Part shown: positions 1-57,854 of the stretch, piece after piece
Position numbering within the stretch: the first letter of the stretch is position 1
Layout of the letters: each line of letters begins with the position of its first letter
Source of the DNA: Candidatus Methanoperedens sp.
GTDB taxonomy: Archaea; Halobacteriota; Methanosarcinia; Methanosarcinales; Methanoperedenaceae
Reading direction: 5' to 3'
Assembly: GCA_026552975.1 (NCBI GenBank)
Contig: JAPMTR010000075.1
Span: 1 to 57,854 of the forward strand
Length of the DNA: 57,854 bases
The notes under the pieces: generated by a model
Told to the model about the DNA's origin: nothing
Seen by the model: the letters and a program-made list of their open reading frames with translations, nothing else
Database searches by the model: none
Program-made: the position numbers and the translations under genes

Positions 1-33
1 GAAACAACAAAAATGCAAAAGTTAAGTGGCAAT

Positions 34-462
34 TTACGACTGAAGATGCGAGGATAAAGTTAACCAGACTTTATCCGACTTTTGAAAGTTGACGTGACAG
101 TAGTCTTCTATCTTCACCTGGGTTTGCCAGCTTGCACCATTTGTCATATCATCCAGATATTTTTCAAGATCTGATAGCAAGACTATTTTTGCAGGATCTA
201 TAATGCTGTTTAAATATTCTGGATCAATAAGCCTTCCGCGTGCCTGTTTTATGAGCCAGTAAAATACATTCTCAGTTAAATTATAATCTGTCTTTAATCC
301 ATCAATAAGGCCATTCACAGCCGCGGGATCTTTTGTCATTATGTCTATCAGATCTATTATTTCACGCATGGCTGCGCTAAAATTCCCGTTATGCTTTTGG
401 ACAAGGGGCTCCAGCTTTTTTAGATGTATATTTTCAAGAGAAATGTTTTTTCTTACTGACAT
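34..462 (-). CDS. Putative ribbon-helix-helix-type regulator
   Basis: A 142-residue soluble protein. The first 40 residues (MSVRKNISLENIHLKKLEPL, then a segment ending GNFSAAMREII) look like a ribbon-helix-helix DNA-binding unit: a short beta strand followed by two helices. The remaining 100 residues are helical and I do not recognise them. The frame extends to a GTG at 498, but I prefer the ATG at 462 because AAAGGA lies seven bases before it and the DNA-binding unit starts there. The gene stands alone, divergent from the small membrane protein at 783. A transcription-regulator role is inferred from the N-terminus only; no ligand domain is evident. Confidence 0.6.
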   Translation of the reverse strand: MSVRKNISLENIHLKKLEPLVQKHNGNFSAAMREIIDLIDIMTKDPAAVNGLIDGLKTDYNLTENVFYWLIKQARGRLIDPEYLNSIIDPAKIVLLSDLEKYLDDMTNGASWQTQVKIEDYCHVNFQKSDKVWLTLSSHLQS

Positions 463-498
463 AGAGACGTCCTTTGGCCAACAATATCTATGGTTCAC

Positions 499-782
499 CT
501 GAATATAAACAAAGTTGTGAACTATGTGTGAATCGTAAACGTGTGAAGAACATTTTTACTATTTAAAGGTATATTATAACTTATTTTAGCTATTTTTTTG
601 TTATTTTAAGTTTAAAACAAATAAAAAATAATAATTTTCTCTCTTTTTTAGTTTTAGATGAAAATTTAACTATAAATACAATATAAACGTTTTATATTAT
701 TTAATTGTATTATATTACACGACACACGTTTTCACAAATCCGGTTTTATCCTTGAGAACACATAACATAAAATGATAATGAA
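499..782. other. AT-rich divergent intergenic region
   Basis: This 284-base stretch between two divergent genes has no convincing open frame. It is very AT-rich, with several TATA-like runs (for example around 565-580 and 690-710), as expected for back-to-back archaeal promoters. I see no RNA gene or clear repeat in it. Confidence 0.5.
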
Positions 783-971
783 ATGGTTTCCAAAAATGTT
801 ACTCTATTAAGTTTCTTGCTTCCTATTGCAATGGTGATAGGGACAAGTATAGCAATTGAATTCTATCAGGGATCAAAGTTCATAGTATTAGCCATTTTTG
901 GATTAGGGGGGATTTTGTTATGTGGATATGTTATCGTCCTCAAGTCAGAGAAACACAGGGTCGTTAGATAG
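783..971 (+). CDS. Small two-helix membrane protein
   Basis: A 62-residue protein made almost entirely of two hydrophobic segments (about residues 7-26 and 33-52) with a short basic tail (KSEKHRVVR). The positive residues at the tail suggest that the C-terminus is cytoplasmic. No strong ribosome binding site precedes the ATG, so the message may be leaderless or weakly translated. No family is recognised. It lies 66 bases before lysA on the same strand, but nothing links the two functionally. Confidence 0.45.
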   Translation: MVSKNVTLLSFLLPIAMVIGTSIAIEFYQGSKFIVLAIFGLGGILLCGYVIVLKSEKHRVVR

Positions 972-1037
972 AAGTTAATTCCTTTTGACGGGAAAGGAAA
1001 ACTGAAGAAATCAGAAAGGAAAACTGAAAACTATAAT

Positions 1038-2345
1038 ATGAATTCCGTCCATTGTGCGCTCATGTTCACAATAGCGGATCATCTTGAGATAAGGAACGAT
1101 CATCTTATAATTGGCAACGTAGATACCATTTCACTTGCAGAAGAATTCGAAACTCCATTATATGTCACCAATGAATCACGTGTCATTAAGAATTTTTCGG
1201 CTTACAGGGAGGCTTTTCCAGAAGCTGACATTTATTACGCCGCCAAAGCTAACGGTAGCTTTGCGATCCTGAGGATACTTGCACGCCAGGGTGCTGGAGC
1301 TGATGTTTTTAGCTATGGGGAGCTATATATGGCGCTTCTTGCGGGAATACCCCGCGAGAAAATATTGTTCAACGGCAATTCCAAGACAAATTTTGAATTA
1401 GAAAAAGCTGTTGAACTTAGTGTCAAAGTATCCGTGGATTCACTCGATGAACTCCATACCCTTTCAAACCTGGCGCACGAAGCCGGAAAGAATGTTGAGA
1501 TCGCATTTCGCGTAAATCCAGACGTTTCGCCAAAAACTCATCCAAAGATCTCAACAGGATTGCGCTCCTCAAAATTCGGTATTCCTTCTGATGAAGTAGT
1601 AAGCGCATATAATGAAGCAGCAGGACTTCCCGGAATAACTCCAGCCGGGATACACTGTCATATAGGCTCGCAGATACTTGAAACAACTTCGTTCAATGAA
1701 GCTGCGCATAAAATGATGGATCTTGTAGAAAAAGTGACTAAAATAGGCATTGATCTTAAGTTCGTGGACATGGGCTCAGGTCTTGGCATCCCATATACAA
1801 AAGATGAAGGACATGCTCCCACCCCGAAAGACCATGCAAAAGCTATTGTTCCAGTTTTTAAGGAAAAGACAAAAGAACTTGGCATATCGCCAAAACTTAT
1901 TCTAGAGCCCGGGCGCTACATAGTAGCCGATACGACCATCCTCCTGACGCGTGTTAACACTATGAAAAAGGCCTCAAAGAATTTTGTTGGTGTGGATGCA
2001 GGTTTTAATCTTCTTGTACGTCCTACGATGTATGACTCATATCATTATGCCGTCGTTGCCAATAAAGCAGCGTCTTTTGCGCAAGAGACTTATACTATTG
2101 TGGGTCCGATATGCGAAACAGGCGACATATTCGCAAAGGATAGATTGCTTCCACATATTGAAAAGGGGGATATCATCGCACTTCTTGATGCCGGAGCTTA
2201 TGGATTCAGCATGAGCAGCCAGTATAACGGAAGACCAAGGTGTGCTGAAGTACTGGTAAATGATGGAAAGGCGGATATTATAAGGACACGTGAGGACATC
2301 CAGGATTTGATGGGAAGGCAGGTGCTTCCATCAAGGTTGATGTAA
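1038..2345 (+). CDS. lysA: Diaminopimelate decarboxylase
   Basis: A PLP-dependent fold-type III decarboxylase that converts meso-diaminopimelate to L-lysine, the last step of the DAP route. At 435 residues it is of normal length. The PLP lysine lies in YYAAKANGS (about K70). The glycine-rich phosphate-binding stretch MGSGLGIPY, the EPGRYIVA loop and the CETGD motif carrying the active-site Cys are all present, as is the C-terminal GAYGFSMSSQYN segment. A second ATG eight codons in (MFTIADHLEIR) would match the usual archaeal start about as well, so the N-terminus is uncertain by eight residues. The next gene, argG, is convergent, with a GACAGGAT-type inverted repeat between them. An aspartate kinase lies 31 kb away. 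Confidence 0.95.
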   Translation: MNSVHCALMFTIADHLEIRNDHLIIGNVDTISLAEEFETPLYVTNESRVIKNFSAYREAFPEADIYYAAKANGSFAILRILARQGAGADVFSYGELYMALLAGIPREKILFNGNSKTNFELEKAVELSVKVSVDSLDELHTLSNLAHEAGKNVEIAFRVNPDVSPKTHPKISTGLRSSKFGIPSDEVVSAYNEAAGLPGITPAGIHCHIGSQILETTSFNEAAHKMMDLVEKVTKIGIDLKFVDMGSGLGIPYTKDEGHAPTPKDHAKAIVPVFKEKTKELGISPKLILEPGRYIVADTTILLTRVNTMKKASKNFVGVDAGFNLLVRPTMYDSYHYAVVANKAASFAQETYTIVGPICETGDIFAKDRLLPHIEKGDIIALLDAGAYGFSMSSQYNGRPRCAEVLVNDGKADIIRTREDIQDLMGRQVLPSRLM

Positions 2346-2372
2346 TATTAATCTGGTGTTTGTTTATATTTC

Positions 2373-2434
2373 AGACAGGATAGACAGGATTTACCTGATT
2401 AAAAATCATATCCTGTCGATCTTGTTCATCCAGT
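2373..2434. repeat. Imperfect inverted repeat of GACAGGAT units
   Basis: Between the convergent ends of lysA and argG lie two 27-base arms (2373-2399 and 2408-2434), each made of three roughly 9-base units resembling RACAGGAT, facing each other across a short A-rich loop. The RNA of either strand would fold into a long imperfect hairpin. Units of this kind recur as dispersed intergenic elements in many microbial genomes. A fragment of the same type (AACAGGATTTTACAGGAT) sits at about 12247-12264, over the end of the PHP gene. It probably works as a bidirectional 3'-end or insulating element; that role is inferred. Confidence 0.6.
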
Positions 2435-2435
2435 C

Positions 2436-3614
2436 TTAAAGTTCCATTTTATTAAACATCCGCGCCTGGAAGCCGTGATATTTGCAATACCCTTCCGCAT
2501 CCTTCTGGTCTATAGTCTTGCTGTCAAATGATGAGAAGTCAGATGAGTATAAACCATACTGTGAATTCCTGGCTATGATCCTGGCATTTCCTTTGAAAAG
2601 TTTCACTTTGACGCTGCCTGTTACTCTTTCCTGACTCTTATCAATAAAAGCGTTCAGATCCGCATACAACGGTTCATCCACAAGACCTTTATATGCAAGC
2701 TCGCTCCAGGTCTCATCAACTACAGACTTGAAACGCAATTCATCCCTTGTCAATACAAGTTTTTCAAGGTCTTTGTGCGCCATCAATAGAATGGTCGCTG
2801 CCGGATGTTCATAGTTCTCCCGAGCCTTTAGACCAAGAACCCTGTCCTCGATCATATCAGTGCGCCCAACTCCGTGTGATCCTCCTATCCTGTTAAGCTC
2901 CTGGATCAATGGTACACCAGCCATCTTTTCACCATTCAATGAAACTGGAACCCCATTCTCAAAGCCAATATCAATGATCTGGGCGGTATCTGGCGCATTT
3001 TCAGGAGAGACCGTCCATTCGAATATCTCCTCAGGAGGGATGAAATCAGGTTCTTCAAGACGACCGCCTTCTATGCTTCGGCTCCAGATATTCTCATCCA
3101 CGCTCCATGGTTTTGACTTTGTTGCAGCAACCGGTATCCCGTGTTCCTTCGCATATTCCATTTCCCATTCCCTTGTAAGGTTCATATCTCTCATGGGAGC
3201 AAAAACATCAAGGGTGGTACTTCTAAAAACTACTTCAAATCTTAACTGGTCGTTGCCTTTACCTGTACAGCCATGGGCAAGAGCCTGTGCTTTTTCTTTT
3301 TTTGCGATCTCTACGACCTTTTTCGCTATCAATGGGCGTGCTATCGATGTGCCAAGCACATATCCTTCATAGCTGCCATTGGCTTTGATCAATGGAAAAA
3401 TGTAATCTTTCACGAATTCATCTTTAGCATCGATAGTATAATGTTTCTGGCTTATTTTTTCAGCCTTTTTCCCGGCCTGAAATATTTCTTTTTCCGGCTG
3501 TCCTACATCTACCGTTACTGTAATCGCATAATCGCAACCATAATGTTCTTTTAAGAGCGGGATGCACACTGAGGTGTCAAGCCCGCCCGAATAAGCAAGT
3601 ACTACTTTCTTCAT
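2436..3614 (-). CDS. argG: Argininosuccinate synthase
   Basis: ATP-dependent ligation of citrulline and aspartate to argininosuccinate in arginine synthesis. The 392-residue length is typical. The N-terminal PP-loop of the N-type ATP pyrophosphatase fold, [10 protein letters not shown] (residues 7-16), is intact. Downstream the family blocks [26 protein letters not shown] and [18 protein letters not shown] are all visible. The start at [11 protein letters not shown] is the conserved family start. It is monocistronic here, convergent with lysA and with the HicAB pair behind its promoter. Confidence 0.97.
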
Positions 3615-3689
3615 GGGGATGGTTTAATAGTGGGGGACGATTAATAGTTTTTGTAGGGGAAAAGATTTAGGGGAAAATCGATAATGTTA

Positions 3690-3923
3690 TCACAGTTTCT
3701 TCAAATACTCAGAGTATTCTTCAACACTTAGTTCTATTTCCCTTAGAATTTCTTTTATTAGCGGACGTGCTAAATCTCTACCGGGATGATGCGGCACACT
3801 GGTCGTTCTTCCGTCAGGATGCCTGTAAAAAACATGACTCCATTTTTGACGAATTCTCTCAAAACCAAGCTTGAACAACAACTTTTCCATTTTTCTGGCA
3901 TCGATTATCGCAAGCCGACTCAA
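3690..3923 (-). CDS. hicA: HicA-family toxin (mRNA interferase)
   Basis: A 77-residue dsRBD-like toxin that cleaves mRNA on ribosomes. The family signature SHVFYRHPDGRTTSVPHH, with the catalytic His of the SH pair, is present, followed by the C-terminal IKEILREIELSVEEY helix. The start is a TTG overlapping the TGA of hicB (TTGA), with GAGGTGAG just upstream, so translation is probably coupled to the antitoxin. One oddity is that the residue before SHV is Trp (QKWSHV) where the family nearly always has Gly (QKGSHV); this could weaken the fold or the toxin. The antitoxin-first order is one of the known hic arrangements. Confidence 0.85.
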   Translation of the reverse strand: MSRLAIIDARKMEKLLFKLGFERIRQKWSHVFYRHPDGRTTSVPHHPGRDLARPLIKEILREIELSVEEYSEYLKKL

Positions 3924-4141
3924 ACACTCACCTCAACTTGTTGAATTCCGACAAATTGGGGTAAAAATTGCCTATTCTCAGGCTCCATTTCTTCCAGACA
4001 CAGTTCCAAGACTTCTATAAGATTATCTTGAAGCTCATCTAAAGTCTCTGCCTGAGTATGGGCCCCAGGAATTCCGGGGACTATAGCTACATACAAACCA
4101 GTTTCCGGATCTTTTTCAATATACGCTGTTATTGTTGGCAT
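3920..4141 (-). CDS. hicB: HicB-family antitoxin
   Basis: A 73-residue partial RNase H-like antitoxin. The N-terminus MPTITAYIEKDPETGLYVAIVPGIPGAHT is the standard HicB pattern (beta hairpin, then GLY-V...PGIPGxxTxxxTxDE), followed by the ETLDELQDNLIEVLELCLEE helix. There is no C-terminal DNA-binding domain, so this is the short HicB class. It binds and blocks HicA, whose gene overlaps its stop codon by four bases. The two form a stand-alone toxin-antitoxin unit between argG and the EEP-fold gene. Confidence 0.88.
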   Translation of the reverse strand: MPTITAYIEKDPETGLYVAIVPGIPGAHTQAETLDELQDNLIEVLELCLEEMEPENRQFLPQFVGIQQVEVSV

Positions 4142-4306
4142 TTGTAAACCTCGATAATTTAAATAATTTTTTTTAGTATAATGTATTACAGAGACAAATG
4201 AGTATATAGTTTTCAGTAAAGTTACGGTTATTATATCTTATCAATGATATTGTCCATTTTTTCATATTCACCAAGATATAAATAAGAGTTCTCTCTTCCT
4301 AGACCT

Positions 4307-5002
4307 ATGAAAATAGTAACCTGGAATGCACATATGGGATTTAGAAATAAACAAAAAGACTTAGTAGAGCGACTTAACCCTGACATTGCTTTCATACAGG
4401 AGTGTGAAGACCCTGATAAATATCCTGGTGCGTTTCCAGATTCATTATTTCCATTCAGGCTCTGGAAAGGTGACAATAAAGACAAAGGAATAGCTGTATT
4501 TTCTAAATATAAAATTACAGAAATTGAGGATAAAAGTCCTTCATCGAAGTTCTTTCTCCCTGTCGAAATAAATGGCATGTTTTTCATTGGTATTTGGGCT
4601 GTGAATGACAGGGATTACCCTCAAAATCGTTATATAGGGCAGGTCTGGAATATCATAAACCAATATAAGGAACTGTTAAATAATGAAATAATTATATTAG
4701 GTGATTTTAATTGGAATATATTCTGGGATAATAAACAATGGTCTACTCTTATAGCAGACTTTCGGGATGTTAATGCCATGCTCAATAAAGTCGATATCGT
4801 GAGTGTTTATCATAATTATTTGAAAGAAGATTTTGGAAGAGAAACAAATCCGACATATTTCCATCTTTTTAATGAGAAGAAACCATTTCATACTGACTAT
4901 ATATATTTAAAGAAAAATACACTTGATTCCATAAAAGATTTTTCTGTTGGTAAATATAAAGAATGGGATAGCGATCACATGCCTTTGTTCGTGGAAATGT
5001 GA
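4307..5002 (+). CDS. Endonuclease/exonuclease/phosphatase-fold hydrolase
   Basis: A 231-residue member of the metal-dependent DNase I-like (EEP) superfamily. The N-terminal Asn/Glu metal site is seen as MKIVTWNAHMGF and PDIAFIQECE. The central catalytic Asp/Asn motif GDFNWN sits at about residues 130-135 and the C-terminal metal-binding motif is SDHMPL. The substrate could be DNA, phosphodiesters or phosphoinositide-like lipids; nothing here decides it. ATATAAATA at about 4275-4283 is placed for transcription starting almost at the ATG, so the message is probably leaderless. The gene sits in a toxin-antitoxin and mobile-element neighbourhood, so a defence or accessory role is possible but not shown. 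Confidence 0.8.
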   Translation: MKIVTWNAHMGFRNKQKDLVERLNPDIAFIQECEDPDKYPGAFPDSLFPFRLWKGDNKDKGIAVFSKYKITEIEDKSPSSKFFLPVEINGMFFIGIWAVNDRDYPQNRYIGQVWNIINQYKELLNNEIIILGDFNWNIFWDNKQWSTLIADFRDVNAMLNKVDIVSVYHNYLKEDFGRETNPTYFHLFNEKKPFHTDYIYLKKNTLDSIKDFSVGKYKEWDSDHMPLFVEM

Positions 5003-5003
5003 A

Positions 5004-5177
5004 CTACCCACCCTTTCGGGCTGGAGCTTCCTCCTTCATCGCTTCTCCATTGAGATTGCTTAGACATGCTTGAATTCCCGTAGTTCCTACGGTACTAATC
5101 GATCTTTTTAAGATATTAATTGCGCCGTTATGATCTCTATCCAGAACAAGACCACAGAAGGGACAATTATGTACCCT
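5004..5177 (-). pseudogene. C-terminal remnant of TnpB (IS200/IS605 OrfB)
   Basis: The frame ends in the classic TnpB tail: a zinc-ribbon half CPFCG, then LDRDHNGAINIL carrying the last RuvC Asp, then GTTGIQACL and the EAMKEEAPARKGG end. Full TnpB is about 370-400 residues; only some 55-60 are left. Upstream the frame loses similarity and runs into the vapC coding region, so the rest was deleted or the fragment was captured behind vapC. It cannot be active. The natural stop is kept and lies two bases from the convergent EEP gene. A guide (omega) RNA usually overlaps this 3' end, but no cognate nuclease remains here. Confidence 0.8.
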
Positions 5178-5187
5178 CCTGAAATTT

Positions 5188-5583
5188 TTAATAACTCTCC
5201 ACAGCCAGCCCCGGAACTTTAAAGAAATGCCTGACATTCCTTGTGAGAAGAGTCTCCCCATGAGTAAGAGCAATACTCGCTATCAACAGGTCAAAATCCC
5301 CTATTTCATTTCCATTTCTTTTCAGATCAATCGAAAGTTTCCCAAATGTTTCACTTGCCGCGATAGAAAATTCCAGAATGTCAAGTGTATCGAGCAAATG
5401 CCTGACATCCTTAGCTTCCTGCACTGGTTTTGAACAGTTATAAGCGCCTTTGAAAAGCTCGGATGCATTCAATGCCGTTGTGGTCAACCGGTCTCCATCT
5501 GCTGTTAATTCTTCAAGCTTTCTTTCAGCATCCGATTTTCTGCGAAGCAGGTCTATTATGAAATCAGTGTCAAGACAGGTCAT
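5188..5583 (-). CDS. VapC-type PIN-domain toxin
   Basis: A 131-residue PIN ribonuclease, probably acting on tRNA or rRNA as other VapC toxins do. Acidic metal ligands are seen at the N-terminal MTCLDTDFIIDLL (D5, D7), in NASELFKGA (Glu) and in EIGDFDLLIASIA (two Asp). TLLTRNVRHF is the usual fourth conserved block. The start ATG overlaps the TAA of the antitoxin gene (TAATG), so translation is coupled. The C-terminus (VPGLAVESY) is complete although a TnpB remnant begins right after it. Confidence 0.88.
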   Translation of the reverse strand: MTCLDTDFIIDLLRRKSDAERKLEELTADGDRLTTTALNASELFKGAYNCSKPVQEAKDVRHLLDTLDILEFSIAASETFGKLSIDLKRNGNEIGDFDLLIASIALTHGETLLTRNVRHFFKVPGLAVESY

Positions 5584-5804
5584 TATAATTCAATTTCCCG
5601 CAGCTTTGCTTTTCTTGTTTCCAGCATTGCTTTTTCAATATTATCCGTAAGTTCGGTTTTTGGTTTCAAGGAACGTATAAAATCAAGTGTATTCTTTTTT
5701 CGGGTTAATTTCAATATGATATCTGTGAAGCTATCATTGGAGGTTTTCTTAGCTTTTAATCTTTCATAAGCATCAAGTGAAATTGTTATGGTTTTTGTTG
5801 CCAT
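5583..5804 (-). CDS. VapB-type antitoxin (DUF217-like)
   Basis: A 73-residue antitoxin beginning MATKTITISLDAYERLKAKK, a short beta strand and helix typical of the archaeal DUF217/VapB group, with SFTDIILKLTRKKNTLDFI in the middle and a charged helical tail. The open frame runs on to 6146, but the upstream part overlaps the SNF2 gene in antisense and has no family character, so I choose the ATG at 5804. The gene is directly followed by and coupled to the PIN toxin. A short inverted repeat upstream (5816-5831) is a likely autoregulatory operator. Confidence 0.82.
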   Translation of the reverse strand: MATKTITISLDAYERLKAKKTSNDSFTDIILKLTRKKNTLDFIRSLKPKTELTDNIEKAMLETRKAKLREIEL

Positions 5805-5815
5805 ATTATCAGTGT

Positions 5816-5831
5816 ATGTGCATGTACACAT
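5816..5831. promoter_or_regulatory. Inverted repeat upstream of vapB
   Basis: ATGTG (5816-5820), six bases, then CACAT (5827-5831), 12 bases before the antitoxin ATG. The surrounding TGTATGTGCATGTACACA extends the symmetry imperfectly. Antitoxins of this class commonly repress their own operon through such sites; here that is inference. Confidence 0.4.
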
Positions 5832-5967
5832 ATAATTCTTGCCGTTGAATATAACCGCACAGAGGTAGATTGATAGCAATACCATTTCACCATCAGATGG
5901 CTGTAAGCATGCCTGAGAAATAATCCAAACATTTATTACAATATACCAAAGAGAAGACTTATTCTTA

Positions 5968-8900
5968 ATGATAGTCTTACATGGGACATGGAAACCGCCT
6001 GAGCAAATACAGGAACGCGGTAACTTCTTTTTATGGGGTGAGTCTTCAACTTCGATCCAGGAAAAACGAAAAGGCCGCAGTCCGACAAAGATCGTGCGAC
6101 CCCATCCCTTCCAGGCATCGCATGATGATCTTATCAGGATCATCAATTCCTTTGATCAAAGCAACATAAGCAAAAAATCGCTGCTGGAGAAAACATTCAT
6201 ACAACTTCCCTCATACCAGGATGCACCGCAGGCATCCCCTGATCTTATCCGTGATGATGAGTTCGAAAATAGGATGGAAAAAGTTATCCTGTCATCATGG
6301 CAATTAGACGGTTTAAGCATCCCACCAGAAGAAGCTGTTGCGCTGCTTACCTCAATTTCCGGTTTCTGGACAGGATTTGACGATTTTGCCATAGGGTCTG
6401 ATTTCACGTTCTGGAGCAAAGTCTCAAAATTCGCAATGGAACTTCTCTCAAAACAGCATTTCGTTCCAGGGATTGTTGAGTCCAAAACCAATAACCAAAA
6501 ATTTGCCAGGTGGCAGTATGTTCTCAATGACCAGGACGATCTGACGCGAATGTCAATGCTTGCCACAGGAATGCCGCCAATATGCAGATCCCTTGATCAG
6601 AACAAACTGTCCCACCCCGAAGCTTATCTGTCTGATTTCGTAAATACCGCAGTGGATAGCAGCATCCGCAAATGGATGTCCCTTTCTGAACTAAGTTCAA
6701 AGACAACCGGCCTCACATCAGCCTGGCTTGAATCTCTTGCAACTGGCGCACCCATAAAAACACATGCCAGTGGATTAAAAAGCCTGTCAGAAGGAATTAA
6801 ATCATGGAGTGAACCAATTCATGAGATCCATACATCGGGATTTCGAACATGTTTCCGGCTTGAAGCGCCGCTTTTGGAATCGGATGAAGGCTGGAGCCTT
6901 CGATATTTCCTCCAGGCATCAGATGATCCAAGTCTTCTTGTTCCTGCAGGGGATGTCTGGAAAGAATCCGGTGATTCTCTACAATTCCTGACGCGAAAAT
7001 TTGACCATCCTCAGGAAAAGATGCTGGCTGACCTGGGAAAAGCCTCAAAATTATTCACCCCGATCGAGGACAGCCTCAATAGCGCAACGCCTGTTGCCGC
7101 GCACCTTGACACGAAACATGCCTATGCATTTCTAAAAGAAGCAGCGCCTTTACTTTCCGAAAGCGGCTTTGGGGTACTCATTCCTCCCTGGTGGAATAAA
7201 GGCGCAAAAACGCAGCTCGGGATCAAATTGAACGTAAGACCAAAACCTGAGCCAAAGGCGCGTAGAGGAATATTTGGTTTTGATTCGTTAGTCAATTACA
7301 ACTGGCAGCTTGCACTTGGCGGCGAAGCGATCAGCGAAGAGGAATTCAGGTATCTCTCAAGCCTCAAAGAGCCACTTGTCCGAATACGGGGACAATGGGT
7401 GGAATTGAAAAAAGAGGAAATAGATACTGCCATCAAATTCTTCAAATCAAAAAATTCAGGCGAAATAAAACTGGGTGAGGCAATGAAGCTCGGTATGATC
7501 CAGGGCGAATCGCAAACAGGTCTTCCCGTAACAGGATTTGAGGCGCAAGGGAAACTGTCATCCTTATTTGACCAATTATCAGGCAAAAAGAAGATAAAAG
7601 AACAGCAGCAGCCCGAAAGTTTTATGGGAGAGCTTCGTCCTTACCAGGTAAAAGGATTTTCATGGCTTGCATTCCTGCGGCAATACGGGATCGGGGCATG
7701 TCTTGCTGATGATATGGGGCTTGGAAAGACTATTCAGCTCCTTGCTTTATTATTAATGGACAAAGAAGAAAAGGAGAGGAATGATAGTAATGTCAAGCCA
7801 GTTCTTCTCATTTGTCCCACCTCAGTTGTCGGGAACTGGCAGCGCGAAGCAAAAAAGTTTGCCCCATCGCTTCGTGTCCTTGTGCATCACGGCATAAGCC
7901 GCAAGAAAAAAGAATTCCTGGACGAAGTTCCAAATTACGATCTTGTGATTAGCACGTATGCGCTCACATACAGGGATGAGGATATCCTTGACAAAGTTGA
8001 GTGGAATGGAGTAGTCCTGGATGAAGCCCAGAATATCAAGAATTCCTCGACCAAACAATCACAGGCTGTCAGAAGGATACAGGCTGATTATCGCATAGCT
8101 CTAACAGGAACTCCTGTTGAGAACCGACTGAGCGAACTCTGGTCGATCATGGAGTTCCTGAATCCCGGATATCTTGGCTCTGCCACCGGTTTCAGGAGGT
8201 CTTTTGCCCTTCCGATCGAGCGTTATAATAATAAAGAGGCGGGTATACAATTGCGCACCATTGTCACGCCATTTGTTCTTCGCCGCCTGAAAACAGATAC
8301 AACCATCATAAAAGACCTGCCAGATAAGATCGAGGTCAAAGAACATTGCAATCTCACAAAAGAGCAGGCCACACTCTATGAAGCTGTTGTCAACGATATG
8401 CTAAGGAAAATAAATGAAACCGAAGGTATAGAACGAAAAGGCGCTATCCTCTCGGCCCTTGTGAGGCTAAAGCAGGTATGTAACCACCCAGCGCATTTTC
8501 TTGATGATGGCTCATCGCTTCCTGACCGCTCAGGCAAGTTGAACCGCATTACCGAGATGCTTGAAGAAGCACTTGCCGAAGGCGATTCAGCGCTTATATT
8601 CACTCAGTTCGCCCAGATGGGGAACATGCTAAAGGCGCATTTCCAGAAAGTGTTCGGGCAGGAGGTAATGTTTTTGCACGGCGGGGTGAGCCAGAAGCAC
8701 AGAGATCAGATGGTGATTCGTTTTTCTGAAAAGAACGGCCCCCGGATATTTATTCTTTCGCTCAAAGCTGGCGGAGTGGGTCTTAACCTCACGCGGGCAA
8801 ACCATGTGTTCCACTTTGACCGCTGGTGGAATCCTGCTGTCGAGAACCAGGCCACAGACCGTGCCTTCAGGATCGGGCAGACAAAGAACGTGCAGGTTCA

Positions 8901-9072
8901 CAAGTTCATCTGCGACGGGACGCTTGAGGAAAGGATCGATGAGATGATAGAAACCAAGAAAGAGCTTGCAGAGAACATCATAGGCACAGGAGAAGGATGG
9001 CTGACCGAAATGAGTACCGATCAGTTAAAAGACCTGTTCACGCTGAGGCGTGAGGCGGTCAGATATGAATAA
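5968..9072 (+). CDS. SNF2/RapA-type DEAD-like helicase
   Basis: A 1034-residue Swi2/Snf2 ATPase. The N-terminal 500 residues are the helicase-associated region typical of the bacterial/archaeal SNF2 proteins that travel with SWIM zinc fingers. The motor starts at about residue 545. Walker A is DDMGLGKTIQLL (about 580), motif II is DEAQ (about 684), motif III is LTGTPVENRLSELWS, and the C-terminal lobe has GGVGLNLTRANHVFHFD, RWWNPAVENQATDRAFRIGQ (about 955-972) and VHKFICDGTLEERI. It should translocate on double-stranded DNA and remodel protein-DNA complexes. The SWIM protein gene follows after 28 bases, so the two are probably co-transcribed partners in repair or transcription. Confidence 0.93.
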   Translation: MIVLHGTWKPPEQIQERGNFFLWGESSTSIQEKRKGRSPTKIVRPHPFQASHDDLIRIINSFDQSNISKKSLLEKTFIQLPSYQDAPQASPDLIRDDEFENRMEKVILSSWQLDGLSIPPEEAVALLTSISGFWTGFDDFAIGSDFTFWSKVSKFAMELLSKQHFVPGIVESKTNNQKFARWQYVLNDQDDLTRMSMLATGMPPICRSLDQNKLSHPEAYLSDFVNTAVDSSIRKWMSLSELSSKTTGLTSAWLESLATGAPIKTHASGLKSLSEGIKSWSEPIHEIHTSGFRTCFRLEAPLLESDEGWSLRYFLQASDDPSLLVPAGDVWKESGDSLQFLTRKFDHPQEKMLADLGKASKLFTPIEDSLNSATPVAAHLDTKHAYAFLKEAAPLLSESGFGVLIPPWWNKGAKTQLGIKLNVRPKPEPKARRGIFGFDSLVNYNWQLALGGEAISEEEFRYLSSLKEPLVRIRGQWVELKKEEIDTAIKFFKSKNSGEIKLGEAMKLGMIQGESQTGLPVTGFEAQGKLSSLFDQLSGKKKIKEQQQPESFMGELRPYQVKGFSWLAFLRQYGIGACLADDMGLGKTIQLLALLLMDKEEKERNDSNVKPVLLICPTSVVGNWQREAKKFAPSLRVLVHHGISRKKKEFLDEVPNYDLVISTYALTYRDEDILDKVEWNGVVLDEAQNIKNSSTKQSQAVRRIQADYRIALTGTPVENRLSELWSIMEFLNPGYLGSATGFRRSFALPIERYNNKEAGIQLRTIVTPFVLRRLKTDTTIIKDLPDKIEVKEHCNLTKEQATLYEAVVNDMLRKINETEGIERKGAILSALVRLKQVCNHPAHFLDDGSSLPDRSGKLNRITEMLEEALAEGDSALIFTQFAQMGNMLKAHFQKVFGQEVMFLHGGVSQKHRDQMVIRFSEKNGPRIFILSLKAGGVGLNLTRANHVFHFDRWWNPAVENQATDRAFRIGQTKNVQVHKFICDGTLEERIDEMIETKKELAENIIGTGEGWLTEMSTDQLKDLFTLRREAVRYE

Positions 9073-9100
9073 TATGGATAATAAGGGCAGGGAGGGCTAA

Positions 9101-10003
9101 ATGGGATATCGCGATGATTTCTGGGGCGGTTACACCTCTTCAAAACCCATAAAAGTTGAAGGCGGCATAAAAACAAAGAGCAAGCGCGGAAGCATTGGCG
9201 ACACATGGTGGTCAAAGCGCTGGGTCTCGATCCTTGACTCTTTTGGCTGGAGCAACAGGCTTGAAAGGGGACGAAGATATGCAAGGGGCGGGCAGGTCAT
9301 TGGTTTTAAACTCACACCAGGAAAAGTTACTGCAAGCGTCCAGGGCTCAACACCCAAACCATATAAAGTAGAAATTGAGGTAAAATCATTCACTGAAGCT
9401 GAATGGGAAAAAGCCATTTCAGAAATGTCTGGAAAAGCCGTATTTGCAGCAAAACTGCTTGCAGGGGAGATGCCCCAGAATATTGAGGAAGCCTTCAAGT
9501 CGGCTGGCATGTCTCTTTTCCCGGCATCTTCAAAAGATATCAAAACTGATTGTTCATGCCCTGACAGCGCAAACCCATGTAAGCACATAGCGGCTGTATA
9601 TTATATTCTTGCAGAGGAGTTTGACCGCGATCCTTTCATGCTTTTTAACCTGAGGGGGCGGACTAAAGATGAGATCACGGTTTCATTAAGGAAGAAGCGG
9701 GTTGGGGAGGAGAAGGCGCAAGAACCGCAAGATGTAAAGATAGAAGTCCCTATTCAGGTGGAAGTTCCTTTATCTGCAGATGGGTTCTGGGGCAGTGGGG
9801 GGCTTGAATCCTTCTCGGTTAACATAACCGCCCCTGATGTGCCTGCTGCTATCATAAAACGACTTGGGACTCCGCAGTTCTGGGATGGCAAGGAAGATTT
9901 CAATAAGAAAATGGAAAAATATTATAAAAAGATCAGCAAGAAGGCTATTGAAACTGCATATGGGGATGGGAAGAAGAAGGAACGAAAAAAATCTGTGAAC
10001 TGA
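9101..10003 (+). CDS. SWIM zinc-finger protein
   Basis: A 300-residue protein with a central SWIM finger of the CxC-x(n)-CxH type: DCSCPDSANPCKHIAAVYY at about residues 149-168. The N-terminus (WGGYTSSKPIKVEGG, WWSKRW) and the block preceding the finger are those of the SNF2-associated SWIM family. The C-terminal 60 residues are Lys-rich and probably bind nucleic acid. GGGAGG seven bases before the ATG is a good ribosome binding site. The gene lies 28 bases behind the SNF2 gene. The likely role is targeting the helicase to DNA or protein; this follows from the recurrent pairing, not from anything catalytic in the sequence. Confidence 0.9.
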   Translation: MGYRDDFWGGYTSSKPIKVEGGIKTKSKRGSIGDTWWSKRWVSILDSFGWSNRLERGRRYARGGQVIGFKLTPGKVTASVQGSTPKPYKVEIEVKSFTEAEWEKAISEMSGKAVFAAKLLAGEMPQNIEEAFKSAGMSLFPASSKDIKTDCSCPDSANPCKHIAAVYYILAEEFDRDPFMLFNLRGRTKDEITVSLRKKRVGEEKAQEPQDVKIEVPIQVEVPLSADGFWGSGGLESFSVNITAPDVPAAIIKRLGTPQFWDGKEDFNKKMEKYYKKISKKAIETAYGDGKKKERKKSVN

Positions 10004-10151
10004 TACTAGCTTAAACGAGCTCTGGAGGCTTGAGTTCGCATTGAGTTCGTTGTGTTAGTTGCTATTTTTCCATCATATTCACACAGGATAAATTTATATG
10101 TCGACAATTTTAATATTAAAAAGGTACTAAAATCAATGTCGAAGTGAAAAG

Positions 10152-10382
10152 ATGGAATTAAAAAAATTAAAAAGCATCAAAGATATAGGTTATGCGCTGT
10201 TGATCGTCGGGACACCGCCTGCAGAAACAGAACTCATCTCAGGGGCTGAATCAAGCAAAATGATGAATATGGGACTATGGTTCGGGCTTATGACATTTGT
10301 GGCTTCAGCAGGGGGAAGGATCGGGGGACTTGGTGTTAAATTAATGCGCGAAATAAAAATAGAAGTAAAAAACGAAGATTAA
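10152..10382 (+). CDS. Small membrane-associated protein
   Basis: A 76-residue protein with a Lys-rich start (MELKKLKSIKDIG), one moderately hydrophobic Gly/Met-rich segment (about residues 40-62, MGLWFGLMTFVASAGGRIGG) and a charged tail. The family is unrecognised. A TATA-like TTTATATG lies at about 10094, with the ATG some 50 bases on. It is separated by 31 bases from a four-helix membrane protein, so the pair may be one transcript. Confidence 0.45.
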   Translation: MELKKLKSIKDIGYALLIVGTPPAETELISGAESSKMMNMGLWFGLMTFVASAGGRIGGLGVKLMREIKIEVKNED

Positions 10383-10413
10383 AATACATGTTCAGTGATA
10401 ACTAAGAATTGAA

Positions 10414-10737
10414 ATGGATAAGAAAAAAATAGCCCTGCTGGCAATACTTGGGAGTTTATTTGTAATTGCGGGGATTTATTTTAATAATATGTCATTTTTG
10501 TATCTGGGTATCGGGACATGGTCTTCCGGTATTATATATTATGTTTTTTTTCCCGGGCATAAGGAAATAATGTCCCTGATCCTTGGTCTGTTGGTGCTTC
10601 ATACTGGAGTTTTGATCCTCCTGAGAGAAACATACCAGGAGATGAAATTCCTGGGATTTTTGATCTTCACAGCAGGCATTGTGATTGTCCTTAATTCAGG
10701 TATTTCTGAATACATGAAAAAAAGGAAGATAAAATAA
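10414..10737 (+). CDS. Four-helix hypothetical membrane protein
   Basis: A 107-residue protein with hydrophobic segments at about residues 6-23, 26-44, 48-66 and 75-95, and a basic tail (KKRKIK) that should be cytoplasmic. The segments are closely packed with short loops, and no conserved polar residues inside the helices suggest transport. The family is unrecognised. It follows the 76-residue gene by 31 bases and is convergent with the CrtI-like gene. Confidence 0.45.
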   Translation: MDKKKIALLAILGSLFVIAGIYFNNMSFLYLGIGTWSSGIIYYVFFPGHKEIMSLILGLLVLHTGVLILLRETYQEMKFLGFLIFTAGIVIVLNSGISEYMKKRKIK

Positions 10738-10783
10738 ATTATTGGGTTTGAAAGCTATTTTATTTTTTATATAAAAGCAAACC

Positions 10784-12193
10784 TCAAATATTCTTATCTT
10801 CCTTCATGGCTTTTAAAAGTTCAAGTGCCGAATAAGCTGCTCTGGTCACTCCCATGCTTCGTTTATCAGTATCTGTTCCTGCCAGGTAAAGATTTTTAAC
10901 AGGTGATCTTATTCCTGCGAAATATCCATTGATAGTTACAGCAGCCTTTTCTGGTATCGTCAGCTGGTAATGGGTCATCTCAATATTATTTTCAATGCCA
11001 GGTACAGCCTTCATGATCAAACCAAGCGCATTTTTCTTTTCATTCTCAATATCATTTTTATCATCAATAACAAATGTGAAACCCACCAGCTGCTTGCCCT
11101 CTGGCGCAAGGCTTTCATCATAATTACTGATAGGCATCGCCCAGTATGCTCCGCCCCTGAACCATACTTCCGATCCAGTATAATCAAATTCCTTCATTTT
11201 TTGTTTTAATCCAAGCCATATAGTAAGGCTAAGCGTCTGGTCTATCCTTGAAAGATCTGCCACATAATCCGGTGGTAGCTGGACAAGCGAAGGAAGATGT
11301 TTGGCAAAACCAGTATAAACAACTGTATCAGAGCTATATGAATCTGTATCTGTAGAGACACCTGTTACTTTCTCACCATCGTTTAAGATCTGAATGACCC
11401 TTGAACCGGTCTTTATCCGGACTGTGTCTGGCATGGAATACAGAACTGCATTCAATAATGATTTCAAGCCTCCGCGAGGGTATGCCTGCGCATATGCGAC
11501 TTTATTTGTCGCAAGCCTACCCAGTGAAGAAAGGTGATCCATTAAATGGTATTTTGATAACATATCCGTAATTTGTGATGCATAGGATGGATCAGGCAAG
11601 ATTTCTTCGTCTTTAAAAACATCCACCGATACGCTATCTCTCATAAAACTGCTTCCATACAATACGCGGTTAACCGATGTTTCTTTCATAGATTTCCCGG
11701 AAAGGAAATATGCAATAGCATTTACAAAATCATGGGTGTCCATGGAAAGCCCTTTTGGAAGATAATCATAGACCGGTTGCTCTCCATCCAGCATCCCGAA
11801 AGTCATCTGTGTCATGGCTTTTGTCAATGCCTGTGATAGAAGAAGCCTATCTTTTCTGGGAAGCACATCAAAAGTTACAAATTCTTTTACATTTGATGGT
11901 ATCTTTGTAAGGCCTTTGTCCGTGCGAACATAATAATGCCCGTAATCCACGAAAAAAGGCAGATAATTAAAATATTCATCCATCAACCGACGAAGCGGAC
12001 CTTCCCTGAGATGGGTAATTGCATGAGGACCCGTATCCACCTGGAAACCATCAACCATGTAGCTATTGCAATTTCCACCCAGAATATCATCTTTTTCAAG
12101 CACCAGGACTTTCTTGCCATGCTTTGAAAGAACCAGGGCTGATAATAAGCCGCTAATTCCTCCCCCTACTACGATCGTATCATAATCAGCCAT
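10784..12193 (-). CDS. FAD-dependent oxidoreductase, phytoene desaturase/CrtI-like
   Basis: A 469-residue flavoprotein. The N-terminal dinucleotide fold is clear: DYDTIVVGGGISGLLSALVL with the downstream acidic LEKDD, then GGNCNSYMVDGFQVDTGPHAI, the second signature of the CrtI/amine-oxidase group. The C-terminal GIRSPVKNLYLAGTDTDKRSMG block is the conserved FAD-closing motif. Candidate substrates are isoprenoids (phytoene desaturase, carotene isomerase) or archaeal lipid side chains. There are no crtB or prenyl synthase neighbours, so no precise function is assigned. Monocistronic; its start lies 63 bases from the end of the PHP gene on the same strand. Confidence 0.8.
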   Translation of the reverse strand: MADYDTIVVGGGISGLLSALVLSKHGKKVLVLEKDDILGGNCNSYMVDGFQVDTGPHAITHLREGPLRRLMDEYFNYLPFFVDYGHYYVRTDKGLTKIPSNVKEFVTFDVLPRKDRLLLSQALTKAMTQMTFGMLDGEQPVYDYLPKGLSMDTHDFVNAIAYFLSGKSMKETSVNRVLYGSSFMRDSVSVDVFKDEEILPDPSYASQITDMLSKYHLMDHLSSLGRLATNKVAYAQAYPRGGLKSLLNAVLYSMPDTVRIKTGSRVIQILNDGEKVTGVSTDTDSYSSDTVVYTGFAKHLPSLVQLPPDYVADLSRIDQTLSLTIWLGLKQKMKEFDYTGSEVWFRGGAYWAMPISNYDESLAPEGKQLVGFTFVIDDKNDIENEKKNALGLIMKAVPGIENNIEMTHYQLTIPEKAAVTINGYFAGIRSPVKNLYLAGTDTDKRSMGVTRAAYSALELLKAMKEDKNI

Positions 12194-12255
12194 TACGCTT
12201 CTTAGTATAGATCAACAGTATAAAATATCTTTCTATACGACTCTGCAACAGGATT

Positions 12256-12906
12256 TTACAGGATCTTCTTTATTTTGCGGATGACACCATGAATTAGCTG
12301 TAATATTAAAATATAAATTGGAGCATTTTTTCCACCAGAGCGGGTTTTTCCATTCCTGATTGCATTAAGTACAGAGATCTCATCAGGTTCTGAGTCAATT
12401 TCCGTATATCCAGAACCTATTGTTGCCAGCATGTGGGAATCGCTCCCCCCTACCTGCGGTATGTTGAGTTCCCCTGCCATCTTTTGTGCTTTTATATTCT
12501 CACCGAATATGCATCGTGAATTGAAAGTCTCAATGGCATCAATGTCTAACCCATCCACATTCCCGATGCTTCGTTTCTTAAATGGGTGCACAGCAATAAC
12601 CAAACCCCCTTTTTGTTTTGCTATTCTAATAGTATCAACTGGATCAAGACCAGATGGTATATCTTCTCTTACTCCAAGTACGACCAGGTGACCACGGTTC
12701 GTTGAGACTTCAACTCCGGGCAGTAACAGCAAAGGAAGATCTAACTCGATGACGCGTTTTCTGGCGTGAAAACTTCCGGTCAAGGTGTCATGATCGCATA
12801 TCGCGATGCCATCCAGTCCTTTTTTCACCGCTTTTCGCAAGATATCATCGACATCCATTGCGCTATCAGGGGAGTGGTTTGAATGAATGTGCAGATCAAA
12901 ACGCAT
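12256..12906 (-). CDS. PHP-domain metal-dependent phosphoesterase
   Basis: A 216-residue PHP protein. Metal ligands are visible as FDLHIHSNHSPDS (residues 3-15), AICDHDTLTG, PGVEVST, VIAVHPFKKRS and GGSDSH, in the family order. Stand-alone PHP proteins hydrolyse small phosphoesters such as histidinol phosphate or 3',5'-bisphosphonucleotides. The sulfate-assimilation set starts 85 bases away in the divergent direction, so phosphoadenosine phosphate removal is an attractive but unproven idea. A repeat fragment of the ACAGGAT type overlaps the stop codon. Confidence 0.82.
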   Translation of the reverse strand: MRFDLHIHSNHSPDSAMDVDDILRKAVKKGLDGIAICDHDTLTGSFHARKRVIELDLPLLLLPGVEVSTNRGHLVVLGVREDIPSGLDPVDTIRIAKQKGGLVIAVHPFKKRSIGNVDGLDIDAIETFNSRCIFGENIKAQKMAGELNIPQVGGSDSHMLATIGSGYTEIDSEPDEISVLNAIRNGKTRSGGKNAPIYILILQLIHGVIRKIKKIL

Positions 12907-12980
12907 TATTCCTTATAGTTCCCTGGATACAAAAAAGTTAACTCATCCCCCAGAATTATTTAAATATCAATCTGTATATC

Positions 12981-12992
12981 ATGGTGCACCAT
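12981..12992. promoter_or_regulatory. Perfect 12-bp palindrome over the start of the sulfite reductase gene
   Basis: ATGGTGCACCAT is its own reverse complement and ends one base inside the ATG of the siroheme reductase. TTTAAATA at about 12959-12966 is placed as the TATA box, so the palindrome overlaps the expected transcription start and the first codon. A repressor bound there would block initiation. No second copy was noticed upstream of cysH or sat. Confidence 0.4.
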
Positions 12993-13851
12993 GAGCTTAG
13001 AAAAACTTGACGTAGCATCATTAAAAAAATCCGGGTATATGAAGCAGATACAAAAGGACCTTTTTGTGGTCAGGTTACGTACTCCCTGCGGCAATCTTAC
13101 CTCAAAGCAGCTATCAGGTATTGCTCATCTTTCTGAAAAATACGCAACCGGTAAAATCCATATCACGATACGGCAGGGATTACAGATACCTGACGTTCAT
13201 ATCCGCCAGCTCGATGCCATCACAAAAGAACTTGAAGATAACGGCACCCCGCCTGGCTCCTGCGGCCCAAGGATCCGAAATATAGTATCATGTCCCGGCA
13301 ATTCGGAATGCAACTATGGCCTCATAGACACATATGGACTGGGAGACCTGCTTGATAAGGAATTCTTCGGTGAGGATATGCCTGTCAAGATCAAATTCGC
13401 GGTGACCGGATGTCCAAACTCCTGCGCAAAACCGCAGGAAAATGATCTTGGAGTTATGGGTATCATGAAACCTGTAATTCATATCGATGCATGCTCAGGC
13501 TGCGGAACCTGCACATTCATGTGCCCTGAGAAAGCCCTTGTCCTTGAAAATGAAAAAATAAAAATACTCTGGGATAAATGCAACTTTTGCGGCGCATGTG
13601 TAGGAACCTGCCCAACAGATCTAATCACTGAAGAATGGAAAGGCTATAAGATTATAGTAGGGGGAAAGATCGGAAAACACCCAAAGCTTGGAGTTGAATT
13701 GACAGACGCAAGATCCCCGGAGGAAGCCGTTGCGATATTTCGAAATATCATAAACTGGGCGAAAAAGAATACCAAAATAGGAGAAAGATTGGGTACATGC
13801 CTTGATCGTGTAGGATTTGAAAAATTCAGTAATGAAATATTATTAAAATAA
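12991..13851 (+). CDS. Small siroheme-type sulfite/nitrite reductase with ferredoxin domain
   Basis: A 286-residue NIR/SIR-family protein. The N-terminal ferredoxin-like half domain (residues 1-70) is followed by the siroheme-[4Fe-4S] ligands CPGNSEC and [10 protein letters not shown]. Two inserted 4Fe-4S clusters follow ([16 protein letters not shown] and [15 protein letters not shown]), then a C-terminal [11 protein letters not shown] block. It is about half the length of plant or enterobacterial sulfite reductase, matching the small single-repeat archaeal group. It should reduce sulfite to sulfide with six electrons from ferredoxin. APS reductase and ATP sulfurylase lie directly downstream, which makes sulfite a better guess than nitrite. 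Confidence 0.85.
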
Positions 13852-13898
13852 AAAAGAATGGGAAAATAAAAGAGAATAGGAAAATAGAAGGAGAAAAT

Positions 13899-14618
13899 AT
13901 GCCAGAAAAACTTAACATAGAAAAATTAGGACAGGATTATGAAAATAGATCACCCCAGGATATCCTTGGGCTTGCACTTGCAAATTTTAAGAATATCGCA
14001 ATATCTTTCAGCGGCGCTGAGGATGTTGTATTGATCGACATGGCGAAGAAGATCAGTAATGATTTTAAGGTCTTTTCGCTTGACACAGGGCGCCTGCATC
14101 CTGAGACTTACCAGTTCATCGAGGTAGTCAGGAAAAAATATAATATCAACATTGAAGTGTATTTCGCAAACCGCGACGCGACTGAAAAACTGGTAAAGGA
14201 AAAAGGATTGTATTCATTTTATAATGACGGTCACAAGGAATGCTGTGACGCCCGAAAAGTTGATCCATTAAAGCGCGCTTTAAATACAGTGGATGCCTGG
14301 ATAACAGGACAGCGAAAAGACCAGAGCCCTGGAACAAGGGCAAGTGTGCCGGTCATACAGAAAGACCCGGTGTTTGGAACAGGCAATCTTTTGAAGTTCA
14401 ATCCACTAGCGAACTGGACTTCAAAACAGGTATGGGATTATATCAGGGAGAACGATGTTCCCTTTAATAAATTACATGAAAAAGGTTTTTTCAGCATAGG
14501 ATGCGAGCCATGCACAAAGCCTGTGCTTCCCGGACAGCATGAGCGCGAAGGGCGCTGGTGGTGGGAAGACGCCACGAAGAAGGAATGCGGACTTCATGCA
14601 GGGAATGTGAAGAAGTAA
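13899..14618 (+). CDS. cysH: Adenylylsulfate (APS) reductase, CysH family
   Basis: A 239-residue assimilatory reductase forming sulfite from APS. The PP-loop-like [13 protein letters not shown] and [12 protein letters not shown] open the fold. CysH proteins that use APS carry a [4Fe-4S] cluster bound by a CC...CxxC set, and both halves are here: KECCDARKV and GCEPCTKP. The catalytic Cys lies in the C-terminal [18 protein letters not shown] is the substrate loop. GAAGGAGAAAAT before the ATG is a strong ribosome binding site. It is 47 bases behind the sulfite reductase gene. The electron donor (thioredoxin or other) is not encoded beside it. Confidence 0.92.
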
Positions 14619-14846
14619 AGAGACTTTAGAAGAAATAATAACACAGATATACTTATACACAAAATGCCCAATTTCGCTTCATTGCATGACATTATGGCTG
14701 AATTGTATTTCAGGCTTGCCATCATGCATGGAACAAGATTTTTGGGTTGAAATTTTTCTTATTGTGAAAATGAATCTTATCTTGACAACCCATCACAAAC
14801 AATTATTACAAATCAATTCAATCTGAGAGCTAAACCCGGGATAAAC

Positions 14847-15983
14847 ATGACTCAAATAAAGCCTCACGGCGGAAAATTAATAAACAGAACATTAAACGAA
14901 CAAAAACGAAAAAAGGTTATCGATGAAGCCTCAGATTACCAGAGCGTCCCGATCAGTGTTGACCTCATGAAAGATGTCGAAAATATCGCATCAGGATTAT
15001 TCAGCCCACTTGAAGGTTTCGCATGCCATGAAGATTATGAAAGCATACTTTATAAGAAGCGCCTGGCTGACGATATTCCCTGGACCCTTCCCATTGTGCT
15101 TGACACAGATAACAATGAGATAAAAGAAGGAGATGAGATCCTTCTTAAGAATAATGATCATATTGTAGCAGTAATGCAGGTCGAAGAAACATTCGGCTAT
15201 GATAAAAGAACATTCGCAGAGCAGGTGTATGGGACGAACGATGCTGCCCACCCAGGCGTTGCAAAGACCTATTCCATGAAGGACAGACTGCTTGGCGGCA
15301 GGATAAACCTGGTGAACGAATCGAAAACCCCCTATTATAAATATGCCATGAAACCAGAAGAGACAAGGAATCTTTTCAAGGAAAAAGGCTGGGAAAAAGT
15401 AGTTGGTTTCCAGACGCGCAATGTCGCGCATCTTGGTCATGAATATTTACAGAAATCCGCACTTACTGTGGTGGATGGGCTTTTCATAAACCCTGTGATC
15501 GGAAAGAAGAAAAAAGGCGATTTCACGGATGAGGTCATACTTGATAGTTACGAGGTCCTTATTGAAAATTATTATCCCAAAGACAGGGTCGTTCTTGGTA
15601 TTTTCCAGACCGAGATGCGCTATGCAGGCCCCAGGGAAGCGATCTTCCATGCCATTGTCAGGAAGAACTATGGATGCACTCATTTCATTATAGGTCGAGA
15701 TCATGCAGGCGTTGGAAGTTATTATCATCCATTCGCTGCACAGGAGATCTTCAAGGAATTCCCTGATATTGGCATAGAACCAATGTTCTTCATGTCATTC
15801 TTCTACTGTAATAAATGCGGCGGGATCTCAAACGATAAGATATGCCCCCATTCTGACAGGGTGGATTTTAGCGGCACAAAAATGAGGCAGATGATAGAAG
15901 CAGGAAAGAGGCCATCACCTGATTCTATGAGACCTGAAGTCGCGGATGTTATATTAAAATCTGGAAAACCATTCGTGGAATAA
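14847..15983 (+). CDS. sat: Sulfate adenylyltransferase (ATP sulfurylase)
   Basis: A 378-residue single-chain ATP sulfurylase forming APS from sulfate and ATP. The PUA-like N-terminus (PHGGKLINR) and the catalytic motifs GFQTRNVAHLGHEYLQ (QxRN and HxxH), GRDHAGVGSYYHPFAAQ and the C-terminal FSGTKMRQM are intact. A Cys cluster (FYCNKCGG ... ICPHS) is the zinc site seen in the bacterial/archaeal class. There is no APS-kinase domain, which agrees with the APS-type CysH upstream. It is 228 bases from cysH, which suggests its own promoter or a processed leader. The three genes make a complete sulfate-to-sulfide set. Confidence 0.96.
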   Translation: MTQIKPHGGKLINRTLNEQKRKKVIDEASDYQSVPISVDLMKDVENIASGLFSPLEGFACHEDYESILYKKRLADDIPWTLPIVLDTDNNEIKEGDEILLKNNDHIVAVMQVEETFGYDKRTFAEQVYGTNDAAHPGVAKTYSMKDRLLGGRINLVNESKTPYYKYAMKPEETRNLFKEKGWEKVVGFQTRNVAHLGHEYLQKSALTVVDGLFINPVIGKKKKGDFTDEVILDSYEVLIENYYPKDRVVLGIFQTEMRYAGPREAIFHAIVRKNYGCTHFIIGRDHAGVGSYYHPFAAQEIFKEFPDIGIEPMFFMSFFYCNKCGGISNDKICPHSDRVDFSGTKMRQMIEAGKRPSPDSMRPEVADVILKSGKPFVE

Positions 15984-16077
15984 AATAAATAAAATTTTGT
16001 CCGGGATCATTTTAGATATGCAGACCACATATTTATTATTCGCAAAGAAATTTTTTAAAAATTGGATATAAACAACT

Positions 16078-17889
16078 ATGTATGACAGGGAAAAAATCAA
16101 AGGAATCATCAAATCGCTAGGTCTTGTATTTGGTGATATAGGAACAAGCCCCATCTATACCCTGACGATCGTTTTAATGATGACGACACTTACAGAAAGT
16201 CATATACTTGGAATACTTTCTCTTATTATATGGACACTGATCACTATCGTATCCATAGAATACGCCTGGCTTGCCATGAGCCTTGGGCAAAAAGGTGAAG
16301 GGGGCACAATAGTTCTTCGGGAGATCCTTATCCCTATGTTAAAATCAGGGAGACAGGTGGGGTTTGTAACCCTTCTGTCGTTTATCGGCATCTCTCTTCT
16401 TTTTGGCGATGGTGTAATTACTCCGGCCATAAGCATACTCAGTGCTGTAGAAGGAATATTATTGATCCCGGGTTTTGAGGGAACACAGACGCAGACTCTT
16501 GTTATTATAGCAGCATTTATTGCAGTGGCATTATTTGCTATCCAGAAGAAAGGAACAGAAAAAGTCGCAAAGGCTTTTGGTCCTTTGATGCTGATCTGGT
16601 TCCTGTCTCTTGCATTTTCGGGAATAATTTCAATAATTCAAGTCCCTTCAGTGTTAAAAGCCATAAATCCTTATTATGCTATTGCTTTCTTGATGGAAAA
16701 CATCTTAGTAGGATTCTTTGTACTTTCGCAGGTCATCCTGTGCGCCACTGGAGGAGAAGCCCTTTTCGCTGATATGGGGCAATTGGGAAGGCTTCCCATA
16801 GTCAGAGCATGGTATTTTGTATTTTTTGCACTTTTGTTAAATTATCTGGGCCAGGGTGCTTATGCGATCCAGCATCCTGAGGCAAAAAGTATTCTCTTTG
16901 AAATGATTTTTAACCAGGCACAGATACTTTACATTCCATTCCTTATTCTCAGTATCTTTGCAACAATAATCGCTTCCCAGGCAATGATAAGCGGAATGTT
17001 TTCCATAGTATACCAGGGTATAACCACACGAATCCTGCCTATGCTCAAAGTTGATTACACATCACGAATGCTTCAATCCCAGATCTATATAGATTCAGCG
17101 AATTGGTTTTTACTTTTTTCGGTACTATTCGTAATGTTCTTTTTCAAAGAATCACATAGTCTTGCAGCTGCTTATGGTCTTGCTGTTACGGGGGATATGG
17201 TTCTTACAGGTTTTATGATGTCATGGATATTCTATTTAAAGAATATACGGTCAAAACTCACGATCGCTATTTTCATTACAATTATTGATATTGTATTCCT
17301 TCTCTCAAGCCTGAACAAGATACCATACGGAGGTTATTGGTCTATAATTCTTGCCTTGATACCTTTCAGTGTAATTATGATTTACACCAGAGGGCAAAAA
17401 AAGCTTGGGGAATCTCTTTCCCCAAGGAGTCTGGATGTTTTTCTCCTGGAATATAATGAATTGTATCAAATCTTACCTAAAATAAGAGGTACAGCTCTTT
17501 TCTTTGCAAGGGACATTCAGAAGGTTCCGCCTTACATTGAAAATATAATGTTCAATAATAACATAATCTATGAAGATAATATAATAGTTTCCCTTATAAA
17601 AACTGAGAATCCGTTTGGAGTTTCAGGTTCTTTTAAAAGCCATCTTTCTGATGGATTAAGACTATTTGAAATTTATATGGGATATATGGAAGTAATTGAT
17701 GTTGAGAAGATCCTGAAAGAGAATGGGGTAGAGGAAAAAACGATATTTTATGGTTTAGAAGATATTGTTTCAGATAATGTTATCTGGAGAATCTATTCTG
17801 CTATTAAAAGACTTACTCCTGCCTTTGTGCAATTTTATAAACTCCCGCCTCACAAGCTTCATGGCGTGATATCCAGGATAGAGATGTGA
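16078..17889 (+). CDS. kup: Kup-family potassium uptake permease
   Basis: A 603-residue K+/H+ symporter. The diagnostic start LGLVFGDIGTSPIYTL is present, as are GEGGTIVLREIL, FGDGVITPAISILSAVEG and GGEALFADMGQLG. About twelve hydrophobic segments fill residues 15-440, followed by a C-terminal cytoplasmic domain of about 150 residues, shorter than in E. coli Kup (622 residues). It acts in the cytoplasmic membrane. TTTTTTAAAAATTGGATATAAAC upstream (about 16050-16073) holds a possible TATA box. Another potassium protein, an interrupted channel, lies at the far end of the window. Confidence 0.95.
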   Translation: MYDREKIKGIIKSLGLVFGDIGTSPIYTLTIVLMMTTLTESHILGILSLIIWTLITIVSIEYAWLAMSLGQKGEGGTIVLREILIPMLKSGRQVGFVTLLSFIGISLLFGDGVITPAISILSAVEGILLIPGFEGTQTQTLVIIAAFIAVALFAIQKKGTEKVAKAFGPLMLIWFLSLAFSGIISIIQVPSVLKAINPYYAIAFLMENILVGFFVLSQVILCATGGEALFADMGQLGRLPIVRAWYFVFFALLLNYLGQGAYAIQHPEAKSILFEMIFNQAQILYIPFLILSIFATIIASQAMISGMFSIVYQGITTRILPMLKVDYTSRMLQSQIYIDSANWFLLFSVLFVMFFFKESHSLAAAYGLAVTGDMVLTGFMMSWIFYLKNIRSKLTIAIFITIIDIVFLLSSLNKIPYGGYWSIILALIPFSVIMIYTRGQKKLGESLSPRSLDVFLLEYNELYQILPKIRGTALFFARDIQKVPPYIENIMFNNNIIYEDNIIVSLIKTENPFGVSGSFKSHLSDGLRLFEIYMGYMEVIDVEKILKENGVEEKTIFYGLEDIVSDNVIWRIYSAIKRLTPAFVQFYKLPPHKLHGVISRIEM

Positions 17890-17960
17890 TATATAATCTT
17901 AACCATACATATCATGCTCATAAGGTTTAAGTATAATAGATAGCATAGACTGGTTTGTAA

Positions 17961-19139
17961 ATGAGTTCATTTATGAAGAATTGTTTTGAATTATCGGGAA
18001 AAATTACTTATATATTTTTAATTGTATTACTTTTTTCAATGCCTGCTGGCGCTGTTAAAACCGATATATTTTTACTTGAAAATAATACTGGATTGAATTT
18101 TATGGGTGGATATTATAAAATTGAAGTTATCGAAATGAGTAATCCAATTGAATATTATCACTTCGTTATTGTCAACCTGACTACAGGAGGAATGACAAGA
18201 CAGTATCATTTACGCGAAAATGAAGATCCTTCTATTAATAATGAACCTTTTAATAAGATCAAGCTTAATTACTCATTTATTTCTCAAACCATCGCAAAGA
18301 TCACTATAGAATATCCGACTGAGTGGTCATTTCCGGAAAGATATACTGTCGAAAGTGCGGTGGCAGTTTCATATAAAATACCAAACATTGAATTACAAAA
18401 ATCAATCGACAAGACAACATTGAACATAGGGGATGTTGTTGAATTCAAATTATTGGTTAAAAATACTGGTAATGGAACAGCATATAACCTTTCATTTGAG
18501 GACAGGTTCCCGTCAGGATTCACAAGCGCACCCGGTTCAAGGTTTCCCCCCGTAATACAAAATGAACTCAAAGAGGGTGAAAGTATCGAGCTTTTATTTG
18601 CTCTTAAGGCAATAGAACCGGGTTCATATAACATAGAACCTACCACTATCAAATATGGTTCAAAAACTGCACGATCAAATTCTATATCTATATCTGTTCT
18701 GGGGGACAAGATCGAAAAATCCCATCTTCTAACAGAAATTACCCTTGATAAAAAAAAAATATTCACAGGTGATCTGATCGAAGTCACAGTGAATATAAAA
18801 AACAATGGAAATAATTCTGCAGAATCAATACTTATAGATGGACAGGTCCCGAAAGGTATGGAAGTAACTAAAGGAGATCTACGGCAGGTCTATAAGAAGA
18901 TCGAACAAGGTGAATCTGAAGAATATTTTGTGACATTAAAAGGTATAGAAGATGGAAATTATTCTATTATCCTAAAAACTATGTATTCCGATGATTCAAA
19001 TGGTTTCATTTCCAATTCAGACCCCATCATTGTTACAGAAAACGAAAAAAATTATCTTTACATCCTTATTCCTGCTATAATAATTGTTGTTGGGATAGCG
19101 TTATTTGTTATTAGAAGACATAGAGAATATTCGTTCTAG
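17961..19139 (+). CDS. Membrane-anchored surface protein with conserved DUF11/CARDB-like repeats
   Basis: A 392-residue exported protein with a signal segment at about residues 12-31 (ending PAGAVKT) and a C-terminal transmembrane helix at about 365-383 followed by RRHREYSF. Between them are two related beta-sandwich repeats starting KSIDKTTLNIGDVVEFKLLV and EITLDKKKIFTGDLIEVTVN, the pattern of archaeal DUF11/CARDB cell-surface domains (NIKNNGNNSAESI). It should sit in the membrane with its bulk outside. The stop codon is seven bases from the ATG of the tubulin-like gene, so the two are very likely co-expressed. Confidence 0.75.
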   Translation: MSSFMKNCFELSGKITYIFLIVLLFSMPAGAVKTDIFLLENNTGLNFMGGYYKIEVIEMSNPIEYYHFVIVNLTTGGMTRQYHLRENEDPSINNEPFNKIKLNYSFISQTIAKITIEYPTEWSFPERYTVESAVAVSYKIPNIELQKSIDKTTLNIGDVVEFKLLVKNTGNGTAYNLSFEDRFPSGFTSAPGSRFPPVIQNELKEGESIELLFALKAIEPGSYNIEPTTIKYGSKTARSNSISISVLGDKIEKSHLLTEITLDKKKIFTGDLIEVTVNIKNNGNNSAESILIDGQVPKGMEVTKGDLRQVYKKIEQGESEEYFVTLKGIEDGNYSIILKTMYSDDSNGFISNSDPIIVTENEKNYLYILIPAIIIVVGIALFVIRRHREYSF

Positions 19140-19146
19140 AGGAAAT

Positions 19147-20244
19147 ATGCTGAATATACTTGTTATCGGTGTTGGACAATGTGGGAACAGGATTCTGGAT
19201 TCCATCAATAAAGAGGCGTTCGGGGGAAGCTCTTTAGCAAAATATTATGGAAATCAAAAATTCAAAAGTCATGTCGAAACACTCGCTATAAATACAGCAG
19301 TAAATGACCTGAAAGAATTGAAACATACCAAAGCGAAAGACAGGATCCAGGTGCCGCATCTGCATGGGGTTGGAGCTAACCGTAATGTCGGGAAAAAGAC
19401 TTTTGAAGAAAATAAAGAGCTGCTGCTTAGGGTCATTGAGGAGCGGGGTGATTTTGATGTTGCTTTCGTTATTGCTTCTTCATCAGGCGGAACAGGTTCG
19501 TCTTTTGCACCGCTTTTGATAGATGCGATGAAAGAACGATATAAATACAACGTTTATGGGATCATTGTGCTTCCCTTCAGGGAAGAGGGATCGATCTATC
19601 TGCAAAATTCAATTTTTTGTGTACGAGAGATAATGGATGGAAATTGCGATGGTACCATAATTGTGGATAATCAATATCTCAAACATCTGGGAAAGGACAT
19701 AAAAAACGCCTATGATGAAATAAATTCGACTGTTGCAAGAAGGTTTCTCTTTCTATTAAAGGCACTTGACAGCGAAATGATGATGGTAACTGATCTGGGG
19801 GATTTTAAAACGGTCATGTCAGGAGGATCCAAGCTTGCAACGATGGGTTTTGCCAAAGGTGATAAGACCATGTCTATAAAATCTGTTATCCAGCACAGTA
19901 TTTCATATGCAGGTTTGCTTTTTAAGCTTGAACCTTATAAGGAGTCAAACAGGGCGATGATGATTATTGAAGGGGATGAAAAATACCTGAATATTAACGA
20001 CATCACAAGTGAAGTTGAAAAGTTATCCAGCGAGATCGGACAGATCTTTAAAGGTATTCTCTTACGGAATGGTCAGATGCCAAGTGTCCTGACATTATTA
20101 TCAATAAGCTCTTCAACTGAACTTGACAGGTTATTTGAAATAGGTATTGATGCAGTGCATAAAGAACGTGAGAAAAAAGAGCTAAATTCAGGATTAAGCC
20201 AGGAAATTAAAAGCAGGCTTGAAGGGTTGGAACCCCAGTATTAA
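19147..20244 (+). CDS. Tubulin/FtsZ-superfamily GTPase (divergent)
   Basis: A 366-residue GTPase. Loop T1 reads VIGVGQCGNRILDSIN, closer to the tubulin GQCGNQ pattern than to FtsZ GGAGGN. The guanine signature loop T4 is SSSGGTGSSFAPLL, a variant of GGGTGTG/GGTGSG. The T3 region has AINTAVNDL. The open frame extends to 19105, but the ATG at 19147 has GAGGAAAT right before it and begins the fold. It is neither canonical FtsZ1/FtsZ2 nor an obvious CetZ; one of the FtsZ-like families proposed for membrane remodelling is possible. The T7 catalytic loop is not recognisable by eye, so polymer GTPase activity is uncertain. Neighbours are a surface protein upstream and a ferredoxin downstream. Confidence 0.82.
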   Translation: MLNILVIGVGQCGNRILDSINKEAFGGSSLAKYYGNQKFKSHVETLAINTAVNDLKELKHTKAKDRIQVPHLHGVGANRNVGKKTFEENKELLLRVIEERGDFDVAFVIASSSGGTGSSFAPLLIDAMKERYKYNVYGIIVLPFREEGSIYLQNSIFCVREIMDGNCDGTIIVDNQYLKHLGKDIKNAYDEINSTVARRFLFLLKALDSEMMMVTDLGDFKTVMSGGSKLATMGFAKGDKTMSIKSVIQHSISYAGLLFKLEPYKESNRAMMIIEGDEKYLNINDITSEVEKLSSEIGQIFKGILLRNGQMPSVLTLLSISSSTELDRLFEIGIDAVHKEREKKELNSGLSQEIKSRLEGLEPQY

Positions 20245-20282
20245 TCGAAATATTCATATCGTTCCAGGAAGTATCGTACACT

Positions 20283-20519
20283 ATGGCGAAAGATAAGAAA
20301 TTAATGCAATCAGATATTTGCAATGGATGTGGAATATGTGTGTCAGTTTGCCCACAGAATACAAAACTCTCAAAAGCGGATGATTTTGATTCAAATACAG
20401 CAAAACTTGCGATATATGTAACAAAAGGCGCTGCAGTAATTGATTCTGCCGTTTGTATCGCATGCGGGATATGCACACGGAACTGCCCTGTTGCATCGTT
20501 AACGATCGTTCTGGCGTGA
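20283..20519 (+). CDS. 2[4Fe-4S] ferredoxin
   Basis: A 78-residue small electron carrier with two clusters: CNGCGICVSVCPQN at about residues 13-26 and CIACGICTRNCPVA at about 60-73. The 30-residue linker is longer than in clostridial ferredoxins and contains no extra Cys. It lies 38 bases behind the tubulin-like gene and may share its transcript. A run of seven T at about 20541-20547 beyond the stop could end that transcript. Confidence 0.85.
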   Translation: MAKDKKLMQSDICNGCGICVSVCPQNTKLSKADDFDSNTAKLAIYVTKGAAVIDSAVCIACGICTRNCPVASLTIVLA

Positions 20520-20571
20520 GTTTAGATATAAAAAAAACGACTTTTTTTCAAAAATAACACCGAACTCATCC

Positions 20572-21156
20572 ATGATAGGAAAGGATATCAAGAAAGCCTC
20601 TGACATAATTAAGAAAGATGGAATTGTTGTCTATCCCACGGAAACGGTGTATGGTATAGGTGGAAATATCTTTTCAAATATCGCCCTTGAAAATGTATTT
20701 AAGATAAAAAGACGCGATAAAGACAAACCAGTCTCGGTCGCCGTATCCGATTTTGGGGTGATGAAAGATCTTGTGTATATAGGTGAAAGAGAAAAGCGAT
20801 TTATCGAAATGTTCCTTCCAGGACCGATCACGGTCGTCCTGAAAAAAAAAGAAAAAGTCCCTGATATGCTCACTTCCGGTTCTGAGCTTGTTGGAATACG
20901 CTTTCCAGATCATGAAACCACGATAAAGCTGATACAGCTTGCGGGAGTCCCGATCACTTCAACGAGCGCCAATATTTCCGGGGAAGTGCCGCCTCAAAGC
21001 GTAGATCAGATCAAAATCAACGCGGACTATATCATTGACGGAGGAGATTGTTCAGGAGAGCCTTCTACAGTTGTTGACCTTGTTCATCTCAAGATACTCA
21101 GAAAGGGGGCAAAATATGAAGAAGTTAAAGCAGCTATCGAAAAAATGAAAAAATGA
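20572..21156 (+). CDS. Threonylcarbamoyl-AMP synthase (Sua5/YciO family)
   Basis: A 194-residue YrdC-domain protein making threonylcarbamoyl-AMP for the t6A37 modification of ANN-decoding tRNAs. Motifs: VYPTETVYGIGGNIF, KIKRRDKDKPVSVAV, LPGPITVVLKK, GSELVGIRFPDH and PITSTSANISGEVP, all in order. It lacks the extra C-terminal Sua5 domain, so it is the short YrdC/YciO form. Some archaea have several YrdC paralogues, so this one could be a relative with another role. It is convergent with the SPFH gene, only five bases apart. Confidence 0.9.
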   Translation: MIGKDIKKASDIIKKDGIVVYPTETVYGIGGNIFSNIALENVFKIKRRDKDKPVSVAVSDFGVMKDLVYIGEREKRFIEMFLPGPITVVLKKKEKVPDMLTSGSELVGIRFPDHETTIKLIQLAGVPITSTSANISGEVPPQSVDQIKINADYIIDGGDCSGEPSTVVDLVHLKILRKGAKYEEVKAAIEKMKK

Positions 21157-21161
21157 TTTTA

Positions 21162-21943
21162 TCATTTGGTTAAAACCACAGGCTGCCCTGATGGGATCAC
21201 CCAGATAACGTTCTGATTTCCTTTTAACGTGTCATATAATGCCAGTTTAGCATTGAAATCAAGCTGTTCCTGGGGAACGTTCTTTAATATATCCGCCTGG
21301 TTCTTTTGCGCCTGTGCGATCGTTTCTATGGCTGCAGCCCGGTTCTTGGCTGCGTTCAATTCTCCTTCGGATTTTGCCTGTATCGCCTGTTTTTCTGCAA
21401 GAGCATCCAGTGCTATCTTGGTAAATGTTGGCCTGAGCAATGACACTGAGTTTACTTTGATCCCGAATTGTTCTTCGATCTTTGATTCTTTCAATTTCTG
21501 GTACAATTCCGAATTAATATCTGTAATTTGTGTTGTTATTTTCTCTGAGGACTGGGATTGAAGATAATTAAAGACCGCGCTGTCGTACGCTTTCTGTAGC
21601 TGCTCCTGCGGATTTGTGTTCTTGACCCCGAATTGGATAAGATCCACGATCTCAAAAGACATAACAGCACCCGTATCAACTACTTTGTCATCGGTCGTCT
21701 TAATATCAGATCCGATAGCACCTGCCTGAGTATCCCCCTTAAACTTGGATTCAAGTTCTAAATAATCAGATGGAAAATAGATGTTATTATTTACAACGCT
21801 ATATTTTACAACTTCAGTGAGCAAGTATTTCCTATTCCTTTGTCATCAATGATAATTGTCTTATTTCTTTTCATGTTTGACTCTTTGTTCTCCCTTACGA
21901 TCAAGATGATCCCGCTAATGATCGCTATAATTAGCGGGATCAC
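21162..21943 (-). pseudogene. SPFH/prohibitin-family membrane protein, interrupted by a frameshift
   Basis: The intact 3' frame (21162-21824) encodes the SPFH core (ELESKFKGDTQAGAIGSDIKTTDD, EIVDLIQFGVKNTNPQEQL) and the Ala/Glu-rich coiled coil with EGELNAAKNRAAAIETIAQA. Just upstream, in another frame, a GTG at 21943 starts VIPLIIAIISGIILIVREN, the N-terminal membrane anchor, followed by MKRNKTIIIDDKGIGN. Joining the two needs one extra base near 21830 (restoring something like GIGKYLLTEVV). So a one-base deletion, or a sequencing error in a short A run, splits a protein of about 260 residues. Such proteins scaffold membrane microdomains or proteases; TldD and LonB follow upstream on this strand. 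Confidence 0.75.
21908..21941. repeat. Perfect 12-bp inverted repeat
   Basis: GATCCCGCTAAT (21908-21919) and ATTAGCGGGATC (21930-21941) flank a 10-base loop. It lies 22 bases beyond the tldD stop and inside the anchor-coding part of the SPFH frame. As RNA it would form a strong hairpin that could end or attenuate transcription after tldD or hide the SPFH start. No T-run follows, so a simple terminator is doubtful. Confidence 0.55.
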
Positions 21944-21963
21944 TGTTAATCTGCTTCGTTGAC

Positions 21964-23292
21964 TTAACCGCTACCCCCAACCATCGCTTTATTAACAAGC
22001 ACATGCGGCGACCCATCACTAACAGGCACAAGCTGTCCTGCTTTCCCGCACCGGCCTGAATTCATTTCAAGGTCATTTCCAACAGCGGACACGCTATTCA
22101 ATATCTCAAGAGTATTCCCTGATAATGAAACATCCCGAAGAGGCGTTGTAAGCTCGCCATTCTTTACGATAAAACCCCTCTCGGCATTGAACTGGAAAAC
22201 TCCTTCACCAGGATTGACCTGCCCTCCGCGCGAACCTGTAAGGTATATTCCATTTTTTAGTTCAGAAAGCATTTCCTCAAATTTCATCCCATCAGGAGCG
22301 ATGAAGGTATTGCTCATCCGTATAACTGGCCGGCCGTATCCCTGGGCGCGGGCATTTCGGCTTTCACCCCCAAGTTTTCCTGCTGTCTCTCTTGAATGGA
22401 TAAAGGATCTCAGGATGCCGTCCTGTATCAAAGTGGTCCTCTTTGATCCTGCTCCTTCGTCATCAAACGGATAATATCCATATTCATGAAGAGATGGATC
22501 ATCATATACCGTTACGAGGGGAGATGCTATATGTTCACCGATCTTTCCTGAAAGGATGGAATTTCCTTCAAGCACATGGTCTGCTTCCACGGCATGACCG
22601 ACAGCCTCATGGATAAAAACGCCTGCAAGTTCCTGGTCAAGGATAACAGGATATGTCCCCGCTTTTGGAGTAGATGCTGACAGAAGCTCAATTGCCGTAG
22701 TTGCGGCTTTTTGTGCAAGTTCGAAAGCATCATGTTTCTTAAAGAGCTCAAAACCCATCACGCCAAACCGACTTTCCCTTCCGATCTGATAGACACCTTC
22801 TGACTGGGCTATTGCACTTATGGCAAATCCTACCCGGTTTAAAGAATATTCACAATCAAGTCCCTCTGAATTTGAATATTTTACATTTATGAGAGACTCA
22901 GAATAAACCGCATTCGTACTCTTAATTCCTTCAATTTTCGCATTATTCTCGATTTCCAACAACAGTTTGACCTTATCTTCAATTGGAATATCTCCGGGAT
23001 TCTCCCTCACCTCTGGAAGATCTTTAAGATCAGGTTTATTTATAGGAGCAAGCTCTATCGGGTTCCTGGGGCTTTTGCTTCTTGCATATCCAGCCAGTTT
23101 TCCTGCTGAGGAAATTGCAGTATTCAGATCATCAAAAACACCATCCAGTGATACAAAACCCCACGATCCGTGATCAAGGACCCTTACAGCAGCACCACTT
23201 GAAAAATTATTTGAGATCTCACGGATCTCACCATTATCGATCTGAATGGATGTGCTGACACTTTTCAGTATCCTTGTATCAAAAAAATCCAT
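21964..23292 (-). CDS. tldD: TldD/PmbA-family metalloprotease, TldD type
   Basis: A 442-residue protein with the TldD zinc motif HEAVGHAVEAD (HExxxH, about residues 228-233) and the downstream conserved Gly/Cys-rich ending LEMNSGRCGKAGQLVPVSDGSP. YYPFDDEGAGSKRTTLI and TGSRGGQVNPGEGVFQF are family blocks. TldD usually works as a heterodimer with TldE, which trims unfolded peptides and matures modified peptides. No tldE lies next to it in this window. The start is seven bases from the lonB stop on the same strand. Confidence 0.92.
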   Translation of the reverse strand: MDFFDTRILKSVSTSIQIDNGEIREISNNFSSGAAVRVLDHGSWGFVSLDGVFDDLNTAISSAGKLAGYARSKSPRNPIELAPINKPDLKDLPEVRENPGDIPIEDKVKLLLEIENNAKIEGIKSTNAVYSESLINVKYSNSEGLDCEYSLNRVGFAISAIAQSEGVYQIGRESRFGVMGFELFKKHDAFELAQKAATTAIELLSASTPKAGTYPVILDQELAGVFIHEAVGHAVEADHVLEGNSILSGKIGEHIASPLVTVYDDPSLHEYGYYPFDDEGAGSKRTTLIQDGILRSFIHSRETAGKLGGESRNARAQGYGRPVIRMSNTFIAPDGMKFEEMLSELKNGIYLTGSRGGQVNPGEGVFQFNAERGFIVKNGELTTPLRDVSLSGNTLEILNSVSAVGNDLEMNSGRCGKAGQLVPVSDGSPHVLVNKAMVGGSG

Positions 23293-23299
23293 AATATAA

Positions 23300-25213
23300 T
23301 CACACTATGGCCATTGGTTTTGTTTCAGTAATAGGGATATTGAATCTTGTTCTTGATGCGAATTTTTTAAGCGTTGCAATAAGGCCATCCTTTTCTTTAC
23401 CTACAAGGCTGTATTCCAGTACTTCTTCAATATTCGACACAGGGATTATTCTTATCTTATCCTTGTATTCATCTTCAATGAGAACGTCTCCCATATTCGA
23501 TTTCGGGATAAGCACGGTCTTTATTCCTGCAAGAGCCGCCGCTTCTATTTTGTAAGTAACACCGCCGACAGGAAGAACATCTCCCCTGACAGAAAGTGAA
23601 CCTGTCATTGCAACGGTCTGGTCAACCGGAATACCCTGGATCGCAGAAAGTACTGCAGTGGCAATGGAAATGCTTGCAGAATCGCCTTCTACTCCTTCAT
23701 ATGTCCCTACGAACTGGATATGTACGTCCATTTTTGATATGTCCTTACCTGTAGTTTTCTTAATAAGGGCTGAGACATTCTGTACTGCTTCCCGTGCAAT
23801 ATTTTTTAGCATTCCAGTTGCGATAATGTGACCTTCGGATGTGGATTGCGTGGGAGTTACCTCTGCGATTATGGGAAGCACAATTCCAGAATCCTCACCC
23901 ATAACTGCTAGTCCATTCACTCTTCCAACCTGAGCTCCTTCTTTTATATAGAGCTTATAATCTTTTCTTCGCTCAAGATACTGAAATGCAAGTTGCTGTT
24001 CAACAGAACGGGCAATGCTCTTTGCTTTTAGCACATGGGCGGCTGTAGTCAATGGCGCATTTTCCCCGTGAGCTATATCTCCCGCTACCCTCACCAGACC
24101 CCCAAGATCCCTGAGTTTAAGTGTCAGGTGTCCTTTCCTGCCCGCGCGCCTGCGTGCTTCACGGATGATCTCTTCAACAGCGCCGCTGTCAAAATGTGGG
24201 ATCTTACCATCCTTTACTACTTCCTGCGCGACGAACCTGACGAGTTTTGTCCTGTTGGCCGGGGTATCCTCTATTGTATCACTCATATAAACTTCATATC
24301 CATAGCCTTTGACCCGTGAGCGAAGTGCTGGATGCATACCCTTAATGGCATCAAGATTACCTGCCGCCACCATTATAAAATCACATGGGACGGGGTCTGT
24401 TTTGACCATAGCGCCGCTTGAACGCTCTGATTGTCCTGTAATCGCAAATTCTTTTTCCTGCAGGGCTGTCAGGAGATTCTGCTGGGATTCGATCCTGAGC
24501 GTATTGATCTCGTCGATGAAAAGTACACCTTTATGCGCCTTATGGATAGCGCCGCTTTCGACCCTGTCATGTGCTGGTGTTTCAAGCCCGCCTGACTGGA
24601 AAGGGTCATGGCGAACATCGCCAAGGAGCGCTCCTGCGTGGGCGCCTGTGGCATCAATATATGGGGCCATTTCCTTCCCTGTATTAGAAACAAGAAGCTT
24701 GGGGATCAATGCGGTCTCTTTTGGCATGAACTGGCGCATCATCATGGCTATCAAAACTGCTGCGATTATACCCATGAGATATTCACCCACAAGGAAGGAA
24801 TATCCGACTATACCAAGAACAAGCAGCATTATGAACATATTGCGCGCTGTGGTCCTTTTTTGCGCCTCTACTTTATGCGCATCAGTGATCTCTTTACCTT
24901 TTCCGGCAGGTACGATACGTATCTTCGGATTATTCGAATCATCAGGATTATTATAGACCATAACATCCTGCAATTCCTCTTTTGGGAGCAATTCGGCCAT
25001 TGCTTTTGCTAACATCGATTTTCCTGTTCCCGGCGTTCCAAGCATCATTACATGCCTTCGCTGGTTGGCGGCTTTTCGCACAACTTCAACGGCATGTTCC
25101 TGGCCGATCACCTGATCTATCATTTTTTTTGGAACTTCTATATCTTTTGTTGAAGAAATCTCCAACCCTCCAAGAAGTTCCCGATTCTTTACGTCGTTTT
25201 CAGTATTTTCCAT
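23300..25213 (-). CDS. lonB: Archaeal membrane-bound Lon protease (LonB)
   Basis: A 637-residue ATP-dependent protease of the archaeal type. Walker A is LGTPGTGKSMLAKA (about residues 58-71) and Walker B is GVLFIDEIN. The hallmark insertion with two membrane helices sits between Walker A and B (about 125-142 and 144-160). The C-terminal protease domain holds the Ser of EGDSAS (about 511) and the Lys of GGVTYKIEAA (about 554). It degrades unfolded and regulatory proteins at the membrane. It heads a probable lonB-tldD-SPFH transcript, and an SPFH scaffold would fit as a partner. Confidence 0.97.
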   Translation of the reverse strand: MENTENDVKNRELLGGLEISSTKDIEVPKKMIDQVIGQEHAVEVVRKAANQRRHVMMLGTPGTGKSMLAKAMAELLPKEELQDVMVYNNPDDSNNPKIRIVPAGKGKEITDAHKVEAQKRTTARNMFIMLLVLGIVGYSFLVGEYLMGIIAAVLIAMMMRQFMPKETALIPKLLVSNTGKEMAPYIDATGAHAGALLGDVRHDPFQSGGLETPAHDRVESGAIHKAHKGVLFIDEINTLRIESQQNLLTALQEKEFAITGQSERSSGAMVKTDPVPCDFIMVAAGNLDAIKGMHPALRSRVKGYGYEVYMSDTIEDTPANRTKLVRFVAQEVVKDGKIPHFDSGAVEEIIREARRRAGRKGHLTLKLRDLGGLVRVAGDIAHGENAPLTTAAHVLKAKSIARSVEQQLAFQYLERRKDYKLYIKEGAQVGRVNGLAVMGEDSGIVLPIIAEVTPTQSTSEGHIIATGMLKNIAREAVQNVSALIKKTTGKDISKMDVHIQFVGTYEGVEGDSASISIATAVLSAIQGIPVDQTVAMTGSLSVRGDVLPVGGVTYKIEAAALAGIKTVLIPKSNMGDVLIEDEYKDKIRIIPVSNIEEVLEYSLVGKEKDGLIATLKKFASRTRFNIPITETKPMAIV

Positions 25214-25534
25214 AATTTACCTGATATAATGAATGATTGGTTTAATAAGCTTAAGATTATCGGATAAAGTCTATACTCTTAAAGATATATTAATCATTTT
25301 GTATTTTTTTCCTGTATGAGGGATTTTTAATAAACTGTTGAAAAAAATGACCTTATTATTACTATAATACTGAGCATAAAAATTATAATATATCTATATA
25401 TGCAACAAAATACATTTTAGAAATTGCATAATTTGTATAAATGGATAGGTTGTTAGAAATAAATTAAAAGGATGGCAAAAACTCCTCTTGCCATCCTTTA
25501 GAAAATTAGAATTTTATCGATAGGTGATACGCAA
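25214..25534. other. AT-rich intergenic region upstream of lonB
   Basis: About 320 bases without a convincing gene, apart from the hairpin at 25467-25499. Long A/T runs, such as the T-rich stretch near 25300, would serve as promoter for lonB and terminator-like DNA. Nothing else is recognised. Confidence 0.4.
25467..25499 (+). ncRNA. 12-bp hairpin with a CUCCUC loop (possible RNA element)
   Basis: AAAGGATGGCAA (25467-25478) and TTGCCATCCTTT (25488-25499) form a perfect stem around the 9-base loop AAACTCCTC. The loop carries CUCCUC, which resembles the 3' end of 16S rRNA and could pair with Shine-Dalgarno sequences. The element lies 36 bases before a 46-codon gene. It might be the end of a small RNA, a terminator read through, or a leader structure. 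No expression evidence is available from sequence. Confidence 0.4.
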
Positions 25535-25675
25535 ATGCTAGAAACTCCTCAAGAAAGAATAGAATTATTGAAAGCGGGTTTTACCACCAAGGAGATCGAG
25601 AACGTCTATATTAAGTTAAATAATTACAAAGTAATTAAATATCCTGTAATTGTTGAATTGATCGAGATTGAATAA
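25535..25675 (+). CDS. 46-residue conserved-looking small protein
   Basis: A short frame starting MLETPQERIELLKAGFTTKE and ending with an acidic IVELIEIE tail. AGGTGAT, seven bases before the ATG, is a good ribosome binding site. The amino-acid pattern (TPxERIxLLKAG, then a predicted helix and beta segment) reads as a real protein; I have the impression of similar small proteins in Methanosarcinales, but no named family. The upstream hairpin may control it. The site-2 protease gene starts 93 bases later. Confidence 0.6.
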   Translation: MLETPQERIELLKAGFTTKEIENVYIKLNNYKVIKYPVIVELIEIE

Positions 25676-25768
25676 TTGGTAATTTTTTTCATTGCGTAAT
25701 GCATTTATATAATACAGTAATGTATTAGGAAAAATATTAAGGGCTTTATTTAAAGATTTAAGGGCAAC

Positions 25769-26857
25769 ATGAATTCATCATATCAGATAGGGAAAATAAT
25801 GGGAATTCCCATAAAATTACACATTAGTTTCCTTCTAATAATCCCTGTTATGGGATACATTTTTGCGAACAACGACCCTATTTTGGGTTTTGGGGACGTT
25901 GAACCAGCAATCCTGCGTTATACCCTTGGGATATCGGTTGCTATCCTCCTATTTTTCTGTGTTCTATTGCATGAACTTGGTCATTCCATCGTAGCAAAGA
26001 AAAATGGCACGAACATCCAGGGAATTACGCTTTTTCTGTTTGGAGGCGTTTCATCCCTTGAAGAGATACCAAGAGATCCTAAAATTGAGTTTAAAATGGC
26101 ACTTGCCGGACCCGGCGTCAGTCTTTTGATAGGTTCGGTGTTGATAATAGTATATGAATTTATAAAGACTGATATATCTATCAATAATCCTCTTCTTCAC
26201 CTGCTCTGGCTCATAGCATATATAAATATCATTCTCTTTATTTTCAACCTTATCCCGGCATTTCCTATGGATGGAGGAAGAGTATTAAGGGCAGTGCTTG
26301 CTTCAAAAATGGATTATAAGAAAGCGACCAGTATCGCCGCTAATGTGGGTAAGATGTTCGCGATATTTATGGGTATTATCGGATTTGTCGTACCAGGAGG
26401 TCTATGGTATTTACTCATCGCGTTCTTCATATATATCGGGGCGGCGGAAGAGGATAAGTCCACACAGATAAGCGTCACACTTGAAGGGATAAAAATAAAA
26501 GATATAATGACAAGAGATATAAAGACCGTTCCTCCCGGGATGTCAGTTGATGAACTTGTGGGTTTTATGTTCAGGTACAAACATATGGGCTATCCTGTCG
26601 TTGAAGGAAATGAAGTAATAGGGATAGTAACTTTTAATGATGTTCATAGTATACCCGATAAAGAACGCAAGAATGTCATTTTAAGGGATATAATGACCAA
26701 AGATATTATCAGTCTGAAAGAAGATGATGATGCCATAAAAGCCTTAAAACTTATGACAATGAACAATATAGGACGAATTATTATATTAAATGAAAAGAAA
26801 ATGACAGGTATTGTTTCAAGGACAGACCTACTGAGGGCTGTGCAATTACTGGAATAA
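25769..26857 (+). CDS. Site-2 protease-type zinc metalloprotease with CBS pair
   Basis: A 362-residue intramembrane protease. The zinc motif LLHELGHSIVAKK (H68, E69, H72) lies in the second membrane segment, and the third ligand Asp is in NLIPAFPMDGGRVLRA (about residue 169). Six hydrophobic segments fill residues 12-225. The C-terminal third is a tandem CBS pair (IKDIMTRDIKTVPPGMSVDE; LRDIMTKDIISLKEDDDA) that should sense adenine nucleotides in the cytoplasm. This is the SpoIVFB-like S2P-CBS architecture. Targets in archaea are unknown. The TraB gene begins one base after its stop. Confidence 0.93.
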   Translation: MNSSYQIGKIMGIPIKLHISFLLIIPVMGYIFANNDPILGFGDVEPAILRYTLGISVAILLFFCVLLHELGHSIVAKKNGTNIQGITLFLFGGVSSLEEIPRDPKIEFKMALAGPGVSLLIGSVLIIVYEFIKTDISINNPLLHLLWLIAYINIILFIFNLIPAFPMDGGRVLRAVLASKMDYKKATSIAANVGKMFAIFMGIIGFVVPGGLWYLLIAFFIYIGAAEEDKSTQISVTLEGIKIKDIMTRDIKTVPPGMSVDELVGFMFRYKHMGYPVVEGNEVIGIVTFNDVHSIPDKERKNVILRDIMTKDIISLKEDDDAIKALKLMTMNNIGRIIILNEKKMTGIVSRTDLLRAVQLLE

Positions 26858-26858
26858 C

Positions 26859-28130
26859 ATGAATAATGGCACATATAACCTGAGCTGCAATTTTAATTGC
26901 AAGAACCTGCTCTCCATTCCGGGAAAGATCATAATCGTTGGAACAGCTCATGTTTCCGAAAAAAGCATTGCAGAAGTTAATGAAGTAATAGAGAGGGAAA
27001 AACCCGATATCGTGGCCGTTGAACTTGATAAGGCAAGATTCAAGGCGATAAAGGGTGAAGACGAAGAAGTAAAGGAAGTCAATCTCAAGGAACTGTTAAG
27101 CGGTGGAAAGTTCTACTATTTCATGCTACACTGGCTTCTGGCATATGTCCAGAAAAAAATTGGCGCAGATACAGGCGTAAAACCAGGGGCTGAAATGATG
27201 GCAGCTATCCAGCAGGCTGAAAAGAGCGGTGCGAAGATCGCTCTTATTGATAGGGATATCCAGCTTACTCTGGGGCGTTTCTGGAACAGGATGTCGTTTT
27301 ATGAGAAATTGAAGCTTTTTGGCTCTCTTGTGGGAGCATCTTTTGGTTTCGGTTCGGAAAAGATCGATATGGAAACGGTCACCAATGAGGATGTAGTTAC
27401 CCAGCTTATAGGGGAACTGAGAAAACTTGCACCTAGCGCCGCAATTGTCCTGATCGATGAAAGAGATGCCTTTATGGCCAAGAATCTTCTTGATTTGTCA
27501 AATCAGGGTAAAGTTGTTGCAGTTGTGGGAGCAGGCCATCGTGAAGGTATCCAGAAATATCTTGATGCCCCTGAGACATTGCCAACAATTGATGAACTAT
27601 CAACGATCCCAAAAAAAGGCTTTAGCTGGTTAAAAGCCATAACGATCGCATTTATCTTAATGATAGTCGGGATGCTGACACTTCTTGTTTTTTCAGGTGG
27701 CGTTTCCCTTTCGATCCTTTTAACAGCAATGTTTTATCTTTTTGTGACTCAGGGGATATTATCTGCCATAGGCGTGCTGGTTGCAAGGGGACATCCACTT
27801 TCAGCACTGACAGCTTTTAGTCTTGCATGGTTTGGTTTCCTGCATCCGTTCCTTGCCGTCGGATGGCTTGCAGGGTATGTAGAAGCGTATTTACGTCCGT
27901 TTACCACATCTGATCTAAAAACCGTAATGAAAGCTGAGACATTCAGCGAGCTTATGAATAATAAGTTGTTCCGGATTATTCTAGTAGCAGGAATGGCGAA
28001 TCTTGGAAGCATGGTCGGGACTTTTGTTGCCATACCTATTATGGTAATTTATCTTGGAATAACAAATCCGCTTGATATACTTAAGATGGCATTTGAGACA
28101 GGATTAAATGCGTTATCAGGATTATTCTAA
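26859..28130 (+). CDS. TraB/PrgY-family membrane protein
   Basis: A 423-residue protein. The TraB catalytic-like region opens with IIIVGTAHVSEKS (His at about 31), followed by PDIVAVELDKARFKAI and IALIDRDIQLTLGRFW with conserved Glu/Asp/Arg, and VVAVVGAGHREGI. Residues 260-423 hold about four membrane helices. TraB/PrgY proteins resemble TIKI/EreA-type hydrolases and are thought to cleave or inhibit peptide signals; the role in archaea is unknown. The ATG is one base past the S2P stop, so this is probably a two-gene proteolysis operon. Confidence 0.9.
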   Translation: MNNGTYNLSCNFNCKNLLSIPGKIIIVGTAHVSEKSIAEVNEVIEREKPDIVAVELDKARFKAIKGEDEEVKEVNLKELLSGGKFYYFMLHWLLAYVQKKIGADTGVKPGAEMMAAIQQAEKSGAKIALIDRDIQLTLGRFWNRMSFYEKLKLFGSLVGASFGFGSEKIDMETVTNEDVVTQLIGELRKLAPSAAIVLIDERDAFMAKNLLDLSNQGKVVAVVGAGHREGIQKYLDAPETLPTIDELSTIPKKGFSWLKAITIAFILMIVGMLTLLVFSGGVSLSILLTAMFYLFVTQGILSAIGVLVARGHPLSALTAFSLAWFGFLHPFLAVGWLAGYVEAYLRPFTTSDLKTVMKAETFSELMNNKLFRIILVAGMANLGSMVGTFVAIPIMVIYLGITNPLDILKMAFETGLNALSGLF

Positions 28131-28179
28131 CAAGTGAAAAATCAAATTCTGCTATCGAAGCTGAAAAAAAAATAGAAAC

Positions 28180-28198
28180 AAGGGCTTTTTGCCCTTTT
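28180..28198. terminator. Hairpin with T-run between traB and thi4
   Basis: AAGGGC, a five-T loop and GCCCTT followed by further T form a short GC hairpin with a U tract on the plus strand, 50 bases after the TraB stop and just before the end of the convergent thi4. On the minus strand A-rich DNA flanks it. Termination of the S2P-TraB transcript is the simplest reading. Confidence 0.5.
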
Positions 28199-28216
28199 AT
28201 AATAATTTAAAATAAT

Positions 28217-29062
28217 TTATTCAGTAATAAGCACTTCTGGGGACTTATTCCTGATTTTCATGCCAGGGCTGCTTTTTGCTTTGACACCTTTGATCTTATC
28301 ATAAGCAAGTTCAGCAGCTTTCTTCCCGGCAAGGAGCATTCCTCCAAAAATGGGTCCCATTCTTGGCGCGCCATATGTTGATGTTGCGGACATGCCTGCT
28401 ACGATCAAACCAGGATATATCTCATGGGTAAGCTCAACTGTCTGCTTCTCAGCTTCGTCCACCCATAGGGAACCGCAGCCTTTTGGTACTGGTATTCCCG
28501 GCCTCTGTTCGCTTAATCTTTTGACAAGCAATGAATCATGGCCTGTTGCATCGATGACGACTTTTGACCGTATCGCAATAGGATCCATGCATGTCATATA
28601 GGGCGGCATCTGTTTAGCCGGGAACCACTGGATAACTACTCCGTCAACGTGGTCTTCCTTAAGAACAATATCATCAACATTTGTGGAATTTAATAATTTT
28701 ACACCGGCATCGCATGCGCTTGCAAGCATCTTTGATACCATGCTAAAGGAATCACACACATAAAGTCCGTTTCCTGCATCCTTCAATTTCACGCCGCATT
28801 CTTCAAGGATCTTATTGGCTGGTGCGCCAACGGTGTTCTTGGGCATAAGGTATCCGCCCTGCCACATTCCGCCGCCTGCATAGAGATTGCGCTCTATCAT
28901 TACTGTTTTCAGTCCTTTTTCTGCACAATATTTTGCGGCAGTTGCTCCGCAGGGTCCTGAACCGACGACGACAACATCGCTGTCAAGAATATTTTCTGTA
29001 AAATCATTCAGGAATTCATTAACTATCGTTTTTGTAACATGTATCTCGCTAATATTTGACAT
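28217..29062 (-). CDS. thi4: Thiamine thiazole synthase (Thi4 family), Cys-type
   Basis: A 281-residue flavoprotein-fold enzyme making the thiazole moiety of thiamine from NAD and glycine. VVVGSGPCGATAAKYCAEKG (residues 31-50) is the dinucleotide fold, ERNLYAGGGMWQGGYLM the substrate loop, and APRMGPIFGGMLLAGKKAAE the C-terminal signature. The sulfur-donor position carries Cys (TCMDPIAI, about C158), as in yeast THI4, whereas many methanogen homologues have His there and take sulfide. It may therefore be a single-turnover, self-sacrificing enzyme. Monocistronic, convergent with traB. Confidence 0.92.
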   Translation of the reverse strand: MSNISEIHVTKTIVNEFLNDFTENILDSDVVVVGSGPCGATAAKYCAEKGLKTVMIERNLYAGGGMWQGGYLMPKNTVGAPANKILEECGVKLKDAGNGLYVCDSFSMVSKMLASACDAGVKLLNSTNVDDIVLKEDHVDGVVIQWFPAKQMPPYMTCMDPIAIRSKVVIDATGHDSLLVKRLSEQRPGIPVPKGCGSLWVDEAEKQTVELTHEIYPGLIVAGMSATSTYGAPRMGPIFGGMLLAGKKAAELAYDKIKGVKAKSSPGMKIRNKSPEVLITE

Positions 29063-29151
29063 AATTTCACCTTACCGTAATAGGTCATCTAAAAACTATA
29101 AGCTTTTCTGAAAAATTAATTTAAAAAACCCCAGATCCCCGATTTGAATTA

Positions 29152-29526
29152 TTATTTTGTCAGTTCCTTAAGGCGCTTGATGCTTGCCATCATGGCCTGT
29201 GATTCTTTCTTCTTCTGGGATTCAAGATGTTCAATGATAGAATCGATCTTTGTTTCGAGTTTGTAGATCTTATACGGTCTGCCTTTTCCTGGCTTTTTCT
29301 CTTCTCTTTCCCCTATCCAGCCCAATTCTTCCAATTCGCGCATCGCGATACTGACTTCGGGTTGTCTCAGGTCAGAGCCCATTTCAAGATCTCTTGAAGT
29401 TACATCTTTAACATTTTTCAAATAAGTAAGTACTTTTGCGACATTTCTTTTTAATCCTAATTCAATGAGTGTATCCGCGAATTCCTCGTCGGATTTATCA
29501 AGAACATTAACTGAAAGACTTTTCAT
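29152..29526 (-). CDS. Winged-helix transcriptional regulator
   Basis: A 124-residue DNA-binding protein. ELGLKRNVAKVLTYLKNVKDVTSRDLEMGSDLRQPEVSIAMRELEELGWIG is a winged helix of TrmB/MarR type, with RQPEVSIAMRELEE as recognition helix. GKGRPYKIYKLE forms the wing, and a C-terminal helix (EHLESQKKKESQAMMASIKRLKEL) probably dimerises. The target is unknown; the divergent neighbour is tRNA-Ser and the gene behind it is thi4. Members of this type are common in methanogens. Confidence 0.8.
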   Translation of the reverse strand: MKSLSVNVLDKSDEEFADTLIELGLKRNVAKVLTYLKNVKDVTSRDLEMGSDLRQPEVSIAMRELEELGWIGEREEKKPGKGRPYKIYKLETKIDSIIEHLESQKKKESQAMMASIKRLKELTK

Positions 29527-29793
29527 AACATTTCACCTCGGCTTTAAATGAAGTCATTAAATATAAATCTTGCGTTTTAATATATTATATATTAGAAAAG
29601 TCTTATCGTGGAAGTACTAGTAAATATTACTATGCTTTATGGTTTTTCCAATCCAAAAACAATTTCACAATAAAAACGTAGCTGTTGAAATTGAAAATGA
29701 CTAATAAGAAATTATAAAACGAAGTAAATCATTAACGCAATAAAATATTGAGCTTTTAATTAGTTTAATATATCTATATATAAATTAAAAATA
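29527..29793. other. AT-rich intergenic DNA before tRNA-Ser
   Basis: About 270 bases, very AT-rich, holding the promoter of the winged-helix gene on the minus strand and the upstream region of the tRNA on the plus strand. No open frame or repeat stands out. Confidence 0.4.
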
Positions 29794-29803
29794 TTTATAT
29801 AAA
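29794..29803 (+). promoter_or_regulatory. TATA box of tRNA-Ser(CGA)
   Basis: TTTATATAAA centred about 26 bases before the first base of the mature tRNA is the expected position for TBP binding in archaea. A-rich sequence upstream may hold the BRE. Confidence 0.6.
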
Positions 29804-29823
29804 CTATATTAAAAGTCTACAAT

Positions 29824-29909
29824 GCCGAGGTGGCAGAGCGGACTAACGCGGCAGGCTCGAGACCTGTTTTACCTTCCGGTAAGCTAGGGTTCAAATCCCT
29901 ACCTCGGCG
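29824..29909 (+). tRNA. tRNA-Ser (anticodon CGA)
   Basis: A class II tRNA of 86 bases. The acceptor stem GCCGAGG pairs with CCTCGGC, followed by discriminator G. The D-arm is TGGCAGAGCGGACTAACGCG. The anticodon stem GCAGG/CCTGT encloses the loop CTCGAGA with anticodon CGA. A long variable arm (TTACCTTCCGGTAA) is typical of serine. The T-arm AGGGTTCAAATCCCT is intact. CCA is not encoded. No intron is seen. Confidence 0.96.
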
Positions 29910-30020
29910 TTCCACAATTCGTAAAAACCAGATAACTTTTTCTTCCTGTATACTTTTAGCGAGACTTATAATCTTCAAAAACCATTAATGGACTTTAAAT
30001 ACCTAAAATAAATCAAAGTG

Positions 30021-30097
30021 TACTTTTAAAACTAAAAAAAACCAATTAAACAATCGATAACATTATTTAACTCGCAGTTATACCAACATTTGTGATG
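30021..30097 (+). promoter_or_regulatory. Conserved promoter block, copy A
   Basis: A 77-base AT-rich block that closely matches 38839-38916. Shared elements in order are TACYTTTAAAACYAAAAAAA, then TAAAC, TCGA, a TTATTTAA TATA-like box followed by TCG, and TTTGTGAT near the end. It lies 55 bases before the gene at 30153. The similarity over the whole length, including spacing, suggests a duplicated or co-regulated promoter. Confidence 0.5.
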
Positions 30098-30152
30098 TTT
30101 TTAATCCCAACTTAGAACACATCTCATATAAATCTAAAAATACCTTCCAATT

Positions 30153-31310
30153 ATGACTCAAAAAAAATCAATATTCAAAGACCTGTTTGAAAAACGCAGG
30201 GGATTAGCTGTCAAAATAGGACTGACCGGTATAATCTTTTTGTTATTCTCACTTCTTGCGCAGGAATATATCCCGATATCCCAGCCGACAGGAATCTCAC
30301 ATATCCTGAACATTCTTATCGAGCTATCTGGTAAAATAGGTGAAGCATTTATCCTGTCAGGGTTTGTGGTTTTTGTCCTGGAAGAGCATCCTCTGGCATT
30401 AATGGTCAAAGATGTGTCAAGATCCATCATCGATGAAATAATTGACAGGCATTTCTCAAGAAATGAATTAATTGGATTCATTTTAAAAGTAATACGAAAT
30501 TTAAATAAATACGAGCACATAGATGATGAAATATATACATTATATGAAAAATATGGTTTACTCGAATTGACAGAAGAGCCCAGGCTGTCCAATGTTTCAA
30601 TAATCTTCAAGAAAGAGGGGGAAGTTGAAGGTGAAAATGACAAGATCATACTGAACAGGATATATGATTTTATGGCAAAGAATGAAGCGACTGAGGGAGG
30701 AAATTCAAAAATGATAAACAGGGACGGCCTTGTTGCAGTTTTTAATTCTGAGGTTCCCGGACTGACCACAGAAACTGAGGAGGAGATACTGAAGAATATT
30801 CATAAATATCAGGATATTTCATTCAAATTCTCTTCATCTTTTGAGATCAATGGATACACATGCAATAAGAATCTTATGCCTCTTGAACCAATTTACATTA
30901 AGAGGGAGGAGTTCGATATTGAAAATTGCAGAGGAAAGAATTCAAAAAATGATAAAGAGATCAACCCTAAATTATATGTTGTATATGACATAATAAGTCA
31001 GAGCGATGGGAACAAACTCTTGAAATTGAATGCATATTTCAATGTAAAGATCCCTCCGAAAGAATTCATCGAGCTTTTCTTCGAAGTTAAAGGAGTTGTT
31101 CCTATCTTTGATCTATGGATGTATGAATTCATTTCATTTACCAAGGGAGCAACATTTGAATTACAGCTGGGTGATGATTTTGAAACAAAGATCGAGGAAA
31201 TTCTGATAGGCGCTCCCAATCCCCCTATCAAATCGAATTCCAAACTGAAATATAATGGCTGGATCATGCCCCATTCATCAATATCAGGGACCTGGAGACG
31301 GAAGCTTTAA
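30153..31310 (+). CDS. Hypothetical protein with two membrane helices and a large soluble domain
   Basis: A 385-residue protein of unknown family. A basic N-terminus (MTQKKSIFKDLFEKRRG) leads into two membrane helices (about residues 20-38 and 60-80). The remaining 300 residues look cytosolic and mixed alpha/beta, with no nuclease, protease or nucleotide-binding motif visible. The layout (2TM followed by a cytoplasmic domain) occurs in some sensing and defence proteins, but nothing here proves such a role. Its promoter region shares a block with that of a multihaem cytochrome gene 8.8 kb away. Its stop overlaps the end of the convergent ABC permease gene by four bases. Confidence 0.6.
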   Translation: MTQKKSIFKDLFEKRRGLAVKIGLTGIIFLLFSLLAQEYIPISQPTGISHILNILIELSGKIGEAFILSGFVVFVLEEHPLALMVKDVSRSIIDEIIDRHFSRNELIGFILKVIRNLNKYEHIDDEIYTLYEKYGLLELTEEPRLSNVSIIFKKEGEVEGENDKIILNRIYDFMAKNEATEGGNSKMINRDGLVAVFNSEVPGLTTETEEEILKNIHKYQDISFKFSSSFEINGYTCNKNLMPLEPIYIKREEFDIENCRGKNSKNDKEINPKLYVVYDIISQSDGNKLLKLNAYFNVKIPPKEFIELFFEVKGVVPIFDLWMYEFISFTKGATFELQLGDDFETKIEEILIGAPNPPIKSNSKLKYNGWIMPHSSISGTWRRKL

Positions 31311-32089
31311 ACAATGAGTCTCTTTTTCATCAAGTTAATTGAAAGTACAAAGAAGATCAGAGTTGCTATGATTATCCAGACGAAACTGATATAAAGAAAA
31401 GGATCCAACCGGGTAAGTGTCAAAGAACGAATTATGATCACTACATGAGTAAGGGGAAGGGCTGCTAAAGCAAAATATCTAATCGCATCTGGCATAAGAG
31501 AAAGTGAGAAAAAGGTGCCGCTAAAAAGGAACATTGGAGTTATGAATAGAAATGTGGGATAATTCAGAGTGTCTATGCTTGGTGATATTGCTGTGAAGCA
31601 CATGCCAATGGCTGCAAAAAGAAGCCCGGCCAGGAAAGAGAAAGGGATTAGTAACAATGATGAGGGAAAATCAATAATTCCAAAGAATGCAAAAATAGGC
31701 AGCATTATAATAGTATTGACAACACTTTTCGTGGCGCCCCAGAGAAGCTCACCTGCTATTACTTCTTCAATGGAAAGGGGGGTTGCGATTATGGCTTCAA
31801 AGGTCTTCTGGTAGTACATTCGCACATAAGAAGCGAATGTGCATTCAAAAAAAGATGCTTCCATGATCCCAACGGCGATCAGGGCAGGAGCGATAAATCT
31901 GATATATGAGACACCGTCCATTAGATCGATGGAATTGCCGACCCCGAATCCAAACGCAAACAGATATAAGAGCGGTTGAATGAAAGAGGGAATGAAATTC
32001 ACCATAAATGTCTTCATGAATACATCTTTATTGCGAAACCAGACTTTCCACAAACTGCGGGTTAGTTCTGGCAATGACAAATAAGACAT
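31307..32089 (-). CDS. ABC-2 type transport permease
   Basis: A 260-residue membrane subunit with six hydrophobic segments in the ABC-2 pattern (Daunorubicin-type): the amphipathic start LPELTRSLWKVWFRNKDVFMKT, then helices around 35-50, 60-80, 105-130, 140-160, 170-190 and 230-252. The GELLWGATKSVVNTIIMLPIFAF stretch is family-like. It forms an exporter with the ATPase encoded four bases upstream. The substrate is unknown; relatives export drugs, lipids or polysaccharide. Confidence 0.9.
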   Translation of the reverse strand: MSYLSLPELTRSLWKVWFRNKDVFMKTFMVNFIPSFIQPLLYLFAFGFGVGNSIDLMDGVSYIRFIAPALIAVGIMEASFFECTFASYVRMYYQKTFEAIIATPLSIEEVIAGELLWGATKSVVNTIIMLPIFAFFGIIDFPSSLLLIPFSFLAGLLFAAIGMCFTAISPSIDTLNYPTFLFITPMFLFSGTFFSLSLMPDAIRYFALAALPLTHVVIIIRSLTLTRLDPFLYISFVWIIIATLIFFVLSINLMKKRLIV

Positions 32090-32093
32090 TGTA

Positions 32094-32993
32094 TCAGTCC
32101 CTCATTTTTCTTCCGGTAAATTTTAGAAATACGTCTTCAAGGGTTGCTCTTCGAACGATCACTTTTCCAAAGTCGCATTCTTTTAAAAGAGCATTCATGA
32201 CCCTTTGCGGCTCATCAGTATATACATGGATGGTATCTCCCACGACTTCAAATTTTGAAGAGGTCTTTTCTAGACAGGACAATGCAGCAGGATTATTTTC
32301 TGCTTCTACGATCTCTGTGCCAATATATTCCTTTATAAGTTCAAGAGGTTTTCCTTCAACCAGGATCTTACCATTATCCATGATCACAAGTCTGTCGCAT
32401 AAGCGCTGCGCCTCCTCAAGATAATGGGTTGAAAGAACGATCGTATTTCCCTGGGACCGCAATTTCTTGACTTTATCCCAGATAAGGTGCCTTGCCTGCG
32501 GATCCATTCCAACGGTGGGCTCATCAAGGACCAACAGCCTTGGATTGTTCAAGAGAGCTCGTGCAAGTAATAACCGCCTCTTCATTCCTCCCGATAATAA
32601 AGTTGTCAATGTGTCTTTTTTCTCATTTAACATCACAAAATCGAGAAGCTCTTCAATGATATTTTCCGCCTTTCTTTGGGGAATATTAAAATATCGTGAG
32701 TATATGAGAAGGTTCTGGTAAACAGAGAAATCCGGGTCAAGGTTGTTCTCCTGGGGCATAACTCCAAGAAGTCCTTTTATTTTTCTCTGATCAGTGCTCA
32801 CATCCATTCCAAAAACCTCAAGCTTTCCAAAATCCTTGGGTGATACGCACTGGATCATTTTCATCGTAGTCGTCTTTCCGGCGCCATTCGGACCAAGAAA
32901 TCCGAACACTTCTCCTTCTTTTACTTTAAAACTGATCTTATCAACGGCAATAAATCCACCATATCGTTTTTCTAATGCCTCAGCTTCTATCAC
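32094..32993 (-). CDS. ABC transporter ATP-binding protein (ABC-2/DrrA type)
   Basis: A 299-residue ATPase. Walker A is GPNGAGKTTTMK (34-45), the Q-loop is MPQENNLD, the signature is LLSGGMKRRLLLARALL, Walker B is LLVLDEPTVGMD and the H-loop is LSTHYLEEA. The extra C-terminal 80 residues are usual for the DrrA/NodI class. The start codon is GTG, with GGAGGT 14 bases upstream, a little far; an in-frame ATT lies between them, so the precise start is open. It is followed by its permease after a four-base gap. Confidence 0.93.
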   Translation of the reverse strand: MIEAEALEKRYGGFIAVDKISFKVKEGEVFGFLGPNGAGKTTTMKMIQCVSPKDFGKLEVFGMDVSTDQRKIKGLLGVMPQENNLDPDFSVYQNLLIYSRYFNIPQRKAENIIEELLDFVMLNEKKDTLTTLLSGGMKRRLLLARALLNNPRLLVLDEPTVGMDPQARHLIWDKVKKLRSQGNTIVLSTHYLEEAQRLCDRLVIMDNGKILVEGKPLELIKEYIGTEIVEAENNPAALSCLEKTSSKFEVVGDTIHVYTDEPQRVMNALLKECDFGKVIVRRATLEDVFLKFTGRKMRD

Positions 32994-33141
32994 CGGAATA
33001 ACAATGAACCTCCAGATAGAATAATATTGTATTTATTGTCATAAATATCCATTGTCATAAAAATTTTGCTTTTCGATTAAAATTTCCCTCTATTTCTTTC
33101 CAAAATCTTTAATAGAACATCTAACGATTCAAAACACCAGT

Positions 33142-34542
33142 ATGAGATTAGTGATGAAATTTGGAGGCACCTCTGTTGGCGACGGCATCCGCATAAAACA
33201 TGTCGCAGAACTGGCTAAGAAATACAAAGAGCAAGGAAACGAAATTGTTCTAGTTACTTCAGCCCTCAGCGGCGTCACGGATGCCCTCCTGAAAAACGCC
33301 ATGGATGCATCAGAGACAGGAAAAACATCGGGAGTAAAGGAATTTATCGCTGACCTTACAAAGCAGCATCATAAAGCTGCCCATGAAGCTATCAACACAC
33401 CCTCGTTAATTGAAAAAGTAACAAATAATATTGACCAGCGTATCGAGGAGCTGGAAAAAGCGCTTATCGGTATCTGTTACCTTGGCGAGCTTACTGCACG
33501 GTCGATCGATTATATTTCTTCATACGGTGAAAGGCTTACAGCACCTATCATTTCAGGGTCATTTAATTCCATTGGATTGGATTCATGTTCCTTCACCGGG
33601 GGCGAAGCAGGGATCGTGACCACGGATGAGTATGGGAATGCCAAACCTCTTGAGGAAACCTATGATCTGGTAAAAGAAAGGATTGAACCGCTTCTTAAGG
33701 ATAGTATCTCGGTTATATGCGGTTTCATTGCGCAGAACAAAGCGGGTATCATCACGACCCTTGGGAGGGGAGGATCCGACTTTACAGCATCGATAGTGGG
33801 AGCGGCAATAAAAGCTGATGAGATATGGCTCTGGAAAGAAGTGGACGGGATAATGACCACTGATCCTAATATCGTTCCTGAAGCCCAACCAATACCTGTG
33901 ATATCATATATCGAAGCGATGGAACTATCCTATTTCGGGGCCAAAGTGCTCCATCCGCGCGCAATTGAGCCTGCGATAAGGCACGGAATACCTGTGCGCG
34001 TAAAAAATACGTTCCATCCAGAGGTTCCAGGCACCCTTGTTGTAAAAGACCAGAAACAGAGCAAGGATATTGTAAAAGCTGTAACTGTAATTAAAAAAGT
34101 TGCGCTTATCAATATTTCAGGCGCGGGGATGGTCGGGACGATCGGAGTTGCTGCGCGTGTTTTCACTACTCTTGCCAATGCAGGGGTTAATATTGTTATG
34201 ATAAGCCAGGGCTCATCTGAAGCGAACATCTCGCTGGTTGTAGATGGATCACACCTGGATAGCGCTGTAAAAGCGATAAAAGCTGAATTCAAGAACGGGA
34301 TAATAAAGGAAATAACACCTGACAGGAACATTTCAGTTGTGGCTGTTGTGGGCGCAGGGATGGCAAATACACCCGGGGTCGCAGGAAGGGTTTTCGGGGC
34401 TCTGGGAAAAGCCCGGGTGAACGTAATTATGATCAGCCAGGGTTCATCCCAGCATAATATTTCTTTTGCTGTAAGTGAAGAAGGCTCAAAAAGGGCGGTC
34501 TCGGTGCTGCATAAGGAATTCGGTCTGGATAAAGCAAAATGA
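33142..34542 (+). CDS. Aspartate kinase
   Basis: A 466-residue aspartokinase that opens the aspartate family pathway (lysine, threonine, methionine). VMKFGGTSVGDGIRI begins the kinase fold, ITTLGRGGSDFTAS is the ATP/aspartate signature, and WKEVDGIMTTDPNIVPEA closes the kinase. Two ACT domains follow (VALINISGAGMVGTIGVAARV and VVAVVGAGMANTPGVAGRV, each followed by an NIVMISQGSSE/NVIMISQGSSQ block), so allosteric feedback by lysine or threonine is likely. It heads a co-directional run with a small membrane protein, Ham1, flavodoxin and a SagB-like gene. Confidence 0.95.
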   Translation: MRLVMKFGGTSVGDGIRIKHVAELAKKYKEQGNEIVLVTSALSGVTDALLKNAMDASETGKTSGVKEFIADLTKQHHKAAHEAINTPSLIEKVTNNIDQRIEELEKALIGICYLGELTARSIDYISSYGERLTAPIISGSFNSIGLDSCSFTGGEAGIVTTDEYGNAKPLEETYDLVKERIEPLLKDSISVICGFIAQNKAGIITTLGRGGSDFTASIVGAAIKADEIWLWKEVDGIMTTDPNIVPEAQPIPVISYIEAMELSYFGAKVLHPRAIEPAIRHGIPVRVKNTFHPEVPGTLVVKDQKQSKDIVKAVTVIKKVALINISGAGMVGTIGVAARVFTTLANAGVNIVMISQGSSEANISLVVDGSHLDSAVKAIKAEFKNGIIKEITPDRNISVVAVVGAGMANTPGVAGRVFGALGKARVNVIMISQGSSQHNISFAVSEEGSKRAVSVLHKEFGLDKAK

Positions 34543-34559
34543 ACTTGGAATGATCCTGT

Positions 34560-34766
34560 ATGATAGATATTAGTAGCCTGCCATTATTATCTAAATTAAT
34601 ACTTGCTGCGGGTTTTATGGTGGGGATAATATCATTCATAATATTCCTGCGCTATCCGATAATGTTGATCTTGATGAAATACAATCCAAAATACAGGGAA
34701 TATATAAAAAGATCAATTGCTTCTAAAAAAATAAATAAATTCGAAGGTGCATACGGGAAGAAATGA
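34560..34766 (+). CDS. Small single-pass membrane protein
   Basis: A 68-residue protein with a hydrophobic N-terminal half (about residues 9-42, long enough for one or two helices) and a strongly basic C-terminal half (KYREYIKRSIASKKINKFEGAYGKK). It lies 17 bases after aspartate kinase and nine bases before Ham1, so it is probably translated from the same message. No family is recognised. Confidence 0.5.
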   Translation: MIDISSLPLLSKLILAAGFMVGIISFIIFLRYPIMLILMKYNPKYREYIKRSIASKKINKFEGAYGKK

Positions 34767-34775
34767 GAAAAGAAA

Positions 34776-35336
34776 ATGAGAAAAATAATCTTTGTTACAG
34801 GCAATCCCCATAAGATCATTGAAGCAAGAGGCATCCTTTCGCCACTGGGTATTGAAATCGTGCAAAACAATTGCGGCTATCCCGAATTGCAGGAAGATGG
34901 TCTTGAAGCGATCGCGAATTTTGGAGCAAAATGGGCAGCGAATAAACTCAATTGTGAGGTCATGGTTGATGATTCAGGGATATTCATTGAAGAACTTGGA
35001 GGTTTTCCAGGCCCGTATTCTGCTTATGTTGCTAAAACTCTTGGAAATGAACGGTTACTTAAACTTATGGAAGGAATTTCCAGCAGGAACGCCAGCTTGA
35101 AATGCGTGATCGGGTATTGCCGTCCTGGTGAAGAACCAGGGGTTTTTTCAGGGGAAGTTAAAGGAAATATAGCTAAAACGATCAGGGGAAACCTTGGTTT
35201 TGGATATGACCCTATTTTTGAGGTGAATGGAACGACGTTTGGCGAAATGGTTGACGAACAGAAGAATAGGATTTCACACAGGTACAGGGCGCTGGTCAAA
35301 TTTGCCGGTTGGTTGAGCTTCAGCAATCATTTTTGA
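34776..35336 (+). CDS. XTP/dITP diphosphatase (Ham1/RdgB family)
   Basis: A 186-residue house-cleaning pyrophosphatase removing non-canonical purine triphosphates. The start KIIFVTGNPHKIIEA is the substrate loop with Thr-Gly-Asn. VMVDDSGIFIEELGGFPGPYSAYV carries the catalytic Asp pair, GFGYDPIFEVNGTTFGEM is the Mg/base pocket, and RISHRYRALVKF is the C-terminal signature. It has normal length. It sits in the aspartate kinase run; no functional link is apparent. Confidence 0.95.
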   Translation: MRKIIFVTGNPHKIIEARGILSPLGIEIVQNNCGYPELQEDGLEAIANFGAKWAANKLNCEVMVDDSGIFIEELGGFPGPYSAYVAKTLGNERLLKLMEGISSRNASLKCVIGYCRPGEEPGVFSGEVKGNIAKTIRGNLGFGYDPIFEVNGTTFGEMVDEQKNRISHRYRALVKFAGWLSFSNHF

Positions 35337-35392
35337 CAGTTATTTTTTATACTTTGGTGGCAAAGATATTATATAAAAAAAATTGTGGGAAT

Positions 35393-35827
35393 ATGCCAAA
35401 ACTTACAATTATTTATGGGACTGGATCACGTAACACAGAACGCATGGCACAGGCTATAGAAGAAGGGGCAAAAGCCCAGGGCATTGAAACTATCCTGATA
35501 AATGTGTCCTGTGCTGATAAGATCGAACTGGTGGATGCCCAGGCCATAGCAATAGGTTCACCGAATTACCGGGACCTGATGATGCCAACTGTTCAAAAAT
35601 TCCTGAATGAACTGTCAAGTCTAGATCTTTCAGGGAAGATCGGTCTTGCTTTCGGATCTTATGGTTGGGGTCTTGAAGCGATACAGGCCATAAATGAACA
35701 ATTAGCATCATATGGAGTAGAGATGATGCCTGTCCTTGCCATAAAAAGGATTCCCGAAGAAGAGGGTCTTGAGATATGCAGAACTGCTGGCTTCTCTCTT
35801 GCTCTTAAGATTAAGAACATTAAATGA
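35393..35827 (+). CDS. Flavodoxin-like protein
   Basis: A 144-residue FMN-binding flavodoxin domain. LTIIYGTGSRNTERMAQAIEEG supplies the phosphate loop (TGSRNTE, a variant of the TGNTE pattern). AIGSPNYRDLMMPTVQKFL and GLAFGSYGWGLEAIQAINEQL match the flavodoxin domains of A-type flavoproteins. The frame opens at 35309, but that part overlaps Ham1 and lacks family character, so I take the ATG at 35393. An electron-carrier role, possibly for the SagB-type oxidoreductase next door, is inferred. Confidence 0.85.
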   Translation: MPKLTIIYGTGSRNTERMAQAIEEGAKAQGIETILINVSCADKIELVDAQAIAIGSPNYRDLMMPTVQKFLNELSSLDLSGKIGLAFGSYGWGLEAIQAINEQLASYGVEMMPVLAIKRIPEEEGLEICRTAGFSLALKIKNIK

Positions 35828-35866
35828 GAAAAAGATAAAAAGAATTAACGACAGTGAGGAAAATAA

Positions 35867-36604
35867 ATGAACTCCATAGGTAGAGAATTTATCGAAAGAA
35901 CAAAGTACCAGTATCTTGAAAAGTCTGACCAGTCCAATCACCTGCCTCAGCCAGGATTAGAAGCAGAATATGATGCATCAAGACCGATCATAGATCTTCC
36001 AGGGCATGAAGATATCAAGATAAAAAGCTTTGATTTGAGAAAGGCAATAGAAAGCCGAAGAAGCATACGCAATTATTCACATGAACAATTATCTATTGAA
36101 GAACTTTCATATTTGCTCTGGGTTACACAGGGAGTTGTCCATGTCACCTCGAGCGCAACGTTTCGCAATGTCCCATCTGCAGGCGCCAGACATGCGCTTG
36201 AAACGTATCTACTTATCAATAATGTCGAGGGAGTTCCAAATGGCCTTTATCGATTTTTAGCAATAGATCATAAACTTGTGGAAATAAATACCGATCCTGA
36301 TATTGCCAGCAGGGTCATGGAAGGCTGCCTAGACCAGGATTTTGTCAGGAAGAGCGCTGTGACTTTTATCTGGACAGCAGATGCATACCGGATGAAATGG
36401 AGGTATGGAGAAAGGGGATACAGGTATCTTCACCTTGACGCCGGACATGTCTGCCAGAACCTGTACCTTGGCGCAGGCTCTGTGGATTGCGGTGTTTGTG
36501 CTATTGCAGCTTTTTCAGACGATTATATGAACGAACTGCTCGGCTTTGACGGCGTGGAACAATTTGTGATCTATGTTGCTACTGTGGGGAAAATCAACTA
36601 TTGA
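35867..36604 (+). CDS. SagB/ThcOx-type nitroreductase-family oxidoreductase
   Basis: A 245-residue FMN enzyme. SFDLRKAIESRRSIRNYSHEQLSIEELSYLLWVTQG (in part) is the flavin-binding start of the nitroreductase fold. RNVPSAGARHALETYL and HVCQNLYLGAGSVDCGVCAIAAF are the SagB-type blocks. SagB relatives oxidise azolines in modified peptides, but stand-alone archaeal members are common and their substrate is unknown. No YcaO or leader-peptide gene is nearby. GTGAGGAAAATAA before the ATG is a good ribosome binding site. Confidence 0.85.
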   Translation: MNSIGREFIERTKYQYLEKSDQSNHLPQPGLEAEYDASRPIIDLPGHEDIKIKSFDLRKAIESRRSIRNYSHEQLSIEELSYLLWVTQGVVHVTSSATFRNVPSAGARHALETYLLINNVEGVPNGLYRFLAIDHKLVEINTDPDIASRVMEGCLDQDFVRKSAVTFIWTADAYRMKWRYGERGYRYLHLDAGHVCQNLYLGAGSVDCGVCAIAAFSDDYMNELLGFDGVEQFVIYVATVGKINY

Positions 36605-36717
36605 GTCTCCATATCGAGGAATTTAAGATCGCTGCCAATCCTCCCAGGTAAGAAAGAAAGCCTTGGGGTATTCATATGCATTTCATGGTGAAAATAAAAA
36701 ATCGTTCGTTCCCAATA

Positions 36718-37752
36718 TTATTCCTTACTCGATCTGATAAGATCGATCAAATGTTTTTCGTTTAACCCAATCCCTATTTCCCCATCGCATCTTCTTTTTA
36801 TCATCCCATTTTCAAATAAAAGGATCGTAGGTACTATCTCTACTGAATATTTATCCATTAACTCTTCTCTGTCATCTATCATGACGCGCAGGAACATCTC
36901 TGGCTGGTTCTCAAAGTATTTATCATAAGTGGGAAGAAAATCCCTGCAGAATGAACACCATGACGCATAAAAAAGTACAAATGTCTTTGTCCTGGTTTTT
37001 AGAAAATCCTCAAGATCGCCTTTTATTTCTTTTAATTCACCTTTTGCTATAATTATTCCTCCTAACGACTGCTCAGGGTAGTGACTGCTATCACAGAACG
37101 GTTTATTTTCTGACCTGCCACATCGACATAAGGTGACACGATTTCTTATATCATATATCTTGCCATCTGCAGATTGGATCGGGATCATCCCCCTCACCCA
37201 GATCGGACCATGAACTCCCATAAAAAGATCTTCAACCATGGCGATCGAAGGTCCAAGTTCTGGTTCAAGACTCTTCCCTGTTCTTTTATCCTTGAGTGAA
37301 AGACGACCTGAAGGACAATCGAATGAATTCCTGATGGCAATTTTTTTTATTTGTGGATCGTCTGATCTGGGAATTTGTTCCCATATCTCACCAGACCGAT
37401 GGCAGAAGCGGGCAGATGCGCAGAGTTTTTCTACATCTTTCAATAGCAATTCTGGACCTTGTATCTCTTTACCCTGAGTATAAAGTTTTTTAAGATCCGC
37501 GGTCTCCTTTCCATTGAATTGTACTCTGGCATGTGTCCCATCGCAGAAGGGTTTGTTCTTTGATTGCCCGCAACGGCACAATGCATAATTTTCCTTGACC
37601 GGATATTTCTTTTCCAATATCCAGTTCATTGGAATGCCTAATCTATTGCTCTGTATTGAATATTCGAATAGTGGAATTTTCCCGGAAACTAAGTATGGCC
37701 CATTCTTAGAAACTTTTATAATCCATTCATCTGAATTTGTCGTGTTTACCAC
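36718..37752 (-). CDS. CDGSH-CDGSH-thioredoxin fusion protein
   Basis: A 344-residue multidomain redox protein. CDGSH iron-sulfur domain 1 is seen as CRCGQSKNKPFCDGTH (about residues 58-73). A middle region with CASARFCHRSGEIW resembles the divergent Fer4_19-type segment found with CDGSH domains. CDGSH domain 2 reads CRCGRSENKPFCDSSH (about 210-225, CDSSH instead of CDGSH). The last 105 residues are a thioredoxin fold with the active site YASWCSFCRDF and a cis-Pro in EIVPTILLF. Each CDGSH site (C-x-C-x-C-x-H) should hold a [2Fe-2S] cluster. The start is GTG. A 2Fe-2S repair or redox-sensing role is inferred. Confidence 0.85.
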   Translation of the reverse strand: MVNTTNSDEWIIKVSKNGPYLVSGKIPLFEYSIQSNRLGIPMNWILEKKYPVKENYALCRCGQSKNKPFCDGTHARVQFNGKETADLKKLYTQGKEIQGPELLLKDVEKLCASARFCHRSGEIWEQIPRSDDPQIKKIAIRNSFDCPSGRLSLKDKRTGKSLEPELGPSIAMVEDLFMGVHGPIWVRGMIPIQSADGKIYDIRNRVTLCRCGRSENKPFCDSSHYPEQSLGGIIIAKGELKEIKGDLEDFLKTRTKTFVLFYASWCSFCRDFLPTYDKYFENQPEMFLRVMIDDREELMDKYSVEIVPTILLFENGMIKRRCDGEIGIGLNEKHLIDLIRSSKE

Positions 37753-37786
37753 CAGGTAATTAATTTATTTATGTGATTATATTTAG

Positions 37787-38665
37787 TTAAATAAAGGTAT
37801 TTAAAGCATCCTTATACGACATTAACTGAAGTCCAAAAACTTTTTGTATTTCTCTCATATCACAGATATTGTCTTCCTTCAACATCATCAATTGCTGGGT
37901 AGTTAGAGCAGGTTTCTCCATTATATTTTCAAGGATGTATGCGGCAGGCCAGACCATCCATACGGGTATTTCGACTACAGGCTTCTTTATTCCCAGGACC
38001 TGCGCAAGGGTGATATATAATTCCCTGTAAGAAATCTGGTCAGGCCCTCCGATATCAAATATCTTGTTCTTGATCTCTGGTCGTACCAATGAACTTAGCA
38101 CGCAGTCCACAGTATTTTCCACATAAATAGGCTGCAATTTGCTTTTTGCCCCAATCACCGGTATGACGGGCGCGTTTTGTATTATCCCTGAAAGCATAGT
38201 AATAAATTCACCCCCTTCTCCGATCATGATCGATGGCCGAAATATTACGTACTCCATTCCACTCTTTATTATCGATTGTTCAGCTTCCCATTTAGTAATA
38301 TGGTACCTGCTTTGGGCATTTTCTCGTGCTCCAAGTGCGCTTATGTAAATAAAACGCTTCACTCCCACCTCTTTGCATGTATCCACAAGAGCTCTGGTTC
38401 CCTGGGTATGGATGATCTCAAAAGTAGCTCCCTTCTTCTCAACAATTATACCAACTAGATGTATTACTGTTTCCGCTCCATTGAGTGCTTTTTTCAAGGA
38501 TTCTTTATCTGTCATGTCGCCAAAAGCCAGTTCAACTCCATAGTCTTTCAATTTACTAACTTTTGATCCTTCCCTAACAAGACATCGCGTCGTTATTTTT
38601 TCCCTGGCCAGACGCTGCACAATATGACTTCCGACAAATCCTGTTCCTCCGGTGACAAGTATCAT
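37787..38665 (-). CDS. NAD(P)-binding epimerase-like protein (NDUFA9/atypical SDR)
   Basis: A 292-residue Rossmann protein. MILVTGGTGFVGSHIVQRLA (1-20) is the dinucleotide loop, ELAFGDMTDKESLKKAL and VIHLVGIIVEKK are the NDUFA9-like strands. RFIYISALGARENAQSRYHITKWEAE shows the YxxxK pair with the Tyr/Lys in YHITK. Relatives act on ubiquinone-linked or lipid substrates, or are non-catalytic accessory subunits. It lies 34 bases behind the CDGSH gene on the same strand, but in the opposite order, so the epimerase gene would be transcribed first. Confidence 0.85.
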   Translation of the reverse strand: MILVTGGTGFVGSHIVQRLAREKITTRCLVREGSKVSKLKDYGVELAFGDMTDKESLKKALNGAETVIHLVGIIVEKKGATFEIIHTQGTRALVDTCKEVGVKRFIYISALGARENAQSRYHITKWEAEQSIIKSGMEYVIFRPSIMIGEGGEFITMLSGIIQNAPVIPVIGAKSKLQPIYVENTVDCVLSSLVRPEIKNKIFDIGGPDQISYRELYITLAQVLGIKKPVVEIPVWMVWPAAYILENIMEKPALTTQQLMMLKEDNICDMREIQKVFGLQLMSYKDALNTFI

Positions 38666-38838
38666 TTTTGTTTCTCCGATCTATTATATATGCGAATCAT
38701 CCTTTTGTTTACAATTATAACTTCCGTAAGTATCAAGAACAAAAACTCTTAATACATTCTTATAATATATTGCTAATTTTGATCTATAATTTTAAAAATT
38801 GAATGATGGACATTTTTACAATAAAATAGTCAATATTA
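38666..38838. other. AT-rich divergent intergenic region
   Basis: Together with the promoter block that follows, this forms a 290-base spacer between the divergent epimerase and cytochrome genes. It has long A/T runs and no open frame or RNA fold that I can support. Confidence 0.4.
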
Positions 38839-38916
38839 TACCTTTAAAACCAAAAAAAACTCTGTAAACTCTCGACATACTTATTTAAATCGATGTTCAT
38901 TACAACTTTTGTGATC
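38839..38916 (+). promoter_or_regulatory. Conserved promoter block, copy B
   Basis: The partner of 30021-30097, with the same order of elements: TACCTTTAAAACCAAAAAAA, TAAAC, TCGA, then TTATTTAA with TCG and TTTGTGAT. The TTATTTAAAT element (38881-38890) is placed as TATA box about 70 bases before the cytochrome ATG. The end of the block merges into the inverted repeat at 38909-38931. Confidence 0.5.
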
Positions 38917-38931
38917 CTTATGTGATCACAA
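38909..38931. promoter_or_regulatory. Inverted repeat TTGTGATC-N7-GATCACAA
   Basis: Two perfect 8-base arms separated by seven bases. The right part also holds the 10-base palindrome TGTGATCACA (38921-38930). It lies just downstream of the TATA-like element and 25 bases before the cytochrome ATG, so it probably overlaps the transcription start. A repressor site is the simplest reading. The copy-A promoter at 30 kb keeps only the left TTTGTGAT part. Confidence 0.45.
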
Positions 38932-38955
38932 TTTGAAAAAAAGGAGAAATACATT

Positions 38956-39462
38956 ATGAACAAAAATATATATGTTAAAATATTGATAGTAATTTCAGTT
39001 CTTGCCGGAATAATCAGCGCACTGGCATATCCGCAACTTATTACTCCACAAGAAAAAAAGAATGACCTTGATTTAATATCTATGGCAAATAATGAGGATC
39101 AAAAATGTGAATCCTGCCATAAGTATCCACAGAATATCACATCACATATCAATGGAGGAAACTTTTGCCTCTATTGTCATAGCAGTAAAGTCCATGATTA
39201 TCATGTAGGTACAGATACATTAGACATAGATTGTATTATCTGTCACGGTTCACCTCCTATCATTCCACAGCCAGTTAAAACTGATGACCCTGGAAAGATC
39301 ATCGTTTGTAACGATTGTCATGCTCCACCCCCGGATCAATTGAAAACCAGCAATGGTAACCTTATAGTAATACACAAATCAAGAGGGAACACCTGTATAT
39401 ATTGTCACGGTAATGAGATCGGAGAAGACCATAAAGAAATTATGATGGATCATTCGGTGTAA
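38956..39462 (+). CDS. Pentahaem c-type cytochrome, membrane anchored
   Basis: A 168-residue exported cytochrome. A single N-terminal hydrophobic segment (residues 6-24) serves as signal or anchor. Five CxxCH haem sites follow: CESCH, CLYCH, CIICH, CNDCH and CIYCH. AAAGGAG eight bases before the ATG is a strong ribosome binding site. Small multihaem proteins of this type carry electrons outside the membrane in methane-oxidising and other archaea. The next gene encodes a NapC/NrfH-like cytochrome, suggesting one electron path. The promoter carries an inverted repeat, so expression is probably controlled. Confidence 0.85.
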   Translation: MNKNIYVKILIVISVLAGIISALAYPQLITPQEKKNDLDLISMANNEDQKCESCHKYPQNITSHINGGNFCLYCHSSKVHDYHVGTDTLDIDCIICHGSPPIIPQPVKTDDPGKIIVCNDCHAPPPDQLKTSNGNLIVIHKSRGNTCIYCHGNEIGEDHKEIMMDHSV

Positions 39463-39464
39463 TT

Positions 39465-39761
39465 AAACACAGGATCTCAAAATATAGACTTGCGATAATT
39501 ATCGTATTGATGATCCTGGTTTCATTCACCGTAATAATTTCTGCAAAAATGCTGGAAATTACTGAGAATCCGGCTTTTTGTGGAAAGAACTGCCATATTA
39601 TGAGACCTTATTATGATTCATGGAGAAGTTCGTGTCCAGTTGATTGGGTGAATACTCACAAAACCCAGGTATTAATGGGAAAAGTCTGCAATGATTGTCA
39701 TCAGCCCAAGTTCTGCTCTGATTGTCATGCTACTGGTAAGGTGGAAAGGTTGGCAAAATGA
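39465..39761 (+). CDS. Short NapC/NrfH-like c-type cytochrome
   Basis: The ATG at 39507 gives 84 residues, but the frame is open back to just past the previous stop. The upstream codons read KHRISKYRLAIIIVL, which is exactly the basic flank and start of a membrane anchor. A non-ATG start near 39465 is therefore likely. Haem sites: CGKNCHIM is a CX3CH motif followed by Met, as in quinol-oxidising NapC/NrfH haem 1 but with an extra residue; then CNDCH and CSDCH. It probably takes electrons from membrane quinone or methanophenazine to the pentahaem protein. It is shorter than NrfH (about 150 residues). Confidence 0.7.
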   Translation, partial: KHRISKYRLAIIIVLMILVSFTVIISAKMLEITENPAFCGKNCHIMRPYYDSWRSSCPVDWVNTHKTQVLMGKVCNDCHQPKFCSDCHATGKVERLAK

Positions 39762-39768
39762 CCTGCAT

Positions 39769-40998
39769 ATGAAAAAATTCAAAATAGATCGCAGAAAACT
39801 TAATAAATCGTCAATTGCCTTATTATTGAATAGCATCATGAATAAAAAGATCTTATTGCTCGTATTGGCGTTATTATTAATTTTGATCGCAGCATATATC
39901 CTTGGGATAAAACCGGCAGTAAAATCCGGTTCCCTTGATGGCATAGATCTACCTCAGGGTTTCAGGATAGACATCTTTGCTGATACTTTAGACGGTAGTC
40001 CTATCTCTTACCCGGGTCCCAATCCCGGGCCAAGGATGATGCTAATGAAGAACAATGTTCTTTTCGTTACAATACCAAACCTTGGAAAAGTTGTTGCTCT
40101 TCCTGATGAGAACAATGACAAAAAAGCTGACCGAGCTGTCACATTTATTGAAGGTCTCGATAATCCGCACGGGATCGATTATTCTAATGGCTGGTTCTAC
40201 ATTGCCCAGGAGAGCAGAGTAATACGCGTCAAGGAAAATGGAACTGACCTGCACGCCGATCTGAAAACACTCGAAGTCCTCATCGATAACCTTCCCACGG
40301 GAGGCCATTTCACAAGGACGGTAAAGATCCATAATAACAGTCTGTATCTTAGCACGGGATCTTCCTGCAATGTCTGCAACGAGCAGGATGAAAGAAGAGC
40401 AGCCATAACAAAATGCAATATCGATGGAACTGGCTGCAAAGTATATGCTAAAGGATTGAGAAACTCAGTCGGTTTTGTCTTTCACCCGGTAACCGGTTTG
40501 ATGTATGCCACAGAAAATGGCAGGGACATGCTCGGGGATGACATCCCGCCTGATGAGATAAATATTATTGAAGAAGGTAAGAACTACGGATGGCCGATAT
40601 GCTATGGCAGGAATATCCACGATACTGATTTTGACAGGAATGTCTATATCAGGGATCCATGCATGGAACCTTTCGAGATCCCAAGTTTTATTGATCTTCA
40701 GGCTCATTCCGCACCCCTGGGGCTTGTTTTTTATGATGGTAACAGTTTCCCTCAGGAATACCGCGGGGATCTTTTTGTTGCCTTTCATGGTTCATGGAAC
40801 AGGAAAGAGGCAACAGGATATAAGATCGTGACCATTGATATGTCGGACTTAAAGGTGAAAGATTTTGCCACAGGCTGGTTAAAAGGTGGTAATGTTCTTG
40901 GAAGACCTGTGGATATCATAGTTTCTGATGATGGTTCGTTATTGGTGAGCGATGATAATGCCGGAAAAATATACCTGATCTCATACGAAAGTTCATGA
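39769..40998 (+). CDS. Membrane-anchored sorbosone/glucose dehydrogenase-like beta-propeller
   Basis: A six-bladed propeller of the soluble PQQ glucose/sorbosone dehydrogenase family. The best-supported start is the ATG at 39838 (MNKKILLLVLALLLILIAAYI anchor); 39769 would add 23 basic residues. LPQGFRIDIFAD opens the propeller. NPHGIDYSNGWFYIAQ, GLRNSVGFVFHPVTGLMYATENGRD, YGWPICYG and FVAFHGSWNR are family blocks, the last with the conserved His. The enzyme may oxidise sugars or alcohols outside the cell, but PQQ synthesis in such archaea is doubtful, so the cofactor and substrate are open. It lies next to two cytochrome genes that could accept its electrons. Confidence 0.82.
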   Translation: MKKFKIDRRKLNKSSIALLLNSIMNKKILLLVLALLLILIAAYILGIKPAVKSGSLDGIDLPQGFRIDIFADTLDGSPISYPGPNPGPRMMLMKNNVLFVTIPNLGKVVALPDENNDKKADRAVTFIEGLDNPHGIDYSNGWFYIAQESRVIRVKENGTDLHADLKTLEVLIDNLPTGGHFTRTVKIHNNSLYLSTGSSCNVCNEQDERRAAITKCNIDGTGCKVYAKGLRNSVGFVFHPVTGLMYATENGRDMLGDDIPPDEINIIEEGKNYGWPICYGRNIHDTDFDRNVYIRDPCMEPFEIPSFIDLQAHSAPLGLVFYDGNSFPQEYRGDLFVAFHGSWNRKEATGYKIVTIDMSDLKVKDFATGWLKGGNVLGRPVDIIVSDDGSLLVSDDNAGKIYLISYESS

Positions 40999-41057
40999 TT
41001 TTCAATATTTTTTATGATTTCTATGATACATTAAATCTGCATAATGATATAATCGTA

Positions 41058-41210
41058 TTATGCATTCAGAATGTTAATGTGGGATTTCACCGTAAGTTCA
41101 GACAGATTCTTCTTCACAACAAGGAACTTTTCAAATTCTTTGGTATTAATACGGGCTGTGGTTAGTTCCTTTGTATTATTGGAAGCACCATTAAGCGAAA
41201 AACCAGCATT
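41058..41210 (-). pseudogene. N-terminal scrap of a tyrosine recombinase beside tRNA-Ser
   Basis: Starting about ten bases past the 3' end of tRNA-Ser(GCT), the minus strand encodes a stretch ending KEFEKFLVVKKNLSELTVKSHINILNA then stop. The pattern FxxFLxxKNLSxxTVxxH is that of the SAM-like core-binding domain of XerC/integrase proteins. No catalytic domain follows. This is the classic trace of an element that integrated at a tRNA 3' end and was lost or decayed. No second copy of the tRNA end (attR) is seen in the window. Confidence 0.5.
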
Positions 41211-41219
41211 AGTAGAAGG

Positions 41220-41305
41220 CGACGAGAGGGGGACTTGAACCCCCGAGCTCCTTGCGGAACACAGGGTTAGCAACCCTGCGCCATACCGGGCTTGGCTATC
41301 TCGTC
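41220..41305 (-). tRNA. tRNA-Ser (anticodon GCT)
   Basis: Read on the minus strand: acceptor GACGAGA pairs with TCTCGTC, followed by discriminator G. The anticodon stem CAGGG/CCCTG encloses a loop with anticodon GCT. A long variable arm (TGTTCCGCAAGGAGC) and T-arm GGGGGTTCAAGTCCCCC are typical of class II serine tRNA. CCA is not encoded and no intron is visible. An integrase remnant lies at its 3' side. Confidence 0.95.
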
Positions 41306-41748
41306 AATGCCTCTAAGAAAGCATAAAATCATATCTATATTGAATGCCAAATAATTTATAAGGGATTTCTCAAAATCAATAGTAGATAAGAGTATTGGGG
41401 ATGCTAAAAGGTTTTTAAACAATATAAAGGTTACACCTTAAAACTTAAACTTACCTTGAACTTTAATTTCAAGCTTTGCATCCGGGTGTCGCCCACGAAG
41501 CATATCTTGGTGAGAATACAACAACAGAAGGGGGGCAAAGCAGAGCTAATCTCTGATTAAAAAAATTAAAAACATATACGAGCGGACGGGGAGTGGGAGT
41601 GGTGGTATTTAAAAAAATCCGACCGCTCGTTATACATAATAATGATAAGCATAATATATATACTTTTCACCCAAGAAACATCATCATTTTTTATTGATTT
41701 ATGCAAAAAAACCGAATCTGGTATTTTTAAAAATACCAGATATAACCA
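41306..41748. other. Intergenic region with possible structured RNA
   Basis: A 440-base gene-free stretch. In 41461-41565, GCTTTGC and GCAAAGC can pair at long range, and CAGAG-CTAAT-CTCTG forms a small perfect hairpin followed by an A-rich run. At 41578-41630, ACGAGCGG and CCGCTCGT enclose a G-rich 37-base stretch. The GC content is locally far above the flanks, which in AT-rich archaea often marks a noncoding RNA. No known family is recognised. Confidence 0.35.
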
Positions 41749-42174
41749 TTATCTCCTTGTTTTAGTCTTTTCCTTCTTTCCTTCTTCGCCTTCCTTCTTT
41801 ACGAAGATCTCACTCATGGGTTTCTGACCATATTCTACAATAACTGTATTGATCTGTGAAATATCTGATGAAATTTCCTTTCCTCTCATGGCTTTTCTCG
41901 TTTTGACGCCTTCATCAGGTGGTATATAACCAACGCCGCCTGCAACGAGGATCTTTCTCCTGGCTGGCCCTGGTAGATCTGGCCGCATTGCGAATCCATC
42001 TTTATCTGTCCCGCCTGTTAATTTCAAGGTATATCCTGCCATTCCTGTTATATCTCCGCTGACAACATCACCGATGTTCTTTCCGATCAATTTATTTGCA
42101 GCTGGTCCTGTAACCGCTACCTGATGTGCGAGTTTGCTCTTACTGTCTGAAACTACTACTCTAAAATCTGCCAT
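41749..42174 (-). CDS. rps6e: Small-subunit ribosomal protein S6e
   Basis: A 141-residue archaeal/eukaryotic-type 30S protein. The N-terminal MADFRVVVSDSKSKLAHQVAVTGPAANKLIGKNIGDVVSGD is typical, as is GYTLKLTGGTDKDGFAMRPDLPG, with GARRK-like PGPARRKILVAGGVGY. A basic C-terminal tail (KKEGEEGKKEKTKTRR) ends it. It is monocistronic here, divergent from the radical SAM gene. Confidence 0.95.
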   Translation of the reverse strand: MADFRVVVSDSKSKLAHQVAVTGPAANKLIGKNIGDVVSGDITGMAGYTLKLTGGTDKDGFAMRPDLPGPARRKILVAGGVGYIPPDEGVKTRKAMRGKEISSDISQINTVIVEYGQKPMSEIFVKKEGEEGKKEKTKTRR

Positions 42175-42300
42175 TATCTATATTCTCCTGTATTAATAAT
42201 AATAATTCAACTGTGGTTCTTCACCTTACTTGCAGTTAATATACTTAAATATATTGCACGCAAAACTCAATAAGCCATAAGCAATATAACGAAAAAATAT

Positions 42301-43431
42301 ATGCCCTGCGCAAAAAAATCCCCTGTCAATTTCAGGTTCTTCAAGAAGAACATGCAAAGCATCGCTGTCCTGATGCCTCTACTTCCGGGAACTGACATTG
42401 TGACAAAACCCTGTGACGGCATAATGATCTATAGCTTTGCAACTTCACAGGCATCTTATATTTTCAAGGAAACGGCAGACTGCAAAACTCGATTAGCATT
42501 AATTGCCGGAGGACCTCATCCTTCTGCCAGGCCTGAAGAAACGCTTGGATACTTTGATTATGTTGTGATAGGTGAAGGGGAGGAAACACTTCCTGAACTA
42601 ATTGATGTCATTCAAAATAATGGTGATGTTTCATCGGTGAAAGGTATTGCTTATAAAAAAGGGAACGAAATAGTTTTCACAGGAAAAAGAGATCAGGTGG
42701 ATCTTGATAAATATCCTCCTTTTGATCCGGATATCATGCATAATACCATAGAGATCACAAGGGGTTGCCCTTTTGCATGCACATATTGCCAGACTCCGCA
42801 ATTATTCGGGCACAATATGAGGCACAGGAGCATTGATATGATCTCAAGATATGCAAAGTTCCTTGGAGACGTAAGATTCACATCCCCGAATGCTTTTGCC
42901 TATGGTTCGGATGGAGTTCATCCCCGCTTTGAAAAGATCGAGTCGCTTCTTCGTGCTTTATCTCCAGAGAATATTTATTTCGGGACTTTTCCTTCGGAAG
43001 CCAGACCTGAATTCGTGACTGACAAGATCCTTGAGCTAATCCAAACATACTGCAAGAATACAACGATAAATATGGGCGGACAATCAGGAAGCCAGAGGAT
43101 GCTTGAAAAGATCCGGAGAAAACATACAGTTGAAGATATTATAATTGGAGCTGAGAAATGTTTAGACCATGGATTCACGCCAGTTGTGGACTTTATATTC
43201 GGGCTGCCAGATGAGACCGAAGAGGATCAGCTTGAGACCCTGGACCTGATAAAATGGCTCACGGGAAACGGAGGAAAAGTACACTCACATTATTTCATGC
43301 CTCTTCCAGGCACAGAGTTTGAGAATTCAATTCCCTCCCCCCTCTCGAAAAAAGTAAAAAAAGTCATGGGCGAACTGGCACTTCTGGGAAAAACAACAGG
43401 TGTATGGGATCAAACTCATACGAACTATTGA
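42301..43431 (+). CDS. B12-binding/radical SAM domain protein
   Basis: A 376-residue radical SAM enzyme. An N-terminal cobalamin-binding-like Rossmann region includes LALIAGGPHPSARPEET and VVIGEGEETLPELI. The [4Fe-4S] motif is RGCPFACTYCQ (CxxxCxxC). GGQSGSQRMLEKIRR, VVDFIFGLPDETEED and the MPLPGTEF ending place it in the archaeal group that is close to methylthiotransferase/Elp3-like barrels. The true B12 ligand DxHxxG is not seen, so it may not bind B12. The substrate is unknown. It is divergent from S6e. Confidence 0.85.
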   Translation: MPCAKKSPVNFRFFKKNMQSIAVLMPLLPGTDIVTKPCDGIMIYSFATSQASYIFKETADCKTRLALIAGGPHPSARPEETLGYFDYVVIGEGEETLPELIDVIQNNGDVSSVKGIAYKKGNEIVFTGKRDQVDLDKYPPFDPDIMHNTIEITRGCPFACTYCQTPQLFGHNMRHRSIDMISRYAKFLGDVRFTSPNAFAYGSDGVHPRFEKIESLLRALSPENIYFGTFPSEARPEFVTDKILELIQTYCKNTTINMGGQSGSQRMLEKIRRKHTVEDIIIGAEKCLDHGFTPVVDFIFGLPDETEEDQLETLDLIKWLTGNGGKVHSHYFMPLPGTEFENSIPSPLSKKVKKVMGELALLGKTTGVWDQTHTNY

Positions 43432-43510
43432 ATTATCCGTGTGACTTTGAGCCAGTGAGAAAGATAATTGAAGTTTCATCAGCCAAGCCTAATGATCTCC
43501 AAAATCGGTG

Positions 43511-44542
43511 TTAGAGCTTGATATCCTCACTTTCAACAAGCAGTCTGAACTCATCAAGGCTCAGGCGTCCATCCTTCTTGAACTTCTTCTTGGCAGTCTC
43601 CCGTTTCCCTTCATTTTTCTGTCCATCACGGACAAGCTGGTATTCTTTCATCTGTCCAAGATATACATCAAGTTCATCACGAAGTTTAGGGATTTCAGCC
43701 TTTAATGCACCAACTTTCTTTCGAAGTGGAGCTATTCCTTTAAATTTCTCATTTAACTGAGCATGATATGAATCCGCTTCCTTTCTCAGTGTGTCAATTT
43801 CGTTATAAAGCTTGATCATCTCTTCATGGGACTTCTGTGATTCCTGAGCAAGCGTCTGTATCTTTGCATGCAGGGAATCCATATCAGTATAGATCTCCTT
43901 TCCCTTTGCATATTCAAGGGAAATAATAGAATGTATCTCGTTTGCTTTCTTTGTTGCAACCAATCTCTGGCTCAACTCAATTAACTTGGTATAAATATTG
44001 ATCTCATGTTCAAGAGGAATGTCTGCCGTCAAAAAGAGAGTTAGCTCATCAGCATAAGCTTTTTCAAGGTTTTCTGCTCTTCCGCGCGCTGAAAGGTTCA
44101 ATTCATCACGGGACTTTTTTAGTTCTCCTATCTTTTCACTGAATTCCTTACCTTTTCCCCTCATCTGATCTCTCTGGGCTTTGAGTTGGGCGATCTGTGC
44201 ATTTATCTCATCGCGATTTTTCCTCAATTGCGCTGCTTTAGGAGAAAGCTCCTTTACTCTTGAATTCAAGCCGTCACGCTTGGCTTTTAGATCATTTCCA
44301 CCATGGTTATGAAGTGATATCTCTTTAAATATTGCTCTTATATCTCTTTCATCATGTTCGATCTTCTGCCTCAGGAGATTTATCTTTTCTTTTAGTTCGC
44401 GTTCAGGCAATTTGGGATATACTCTGGGTGTCTCAGCTACTTTTGTTTCCTCTTGTTTTTGCTCAGTTTGATCAAATACCTGATCTGATGTCTGGTCGAG
44501 TGTTTGCTCTTTTTCTTGAATATTTTCCATGTCTTCACTCAA
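43511..44542 (-). CDS. Long coiled-coil protein
   Basis: A 343-residue protein that is almost wholly alpha-helical coiled coil, after a Gln/Glu-rich leader. Heptad-like stretches (ELKEKINLLRQKIEHDERDI, RDEINAQIAQLKAQRDQMRG, LRKKVGALKAEIPKLRDELD) run from about residue 45 to 300, then a basic region with KKKFKKDGRLSLDEFRLL. It matches the general type of archaeal COG1340-like coiled-coil proteins whose role is unknown. The track start is a TTG overlapping the upstream gene; an ATG four codons in (MENIQEK) is an alternative. It is the last gene of the cob-mcm run. Confidence 0.7.
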   Translation of the reverse strand: MSEDMENIQEKEQTLDQTSDQVFDQTEQKQEETKVAETPRVYPKLPERELKEKINLLRQKIEHDERDIRAIFKEISLHNHGGNDLKAKRDGLNSRVKELSPKAAQLRKNRDEINAQIAQLKAQRDQMRGKGKEFSEKIGELKKSRDELNLSARGRAENLEKAYADELTLFLTADIPLEHEINIYTKLIELSQRLVATKKANEIHSIISLEYAKGKEIYTDMDSLHAKIQTLAQESQKSHEEMIKLYNEIDTLRKEADSYHAQLNEKFKGIAPLRKKVGALKAEIPKLRDELDVYLGQMKEYQLVRDGQKNEGKRETAKKKFKKDGRLSLDEFRLLVESEDIKL

Positions 44543-45203
44543 CTTTTATCCCCCCTTTTTGTTTCTCCCAGTAAGCTAAAGCTGTAGAATGGCTTTCAAT
44601 TCTTCTTTTTAACCAGTTGTGCTTTCCTTCGATTTCATTGATCTGTTTTTCAAGATCTTTTGATAAATCGATATCCTGTTTTGGCTTATCCATTATCGAT
44701 ATTAGCTCTTTATGAGACTCGTTCGCCTCATTTAGCATGTCCATTATTGCTTTAGAAGTGACATTAATTCCCGATTTCAGGACTTCGGATTCAAAATCAG
44801 AAAGCAGTTTCTTTACTTCAGCGATCGCCTTATCCTCCTCGTCAATATTTCTCGAATTCTGGAGTTTTTTCTCGAATTCTTCGATCCTGCTTGATATACG
44901 CATTACATCATGGATATTTATTGCATTGCTCTGTCGCATCTTCTCAAGAATTGCATTGAAAAGTTCATCTCTTTGTTTTTTGGCCTGGTGGAAATAAAGA
45001 AAATATTTTTCATTGAGCACTGTGATCTTTGTTTCATTCGTCTCAATTTCTTTTTTGAGTTCCTGGGATTGCTTATTAATAGCATTGAGTTTTTCATCAA
45101 GCCCGGAAAATTCTTCATTGAAGATCACGATAAATTTTTTATGTTTATCTATAACCAGTTCCATCAATTTATTAGTATCAATTTTTTCAATTATTTCAGT
45201 CAT
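44535..45203 (-). CDS. Coiled-coil protein
   Basis: A 222-residue helical protein with coiled-coil segments at about residues 20-60 (LNAINKQSQELKKEIETNETK) and 75-120, and a terminal NWLKRRIESHSTALAYWEKQ stretch. No catalytic motif is seen. It overlaps its neighbours on both sides (four bases with DUF424, eight with the next coiled-coil gene), so it is translated as part of the cob-mcm operon. It may form a complex with the second coiled-coil protein; a structural role with MCM or chromosome is conjecture. Confidence 0.65.
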   Translation of the reverse strand: MTEIIEKIDTNKLMELVIDKHKKFIVIFNEEFSGLDEKLNAINKQSQELKKEIETNETKITVLNEKYFLYFHQAKKQRDELFNAILEKMRQSNAINIHDVMRISSRIEEFEKKLQNSRNIDEEDKAIAEVKKLLSDFESEVLKSGINVTSKAIMDMLNEANESHKELISIMDKPKQDIDLSKDLEKQINEIEGKHNWLKRRIESHSTALAYWEKQKGGIKVE

Positions 45204-45496
45204 AGTTGCACCATCTGTGCATGGGGTATCCCATCAATATAAATAACGGTGTCAGGGTCAATGCACCCGCATCTAACTGCGCATGCAATAGATCTTTTAC
45301 CTGCCAGGTTCGCGATAGATGCACATGCCAGGGCTTCCTTTATTTCGTCTTCACATGCCTCGCAACCTTTATAGAAGCTTTCATCCAGCTTAAGCACAAG
45401 GTTTCCTTCCCTGAACTTTTTCCCGATGAGGTCTTTATCACAGACTGCTACTATCACTTTTCCATCAGTATCATATCTTTTCATGAACATTTTCAA
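45200..45496 (-). CDS. DUF424 family protein
   Basis: A 98-residue archaeal protein of the DUF424 (COG2412) family: VAVCDKDLIGKKFREGNLVLKLDESFYKG, then ALACASIANLAGKRSIACAVRCGCIDPDTVIYIDGIPHAQ. The Cys-rich middle (CEACEDE, CAVRCGC) might bind metal. The function is unknown in all archaea. The frame starts at a TTG overlapping the MCM stop (TTGA); ATGs two and four codons in are alternatives. The location between mcm and coiled-coil genes may be conserved. Confidence 0.85.
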   Translation of the reverse strand: MKMFMKRYDTDGKVIVAVCDKDLIGKKFREGNLVLKLDESFYKGCEACEDEIKEALACASIANLAGKRSIACAVRCGCIDPDTVIYIDGIPHAQMVQL

Positions 45497-47577
45497 ACGA
45501 CCCTGAACCTTTCATTGCTTGATTCAATTATCTCGCCTGCACTCTTTAACTTTTGTATCATATCTTCCACAGTATCTTTTTTTATCCCAAATTCTTCAGC
45601 CTTTGATATAATATCTTCTATTGGTGCGCCACCCTTATGCTCATTCTGGATATCCCTGATTATCTCCCTTAGCACTTTTATCCTGTCCCGCTGGTTCTTT
45701 CCCATACCAACATTCACGATATCAGCATCAAGCTTTCCTGTTTCTGGATCTGTCATGACCTGCTTCAGGCTGGCCATAACTATACGGATCGTCCTTGTTG
45801 TATCCTCAGTTGTTATGACCTGGCTTAAACGAACACGGGCGCTGGCTTCAGCCAGACGTATCAAAGCTTCAAGCTGGCGTGCTGTCACCGGGACAGGAGA
45901 ATTTGGATCTTCACCCTGTTTCCTCAACCCGAGATAAAAGTCTATCAATTGTTTGCGCGCATCGTCCTGGATAATAGGGAATATATTTCTCTTTGTATAT
46001 GCGATATATTTCCTGAGTTGTTCTGCCTCCAGAACTGGCTGGATCACTTCCGTCGCTTTTGTTATCTCTTCAGAAGTTATTCCTGAATTAATTATATTGT
46101 TCTTTCGGACAGAAAGCTCCCCTGCATAATGGGCTTTCAGAATATGCTCTGCGATGGCAGTATCTCTTGTTACAGAAGGCTCATCTGTGAGTATGAAAAT
46201 AAGGTCAAATCGAGAAAGAAGAGCTGGGGGCATGTTTATCTGTTTTGCAATGGGTTCATACCGGTCAAACCTGCCAAATTTCGGGTTAGCGGCACCCAGA
46301 AGTGCACAGCGTGATTTTAATGTTGCCATGATCCCCGCCTTTGCTATGCTGATCGTCTGCTGTTCCATAGCTTCATGCATGGAACTCCTGTCTTCCGGTT
46401 CCATCTTATCAAGTTCATCAACGCAGGCAAGACCCATATCCGCAAGCACAAGTGCTCCTGCTTCGAGAGTCCACCGACCATCCCCGAACTCATCCTTGAC
46501 AGCTGTCGCAGTAAGACCTGCTGAAGTTGAACTTTTTCCGCTTGTATATATTCCACGCGGAGCAAGCTTTACAGCATACCTGAGCAACTGGGATTTGGCC
46601 ACCCCCGGATCACCTACAAGTAGAATATGAATATCACCGCGAATACGGGCGCCATCGGGCAATTTCTTTGCTACCCCTGAGAAAAGCTGAAGCGCCATGG
46701 CTTCCTTCACTTCCTCATAACCATAGATCGAAGGTGCAATAGATCCGATTATCTTATTATATACCTCTTTATCTTTACCAAGTGTCAGGATCTCTTCTAT
46801 GTCATCTTTTGAGATCTCGATATCCTCAAATTCCTTATCTTCAATATCGATAGATATCCCATCAAGTACAAGGTCAAAAAATGTGCTCTTTCCTTCGCGA
46901 TTACTTCGCTGGAATGAACGTAATATCCCGGAAATGACCACTCGATCCCCTGGTGATACAAGTCCTGCAAGGTCGTCATCCACATCCACATCTATAGTCT
47001 GGGGCTGCTCACCGCCCCGCAGATCATCAGGAGATTCTTGTATTCTCAGTTTCTGGGCGTCTATGAACTCGGATTGTTCATGAAGAAGTTTAAAAGGCCC
47101 TTTGCGCCCGCATGCATCGCTCTGGCATTCGAAAGGCTCAACGAACTTGCCCTCGGCCTGAGGCATAAATGTTACATCGCCGCATCTCTGGCATTTAAAC
47201 GCCGCATTGATGATCTTTGGCCGCACTTCAGTTGCTTTCCTGATAAGTCCTGCCACTGCTATGAACTTATTAATGTTGTTGCTTCGAAGTTCCCTTATCT
47301 GGATGCGCTCCGGGATCTTGACGATCCTTACATGGGTATTCGTAAAAACAACATCAGCCGGAAGGTCAATACTGCCAAGCGCTTCATTTGCATGCTTCAT
47401 GACGCTTTCAGGATGATCCAGAAGCTCGCGGGCAAGATTCATATCAAAACGATTTATATCTGGAAATTGAATTATCAGGCTCCTTAATTCAGGATAATCC
47501 TTTGCTAATTCAAGAATTTTTTCCCAGTAATAACGTTTGAAGAAATCTTCCCAGACCTGAATAGAGGATTGAACCAT
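45493..47577 (-). CDS. mcm: Replicative DNA helicase MCM
   Basis: A 694-residue archaeal MCM. The N-terminal domain carries the zinc motif CQRCGD ... CQSDACG (about residues 129-160). The AAA+ core has Walker A GDPGVAKSQLLRYA (about 322-335), the pre-sensor and Walker B LACVDELDKM, the MCM signature sensor LLGAANPKFGRFD and the arginine-finger LLSRFDLIFIL. A C-terminal winged helix follows (IEDIISKAEEFGIKKDTVEDMIQKLKSAGEI). It unwinds DNA 3'-5' as a double hexamer. There is no intein. It follows cobY by nine bases, and the 27-bp repeat array lies 2.3 kb upstream on the same strand. Confidence 0.97.
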   Translation of the reverse strand: MVQSSIQVWEDFFKRYYWEKILELAKDYPELRSLIIQFPDINRFDMNLARELLDHPESVMKHANEALGSIDLPADVVFTNTHVRIVKIPERIQIRELRSNNINKFIAVAGLIRKATEVRPKIINAAFKCQRCGDVTFMPQAEGKFVEPFECQSDACGRKGPFKLLHEQSEFIDAQKLRIQESPDDLRGGEQPQTIDVDVDDDLAGLVSPGDRVVISGILRSFQRSNREGKSTFFDLVLDGISIDIEDKEFEDIEISKDDIEEILTLGKDKEVYNKIIGSIAPSIYGYEEVKEAMALQLFSGVAKKLPDGARIRGDIHILLVGDPGVAKSQLLRYAVKLAPRGIYTSGKSSTSAGLTATAVKDEFGDGRWTLEAGALVLADMGLACVDELDKMEPEDRSSMHEAMEQQTISIAKAGIMATLKSRCALLGAANPKFGRFDRYEPIAKQINMPPALLSRFDLIFILTDEPSVTRDTAIAEHILKAHYAGELSVRKNNIINSGITSEEITKATEVIQPVLEAEQLRKYIAYTKRNIFPIIQDDARKQLIDFYLGLRKQGEDPNSPVPVTARQLEALIRLAEASARVRLSQVITTEDTTRTIRIVMASLKQVMTDPETGKLDADIVNVGMGKNQRDRIKVLREIIRDIQNEHKGGAPIEDIISKAEEFGIKKDTVEDMIQKLKSAGEIIESSNERFRVV

Positions 47578-47586
47578 TTGTAGCTA

Positions 47587-48237
47587 CTAAAGCAAGAAGG
47601 GTATTTCAATGTTTCGAGATTTTAGCAATCCGTTCAAATACTTCTCACAAACCTCAAGATCCCCGGGCGCATTGACATTCAACGCCAGTTCCTCTTCATC
47701 AAGGATAAGATTAAAATCCTCCTGTTCTTTCTCGATCATTCCAGCATCAAGTATGTTTATCCCGCATGGGACAATGAAATCATCATTCTTATGAAAAACA
47801 GTATCTGGTCGCAAGCCCAGCTTTGTGAACACATCCAGTTTCATGTGAACCGAAAGCGCAGGTGTGTTTACCCGGGTATATTTTTCAATTATCCTGTCTA
47901 TAAGATCGGTAGTAACTAGAGGAAGGTCAGCCATCATTATGAATACGCTCCCTGTGATGCCTGCTTCCATGATAGCACCTATCATATCATGTACAAAACC
48001 CTCCCCATCTGTATGAATAATTGCAATTTTGTCATTTTTTTTCTTAAAATCAAAAAGCCATTCATTAGTTTTATTAACTCGCGGTGAAGTTGCAATAAAG
48101 ATACGTCCTATGTTCCTTGAACAAAGAAGGGCATCGAGCACATAATGTATCAGAGGTTTCCCGAAAAGGAGAGTAAGAGGTTTTTCATCCTTTCCCAGGC
48201 GTTTTCCCATCCCTCCTGCCATTACCAGAGCATCCAT
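47587..48237 (-). CDS. cobY: Adenosylcobinamide-phosphate guanylyltransferase
   Basis: A 216-residue nucleotidyltransferase that activates adenosylcobinamide phosphate with GTP, the archaeal replacement for CobU. MDALVMAGGMGKRLGKDEKPL (start) is the GT-A type NTP loop, with IMMADLPLVTTDLI and VPCGINILDAG. It overlaps cobS by 16 bases. The family start at MDALVMAGG is conserved. Together with cobS and cobZ it completes nucleotide-loop assembly of cobamide. Confidence 0.92.
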   Translation of the reverse strand: MDALVMAGGMGKRLGKDEKPLTLLFGKPLIHYVLDALLCSRNIGRIFIATSPRVNKTNEWLFDFKKKNDKIAIIHTDGEGFVHDMIGAIMEAGITGSVFIMMADLPLVTTDLIDRIIEKYTRVNTPALSVHMKLDVFTKLGLRPDTVFHKNDDFIVPCGINILDAGMIEKEQEDFNLILDEEELALNVNAPGDLEVCEKYLNGLLKSRNIEIPFLL

Positions 48238-48986
48238 CCGACACCTCCAAGATAAAGAAGAGCTGCAAGACGTCCAATTTCATTAGCAGATCCTACGACA
48301 TCCCCACTCACACCCCCAAAATGTCGGTTGGCAGTATTAAGGACAAGAAGTCCTGACAACTGCGAAACTATTAATGCTTCGATACCCTGGGAACCAAGAA
48401 CAATATAACAAACTAATATCGAAAATATCATCCCTGTGATCAAGTCGGATTTCTTCGTATTATCAACGGTCATAGACCCAAAACCTTCATGGATCCTCCG
48501 TCCGAAAGCTGCCACAGTGATCATGGACTGCTTGGCGCTTGTTTCAGCAATGATCAACGCATATGGTAGAAGGAGATAAATATTGGATTCCTGGATCGAC
48601 ACGAGAGAGACAAAAAGACCCAGGATGGCAATCATGCAAAAAACAATACCACCGGTCCCAACAGCGGTATCTCGCGTGGCAGAGATCTTTTTCTCTTTTG
48701 AACCATGTGCTGCTATGCCATCTCCAAAATCTGCAAGCCCGTCAATGTGGTTAATCCCGGTAAAATAATATATCGCTATGATAACAAGAAGCGCGACCAT
48801 TATCGGGGATAATACCAGCGATGAAGCCAATCCGATCACAGCAAGAATAATACCAATAACTGCGCCTACAACCGGAAATAAATATATATGCTTCATAAGA
48901 TTTTCGATTCCTTCCATGCTTATACCTACCGGTATCGTGGAAAGAAAACCAAAACCATTACGCAGGGATGACAGGATGTTTTTCAT
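48222..48986 (-). CDS. cobS: Adenosylcobinamide-GDP ribazoletransferase (cobalamin synthase)
   Basis: A 254-residue membrane enzyme joining adenosylcobinamide-GDP and alpha-ribazole(-phosphate). GFLSTIPVG starts the family pattern, GINHIDGLADFGDGIAAHGSKEKK is the metal-binding signature, RDTAVGTGGI follows, and GGVSGDVVGSANEIGRL is the C-terminal signature. Seven or so hydrophobic segments are visible. It overlaps cobZ by four bases (ATGA) and cobY by 16. Confidence 0.95.
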   Translation of the reverse strand: MKNILSSLRNGFGFLSTIPVGISMEGIENLMKHIYLFPVVGAVIGIILAVIGLASSLVLSPIMVALLVIIAIYYFTGINHIDGLADFGDGIAAHGSKEKKISATRDTAVGTGGIVFCMIAILGLFVSLVSIQESNIYLLLPYALIIAETSAKQSMITVAAFGRRIHEGFGSMTVDNTKKSDLITGMIFSILVCYIVLGSQGIEALIVSQLSGLLVLNTANRHFGGVSGDVVGSANEIGRLAALLYLGGVGWMLW

Positions 48987-49591
48987 CCGGCAAAACCGAC
49001 TTTTTCGACTTTGACCCTTTTTGGTCTGGTCGCCTTCTTTTTTGTTTTCTTGACCGGTTTTTCACTATCTTTGTTTCCTCTTGAATACATGTTGGCTGAA
49101 GTCCCGCCAATAAGTCCAGCTATTACATCGTCCATAAAAGGCCCAAGCTTTGACAGGATACCGGGTTTTAATTTATCAAATCTCACATATTCAAATATTC
49201 CCTTGTCTCCGCTTATGTATTTTGCAATACTCATCCCGATGACCTCATCTACTATAAGGAAGGTGAGGTCTTTTTTGAAAGTTTCTTTTGTCATGCCGGG
49301 AAGCTCTCCCTTCTCTCCAGCGTTTTCAAGAAGCATCCCTGCGTACATGAGAATGCTCAAATTTGGATCTGAAAGTGCGTGTTTCATTTCTCTTTTGAAG
49401 ACTTTTCGGGCGATGGCCAGCGTTTCTACGCCGGGATGAGGTACATAAAGTTCCATAGCGGTTGAAACGAGAACGTCTTCAGAAAGTCCAGCCTCTTCAA
49501 GGACTTTCATTATGGATATTGTTCCAGATACACCCAGATTTTCAGGCTGGTTTTCTTTCTTTTTTTCTTTTTTTATGCTGGATAATTTCAT
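48983..49591 (-). CDS. cobZ: Alpha-ribazole phosphatase CobZ (PgpA-like fold)
   Basis: Archaeal CobZ removes phosphate from alpha-ribazole phosphate or adenosylcobalamin phosphate, the last step of nucleotide-loop assembly. The C-terminal half is the PgpA-like domain: LTFLIVDEVIGMSIAKYISGDKGIFEYVRFD ... GPFMDDVIAGLIGG. The N-terminal half (SGTISIMKVLEEAGLSEDVLVSTAMELYVPHPGVE) is CobZ-specific. I use the ATG at 49591 (MKLSSIKKEKK) rather than the TTG at 49618. The tail is Lys/Arg-rich (KKTKKKATRPKRVK). It is the first gene of the cob-mcm operon; a TATA-like TTTATA at about 49655 precedes it. Confidence 0.85.
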   Translation of the reverse strand: MKLSSIKKEKKKENQPENLGVSGTISIMKVLEEAGLSEDVLVSTAMELYVPHPGVETLAIARKVFKREMKHALSDPNLSILMYAGMLLENAGEKGELPGMTKETFKKDLTFLIVDEVIGMSIAKYISGDKGIFEYVRFDKLKPGILSKLGPFMDDVIAGLIGGTSANMYSRGNKDSEKPVKKTKKKATRPKRVKVEKVGFAG

Positions 49592-49702
49592 AATATCATC
49601 TGTGGTTTCTTTTCTCAAACTTATTTAAGAACTACTCAATATTCCTATGTCCTATAAATTTTTTCAGGCAGAATGTGTTTTCATTACTGAGGTTTATAGC
49701 TA

Positions 49703-49738
49703 AAAAAGTACGTATAATCTACCTTATACGCACTTTTT
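49703..49738. repeat. 15-bp inverted repeat with A/T-run ends
   Basis: AAAAAGTACGTATAA (49703-49717) and TTATACGCACTTTTT (49724-49738) pair with one mismatch around a six-base loop. The outer A and T runs give a hairpin with a U tract on either strand, so it could end the polB2-cassette transcript. Alternatively it may act as an operator about 110 bases before cobZ. Confidence 0.5.
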
Positions 49739-49892
49739 GGACAAAATGCCCTATTTAGAGGGAAAAACGTAAAATTACTTTTTTGCTTTGAGATGTTGTT
49801 TTGTGGTCTCCAGGGTATTAAATGTAAGACTTGATAGAGAACTCGCGCCATAAATTAAAATAAGGGTCATGAATAAAAATATTTATTAATTT
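49739..49892. other. Spacer between hairpin and repeat array
   Basis: About 150 AT-rich bases with no gene or clear motif. They separate the inverted repeat at 49703-49738 from the 27-bp array. Confidence 0.4.
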
Positions 49893-50146
49893 CCGTAACG
49901 GTAATTCTTTATTATAATCACGTAACGTAAATTAATCGCCTGAATGCCTCCGCGGATAGATACGCACAATTTTGCGTAACGTATTTAATTATATAAAATA
50001 CCGTTACGGGATATTTACGAGACTTTACCGTAACGGAAATATATACCCATTTAACGCGTAACGGAATTTGTTAATTTTAATACCGTTACGGGTATTTGTG
50101 TAATTAATTGCGTAACGGTTTTTAGTGAACTGATTGGCGTAACGGA
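49893..50146. repeat. Array of CCGTWACGG inverted repeats on a 27-bp register
   Basis: Nine good copies of the 7-base core CGTWACG start at 49894, 49921, 49975, 50002, 50029, 50057, 50084, 50111 and 50138. Successive distances are 27, 54, 27, 27, 28, 27, 27 and 27; the one gap has a decayed unit (CTCCGCG) exactly at 49948. Most copies extend to CCGTAACGG or CCGTTACGG, an odd-length palindrome. The intervening 18-20 bases are AT-rich and not conserved. There is no open frame. It lies between the 3' end of the polB2 cassette and the cob-mcm operon. It is not CRISPR (the repeat is far too short). A multi-site operator, origin iterons or a centromere-like site are the options. Confidence 0.85.
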
Positions 50147-50234
50147 AATGTTCGAAATGGTGCCCATATAAAACTAAAATATAATATTTAAGTGATAAAA
50201 TATAAAAATTTTTTATTGGAAAAAAAGATATTAC

Positions 50235-51209
50235 TTATTTGACCTGTGTGTTTACGACTCTTGTATCCACTATTTTATTACCTAAGAATATATCTACTGT
50301 TATAGTATATCTCCCGGCAGGTCTTACCCCGCTTACTTTTTCCGGGATCGTCATCTGTATAGGGATCTCATAGGTCTCACCAGGTTTTATTTTAGCATTA
50401 TATTTATCCGAATATTCTCTTTTCGCTTTATCTCCCATAAATGCAAAATCATTATTTAATGCAAATGTCCTTGTCTCGAATCCGGTGATATCTATTGATC
50501 CAGTATTTATAAGGATTATTTTTGCTTTGACAACACTTCCTGCTGTATAGCCGGGAGCAATTTCGATCCTGGAAATTTTTAGATCACTTGTTTTCTTGAT
50601 ATTGAAAGTACCTGATGCTATATCCGCATTACGATATTTCGCTTTCCACTTATGTTCTCCAGAATAAAGTGCTTTCGTCGATACTGCGCCGCATGTATTT
50701 ACTTCTGAGGGTGGCAATGCATCAACATAAATGATCATTCCTTTTACCCCCATATTTTTTCCTTTAAACGTAGTCTGGAATCCCCACTGATTTTTTGAAG
50801 CCGCAGATTCACGAATATTTATACCGTCAACTGAATCAATTACGACGATAGATTTCCTGGCGGAAATTGTCTGGTTATTAAAACTCACATTGAGTGATAT
50901 GAAGTTCTCACCTATCTCAAATTTTCTTGAGAATTTCTGGCCTGTACCGATATTGATATCGCTCAATTTCCATTCAAATGCTGGCTTGTCTATGTTCTCA
51001 ACCGACGCTTCCAGTACCTCTTCGGTTTCTGTCCATACGACCCTATCGCATCCAATTGATATAGTTGGCGCTGGTTTTTCAGGTATTTCCTGCTTTTTGA
51101 AAATACCCGAACTGAATATCAAAACAAGAATTAAAGTTGCCATAATGACGATTATATATTGTTTTTTAATTTTGGGTTTAGGAATTCTAAAAATATTGCC
51201 ACCTTCCAA
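50235..51209 (-). CDS. Membrane-anchored protein coupled to polB2
   Basis: A 324-residue protein with a basic N-terminus (FRIPKPKIKKQ), one membrane segment (about residues 18-36, YIIVIMATLILVLIFSSGIF), and about 285 residues that should lie outside the cell. The latter look like beta-sandwich domains: one with CDRVVWTETEEVLEASVEN, and a C-terminal CARDB-like domain (SRIEIAPGYTAGSVVKAKIILINTGSIDITG). Its TTG start overlaps the polB2 3' end by 23 bases; the ATG at residue 23 would shorten the anchor. Why a surface-type protein is coupled to a DNA polymerase is unclear; it may simply be a passenger gene. Confidence 0.65.
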   Translation of the reverse strand: MEGGNIFRIPKPKIKKQYIIVIMATLILVLIFSSGIFKKQEIPEKPAPTISIGCDRVVWTETEEVLEASVENIDKPAFEWKLSDINIGTGQKFSRKFEIGENFISLNVSFNNQTISARKSIVVIDSVDGINIRESAASKNQWGFQTTFKGKNMGVKGMIIYVDALPPSEVNTCGAVSTKALYSGEHKWKAKYRNADIASGTFNIKKTSDLKISRIEIAPGYTAGSVVKAKIILINTGSIDITGFETRTFALNNDFAFMGDKAKREYSDKYNAKIKPGETYEIPIQMTIPEKVSGVRPAGRYTITVDIFLGNKIVDTRVVNTQVK

Positions 51210-53337
51210 GATCCATCTGCAGACCCATGTTGCCCATCAACCCATCCAACCGTTCTTTCGTATACCCAAAAGGCAAAAGTATGCTCTCAGCCGCCCTGAG
51301 CAGGAACTCATTGTACTTAATCCTGTCATACCCTGTACCTTCATCAACAAGCTCGGCGATCTTTACACGCTTCATGTAACTTTTAGAGGAACTGTCAGTG
51401 ATAACGTACCTGATGCTCTGTCCGGGCTGGATCGTAATTCCAATGTTCTGGAACTGTTTCATCGCAGCAGTATTATTGTTTGACTGCCTGTAATCCTTGA
51501 GGCTGTGGGATATGCGGGCGGTAAATATCATATCTTCTATTTTGCATTCACCTTCAAAAACCTTCCTGGAATATTCCCGAAGTACCTTTAATGAATCTGG
51601 TATTGCATGGTAAAATCCCTTTGCATCATCAGCTTTTGCAAGGCATGAAAGCATCTCCTCCTGCATTCTATTTATCAACGCAGGTGTGTCGCTTCGCCTC
51701 ATCTCGATGCCGCGAACTTTCAATTTACCATTATTCATCATACCGTAATACCTATTTAGCGCACCTATGCCATTTGACCTGTTGGGCAAAAAAACGATCC
51801 ATTTGAATATTCCTTTATGCTCAAGAGTGATCCCGATGCGTTCACTGGCTCGCCTGCAAAGCTCCTGCGGGTCATTTCCCTTCACCCACAGGCTGTCTAC
51901 TATCCCATGAAGGATCTCAAACCCACTTTCCTGCGCAAGGTCAATAGTTTGCAGAAGTATCTCTCGTCCGTATGCAGTTATAGATTCATGGCACTCGATC
52001 CGGCCAAATCGCGCCTTGTTATAACCCATATACCCGAAGCTTGTGACAAGCAGCCATTTGAGCAGGTTCTGCTTTTTCTCATATTCTTCTGCCTTCTCCG
52101 GCTGGTCTAATATTCGTTTTTTGTATGCCATGCGTCTATCGATCAGGGGTTTTATCACCCTGGGTATGAGCCCGACCCGTTTTTCACAGATGTTGTATCC
52201 TGTAAATGGCACCCGTTTTTTCGAATCCGTGCAGCATGGGCACAGTACTGTCTCCGGAGATATATTGTGATTTACCATGATATTCGGGAAAAGGGAGGCA
52301 AAATCAAGTTCGGAAGCATTCTCGTGCAATCCAACACGCGGTTCTATCACAAGTGCGCCCCTGTCTGCTACCATGAGTTCAAGCGCAGTCTTCCAGTTCT
52401 CTGCAATATTGCGCTTCCATGGGACAAGCACACCATCAAGCAACGCCTGGTTTACCTGCATCGCATTTACAGCGCCTCCGGGGCTTAAACGCGACAGTTC
52501 CTGCATTGGTATTCCGGTAATGCGTGAGAGGTCGATGAGTCCCAAAAGTCCTCCCTCCCTGAACATGAACGATGCACGGTCAAGATGCAGCCGTCCTGAA
52601 AAGATATGTCCCTGCGGTTTGTAAAGTATCCTGCCATAGCTGAAATATGACCTGTCCTTTCCAGGTGCAATGTTTTCTGAACGGCCGGGGGCAAATGAAA
52701 TACCCAGATGCTCTGCCCTTTTGTAAAGGTATGGAATATCGAAGCTGTCACCGCCATCTGTTACGATGATGTCGGGGTCTTCTTTTAAGATAAGCTCCTG
52801 GAGTTTGCGGATCATGTCACCCTCATCTTCCTGCATTGTGGTTTCACCCAGCGTTATACTTCCGATCGGTTCATCCATTGTTATGATCCCGCGCTCTTTT
52901 TTCGATTTTATGCAAAGCTTCATGACCTTCAGTTCAGGTATTTCATAATCCAGTGAATACCTGTTATCAGATTCCATATTTGCCATAGGGAAAATGCCTT
53001 TTCCGAGCAGATACTGCCTCGCAGGGTCAAGATCAATATTATACAGCATGCAGCCGCGTTCTTCAAGCATTCCGGCTATTTCATATATTTTTTCTGTGCT
53101 CTTCAGTGTGATCTTGATCAGGGGAACACTTTCGCCTGAAATATGCGTTTTTTTATTTTCAAAGACAGCTGAGACAACTTCAGGAAGAGTTGATATAAGG
53201 GATCTCAGTTCGGGATCGCCCGTGCTATATATCTGCGGATAGTAGGTCTCACGTACCGGGATGCATCGGTCATTGTTTTTCATCCAGCATGTTATCTGTG
53301 AGTCCTCCCTGTTGTACTGCACGTCCAGAAGATACAT
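51187..53337 (-). CDS. polB2: B-family DNA polymerase, PolB2 type with altered active sites
   Basis: A 716-residue B-family polymerase. Motif A is ELDFASLFPNI (D345 kept). Motif B is LLKWLLVTSFGYMGYNKARFG (K427 kept; TSFG replaces NSxYG). Motif C is HGIVDS (D481 kept) where active enzymes have YxDTDS, so one of the two metal Asp is lost. The Exo I motif that should read DIE is replaced by CIK (LKVMKLCIKSK), while the Exo II remnant DSFDIPYL survives. Proofreading is surely lost and polymerisation probably impaired. GGAGG seven bases before the ATG fixes the start, although it overlaps the 101-residue gene by 68 bases. PolB2 proteins are linked to damage-induced translesion synthesis in Sulfolobales; a similar role is inferred here. 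Confidence 0.85.
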   Translation of the reverse strand: MYLLDVQYNREDSQITCWMKNNDRCIPVRETYYPQIYSTGDPELRSLISTLPEVVSAVFENKKTHISGESVPLIKITLKSTEKIYEIAGMLEERGCMLYNIDLDPARQYLLGKGIFPMANMESDNRYSLDYEIPELKVMKLCIKSKKERGIITMDEPIGSITLGETTMQEDEGDMIRKLQELILKEDPDIIVTDGGDSFDIPYLYKRAEHLGISFAPGRSENIAPGKDRSYFSYGRILYKPQGHIFSGRLHLDRASFMFREGGLLGLIDLSRITGIPMQELSRLSPGGAVNAMQVNQALLDGVLVPWKRNIAENWKTALELMVADRGALVIEPRVGLHENASELDFASLFPNIMVNHNISPETVLCPCCTDSKKRVPFTGYNICEKRVGLIPRVIKPLIDRRMAYKKRILDQPEKAEEYEKKQNLLKWLLVTSFGYMGYNKARFGRIECHESITAYGREILLQTIDLAQESGFEILHGIVDSLWVKGNDPQELCRRASERIGITLEHKGIFKWIVFLPNRSNGIGALNRYYGMMNNGKLKVRGIEMRRSDTPALINRMQEEMLSCLAKADDAKGFYHAIPDSLKVLREYSRKVFEGECKIEDMIFTARISHSLKDYRQSNNNTAAMKQFQNIGITIQPGQSIRYVITDSSSKSYMKRVKIAELVDEGTGYDRIKYNEFLLRAAESILLPFGYTKERLDGLMGNMGLQMDLGRWQYF

Positions 53338-53575
53338 TTTGAGCCTCCTTCATGCGATTAATCTCTTTTTGCTGCTCGATCAGGATCGACAGGAACATCG
53401 ATTCCAGGGGATCAAGCATCGGGGCGACGGTTGATGATGATGCGTGTTGCCTGGCCATGTTCATTATGCTGTCAAATGCATTCCTGTCCTCTCCACGCAG
53501 CGCCCTTCGATACGTGGCAAGTTCAAGAACGATACTTTCAAGCAGCACCCTGAAGCTTGGAACAGTTCTGCCCAT
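53270..53575 (-). CDS. Small helical protein between the RecA-like and polB2 genes
   Basis: A 101-residue, mostly helical protein. MGRTVPSFRVLLESIVLELATYRRALRGEDRNAFD (start), then a helical ARQHASSSTVAPMLDP segment and SMFLSILIEQQKEINRM. The pattern GRTVPSxR...YRRALRxxDRxAFD...ARxHAS is highly characteristic and I believe it recurs in other microbes, but I know no assigned function. Its ATG follows the RecA-like stop directly (TAAATG), and its end overlaps polB2 by 68 bases, so all three should be made together. It may be an adaptor between the polymerase and the RecA-like protein. Confidence 0.75.
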   Translation of the reverse strand: MGRTVPSFRVLLESIVLELATYRRALRGEDRNAFDSIMNMARQHASSSTVAPMLDPLESMFLSILIEQQKEINRMKEAQNVSSGRAVQQGGLTDNMLDEKQ

Positions 53576-54211
53576 TTACCCACCTGCGAAGTAGTCATTG
53601 AACCTTGTCTGTCCGGGCGGGACATTAACATGCTCGAACAAATTATCGCCATCCCGTACTTTTACAATGTCCTTTTTCTCTTCGATCCTGATGACCCTGT
53701 CAGCGTTCCCTGCGACCAGCTGATCTGCCCACCACATGCCGCCAAAGCTTGTCACTACAGTAATAGTATTTAATGACCGTGTGACTTCTTTCAGGCTCTT
53801 AAGAATGGGGCTGAATAGCTTTTTTCCGTCCTGCATTGAGAAAAGATTGGACAGGTATAGGACTGCCAGAAGCTGTGGTTCCCACCTGATAACTGCTTCA
53901 CGCATTCCACTTATGATCGCATCCATCTGGTATTCGGTAAAGGCGCGGGCGACATGGATGCGTGAAAGAGTGCTTTTTGGTTCAAAACCCATGAATTTTA
54001 CGGCTCTTGAAATGGCATAGGGGTTGAAACTGTTCGCCCCGTCCACAAGTATGACATCACGTCCGGTGACAGCTGACCTGGCACACAGGTTAAACAGGGT
54101 ATCGGGAACAAGTGCTGAGGTACCCTCAATGACAGTGATGCATGACGGTTTGAAGCCCGATGGGTCAATACAGCCGTTTATCAAAGGGGTTATTTTCCTG
54201 GACGTGTGCAT
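53576..54211 (-). CDS. RecA/RadA-like protein without Walker A (pseudo-ATPase)
   Basis: A 211-residue RecA-fold protein lacking the N-terminal HhH domain of RadA. The strand-loop where Walker A should be reads VIEGTSALVPDTLFNLC, with no GKT. The next strand keeps the RadA-like DVILVDGANSFNPYAISRAV. A hydrophobic Walker B-like strand LLAVLYLSNLF lacks the acid. It should therefore not hydrolyse ATP. ImuA/SulA-like RecA relatives serve as scaffolds for damage polymerases in bacteria, and this protein could play the same part for PolB2. AAGGTGAAATT before the ATG is a good ribosome binding site. It is the first gene of the cassette, directly behind the repeat-bearing promoter. Confidence 0.75.
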   Translation of the reverse strand: MHTSRKITPLINGCIDPSGFKPSCITVIEGTSALVPDTLFNLCARSAVTGRDVILVDGANSFNPYAISRAVKFMGFEPKSTLSRIHVARAFTEYQMDAIISGMREAVIRWEPQLLAVLYLSNLFSMQDGKKLFSPILKSLKEVTRSLNTITVVTSFGGMWWADQLVAGNADRVIRIEEKKDIVKVRDGDNLFEHVNVPPGQTRFNDYFAGG

Positions 54212-54240
54212 AATTTCACCTTGTGAGAAAGAGAAGTCTG

Positions 54241-54253
54241 TTTTAAAAGTATA
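54241..54253 (-). promoter_or_regulatory. TATA-like core promoter of the polB2 cassette
   Basis: Read on the minus strand, TATACTTTTAAAA lies 30-45 bases before the RecA-like ATG, a sensible place for the TATA box of a short-leader transcript. The CCGTAACGG copies begin about 40 bases further upstream, where an activator or cooperative repressor could contact the core promoter. Confidence 0.45.
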
Positions 54254-54292
54254 ATAGGCGAAGCATAGGGTGGGGTGAAAGTGATATTTTCG

Positions 54293-54362
54293 CGTGACGG
54301 GAATATTTTAAAAAAATACCGTAACGGAGTTTTATACGATTATTACGGTAATTGCGTAACGT
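54293..54362. repeat. Second cluster of CCGTAACGG sites, upstream of the polB2 cassette
   Basis: CGTGACG at 54293-54299 and CCGTAACGG at 54319-54327 have core starts exactly 27 bases apart, as in the array at 49.9-50.1 kb. A half-decayed TTACGG lies at 54343-54348 and GCGTAACGT at 54354-54362. The cluster sits just upstream of the likely core promoter of the RecA-like gene. The same motif bracketing both ends of the cassette, and seen nowhere else in the gene-free DNA of the window, ties it to these genes. Confidence 0.75.
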
Positions 54363-54443
54363 AATTGATGCTGTTTATGCCACGTACAAATAATAAAAGC
54401 AACGTCAGATGGATTTTGATGCCATAGTTCTTCCAAATCCACT

Positions 54444-54755
54444 TCAGGATCCTCGTATCATTATTAGCAGCATTTTGAACTTCTGTACCGCTTTAACAGC
54501 ATGTGGCACATTTGCAGGCATTGTTATTAACTCTCCTTCCTTCAAATTGTGCTCTTTTCCTTCAATTATGATACTGCCTTTTCCTTCAATGATCTGAACA
54601 ACTGCATCAAATGGTGCAGAATGTTCGCTCAATCCCTGCCCGGAGTCAAATGCAAATAAGGTTATAGTGCCTGCAGGATTCTGTTTTAAGGTCTTACTGA
54701 CTACCGATCCAGCGCTGTATTTGATATAGTCTTTTAAATTGATGATTTCAGCCAT
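54444..54755 (-). CDS. Cupin-domain protein
   Basis: A 103-residue single cupin. LFAFDSGQGLSEHSAPFDAVVQIIEGKGSIIIEGKEHNL is cupin motif 1 (with His and Glu-like positions) and MPANVPHAVKAVQKFKMLLIMI is motif 2. Metal ligands are only partly conserved. Proteins of this type bind small molecules or metals; the substrate is unknown. Monocistronic. The start at MAEIINLKDYIKYS is the usual one for this group. Confidence 0.85.
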   Translation of the reverse strand: MAEIINLKDYIKYSAGSVVSKTLKQNPAGTITLFAFDSGQGLSEHSAPFDAVVQIIEGKGSIIIEGKEHNLKEGELITMPANVPHAVKAVQKFKMLLIMIRGS

Positions 54756-55020
54756 GATGATTCACATATTTAAGATGGTGATAATTGAGCAAATAAGCTT
54801 TGATGATTTGCAAATTTACTATTCAAATTTCAAATATTGAAGTGCTTGATCTTTTAAATTTTTGGTCTTTGTTCGAAATCTTTCCGGTTGACATGCCGTG
54901 TTGAAGTTGGAACAGATGTTATCTGAGAAGGGTAGTTGAAGGAGTTGGAGTTGTCAATGACTCTGTGGTTGGTTGTTTTCGCAATTATTTCATTAAAGAG
55001 GACAATATTCAGATCTAGCT
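54756..55020. other. Intergenic region without recognised features
   Basis: About 265 bases between the cupin and the DedA-like gene. No frame longer than a few dozen codons, no tRNA-like fold, and no copy of the CCGTWACGG motif was found. Confidence 0.4.
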
Positions 55021-55563
55021 CTAAAGGTATCGTTTCAACTGATAATAAGAAAATATTGCCAAAATAATTAACAGTATCATATATGGGAACTCAACGATCA
55101 GGTCATATAACGATACCCAGCTATCCTTAAAAACAAAGCCTATATACGCGTAAATTGAAACGTATAGAAGCTCACCTGATGCTGAATAGGCAAGAAATTT
55201 CCTGAAAGAGTATTGGCTGAATCCTGAGATGTAATTCAACGGGGCGCCTAATCCAAGTAATACAAAACGGCTCAGGAATATACCCCAAACTCCGTATTTA
55301 TTAAATAGATCTTTTCCGTTTTCATATTTTTTTTCGATTTTTTCATACTTATGCAATTTTTTAGTAAATATTTCCTCAAAATGTGATGCGGTAGCATATG
55401 CTGCAATGTCTCCTACAATAAGACCGAAAAATATCAGGGATACAATGAAAAAATAGTCTCCAATCGTACCGGACAAAGAGCCAGCAGCTATGATGACAAA
55501 TGTTGCTCCAAGCGGGATGCCAAACGGTGAGAGAAGAGCTATGACTATATAGAAAAGAGGCAG
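55021..55563 (-). CDS. DedA/VTT-family membrane protein with unclear start
   Basis: The C-terminal 151 residues (from a TTG at 55476) carry GDIAAYATASHFEEIF, KYGVWGIFLSRFVLLGLGAPLNYISGFSQYSFRKFL and three membrane helices, the SNARE-associated/VTT pattern with its conserved Gly and Arg. The same frame is open upstream to about 55596 and reads NLPLFYIVIALLSPFGIPLGATFVIIAAG, clearly the missing first helix and the PxG loop. No ATG, GTG or TTG occurs there; CTG at 55563 is the best candidate. So the start is non-standard, or an indel has separated it from the gene upstream. DedA proteins flip lipids or keep membrane potential. Confidence 0.65.
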   Translation of the reverse strand: MPLFYIVIALLSPFGIPLGATFVIIAAGSLSGTIGDYFFIVSLIFFGLIVGDIAAYATASHFEEIFTKKLHKYEKIEKKYENGKDLFNKYGVWGIFLSRFVLLGLGAPLNYISGFSQYSFRKFLAYSASGELLYVSIYAYIGFVFKDSWVSLYDLIVEFPYMILLIILAIFSYYQLKRYL

Positions 55564-55583
55564 ATTCGATGATATATCATACT

Positions 55584-55925
55584 TTATATTCCTGATTTAC
55601 CATCTAAACGGTTCAATCTAGCAATGACCTGGGTGCAGTTAAGGTTGTTTTCCTGGCAAAGTTTACTGATATGTTTCCTGTCATTTGTAAATGAGCTATT
55701 AATCCCAAGTTCATTATAGACGAGCTCTTTTGGTATCCCGCTTCTATTCACAATGAGATTGACGGTCATCCAATCCTCTATAGTCTTGTTTGCGCTACTC
55801 AGGTAATCCCTGTTCTGTTTCCACGTATCATATTTATGGATAGTCCTGACAGCGAATATGATGGTTAAAAGTAATATTATAATAAGAAATAAAGACCAGA
55901 ATATGACCTTTCTCTTGTCTTTCAT
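55584..55925 (-). CDS. Single-pass membrane protein with helical extracytoplasmic domain
   Basis: A 113-residue protein: basic start MKDKRKVIFW, one membrane helix (residues 9-28), then a charged helical domain with the small repeat-like motif TIEDWMTVNLIVNRSGIPKELVYNELGI and KHISKLCQENNLNCTQVIARLN, the kind of helical segment found beside membrane redox proteins. The end overlaps the open DedA frame. The two could be one protein split by a frameshift near 55590, or a coupled pair. Confidence 0.55.
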   Translation of the reverse strand: MKDKRKVIFWSLFLIIILLLTIIFAVRTIHKYDTWKQNRDYLSSANKTIEDWMTVNLIVNRSGIPKELVYNELGINSSFTNDRKHISKLCQENNLNCTQVIARLNRLDGKSGI

Positions 55926-56024
55926 TATTCAATGTTGGGCACCATAGTAGAAAAACATTCTTCATACCGATTCTTAGATTTTTGGTGAACGAATCTATTA
56001 ATAGTTTACAGATAATATATCATT

Positions 56025-56240
56025 ATGATACGTGGAAGTAAGCAAGAAGACGATGCGAAAGCTCGTAAAGATGGAACAGTACCACCATTTAGACCAGATC
56101 CTGATTCAGATAAGAAGGTTCAATGTAAACATTGCCATGAAACCTATAATGAAAAAGACATTAAGTGGGATCATGTAAGTGGCAACTGGGTCTGTAAACA
56201 CCATCCAAAATGTGACGGAGCCGGGTGGCTTCCGTTTTGA
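56025..56240 (+). CDS. Small Cys/His-rich (zinc finger-like) protein
   Basis: A 71-residue hydrophilic protein. The first 30 residues are charged and probably disordered. CKHCHETYNEKDIKWDHVSG and CKHHPKCDGAG give a CxxC ... C...C set suited to bind one zinc. The family is unrecognised. It overlaps nothing important and lies 14 bases before the cupin at 56255, so they probably share a message. Confidence 0.55.
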   Translation: MIRGSKQEDDAKARKDGTVPPFRPDPDSDKKVQCKHCHETYNEKDIKWDHVSGNWVCKHHPKCDGAGWLPF

Positions 56241-56254
56241 AGGAAGATCAAAAA

Positions 56255-56560
56255 ATGCCAGAAATACCTGATGCAATAGAAGCGGCACCAAATGTCTATA
56301 AACTGCTGATGGAAAATGACCGGGTACGGGTGCTTGATGTTCGGGTCAAACCTGGTGAGAAGACAAAATTGCATACCCACCCGGATCGCGTGGTGTATGT
56401 CCTAAGCGATCATAGATTAAAATTTACATCGATAGATGGAAAGACCAAAGAATTAGAGCTCAAGACCGGCCAGGTACTCTGGATAGAGGCAGGAGCACAC
56501 ACTACCGAGAATACAGGGAAGACTGAAGCTCATAATTTGGCTGTTGAAATGAAAAAGTGA
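56255..56560 (+). CDS. Small cupin-fold protein
   Basis: A 101-residue single-domain cupin. VRVLDVRVKPGEKTKLHTHPDRVVYVLSD is motif 1 with the two His and a downstream acidic residue, and LKTGQVLWIEAGAHTTENTGKTEAHNLAVEM is motif 2 with the third His. The ATG at 56255 has AAGGAAG six to seven bases upstream; the longer frame from 56225 overlaps the previous gene and is not favoured. Relatives are uncharacterised cytoplasmic proteins. The substrate is unknown. Confidence 0.85.
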   Translation: MPEIPDAIEAAPNVYKLLMENDRVRVLDVRVKPGEKTKLHTHPDRVVYVLSDHRLKFTSIDGKTKELELKTGQVLWIEAGAHTTENTGKTEAHNLAVEMKK

Positions 56561-56849
56561 AAATGTTAGATAAAAGATCTTTAAATAGGATCTCCTGCCA
56601 GAAACCGACGGAGGCATTTAACAGCAGCAATACAAAGATTATCCAGAAATCTTCCCAGTGTTGAATGATCGCTGAGAGCACCGCGGCGATCTCGATCATC
56701 CAGGGAATTGGCCCCCAGAAATAACTCAGGAACTTAAGGATCGGACTTGTTTTCTTTTCAGATATCTCATTATAGCCGTATTGGACGAGTCTTTTAGCAG
56801 CTTCCTGTGAAGAAATACCGCTTTCACCCGATGAGAGTCTCTGTTCGAG
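56502..56849 (-). pseudogene. N-terminal remnant of a P-type cation ATPase
   Basis: From an in-frame stop at 56850 the minus strand reads SSGESGISSQEAAKRLVQYG, then NEISEKKTSPILKFLSYFWG, PIPWMIEIAAVLSAIIQHWE and LLLLNASVGFWQE. This is the actuator-side N-terminus and first membrane hairpin of plasma-membrane H+-ATPase-like P-type pumps. Similarity stops after FWQE and the frame ends 27 residues later. The normal protein is about 800 residues, so only a tenth survives. There is no proper start codon before the conserved part. It is not functional. Confidence 0.8.
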
Positions 56850-57006
56850 TTAAATTCAAGGATGTTGTTTTTGCTTCTTCTGTACTTAATAGATCCTTGT
56901 TCATAATAACCTGAATTCTAAGTCGAATAAATCTGCTTCCCCAATGTATGATAAAAGATGTTTGATATTATTTGATCATATCCTCAACCAAAATATTTGC
57001 ATAAAA

Positions 57007-57771
57007 TTATTTAATTTTAAACATATAATCATTCAATACTTTTGATATATCAATTGTTTCTTCACAGAAATTTTGTATTTTTTCTGCATTCCTGGAAGAA
57101 TTAACAATTACAGTAACTTTGCACTTTAATTGTTCCTGCTGTTTAAAATTGTTAATTGTTAAAGCGACCAATAGATTATATCCATCATCGGGAGAACAGA
57201 TATAGACATTTTTAGCCTTTTTTAAACCTGCCTTTCGCAACACCTCTATGTTGTCTGCCTGTTCACGGTACACTATATATCCTTCACTTTTTAAAGCAGT
57301 CGCAAGTTCCATGTCCCTGACAATTATCACAATCGGGACATTCATCAATTTTAAGCTTTTAATAAATTCTGAACACAATGGAGTATATCCACAAACAATA
57401 GAATGGTCTCCAAATCCTGTAAATTCCATAGTTTCCATAACATTCACCACTTTACTCATCCTTTGCTGCAAAACCGGTCATATAAATGTTGTTATTGCTC
57501 CCAGGAACGATGTGATACCCAGCACCGCAACAGACACTGTGAATAATCGTGCCGTATATGTTACAGGCAAAATATCTCCGAACCCTATCGTAGTTAGCAC
57601 AACAAAACTGTAATAAACAGCATTATAAAGATCATGCACTGGTGGATTGAATTGATCTCCAAGGGCCATCGTCCCAGTTACTGCATAGATCACGGATATT
57701 GTTATTGAGGCCAGCGCCAGCTTTACTTCTCCAGGAAAATAGATCGTTCTTGAAGCCCGCCTTTCCCACCT
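57007..57771 (-). pseudogene. Kch-type potassium channel interrupted by an in-frame TGA
   Basis: One frame covers the whole span. The upstream half has TIYFPGEVKLALASITISVI, then the pore with the filter TTIGFGD and the inner helix ending SFLGAITTFI. A TGA (57478-57480) follows, then in the same frame PVLQQRMSKVVNVMETMEFTG and the RCK domain (HSIVCGYTPLCSEFIKSLK, YICSPDDGYNLLVALTI). A second in-frame TGA lies at 57772-57774, before any good start; the only start in the pore half is a GTG at 57693. The gene is either decaying or expressed as separate pore (57478-57693) and RCK (57007-57471, TTG start) parts. Confidence 0.75.
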
Positions 57772-57774
57772 TCA

Positions 57775-57854
57775 GTTACAATTAGTGCATAATGTTATAT
57801 CTGAATAGTATCACACGATACTGTTTTTCCTCTGATTATTCTGTATATTTCTTA
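57775..57854. other. Window end, no gene recognised
   Basis: The last 80 bases are AT-rich and hold no supported feature; they may include the promoter of the interrupted channel gene. Confidence 0.3.

Follow-up and report, generated by a model that had tools for sequence, protein, structure and literature searches.

The question raised by this locus is what a row of short palindromes, set at a nearly constant step of 27 bp, does in an archaeal genome. The row lies in a stretch of 57,854 nucleotides from Candidatus Methanoperedens sp. (contig JAPMTR010000075.1 of assembly GCA_026552975.1), the whole of which was analyzed and is called the window here. An earlier note, made from the letters alone, had described ten CCGTWACGG units, one of them decayed, and had named origin iterons, a partition site and a multi-copy operator as candidates for their function.

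The array in the window

The array consists of nine exact CGTWACG cores and one empty slot (Table 1). The reported phasing was confirmed, with steps of 27 bp and one of 28; the distances from one exact core to the next are, in order, 27, 54, 27, 27, 28, 27, 27, and 27 bp. The count of ten units has to be amended. Nine have exact cores, but the tenth is a slot that is in phase and has no real core, its sequence matching the core at 3 of 7 positions.

There are 12 exact cores in the window, as against 1.48 (sd 1.30) in 100 dinucleotide shuffles, in which the maximum was 5. Three of the 12 are outside the array, one at 22510 and two upstream of the polB2 gene group. With a one-mismatch core 27 bp from the nearer of the two, this pair makes up an outlying weak cluster ca. 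4.6 kb from the dif-like site described below. The 9-mer CCGTWACGG was found 11 times in the whole genome and its reversed control 16 times. The unusual thing is the clustering and the step of the cores; the 9-mer by itself is not enriched in the genome.

Table 1. Positions in the window of the array, the dif-like site, and the features around them.
Feature	Positions	Strand	Remarks
PgpA-like gene (PF04608)	48983–49618	-	on that side of dif on which relatives have xerA
dif-like site AGTACGTATAA-TCTACC-TTATACGCACT	49707–49734	.	arms 11 bp, spacer 6 bp, 10/11 arm positions complementary
array	49893–50145	.	nine exact CGTWACG cores and one empty slot
unit 1, CCGTAACGG	49893–49901	.	core starts at 49894
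unit 2, ACGTAACGT	49920–49928	.	core starts at 49921
slot 3	49948–49954	.	core lost (CTCCGCG), phase kept
unit 4, GCGTAACGT	49974–49982	.	core starts at 49975
unit 5, CCGTTACGG	50001–50009	.	core starts at 50002
unit 6, CCGTAACGG	50028–50036	.	core starts at 50029
unit 7, GCGTAACGG	50056–50064	.	core starts at 50057; 28-bp step precedes
unit 8, CCGTTACGG	50083–50091	.	core starts at 50084
unit 9, GCGTAACGG	50110–50118	.	core starts at 50111
unit 10, GCGTAACGG	50137–50145	.	core starts at 50138
324-aa gene, no Pfam match	50235–51209	-	3' end faces array; relatives precede array-dif-xerA in G006 and G030
outlying weak cluster	54293–54361	.	exact cores at 54320 and 54355, one-mismatch CGTGACG at 54293

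Conservation of the motif and its spacing

The earlier note had proposed looking for the motif and its spacing in related genomes, and both recur across the family. Two cores 26–28 bp apart were found in 29 of the 31 Methanoperedens genomes, the other two being 68% and 63% complete; the reversed version of the two-unit pattern matched 6 of the 31, once each. Three cores in a row occur in 25 of the 237 genomes of the class – 25 of the 34 in the family and none of the 203 outside it – and the reversed three-unit pattern matched one of the 237. Among 174 steps of 22–28 bp between neighboring cores in the fetched loci, the step is 27 bp in 126 cases and 26 bp in 27.

The bases between the units had been described as not conserved, which proved too simple. 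An alignment of 269 array sites from loci of the family showed that the core is surrounded by a longer palindrome of 19 bp, approximately AAATnCCGTWACGGnATTT. In 55 array-to-array alignments of at least 80% identity, the cores were 97.9% identical (1213/1239), a value in which up to about half of the core changes are hidden by the choice of query units with exact cores, the shoulders 83.8% identical, and the linkers 83.0% identical. A looser set of 286 alignments, which includes out-of-phase ones, gave 95.2%, 75.6%, and 70.3%. The family-wide motif and spacing, and the higher identity of cores than of linkers, give good support to the proposal of the earlier note that a protein binds many sites here in a fixed geometry.

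Arrays were also sought in two contig collections. The scan of genome_contigs gave 99 stretches, of which the 80 listed were sorted, 18 to the Methanoperedenaceae and 62 to other organisms. None of the 18 family stretches is in an open frame; 13 have runs of at least four units, 12 have two clusters, and their linkers are 35–60% alike. Of the 62 others, 39 lie inside an open frame, 14 have runs of at least four units, and one has two clusters; the linkers of these 14 long runs are 84–100% alike in 13 and 68% alike in one. The scan of viral_contigs gave 17 loci. Two of these, with 10 units (L203) and 6 units (L210) and linkers 94–100% alike, are plain tandem repeats, and the remaining 15 have four units at most.

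A dif-like site beside the array

When the non-coding DNA of the array loci was searched for common words, the array core led the list. Other shared words led to a second conserved element, ACTGCGTATAA-N6-TTATACGCAGT, which has the 11+6+11 geometry of dif, the site of Xer recombination. The copy in the window, AGTACGTATAATCTACCTTATACGCACT, is ca. 160 bp from the array. It agrees with E. coli dif (sequence taken from PMC3025954) at 19 of 28 positions. No other 28-mer on either strand of the window agrees as well; the next best, five in number, have 18 matching positions.

A site with dif geometry was found in the array locus of all 31 array-bearing genomes examined (29 Methanoperedens and two of another genus of the family). 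In 27 of these, a TATAA-N6-TTATA site in which 9 or more of the 11 arm positions are complementary occurs once per genome, and the 638,679 bases covered contain no further matches. The remaining four (G006, G008, G013, and G026) fail this inverted-repeat definition but carry a dif site by the mismatch pattern. Sites with at most one mismatch to the pattern occur in 23 genomes, once in each, and all 23 are in array loci. Two-mismatch sites away from arrays were found in ten genomes of the family and in 5 of the 203 outside it, which is at chance level, since the reversed dif pattern matches 22 of the 237 genomes once each. As the loci had been fetched for their arrays, the inverted-repeat test shows that array loci have dif, and the mismatch-pattern test shows that the strong dif sites of the family fall in array loci. 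TATAA-N6-TTATA was absent from all 17 loci of the viral_contigs scan. The array is, almost beyond doubt, strongly linked to a dif-like site. The dif-linked, family-wide array of phased palindromes is real.

Four second dif-like sites with two mismatches lie off the array locus (G008:C306:1384, G009:C19:861, G020:C42:7018, and G025:C3:11467). Their spacers are CAAAAA/TTTTTG or nearly so, by chance or possibly as part of a mobile element that uses XerA.

Geometry of the rows around dif

A map was made of 26 loci with dif at 0 and the recombinase gene xerA to the right, with at most 25 loci contributing to any bin. The start of xerA, as given by the longest frame, falls between +30 and +94 in 15 of 21 loci; in the others the range is -40 to +572. 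The usual arrangement in the relatives is array-dif-xerA-array: one row typically occupies the stretch from -480 to -160, and in many loci a second starts around +890, just past the xerA stop. Per locus there are 3.36 exact cores in the bin from -500 to 0 and 1.56, 1.48, and 0.72 in the three successive 500-bp bins between +500 and +2000; more than 2 kb from dif the number does not exceed 0.36 in any bin. The array cores are concentrated within about 3 kb. More than 5 kb from dif, four long contigs have 4, 11, 6, and 8 exact cores, as against 33.6, 19.6, 13.6, and 15.2 expected from base composition.

Of the 26 loci, 21 have cores both to the left and to the right of dif at distances of up to 2 kb; the five one-sided loci are the window, G003, G009, and two that are cut by a contig end. 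The nearest clustered unit is 153–204 bp from dif in 17 of 27 genomes and at most 500 bp away in 23. The four genomes with no clustered unit within 500 bp are G001 and G002, which have unclustered cores in that range, G003, and G074, which is cut by a contig end. There are also more distant clusters beside dcd and ubiD genes (PF22769 and PF01977), as far as ca. 11–12 kb from dif in G004 and G024, and a pair of units 20.5 kb from dif in G027.

One explanation of this geometry is that the units are strict accessory sites of a synaptic complex, as in the plasmid sites cer and psi, where a wrapped array would set the topology so that only dimers recombine. The most frequent distance of the nearest clustered unit, 153–204 bp, is on a similar scale to the accessory sequences of cer, which excerpts of PMC5357621 put at ca. 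180 bp. However, further clusters are kept 1–12 kb from dif, a distance too great for a single compact complex, and in 4 of the 27 genomes the nearest clustered unit, if any, is more than 500 bp away. Accessory sites in this strict sense are distinctly unlikely.

xerA and its separation from dif

The tyrosine recombinase gene xerA is present in 25 of the 31 relative loci. The six loci without it are two contigs that end near dif (L051 and L061), three additional contigs (L045, L053, and L054) from genomes that have their xerA locus among the 25, and L065, a stretch 12 kb away from the dif on its contig, that dif being in L217. The XerA protein of the loci contains both a Phage_integrase and a SAM-like domain. 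Among PDB structures it matches 4a8e best (E 1.2e-49; listed as XerC-like), which we take to be the XerA of Pyrococcus abyssi, and the third match is 5hxy, listed as tyrosine recombinase XerA.

The genome of the window has a cognate Xer recombinase gene on another contig (C117:25664–26494), and the protein is 84% identical to the XerA of G006. Around this gene no dif-like site was found, and the closest exact core is 4.4 kb away. In this genome dif and the array are still together although xerA lies elsewhere. From 44000 to its end the window has 16 genes of at least 90 aa. The 324-aa gene is the only one of them with relatives close to an array, and these were found in 2 of the 31 relative loci. 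Because relatives of this gene flank array-dif-xerA in G006 and G030 in the same way, the window array can be taken as the counterpart of the same-side row of the relatives. The separation, seen in one fragmented genome of 2.57 Mb with 1.7% estimated contamination, is an argument for an association of the array with dif rather than with xerA.

This bears on a second explanation, an operator array, in which the palindromes would be repressor or activator sites for xerA, dcd, and the polB2 gene group, and dif would merely adjoin xerA. The clusters beside dCTP deaminase (dcd) genes at several loci, including the distant ones of G004 and G024, are in its favor, as are the units beside ubiD genes and the weak sites that precede the window's polB2 gene group. 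Yet the xerA gene of the window genome has no exact core within 4 kb and the array is still with dif. The row beyond dif is mostly 200–500 bp from the xerA start and the second row often comes after the xerA stop, positions that would be odd for an archaeal promoter, and nine units would far exceed what an operator needs. An operator array is unlikely.

Several other features of the xerA surroundings were recorded. In the window genome a 33-bp tandem repeat of four copies directly follows xerA (L216, 11563–11668). A gene for a small zinc protein, HNH-like by eye and with a sub-threshold zinc-ribbon Pfam match, adjoins xerA in L042, L050, L058, L059, and L068. The dif sites of all five of these loci are of a variant with TATATAA in at least one arm, which is also found in G006, G015, and G020 without the HNH-like gene.

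Outside these loci, a tyrosine recombinase match of some kind was found in 39 of 60 genomes of the family of G117, the best-scoring one being 30% identical. Among 50 further genomes, those of family f2 have near full-length relatives with 34–43% identity, and the matches in other families are at most 32% identical over about 200 residues or more, or are partial pieces. In the closed f2 genome G038 there was no TATAA-type dif within 1.5 kb of xerA, where two other inverted repeats are present, and inspection of 20 kb showed no phased row.

Gene neighborhood and the possibility of an origin

The earlier note had placed the array near mcm and behind the polB2 cassette. This is correct for the window, where mcm is 2.3 kb from the array, but the setting is not conserved. 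The polymerase gene group (51187–54211), which has array-type sites upstream, encodes a B-family DNA polymerase (PF00136) of 716 aa, preceded by two genes of 101 aa and 211 aa. Neither of the two has a Pfam match, and the 211-aa protein is RecA-like by eye only.

Phased, iteron-like repeats with mcm 2.3 kb away could suggest a replication origin, and in G021 a cdc6 gene adjoins the array. However, Orc1/Cdc6 matches above the cut-off were found on the array contig in only 2 of the 29 array-bearing Methanoperedens genomes (G021 and G030), many of the contigs being short, and the same locus has a dif-like site. The proposal of origin iterons was rejected on these grounds and is scarcely credible.

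The Cdc6/Orc1 gene of G021 (G021:C30:14656–15693), seen in that one genome, is about 0.7 kb from dif. FtsZ genes (PF00091, PF12327) are found near the array locus in G008 (L048, 685–1827) and adjoining a further unit pair in G012 (L053, 8273–9352).

Position of dif relative to the replication terminus

A position of dif at the replication terminus is not supported. In contig 3 of G001, plain GC skew was uninformative, and neither GC skew at four-fold sites nor gene orientation showed a switch at dif. In four long contigs, tetramer polarity at dif was not beyond that at random breakpoints (1000 breakpoints at each of three window sizes; p 0.14 to 0.60 over three statistics), and these terminus tests are to be read with the fact that every genome of the genus in the Orc1/Cdc6 search has at least 10 contigs.

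These results weigh on a third explanation, a replication fork barrier, in which bound arrays on either side would hold the forks so that they meet at dif. It is true that dif is flanked on either side by exact cores, at up to 2 kb, in 21 of 26 loci. But the sites are symmetric and so have no built-in polarity, the skew and tetramer tests gave no sign of forks converging at dif, and the row in the window is on one side only. A fork barrier is very improbable.

Search for the binding protein

Strong palindromes away from the array locus, searched for in 21 of the 34 family genomes, showed no conserved promoter in the 20 stretches read. An autoregulated binder gene, sought by way of these off-locus palindromes, was rejected, as the recurrent ATTACCGTTACGGAATT site falls inside a coding gene. 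A MarR protein encoded downstream of the arrays in G008, G010, and G022, the single DNA-binding neighbor that was tested, was rejected as the binder, as it is present in only 4 of the 34 genomes. These searches yielded no binding protein.

A proposed platform that would mark the dif region

The best explanation is that the array is a platform for a putative dimeric DNA-binding protein and belongs to the dif site of the chromosome, with a role in marking the dif region or in dimer resolution; we put the probability of this at roughly 60%. One putative dimer would occupy each 19-bp palindrome. In rows at 26–27 bp, about two and a half turns of the helix, neighboring dimers would be on opposite faces, which would suit a wrapped or two-sided assembly. 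The bound protein may mark, fold, or hold the dif region, and XerA would thereby meet two sister dif sites at the right place and time. The array protein would then do the task that bacteria give to FtsK. The array, its conservation, the site of dif geometry, and the usual order array-dif-xerA-array are observed, whereas three points are inferred: a working dif, the binding of a protein to the palindromes, and an effect of this protein on dimer resolution or segregation. As clusters are kept kilobases away from dif, marking or folding of the region is favored over a single compact complex.

A more specific version of the platform is tentative and rather doubtful: that the phased rows are a terminus-marking system that replaces FtsK, in which the putative dimer would gather or tether sister dif regions at the division site and license XerA to resolve dimers. 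Of the three functions named in the earlier note, a partition-like one comes closest; an operator is possible and fits less well, and an origin is unsupported.

Archaea have to control chromosome dimer resolution without FtsK. Excerpts of Cortez et al. 2010 (PMC2958812) state the lack of FtsK and suggest that a partner may bind sequences that flank dif, and a review (PMC8371274, excerpts) says that archaeal control seems to use a different mechanism. No description of arrays of this type was found among the listed titles and abstract openings of open-licence papers in PubMed Central. In this family the dif-adjacent DNA is unusually explicit – a defined 19-bp palindrome, set in rows, with conserved cores, beside dif even in one genome where xerA has moved. 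The analysis also supplies predicted dif sites for Methanoperedens, a methane-oxidizing lineage of archaea.

Comparison with known systems

The matS sites of E. coli, bound by MatP, form the terminus macrodomain over hundreds of kilobases. As in the arrays, a short palindrome is present many times in the neighborhood of dif. The arrays differ in their consensus, AAATnCCGTWACGGnATTT, which is not that of matS (GTGACRNYGTCAC), in the tight phasing of the units at 26–27 bp, and in a spread of kilobases and not hundreds of kilobases.

The cer and psi sites, with PepA and ArgR or ArcA (PMC5357621, excerpts), also have protein-bound DNA beside a Xer core site, as is predicted for the array. Unlike them, the arrays are chromosomal and not plasmid-borne, are usually on both sides of the site, and have up to four clusters.

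Among archaea, the XerA/dif system of Pyrococcus abyssi, as described in the excerpts of PMC2958812, is alike in its Xer-type recombinase, its 11+6+11 site, and its one strong site per genome. The same excerpts report conserved repeats alongside dif in the Thermococcales and propose them as possible partner sites. The flanks in the Methanoperedenaceae are different from these, being made up of a distinct 19-bp palindrome, the rows of which form several clusters across kilobases. In most Methanoperedenaceae genomes xerA adjoins dif, whereas the Thermococcales, according to that source, keep the two apart. The dif-xerA modules of the Sulfolobales (PMC2958812, excerpts) resemble the present loci in having dif close to xerA, but their conserved flank is a single one of 13 bp on one side, and the arrays are repeated palindromes, usually on both sides.
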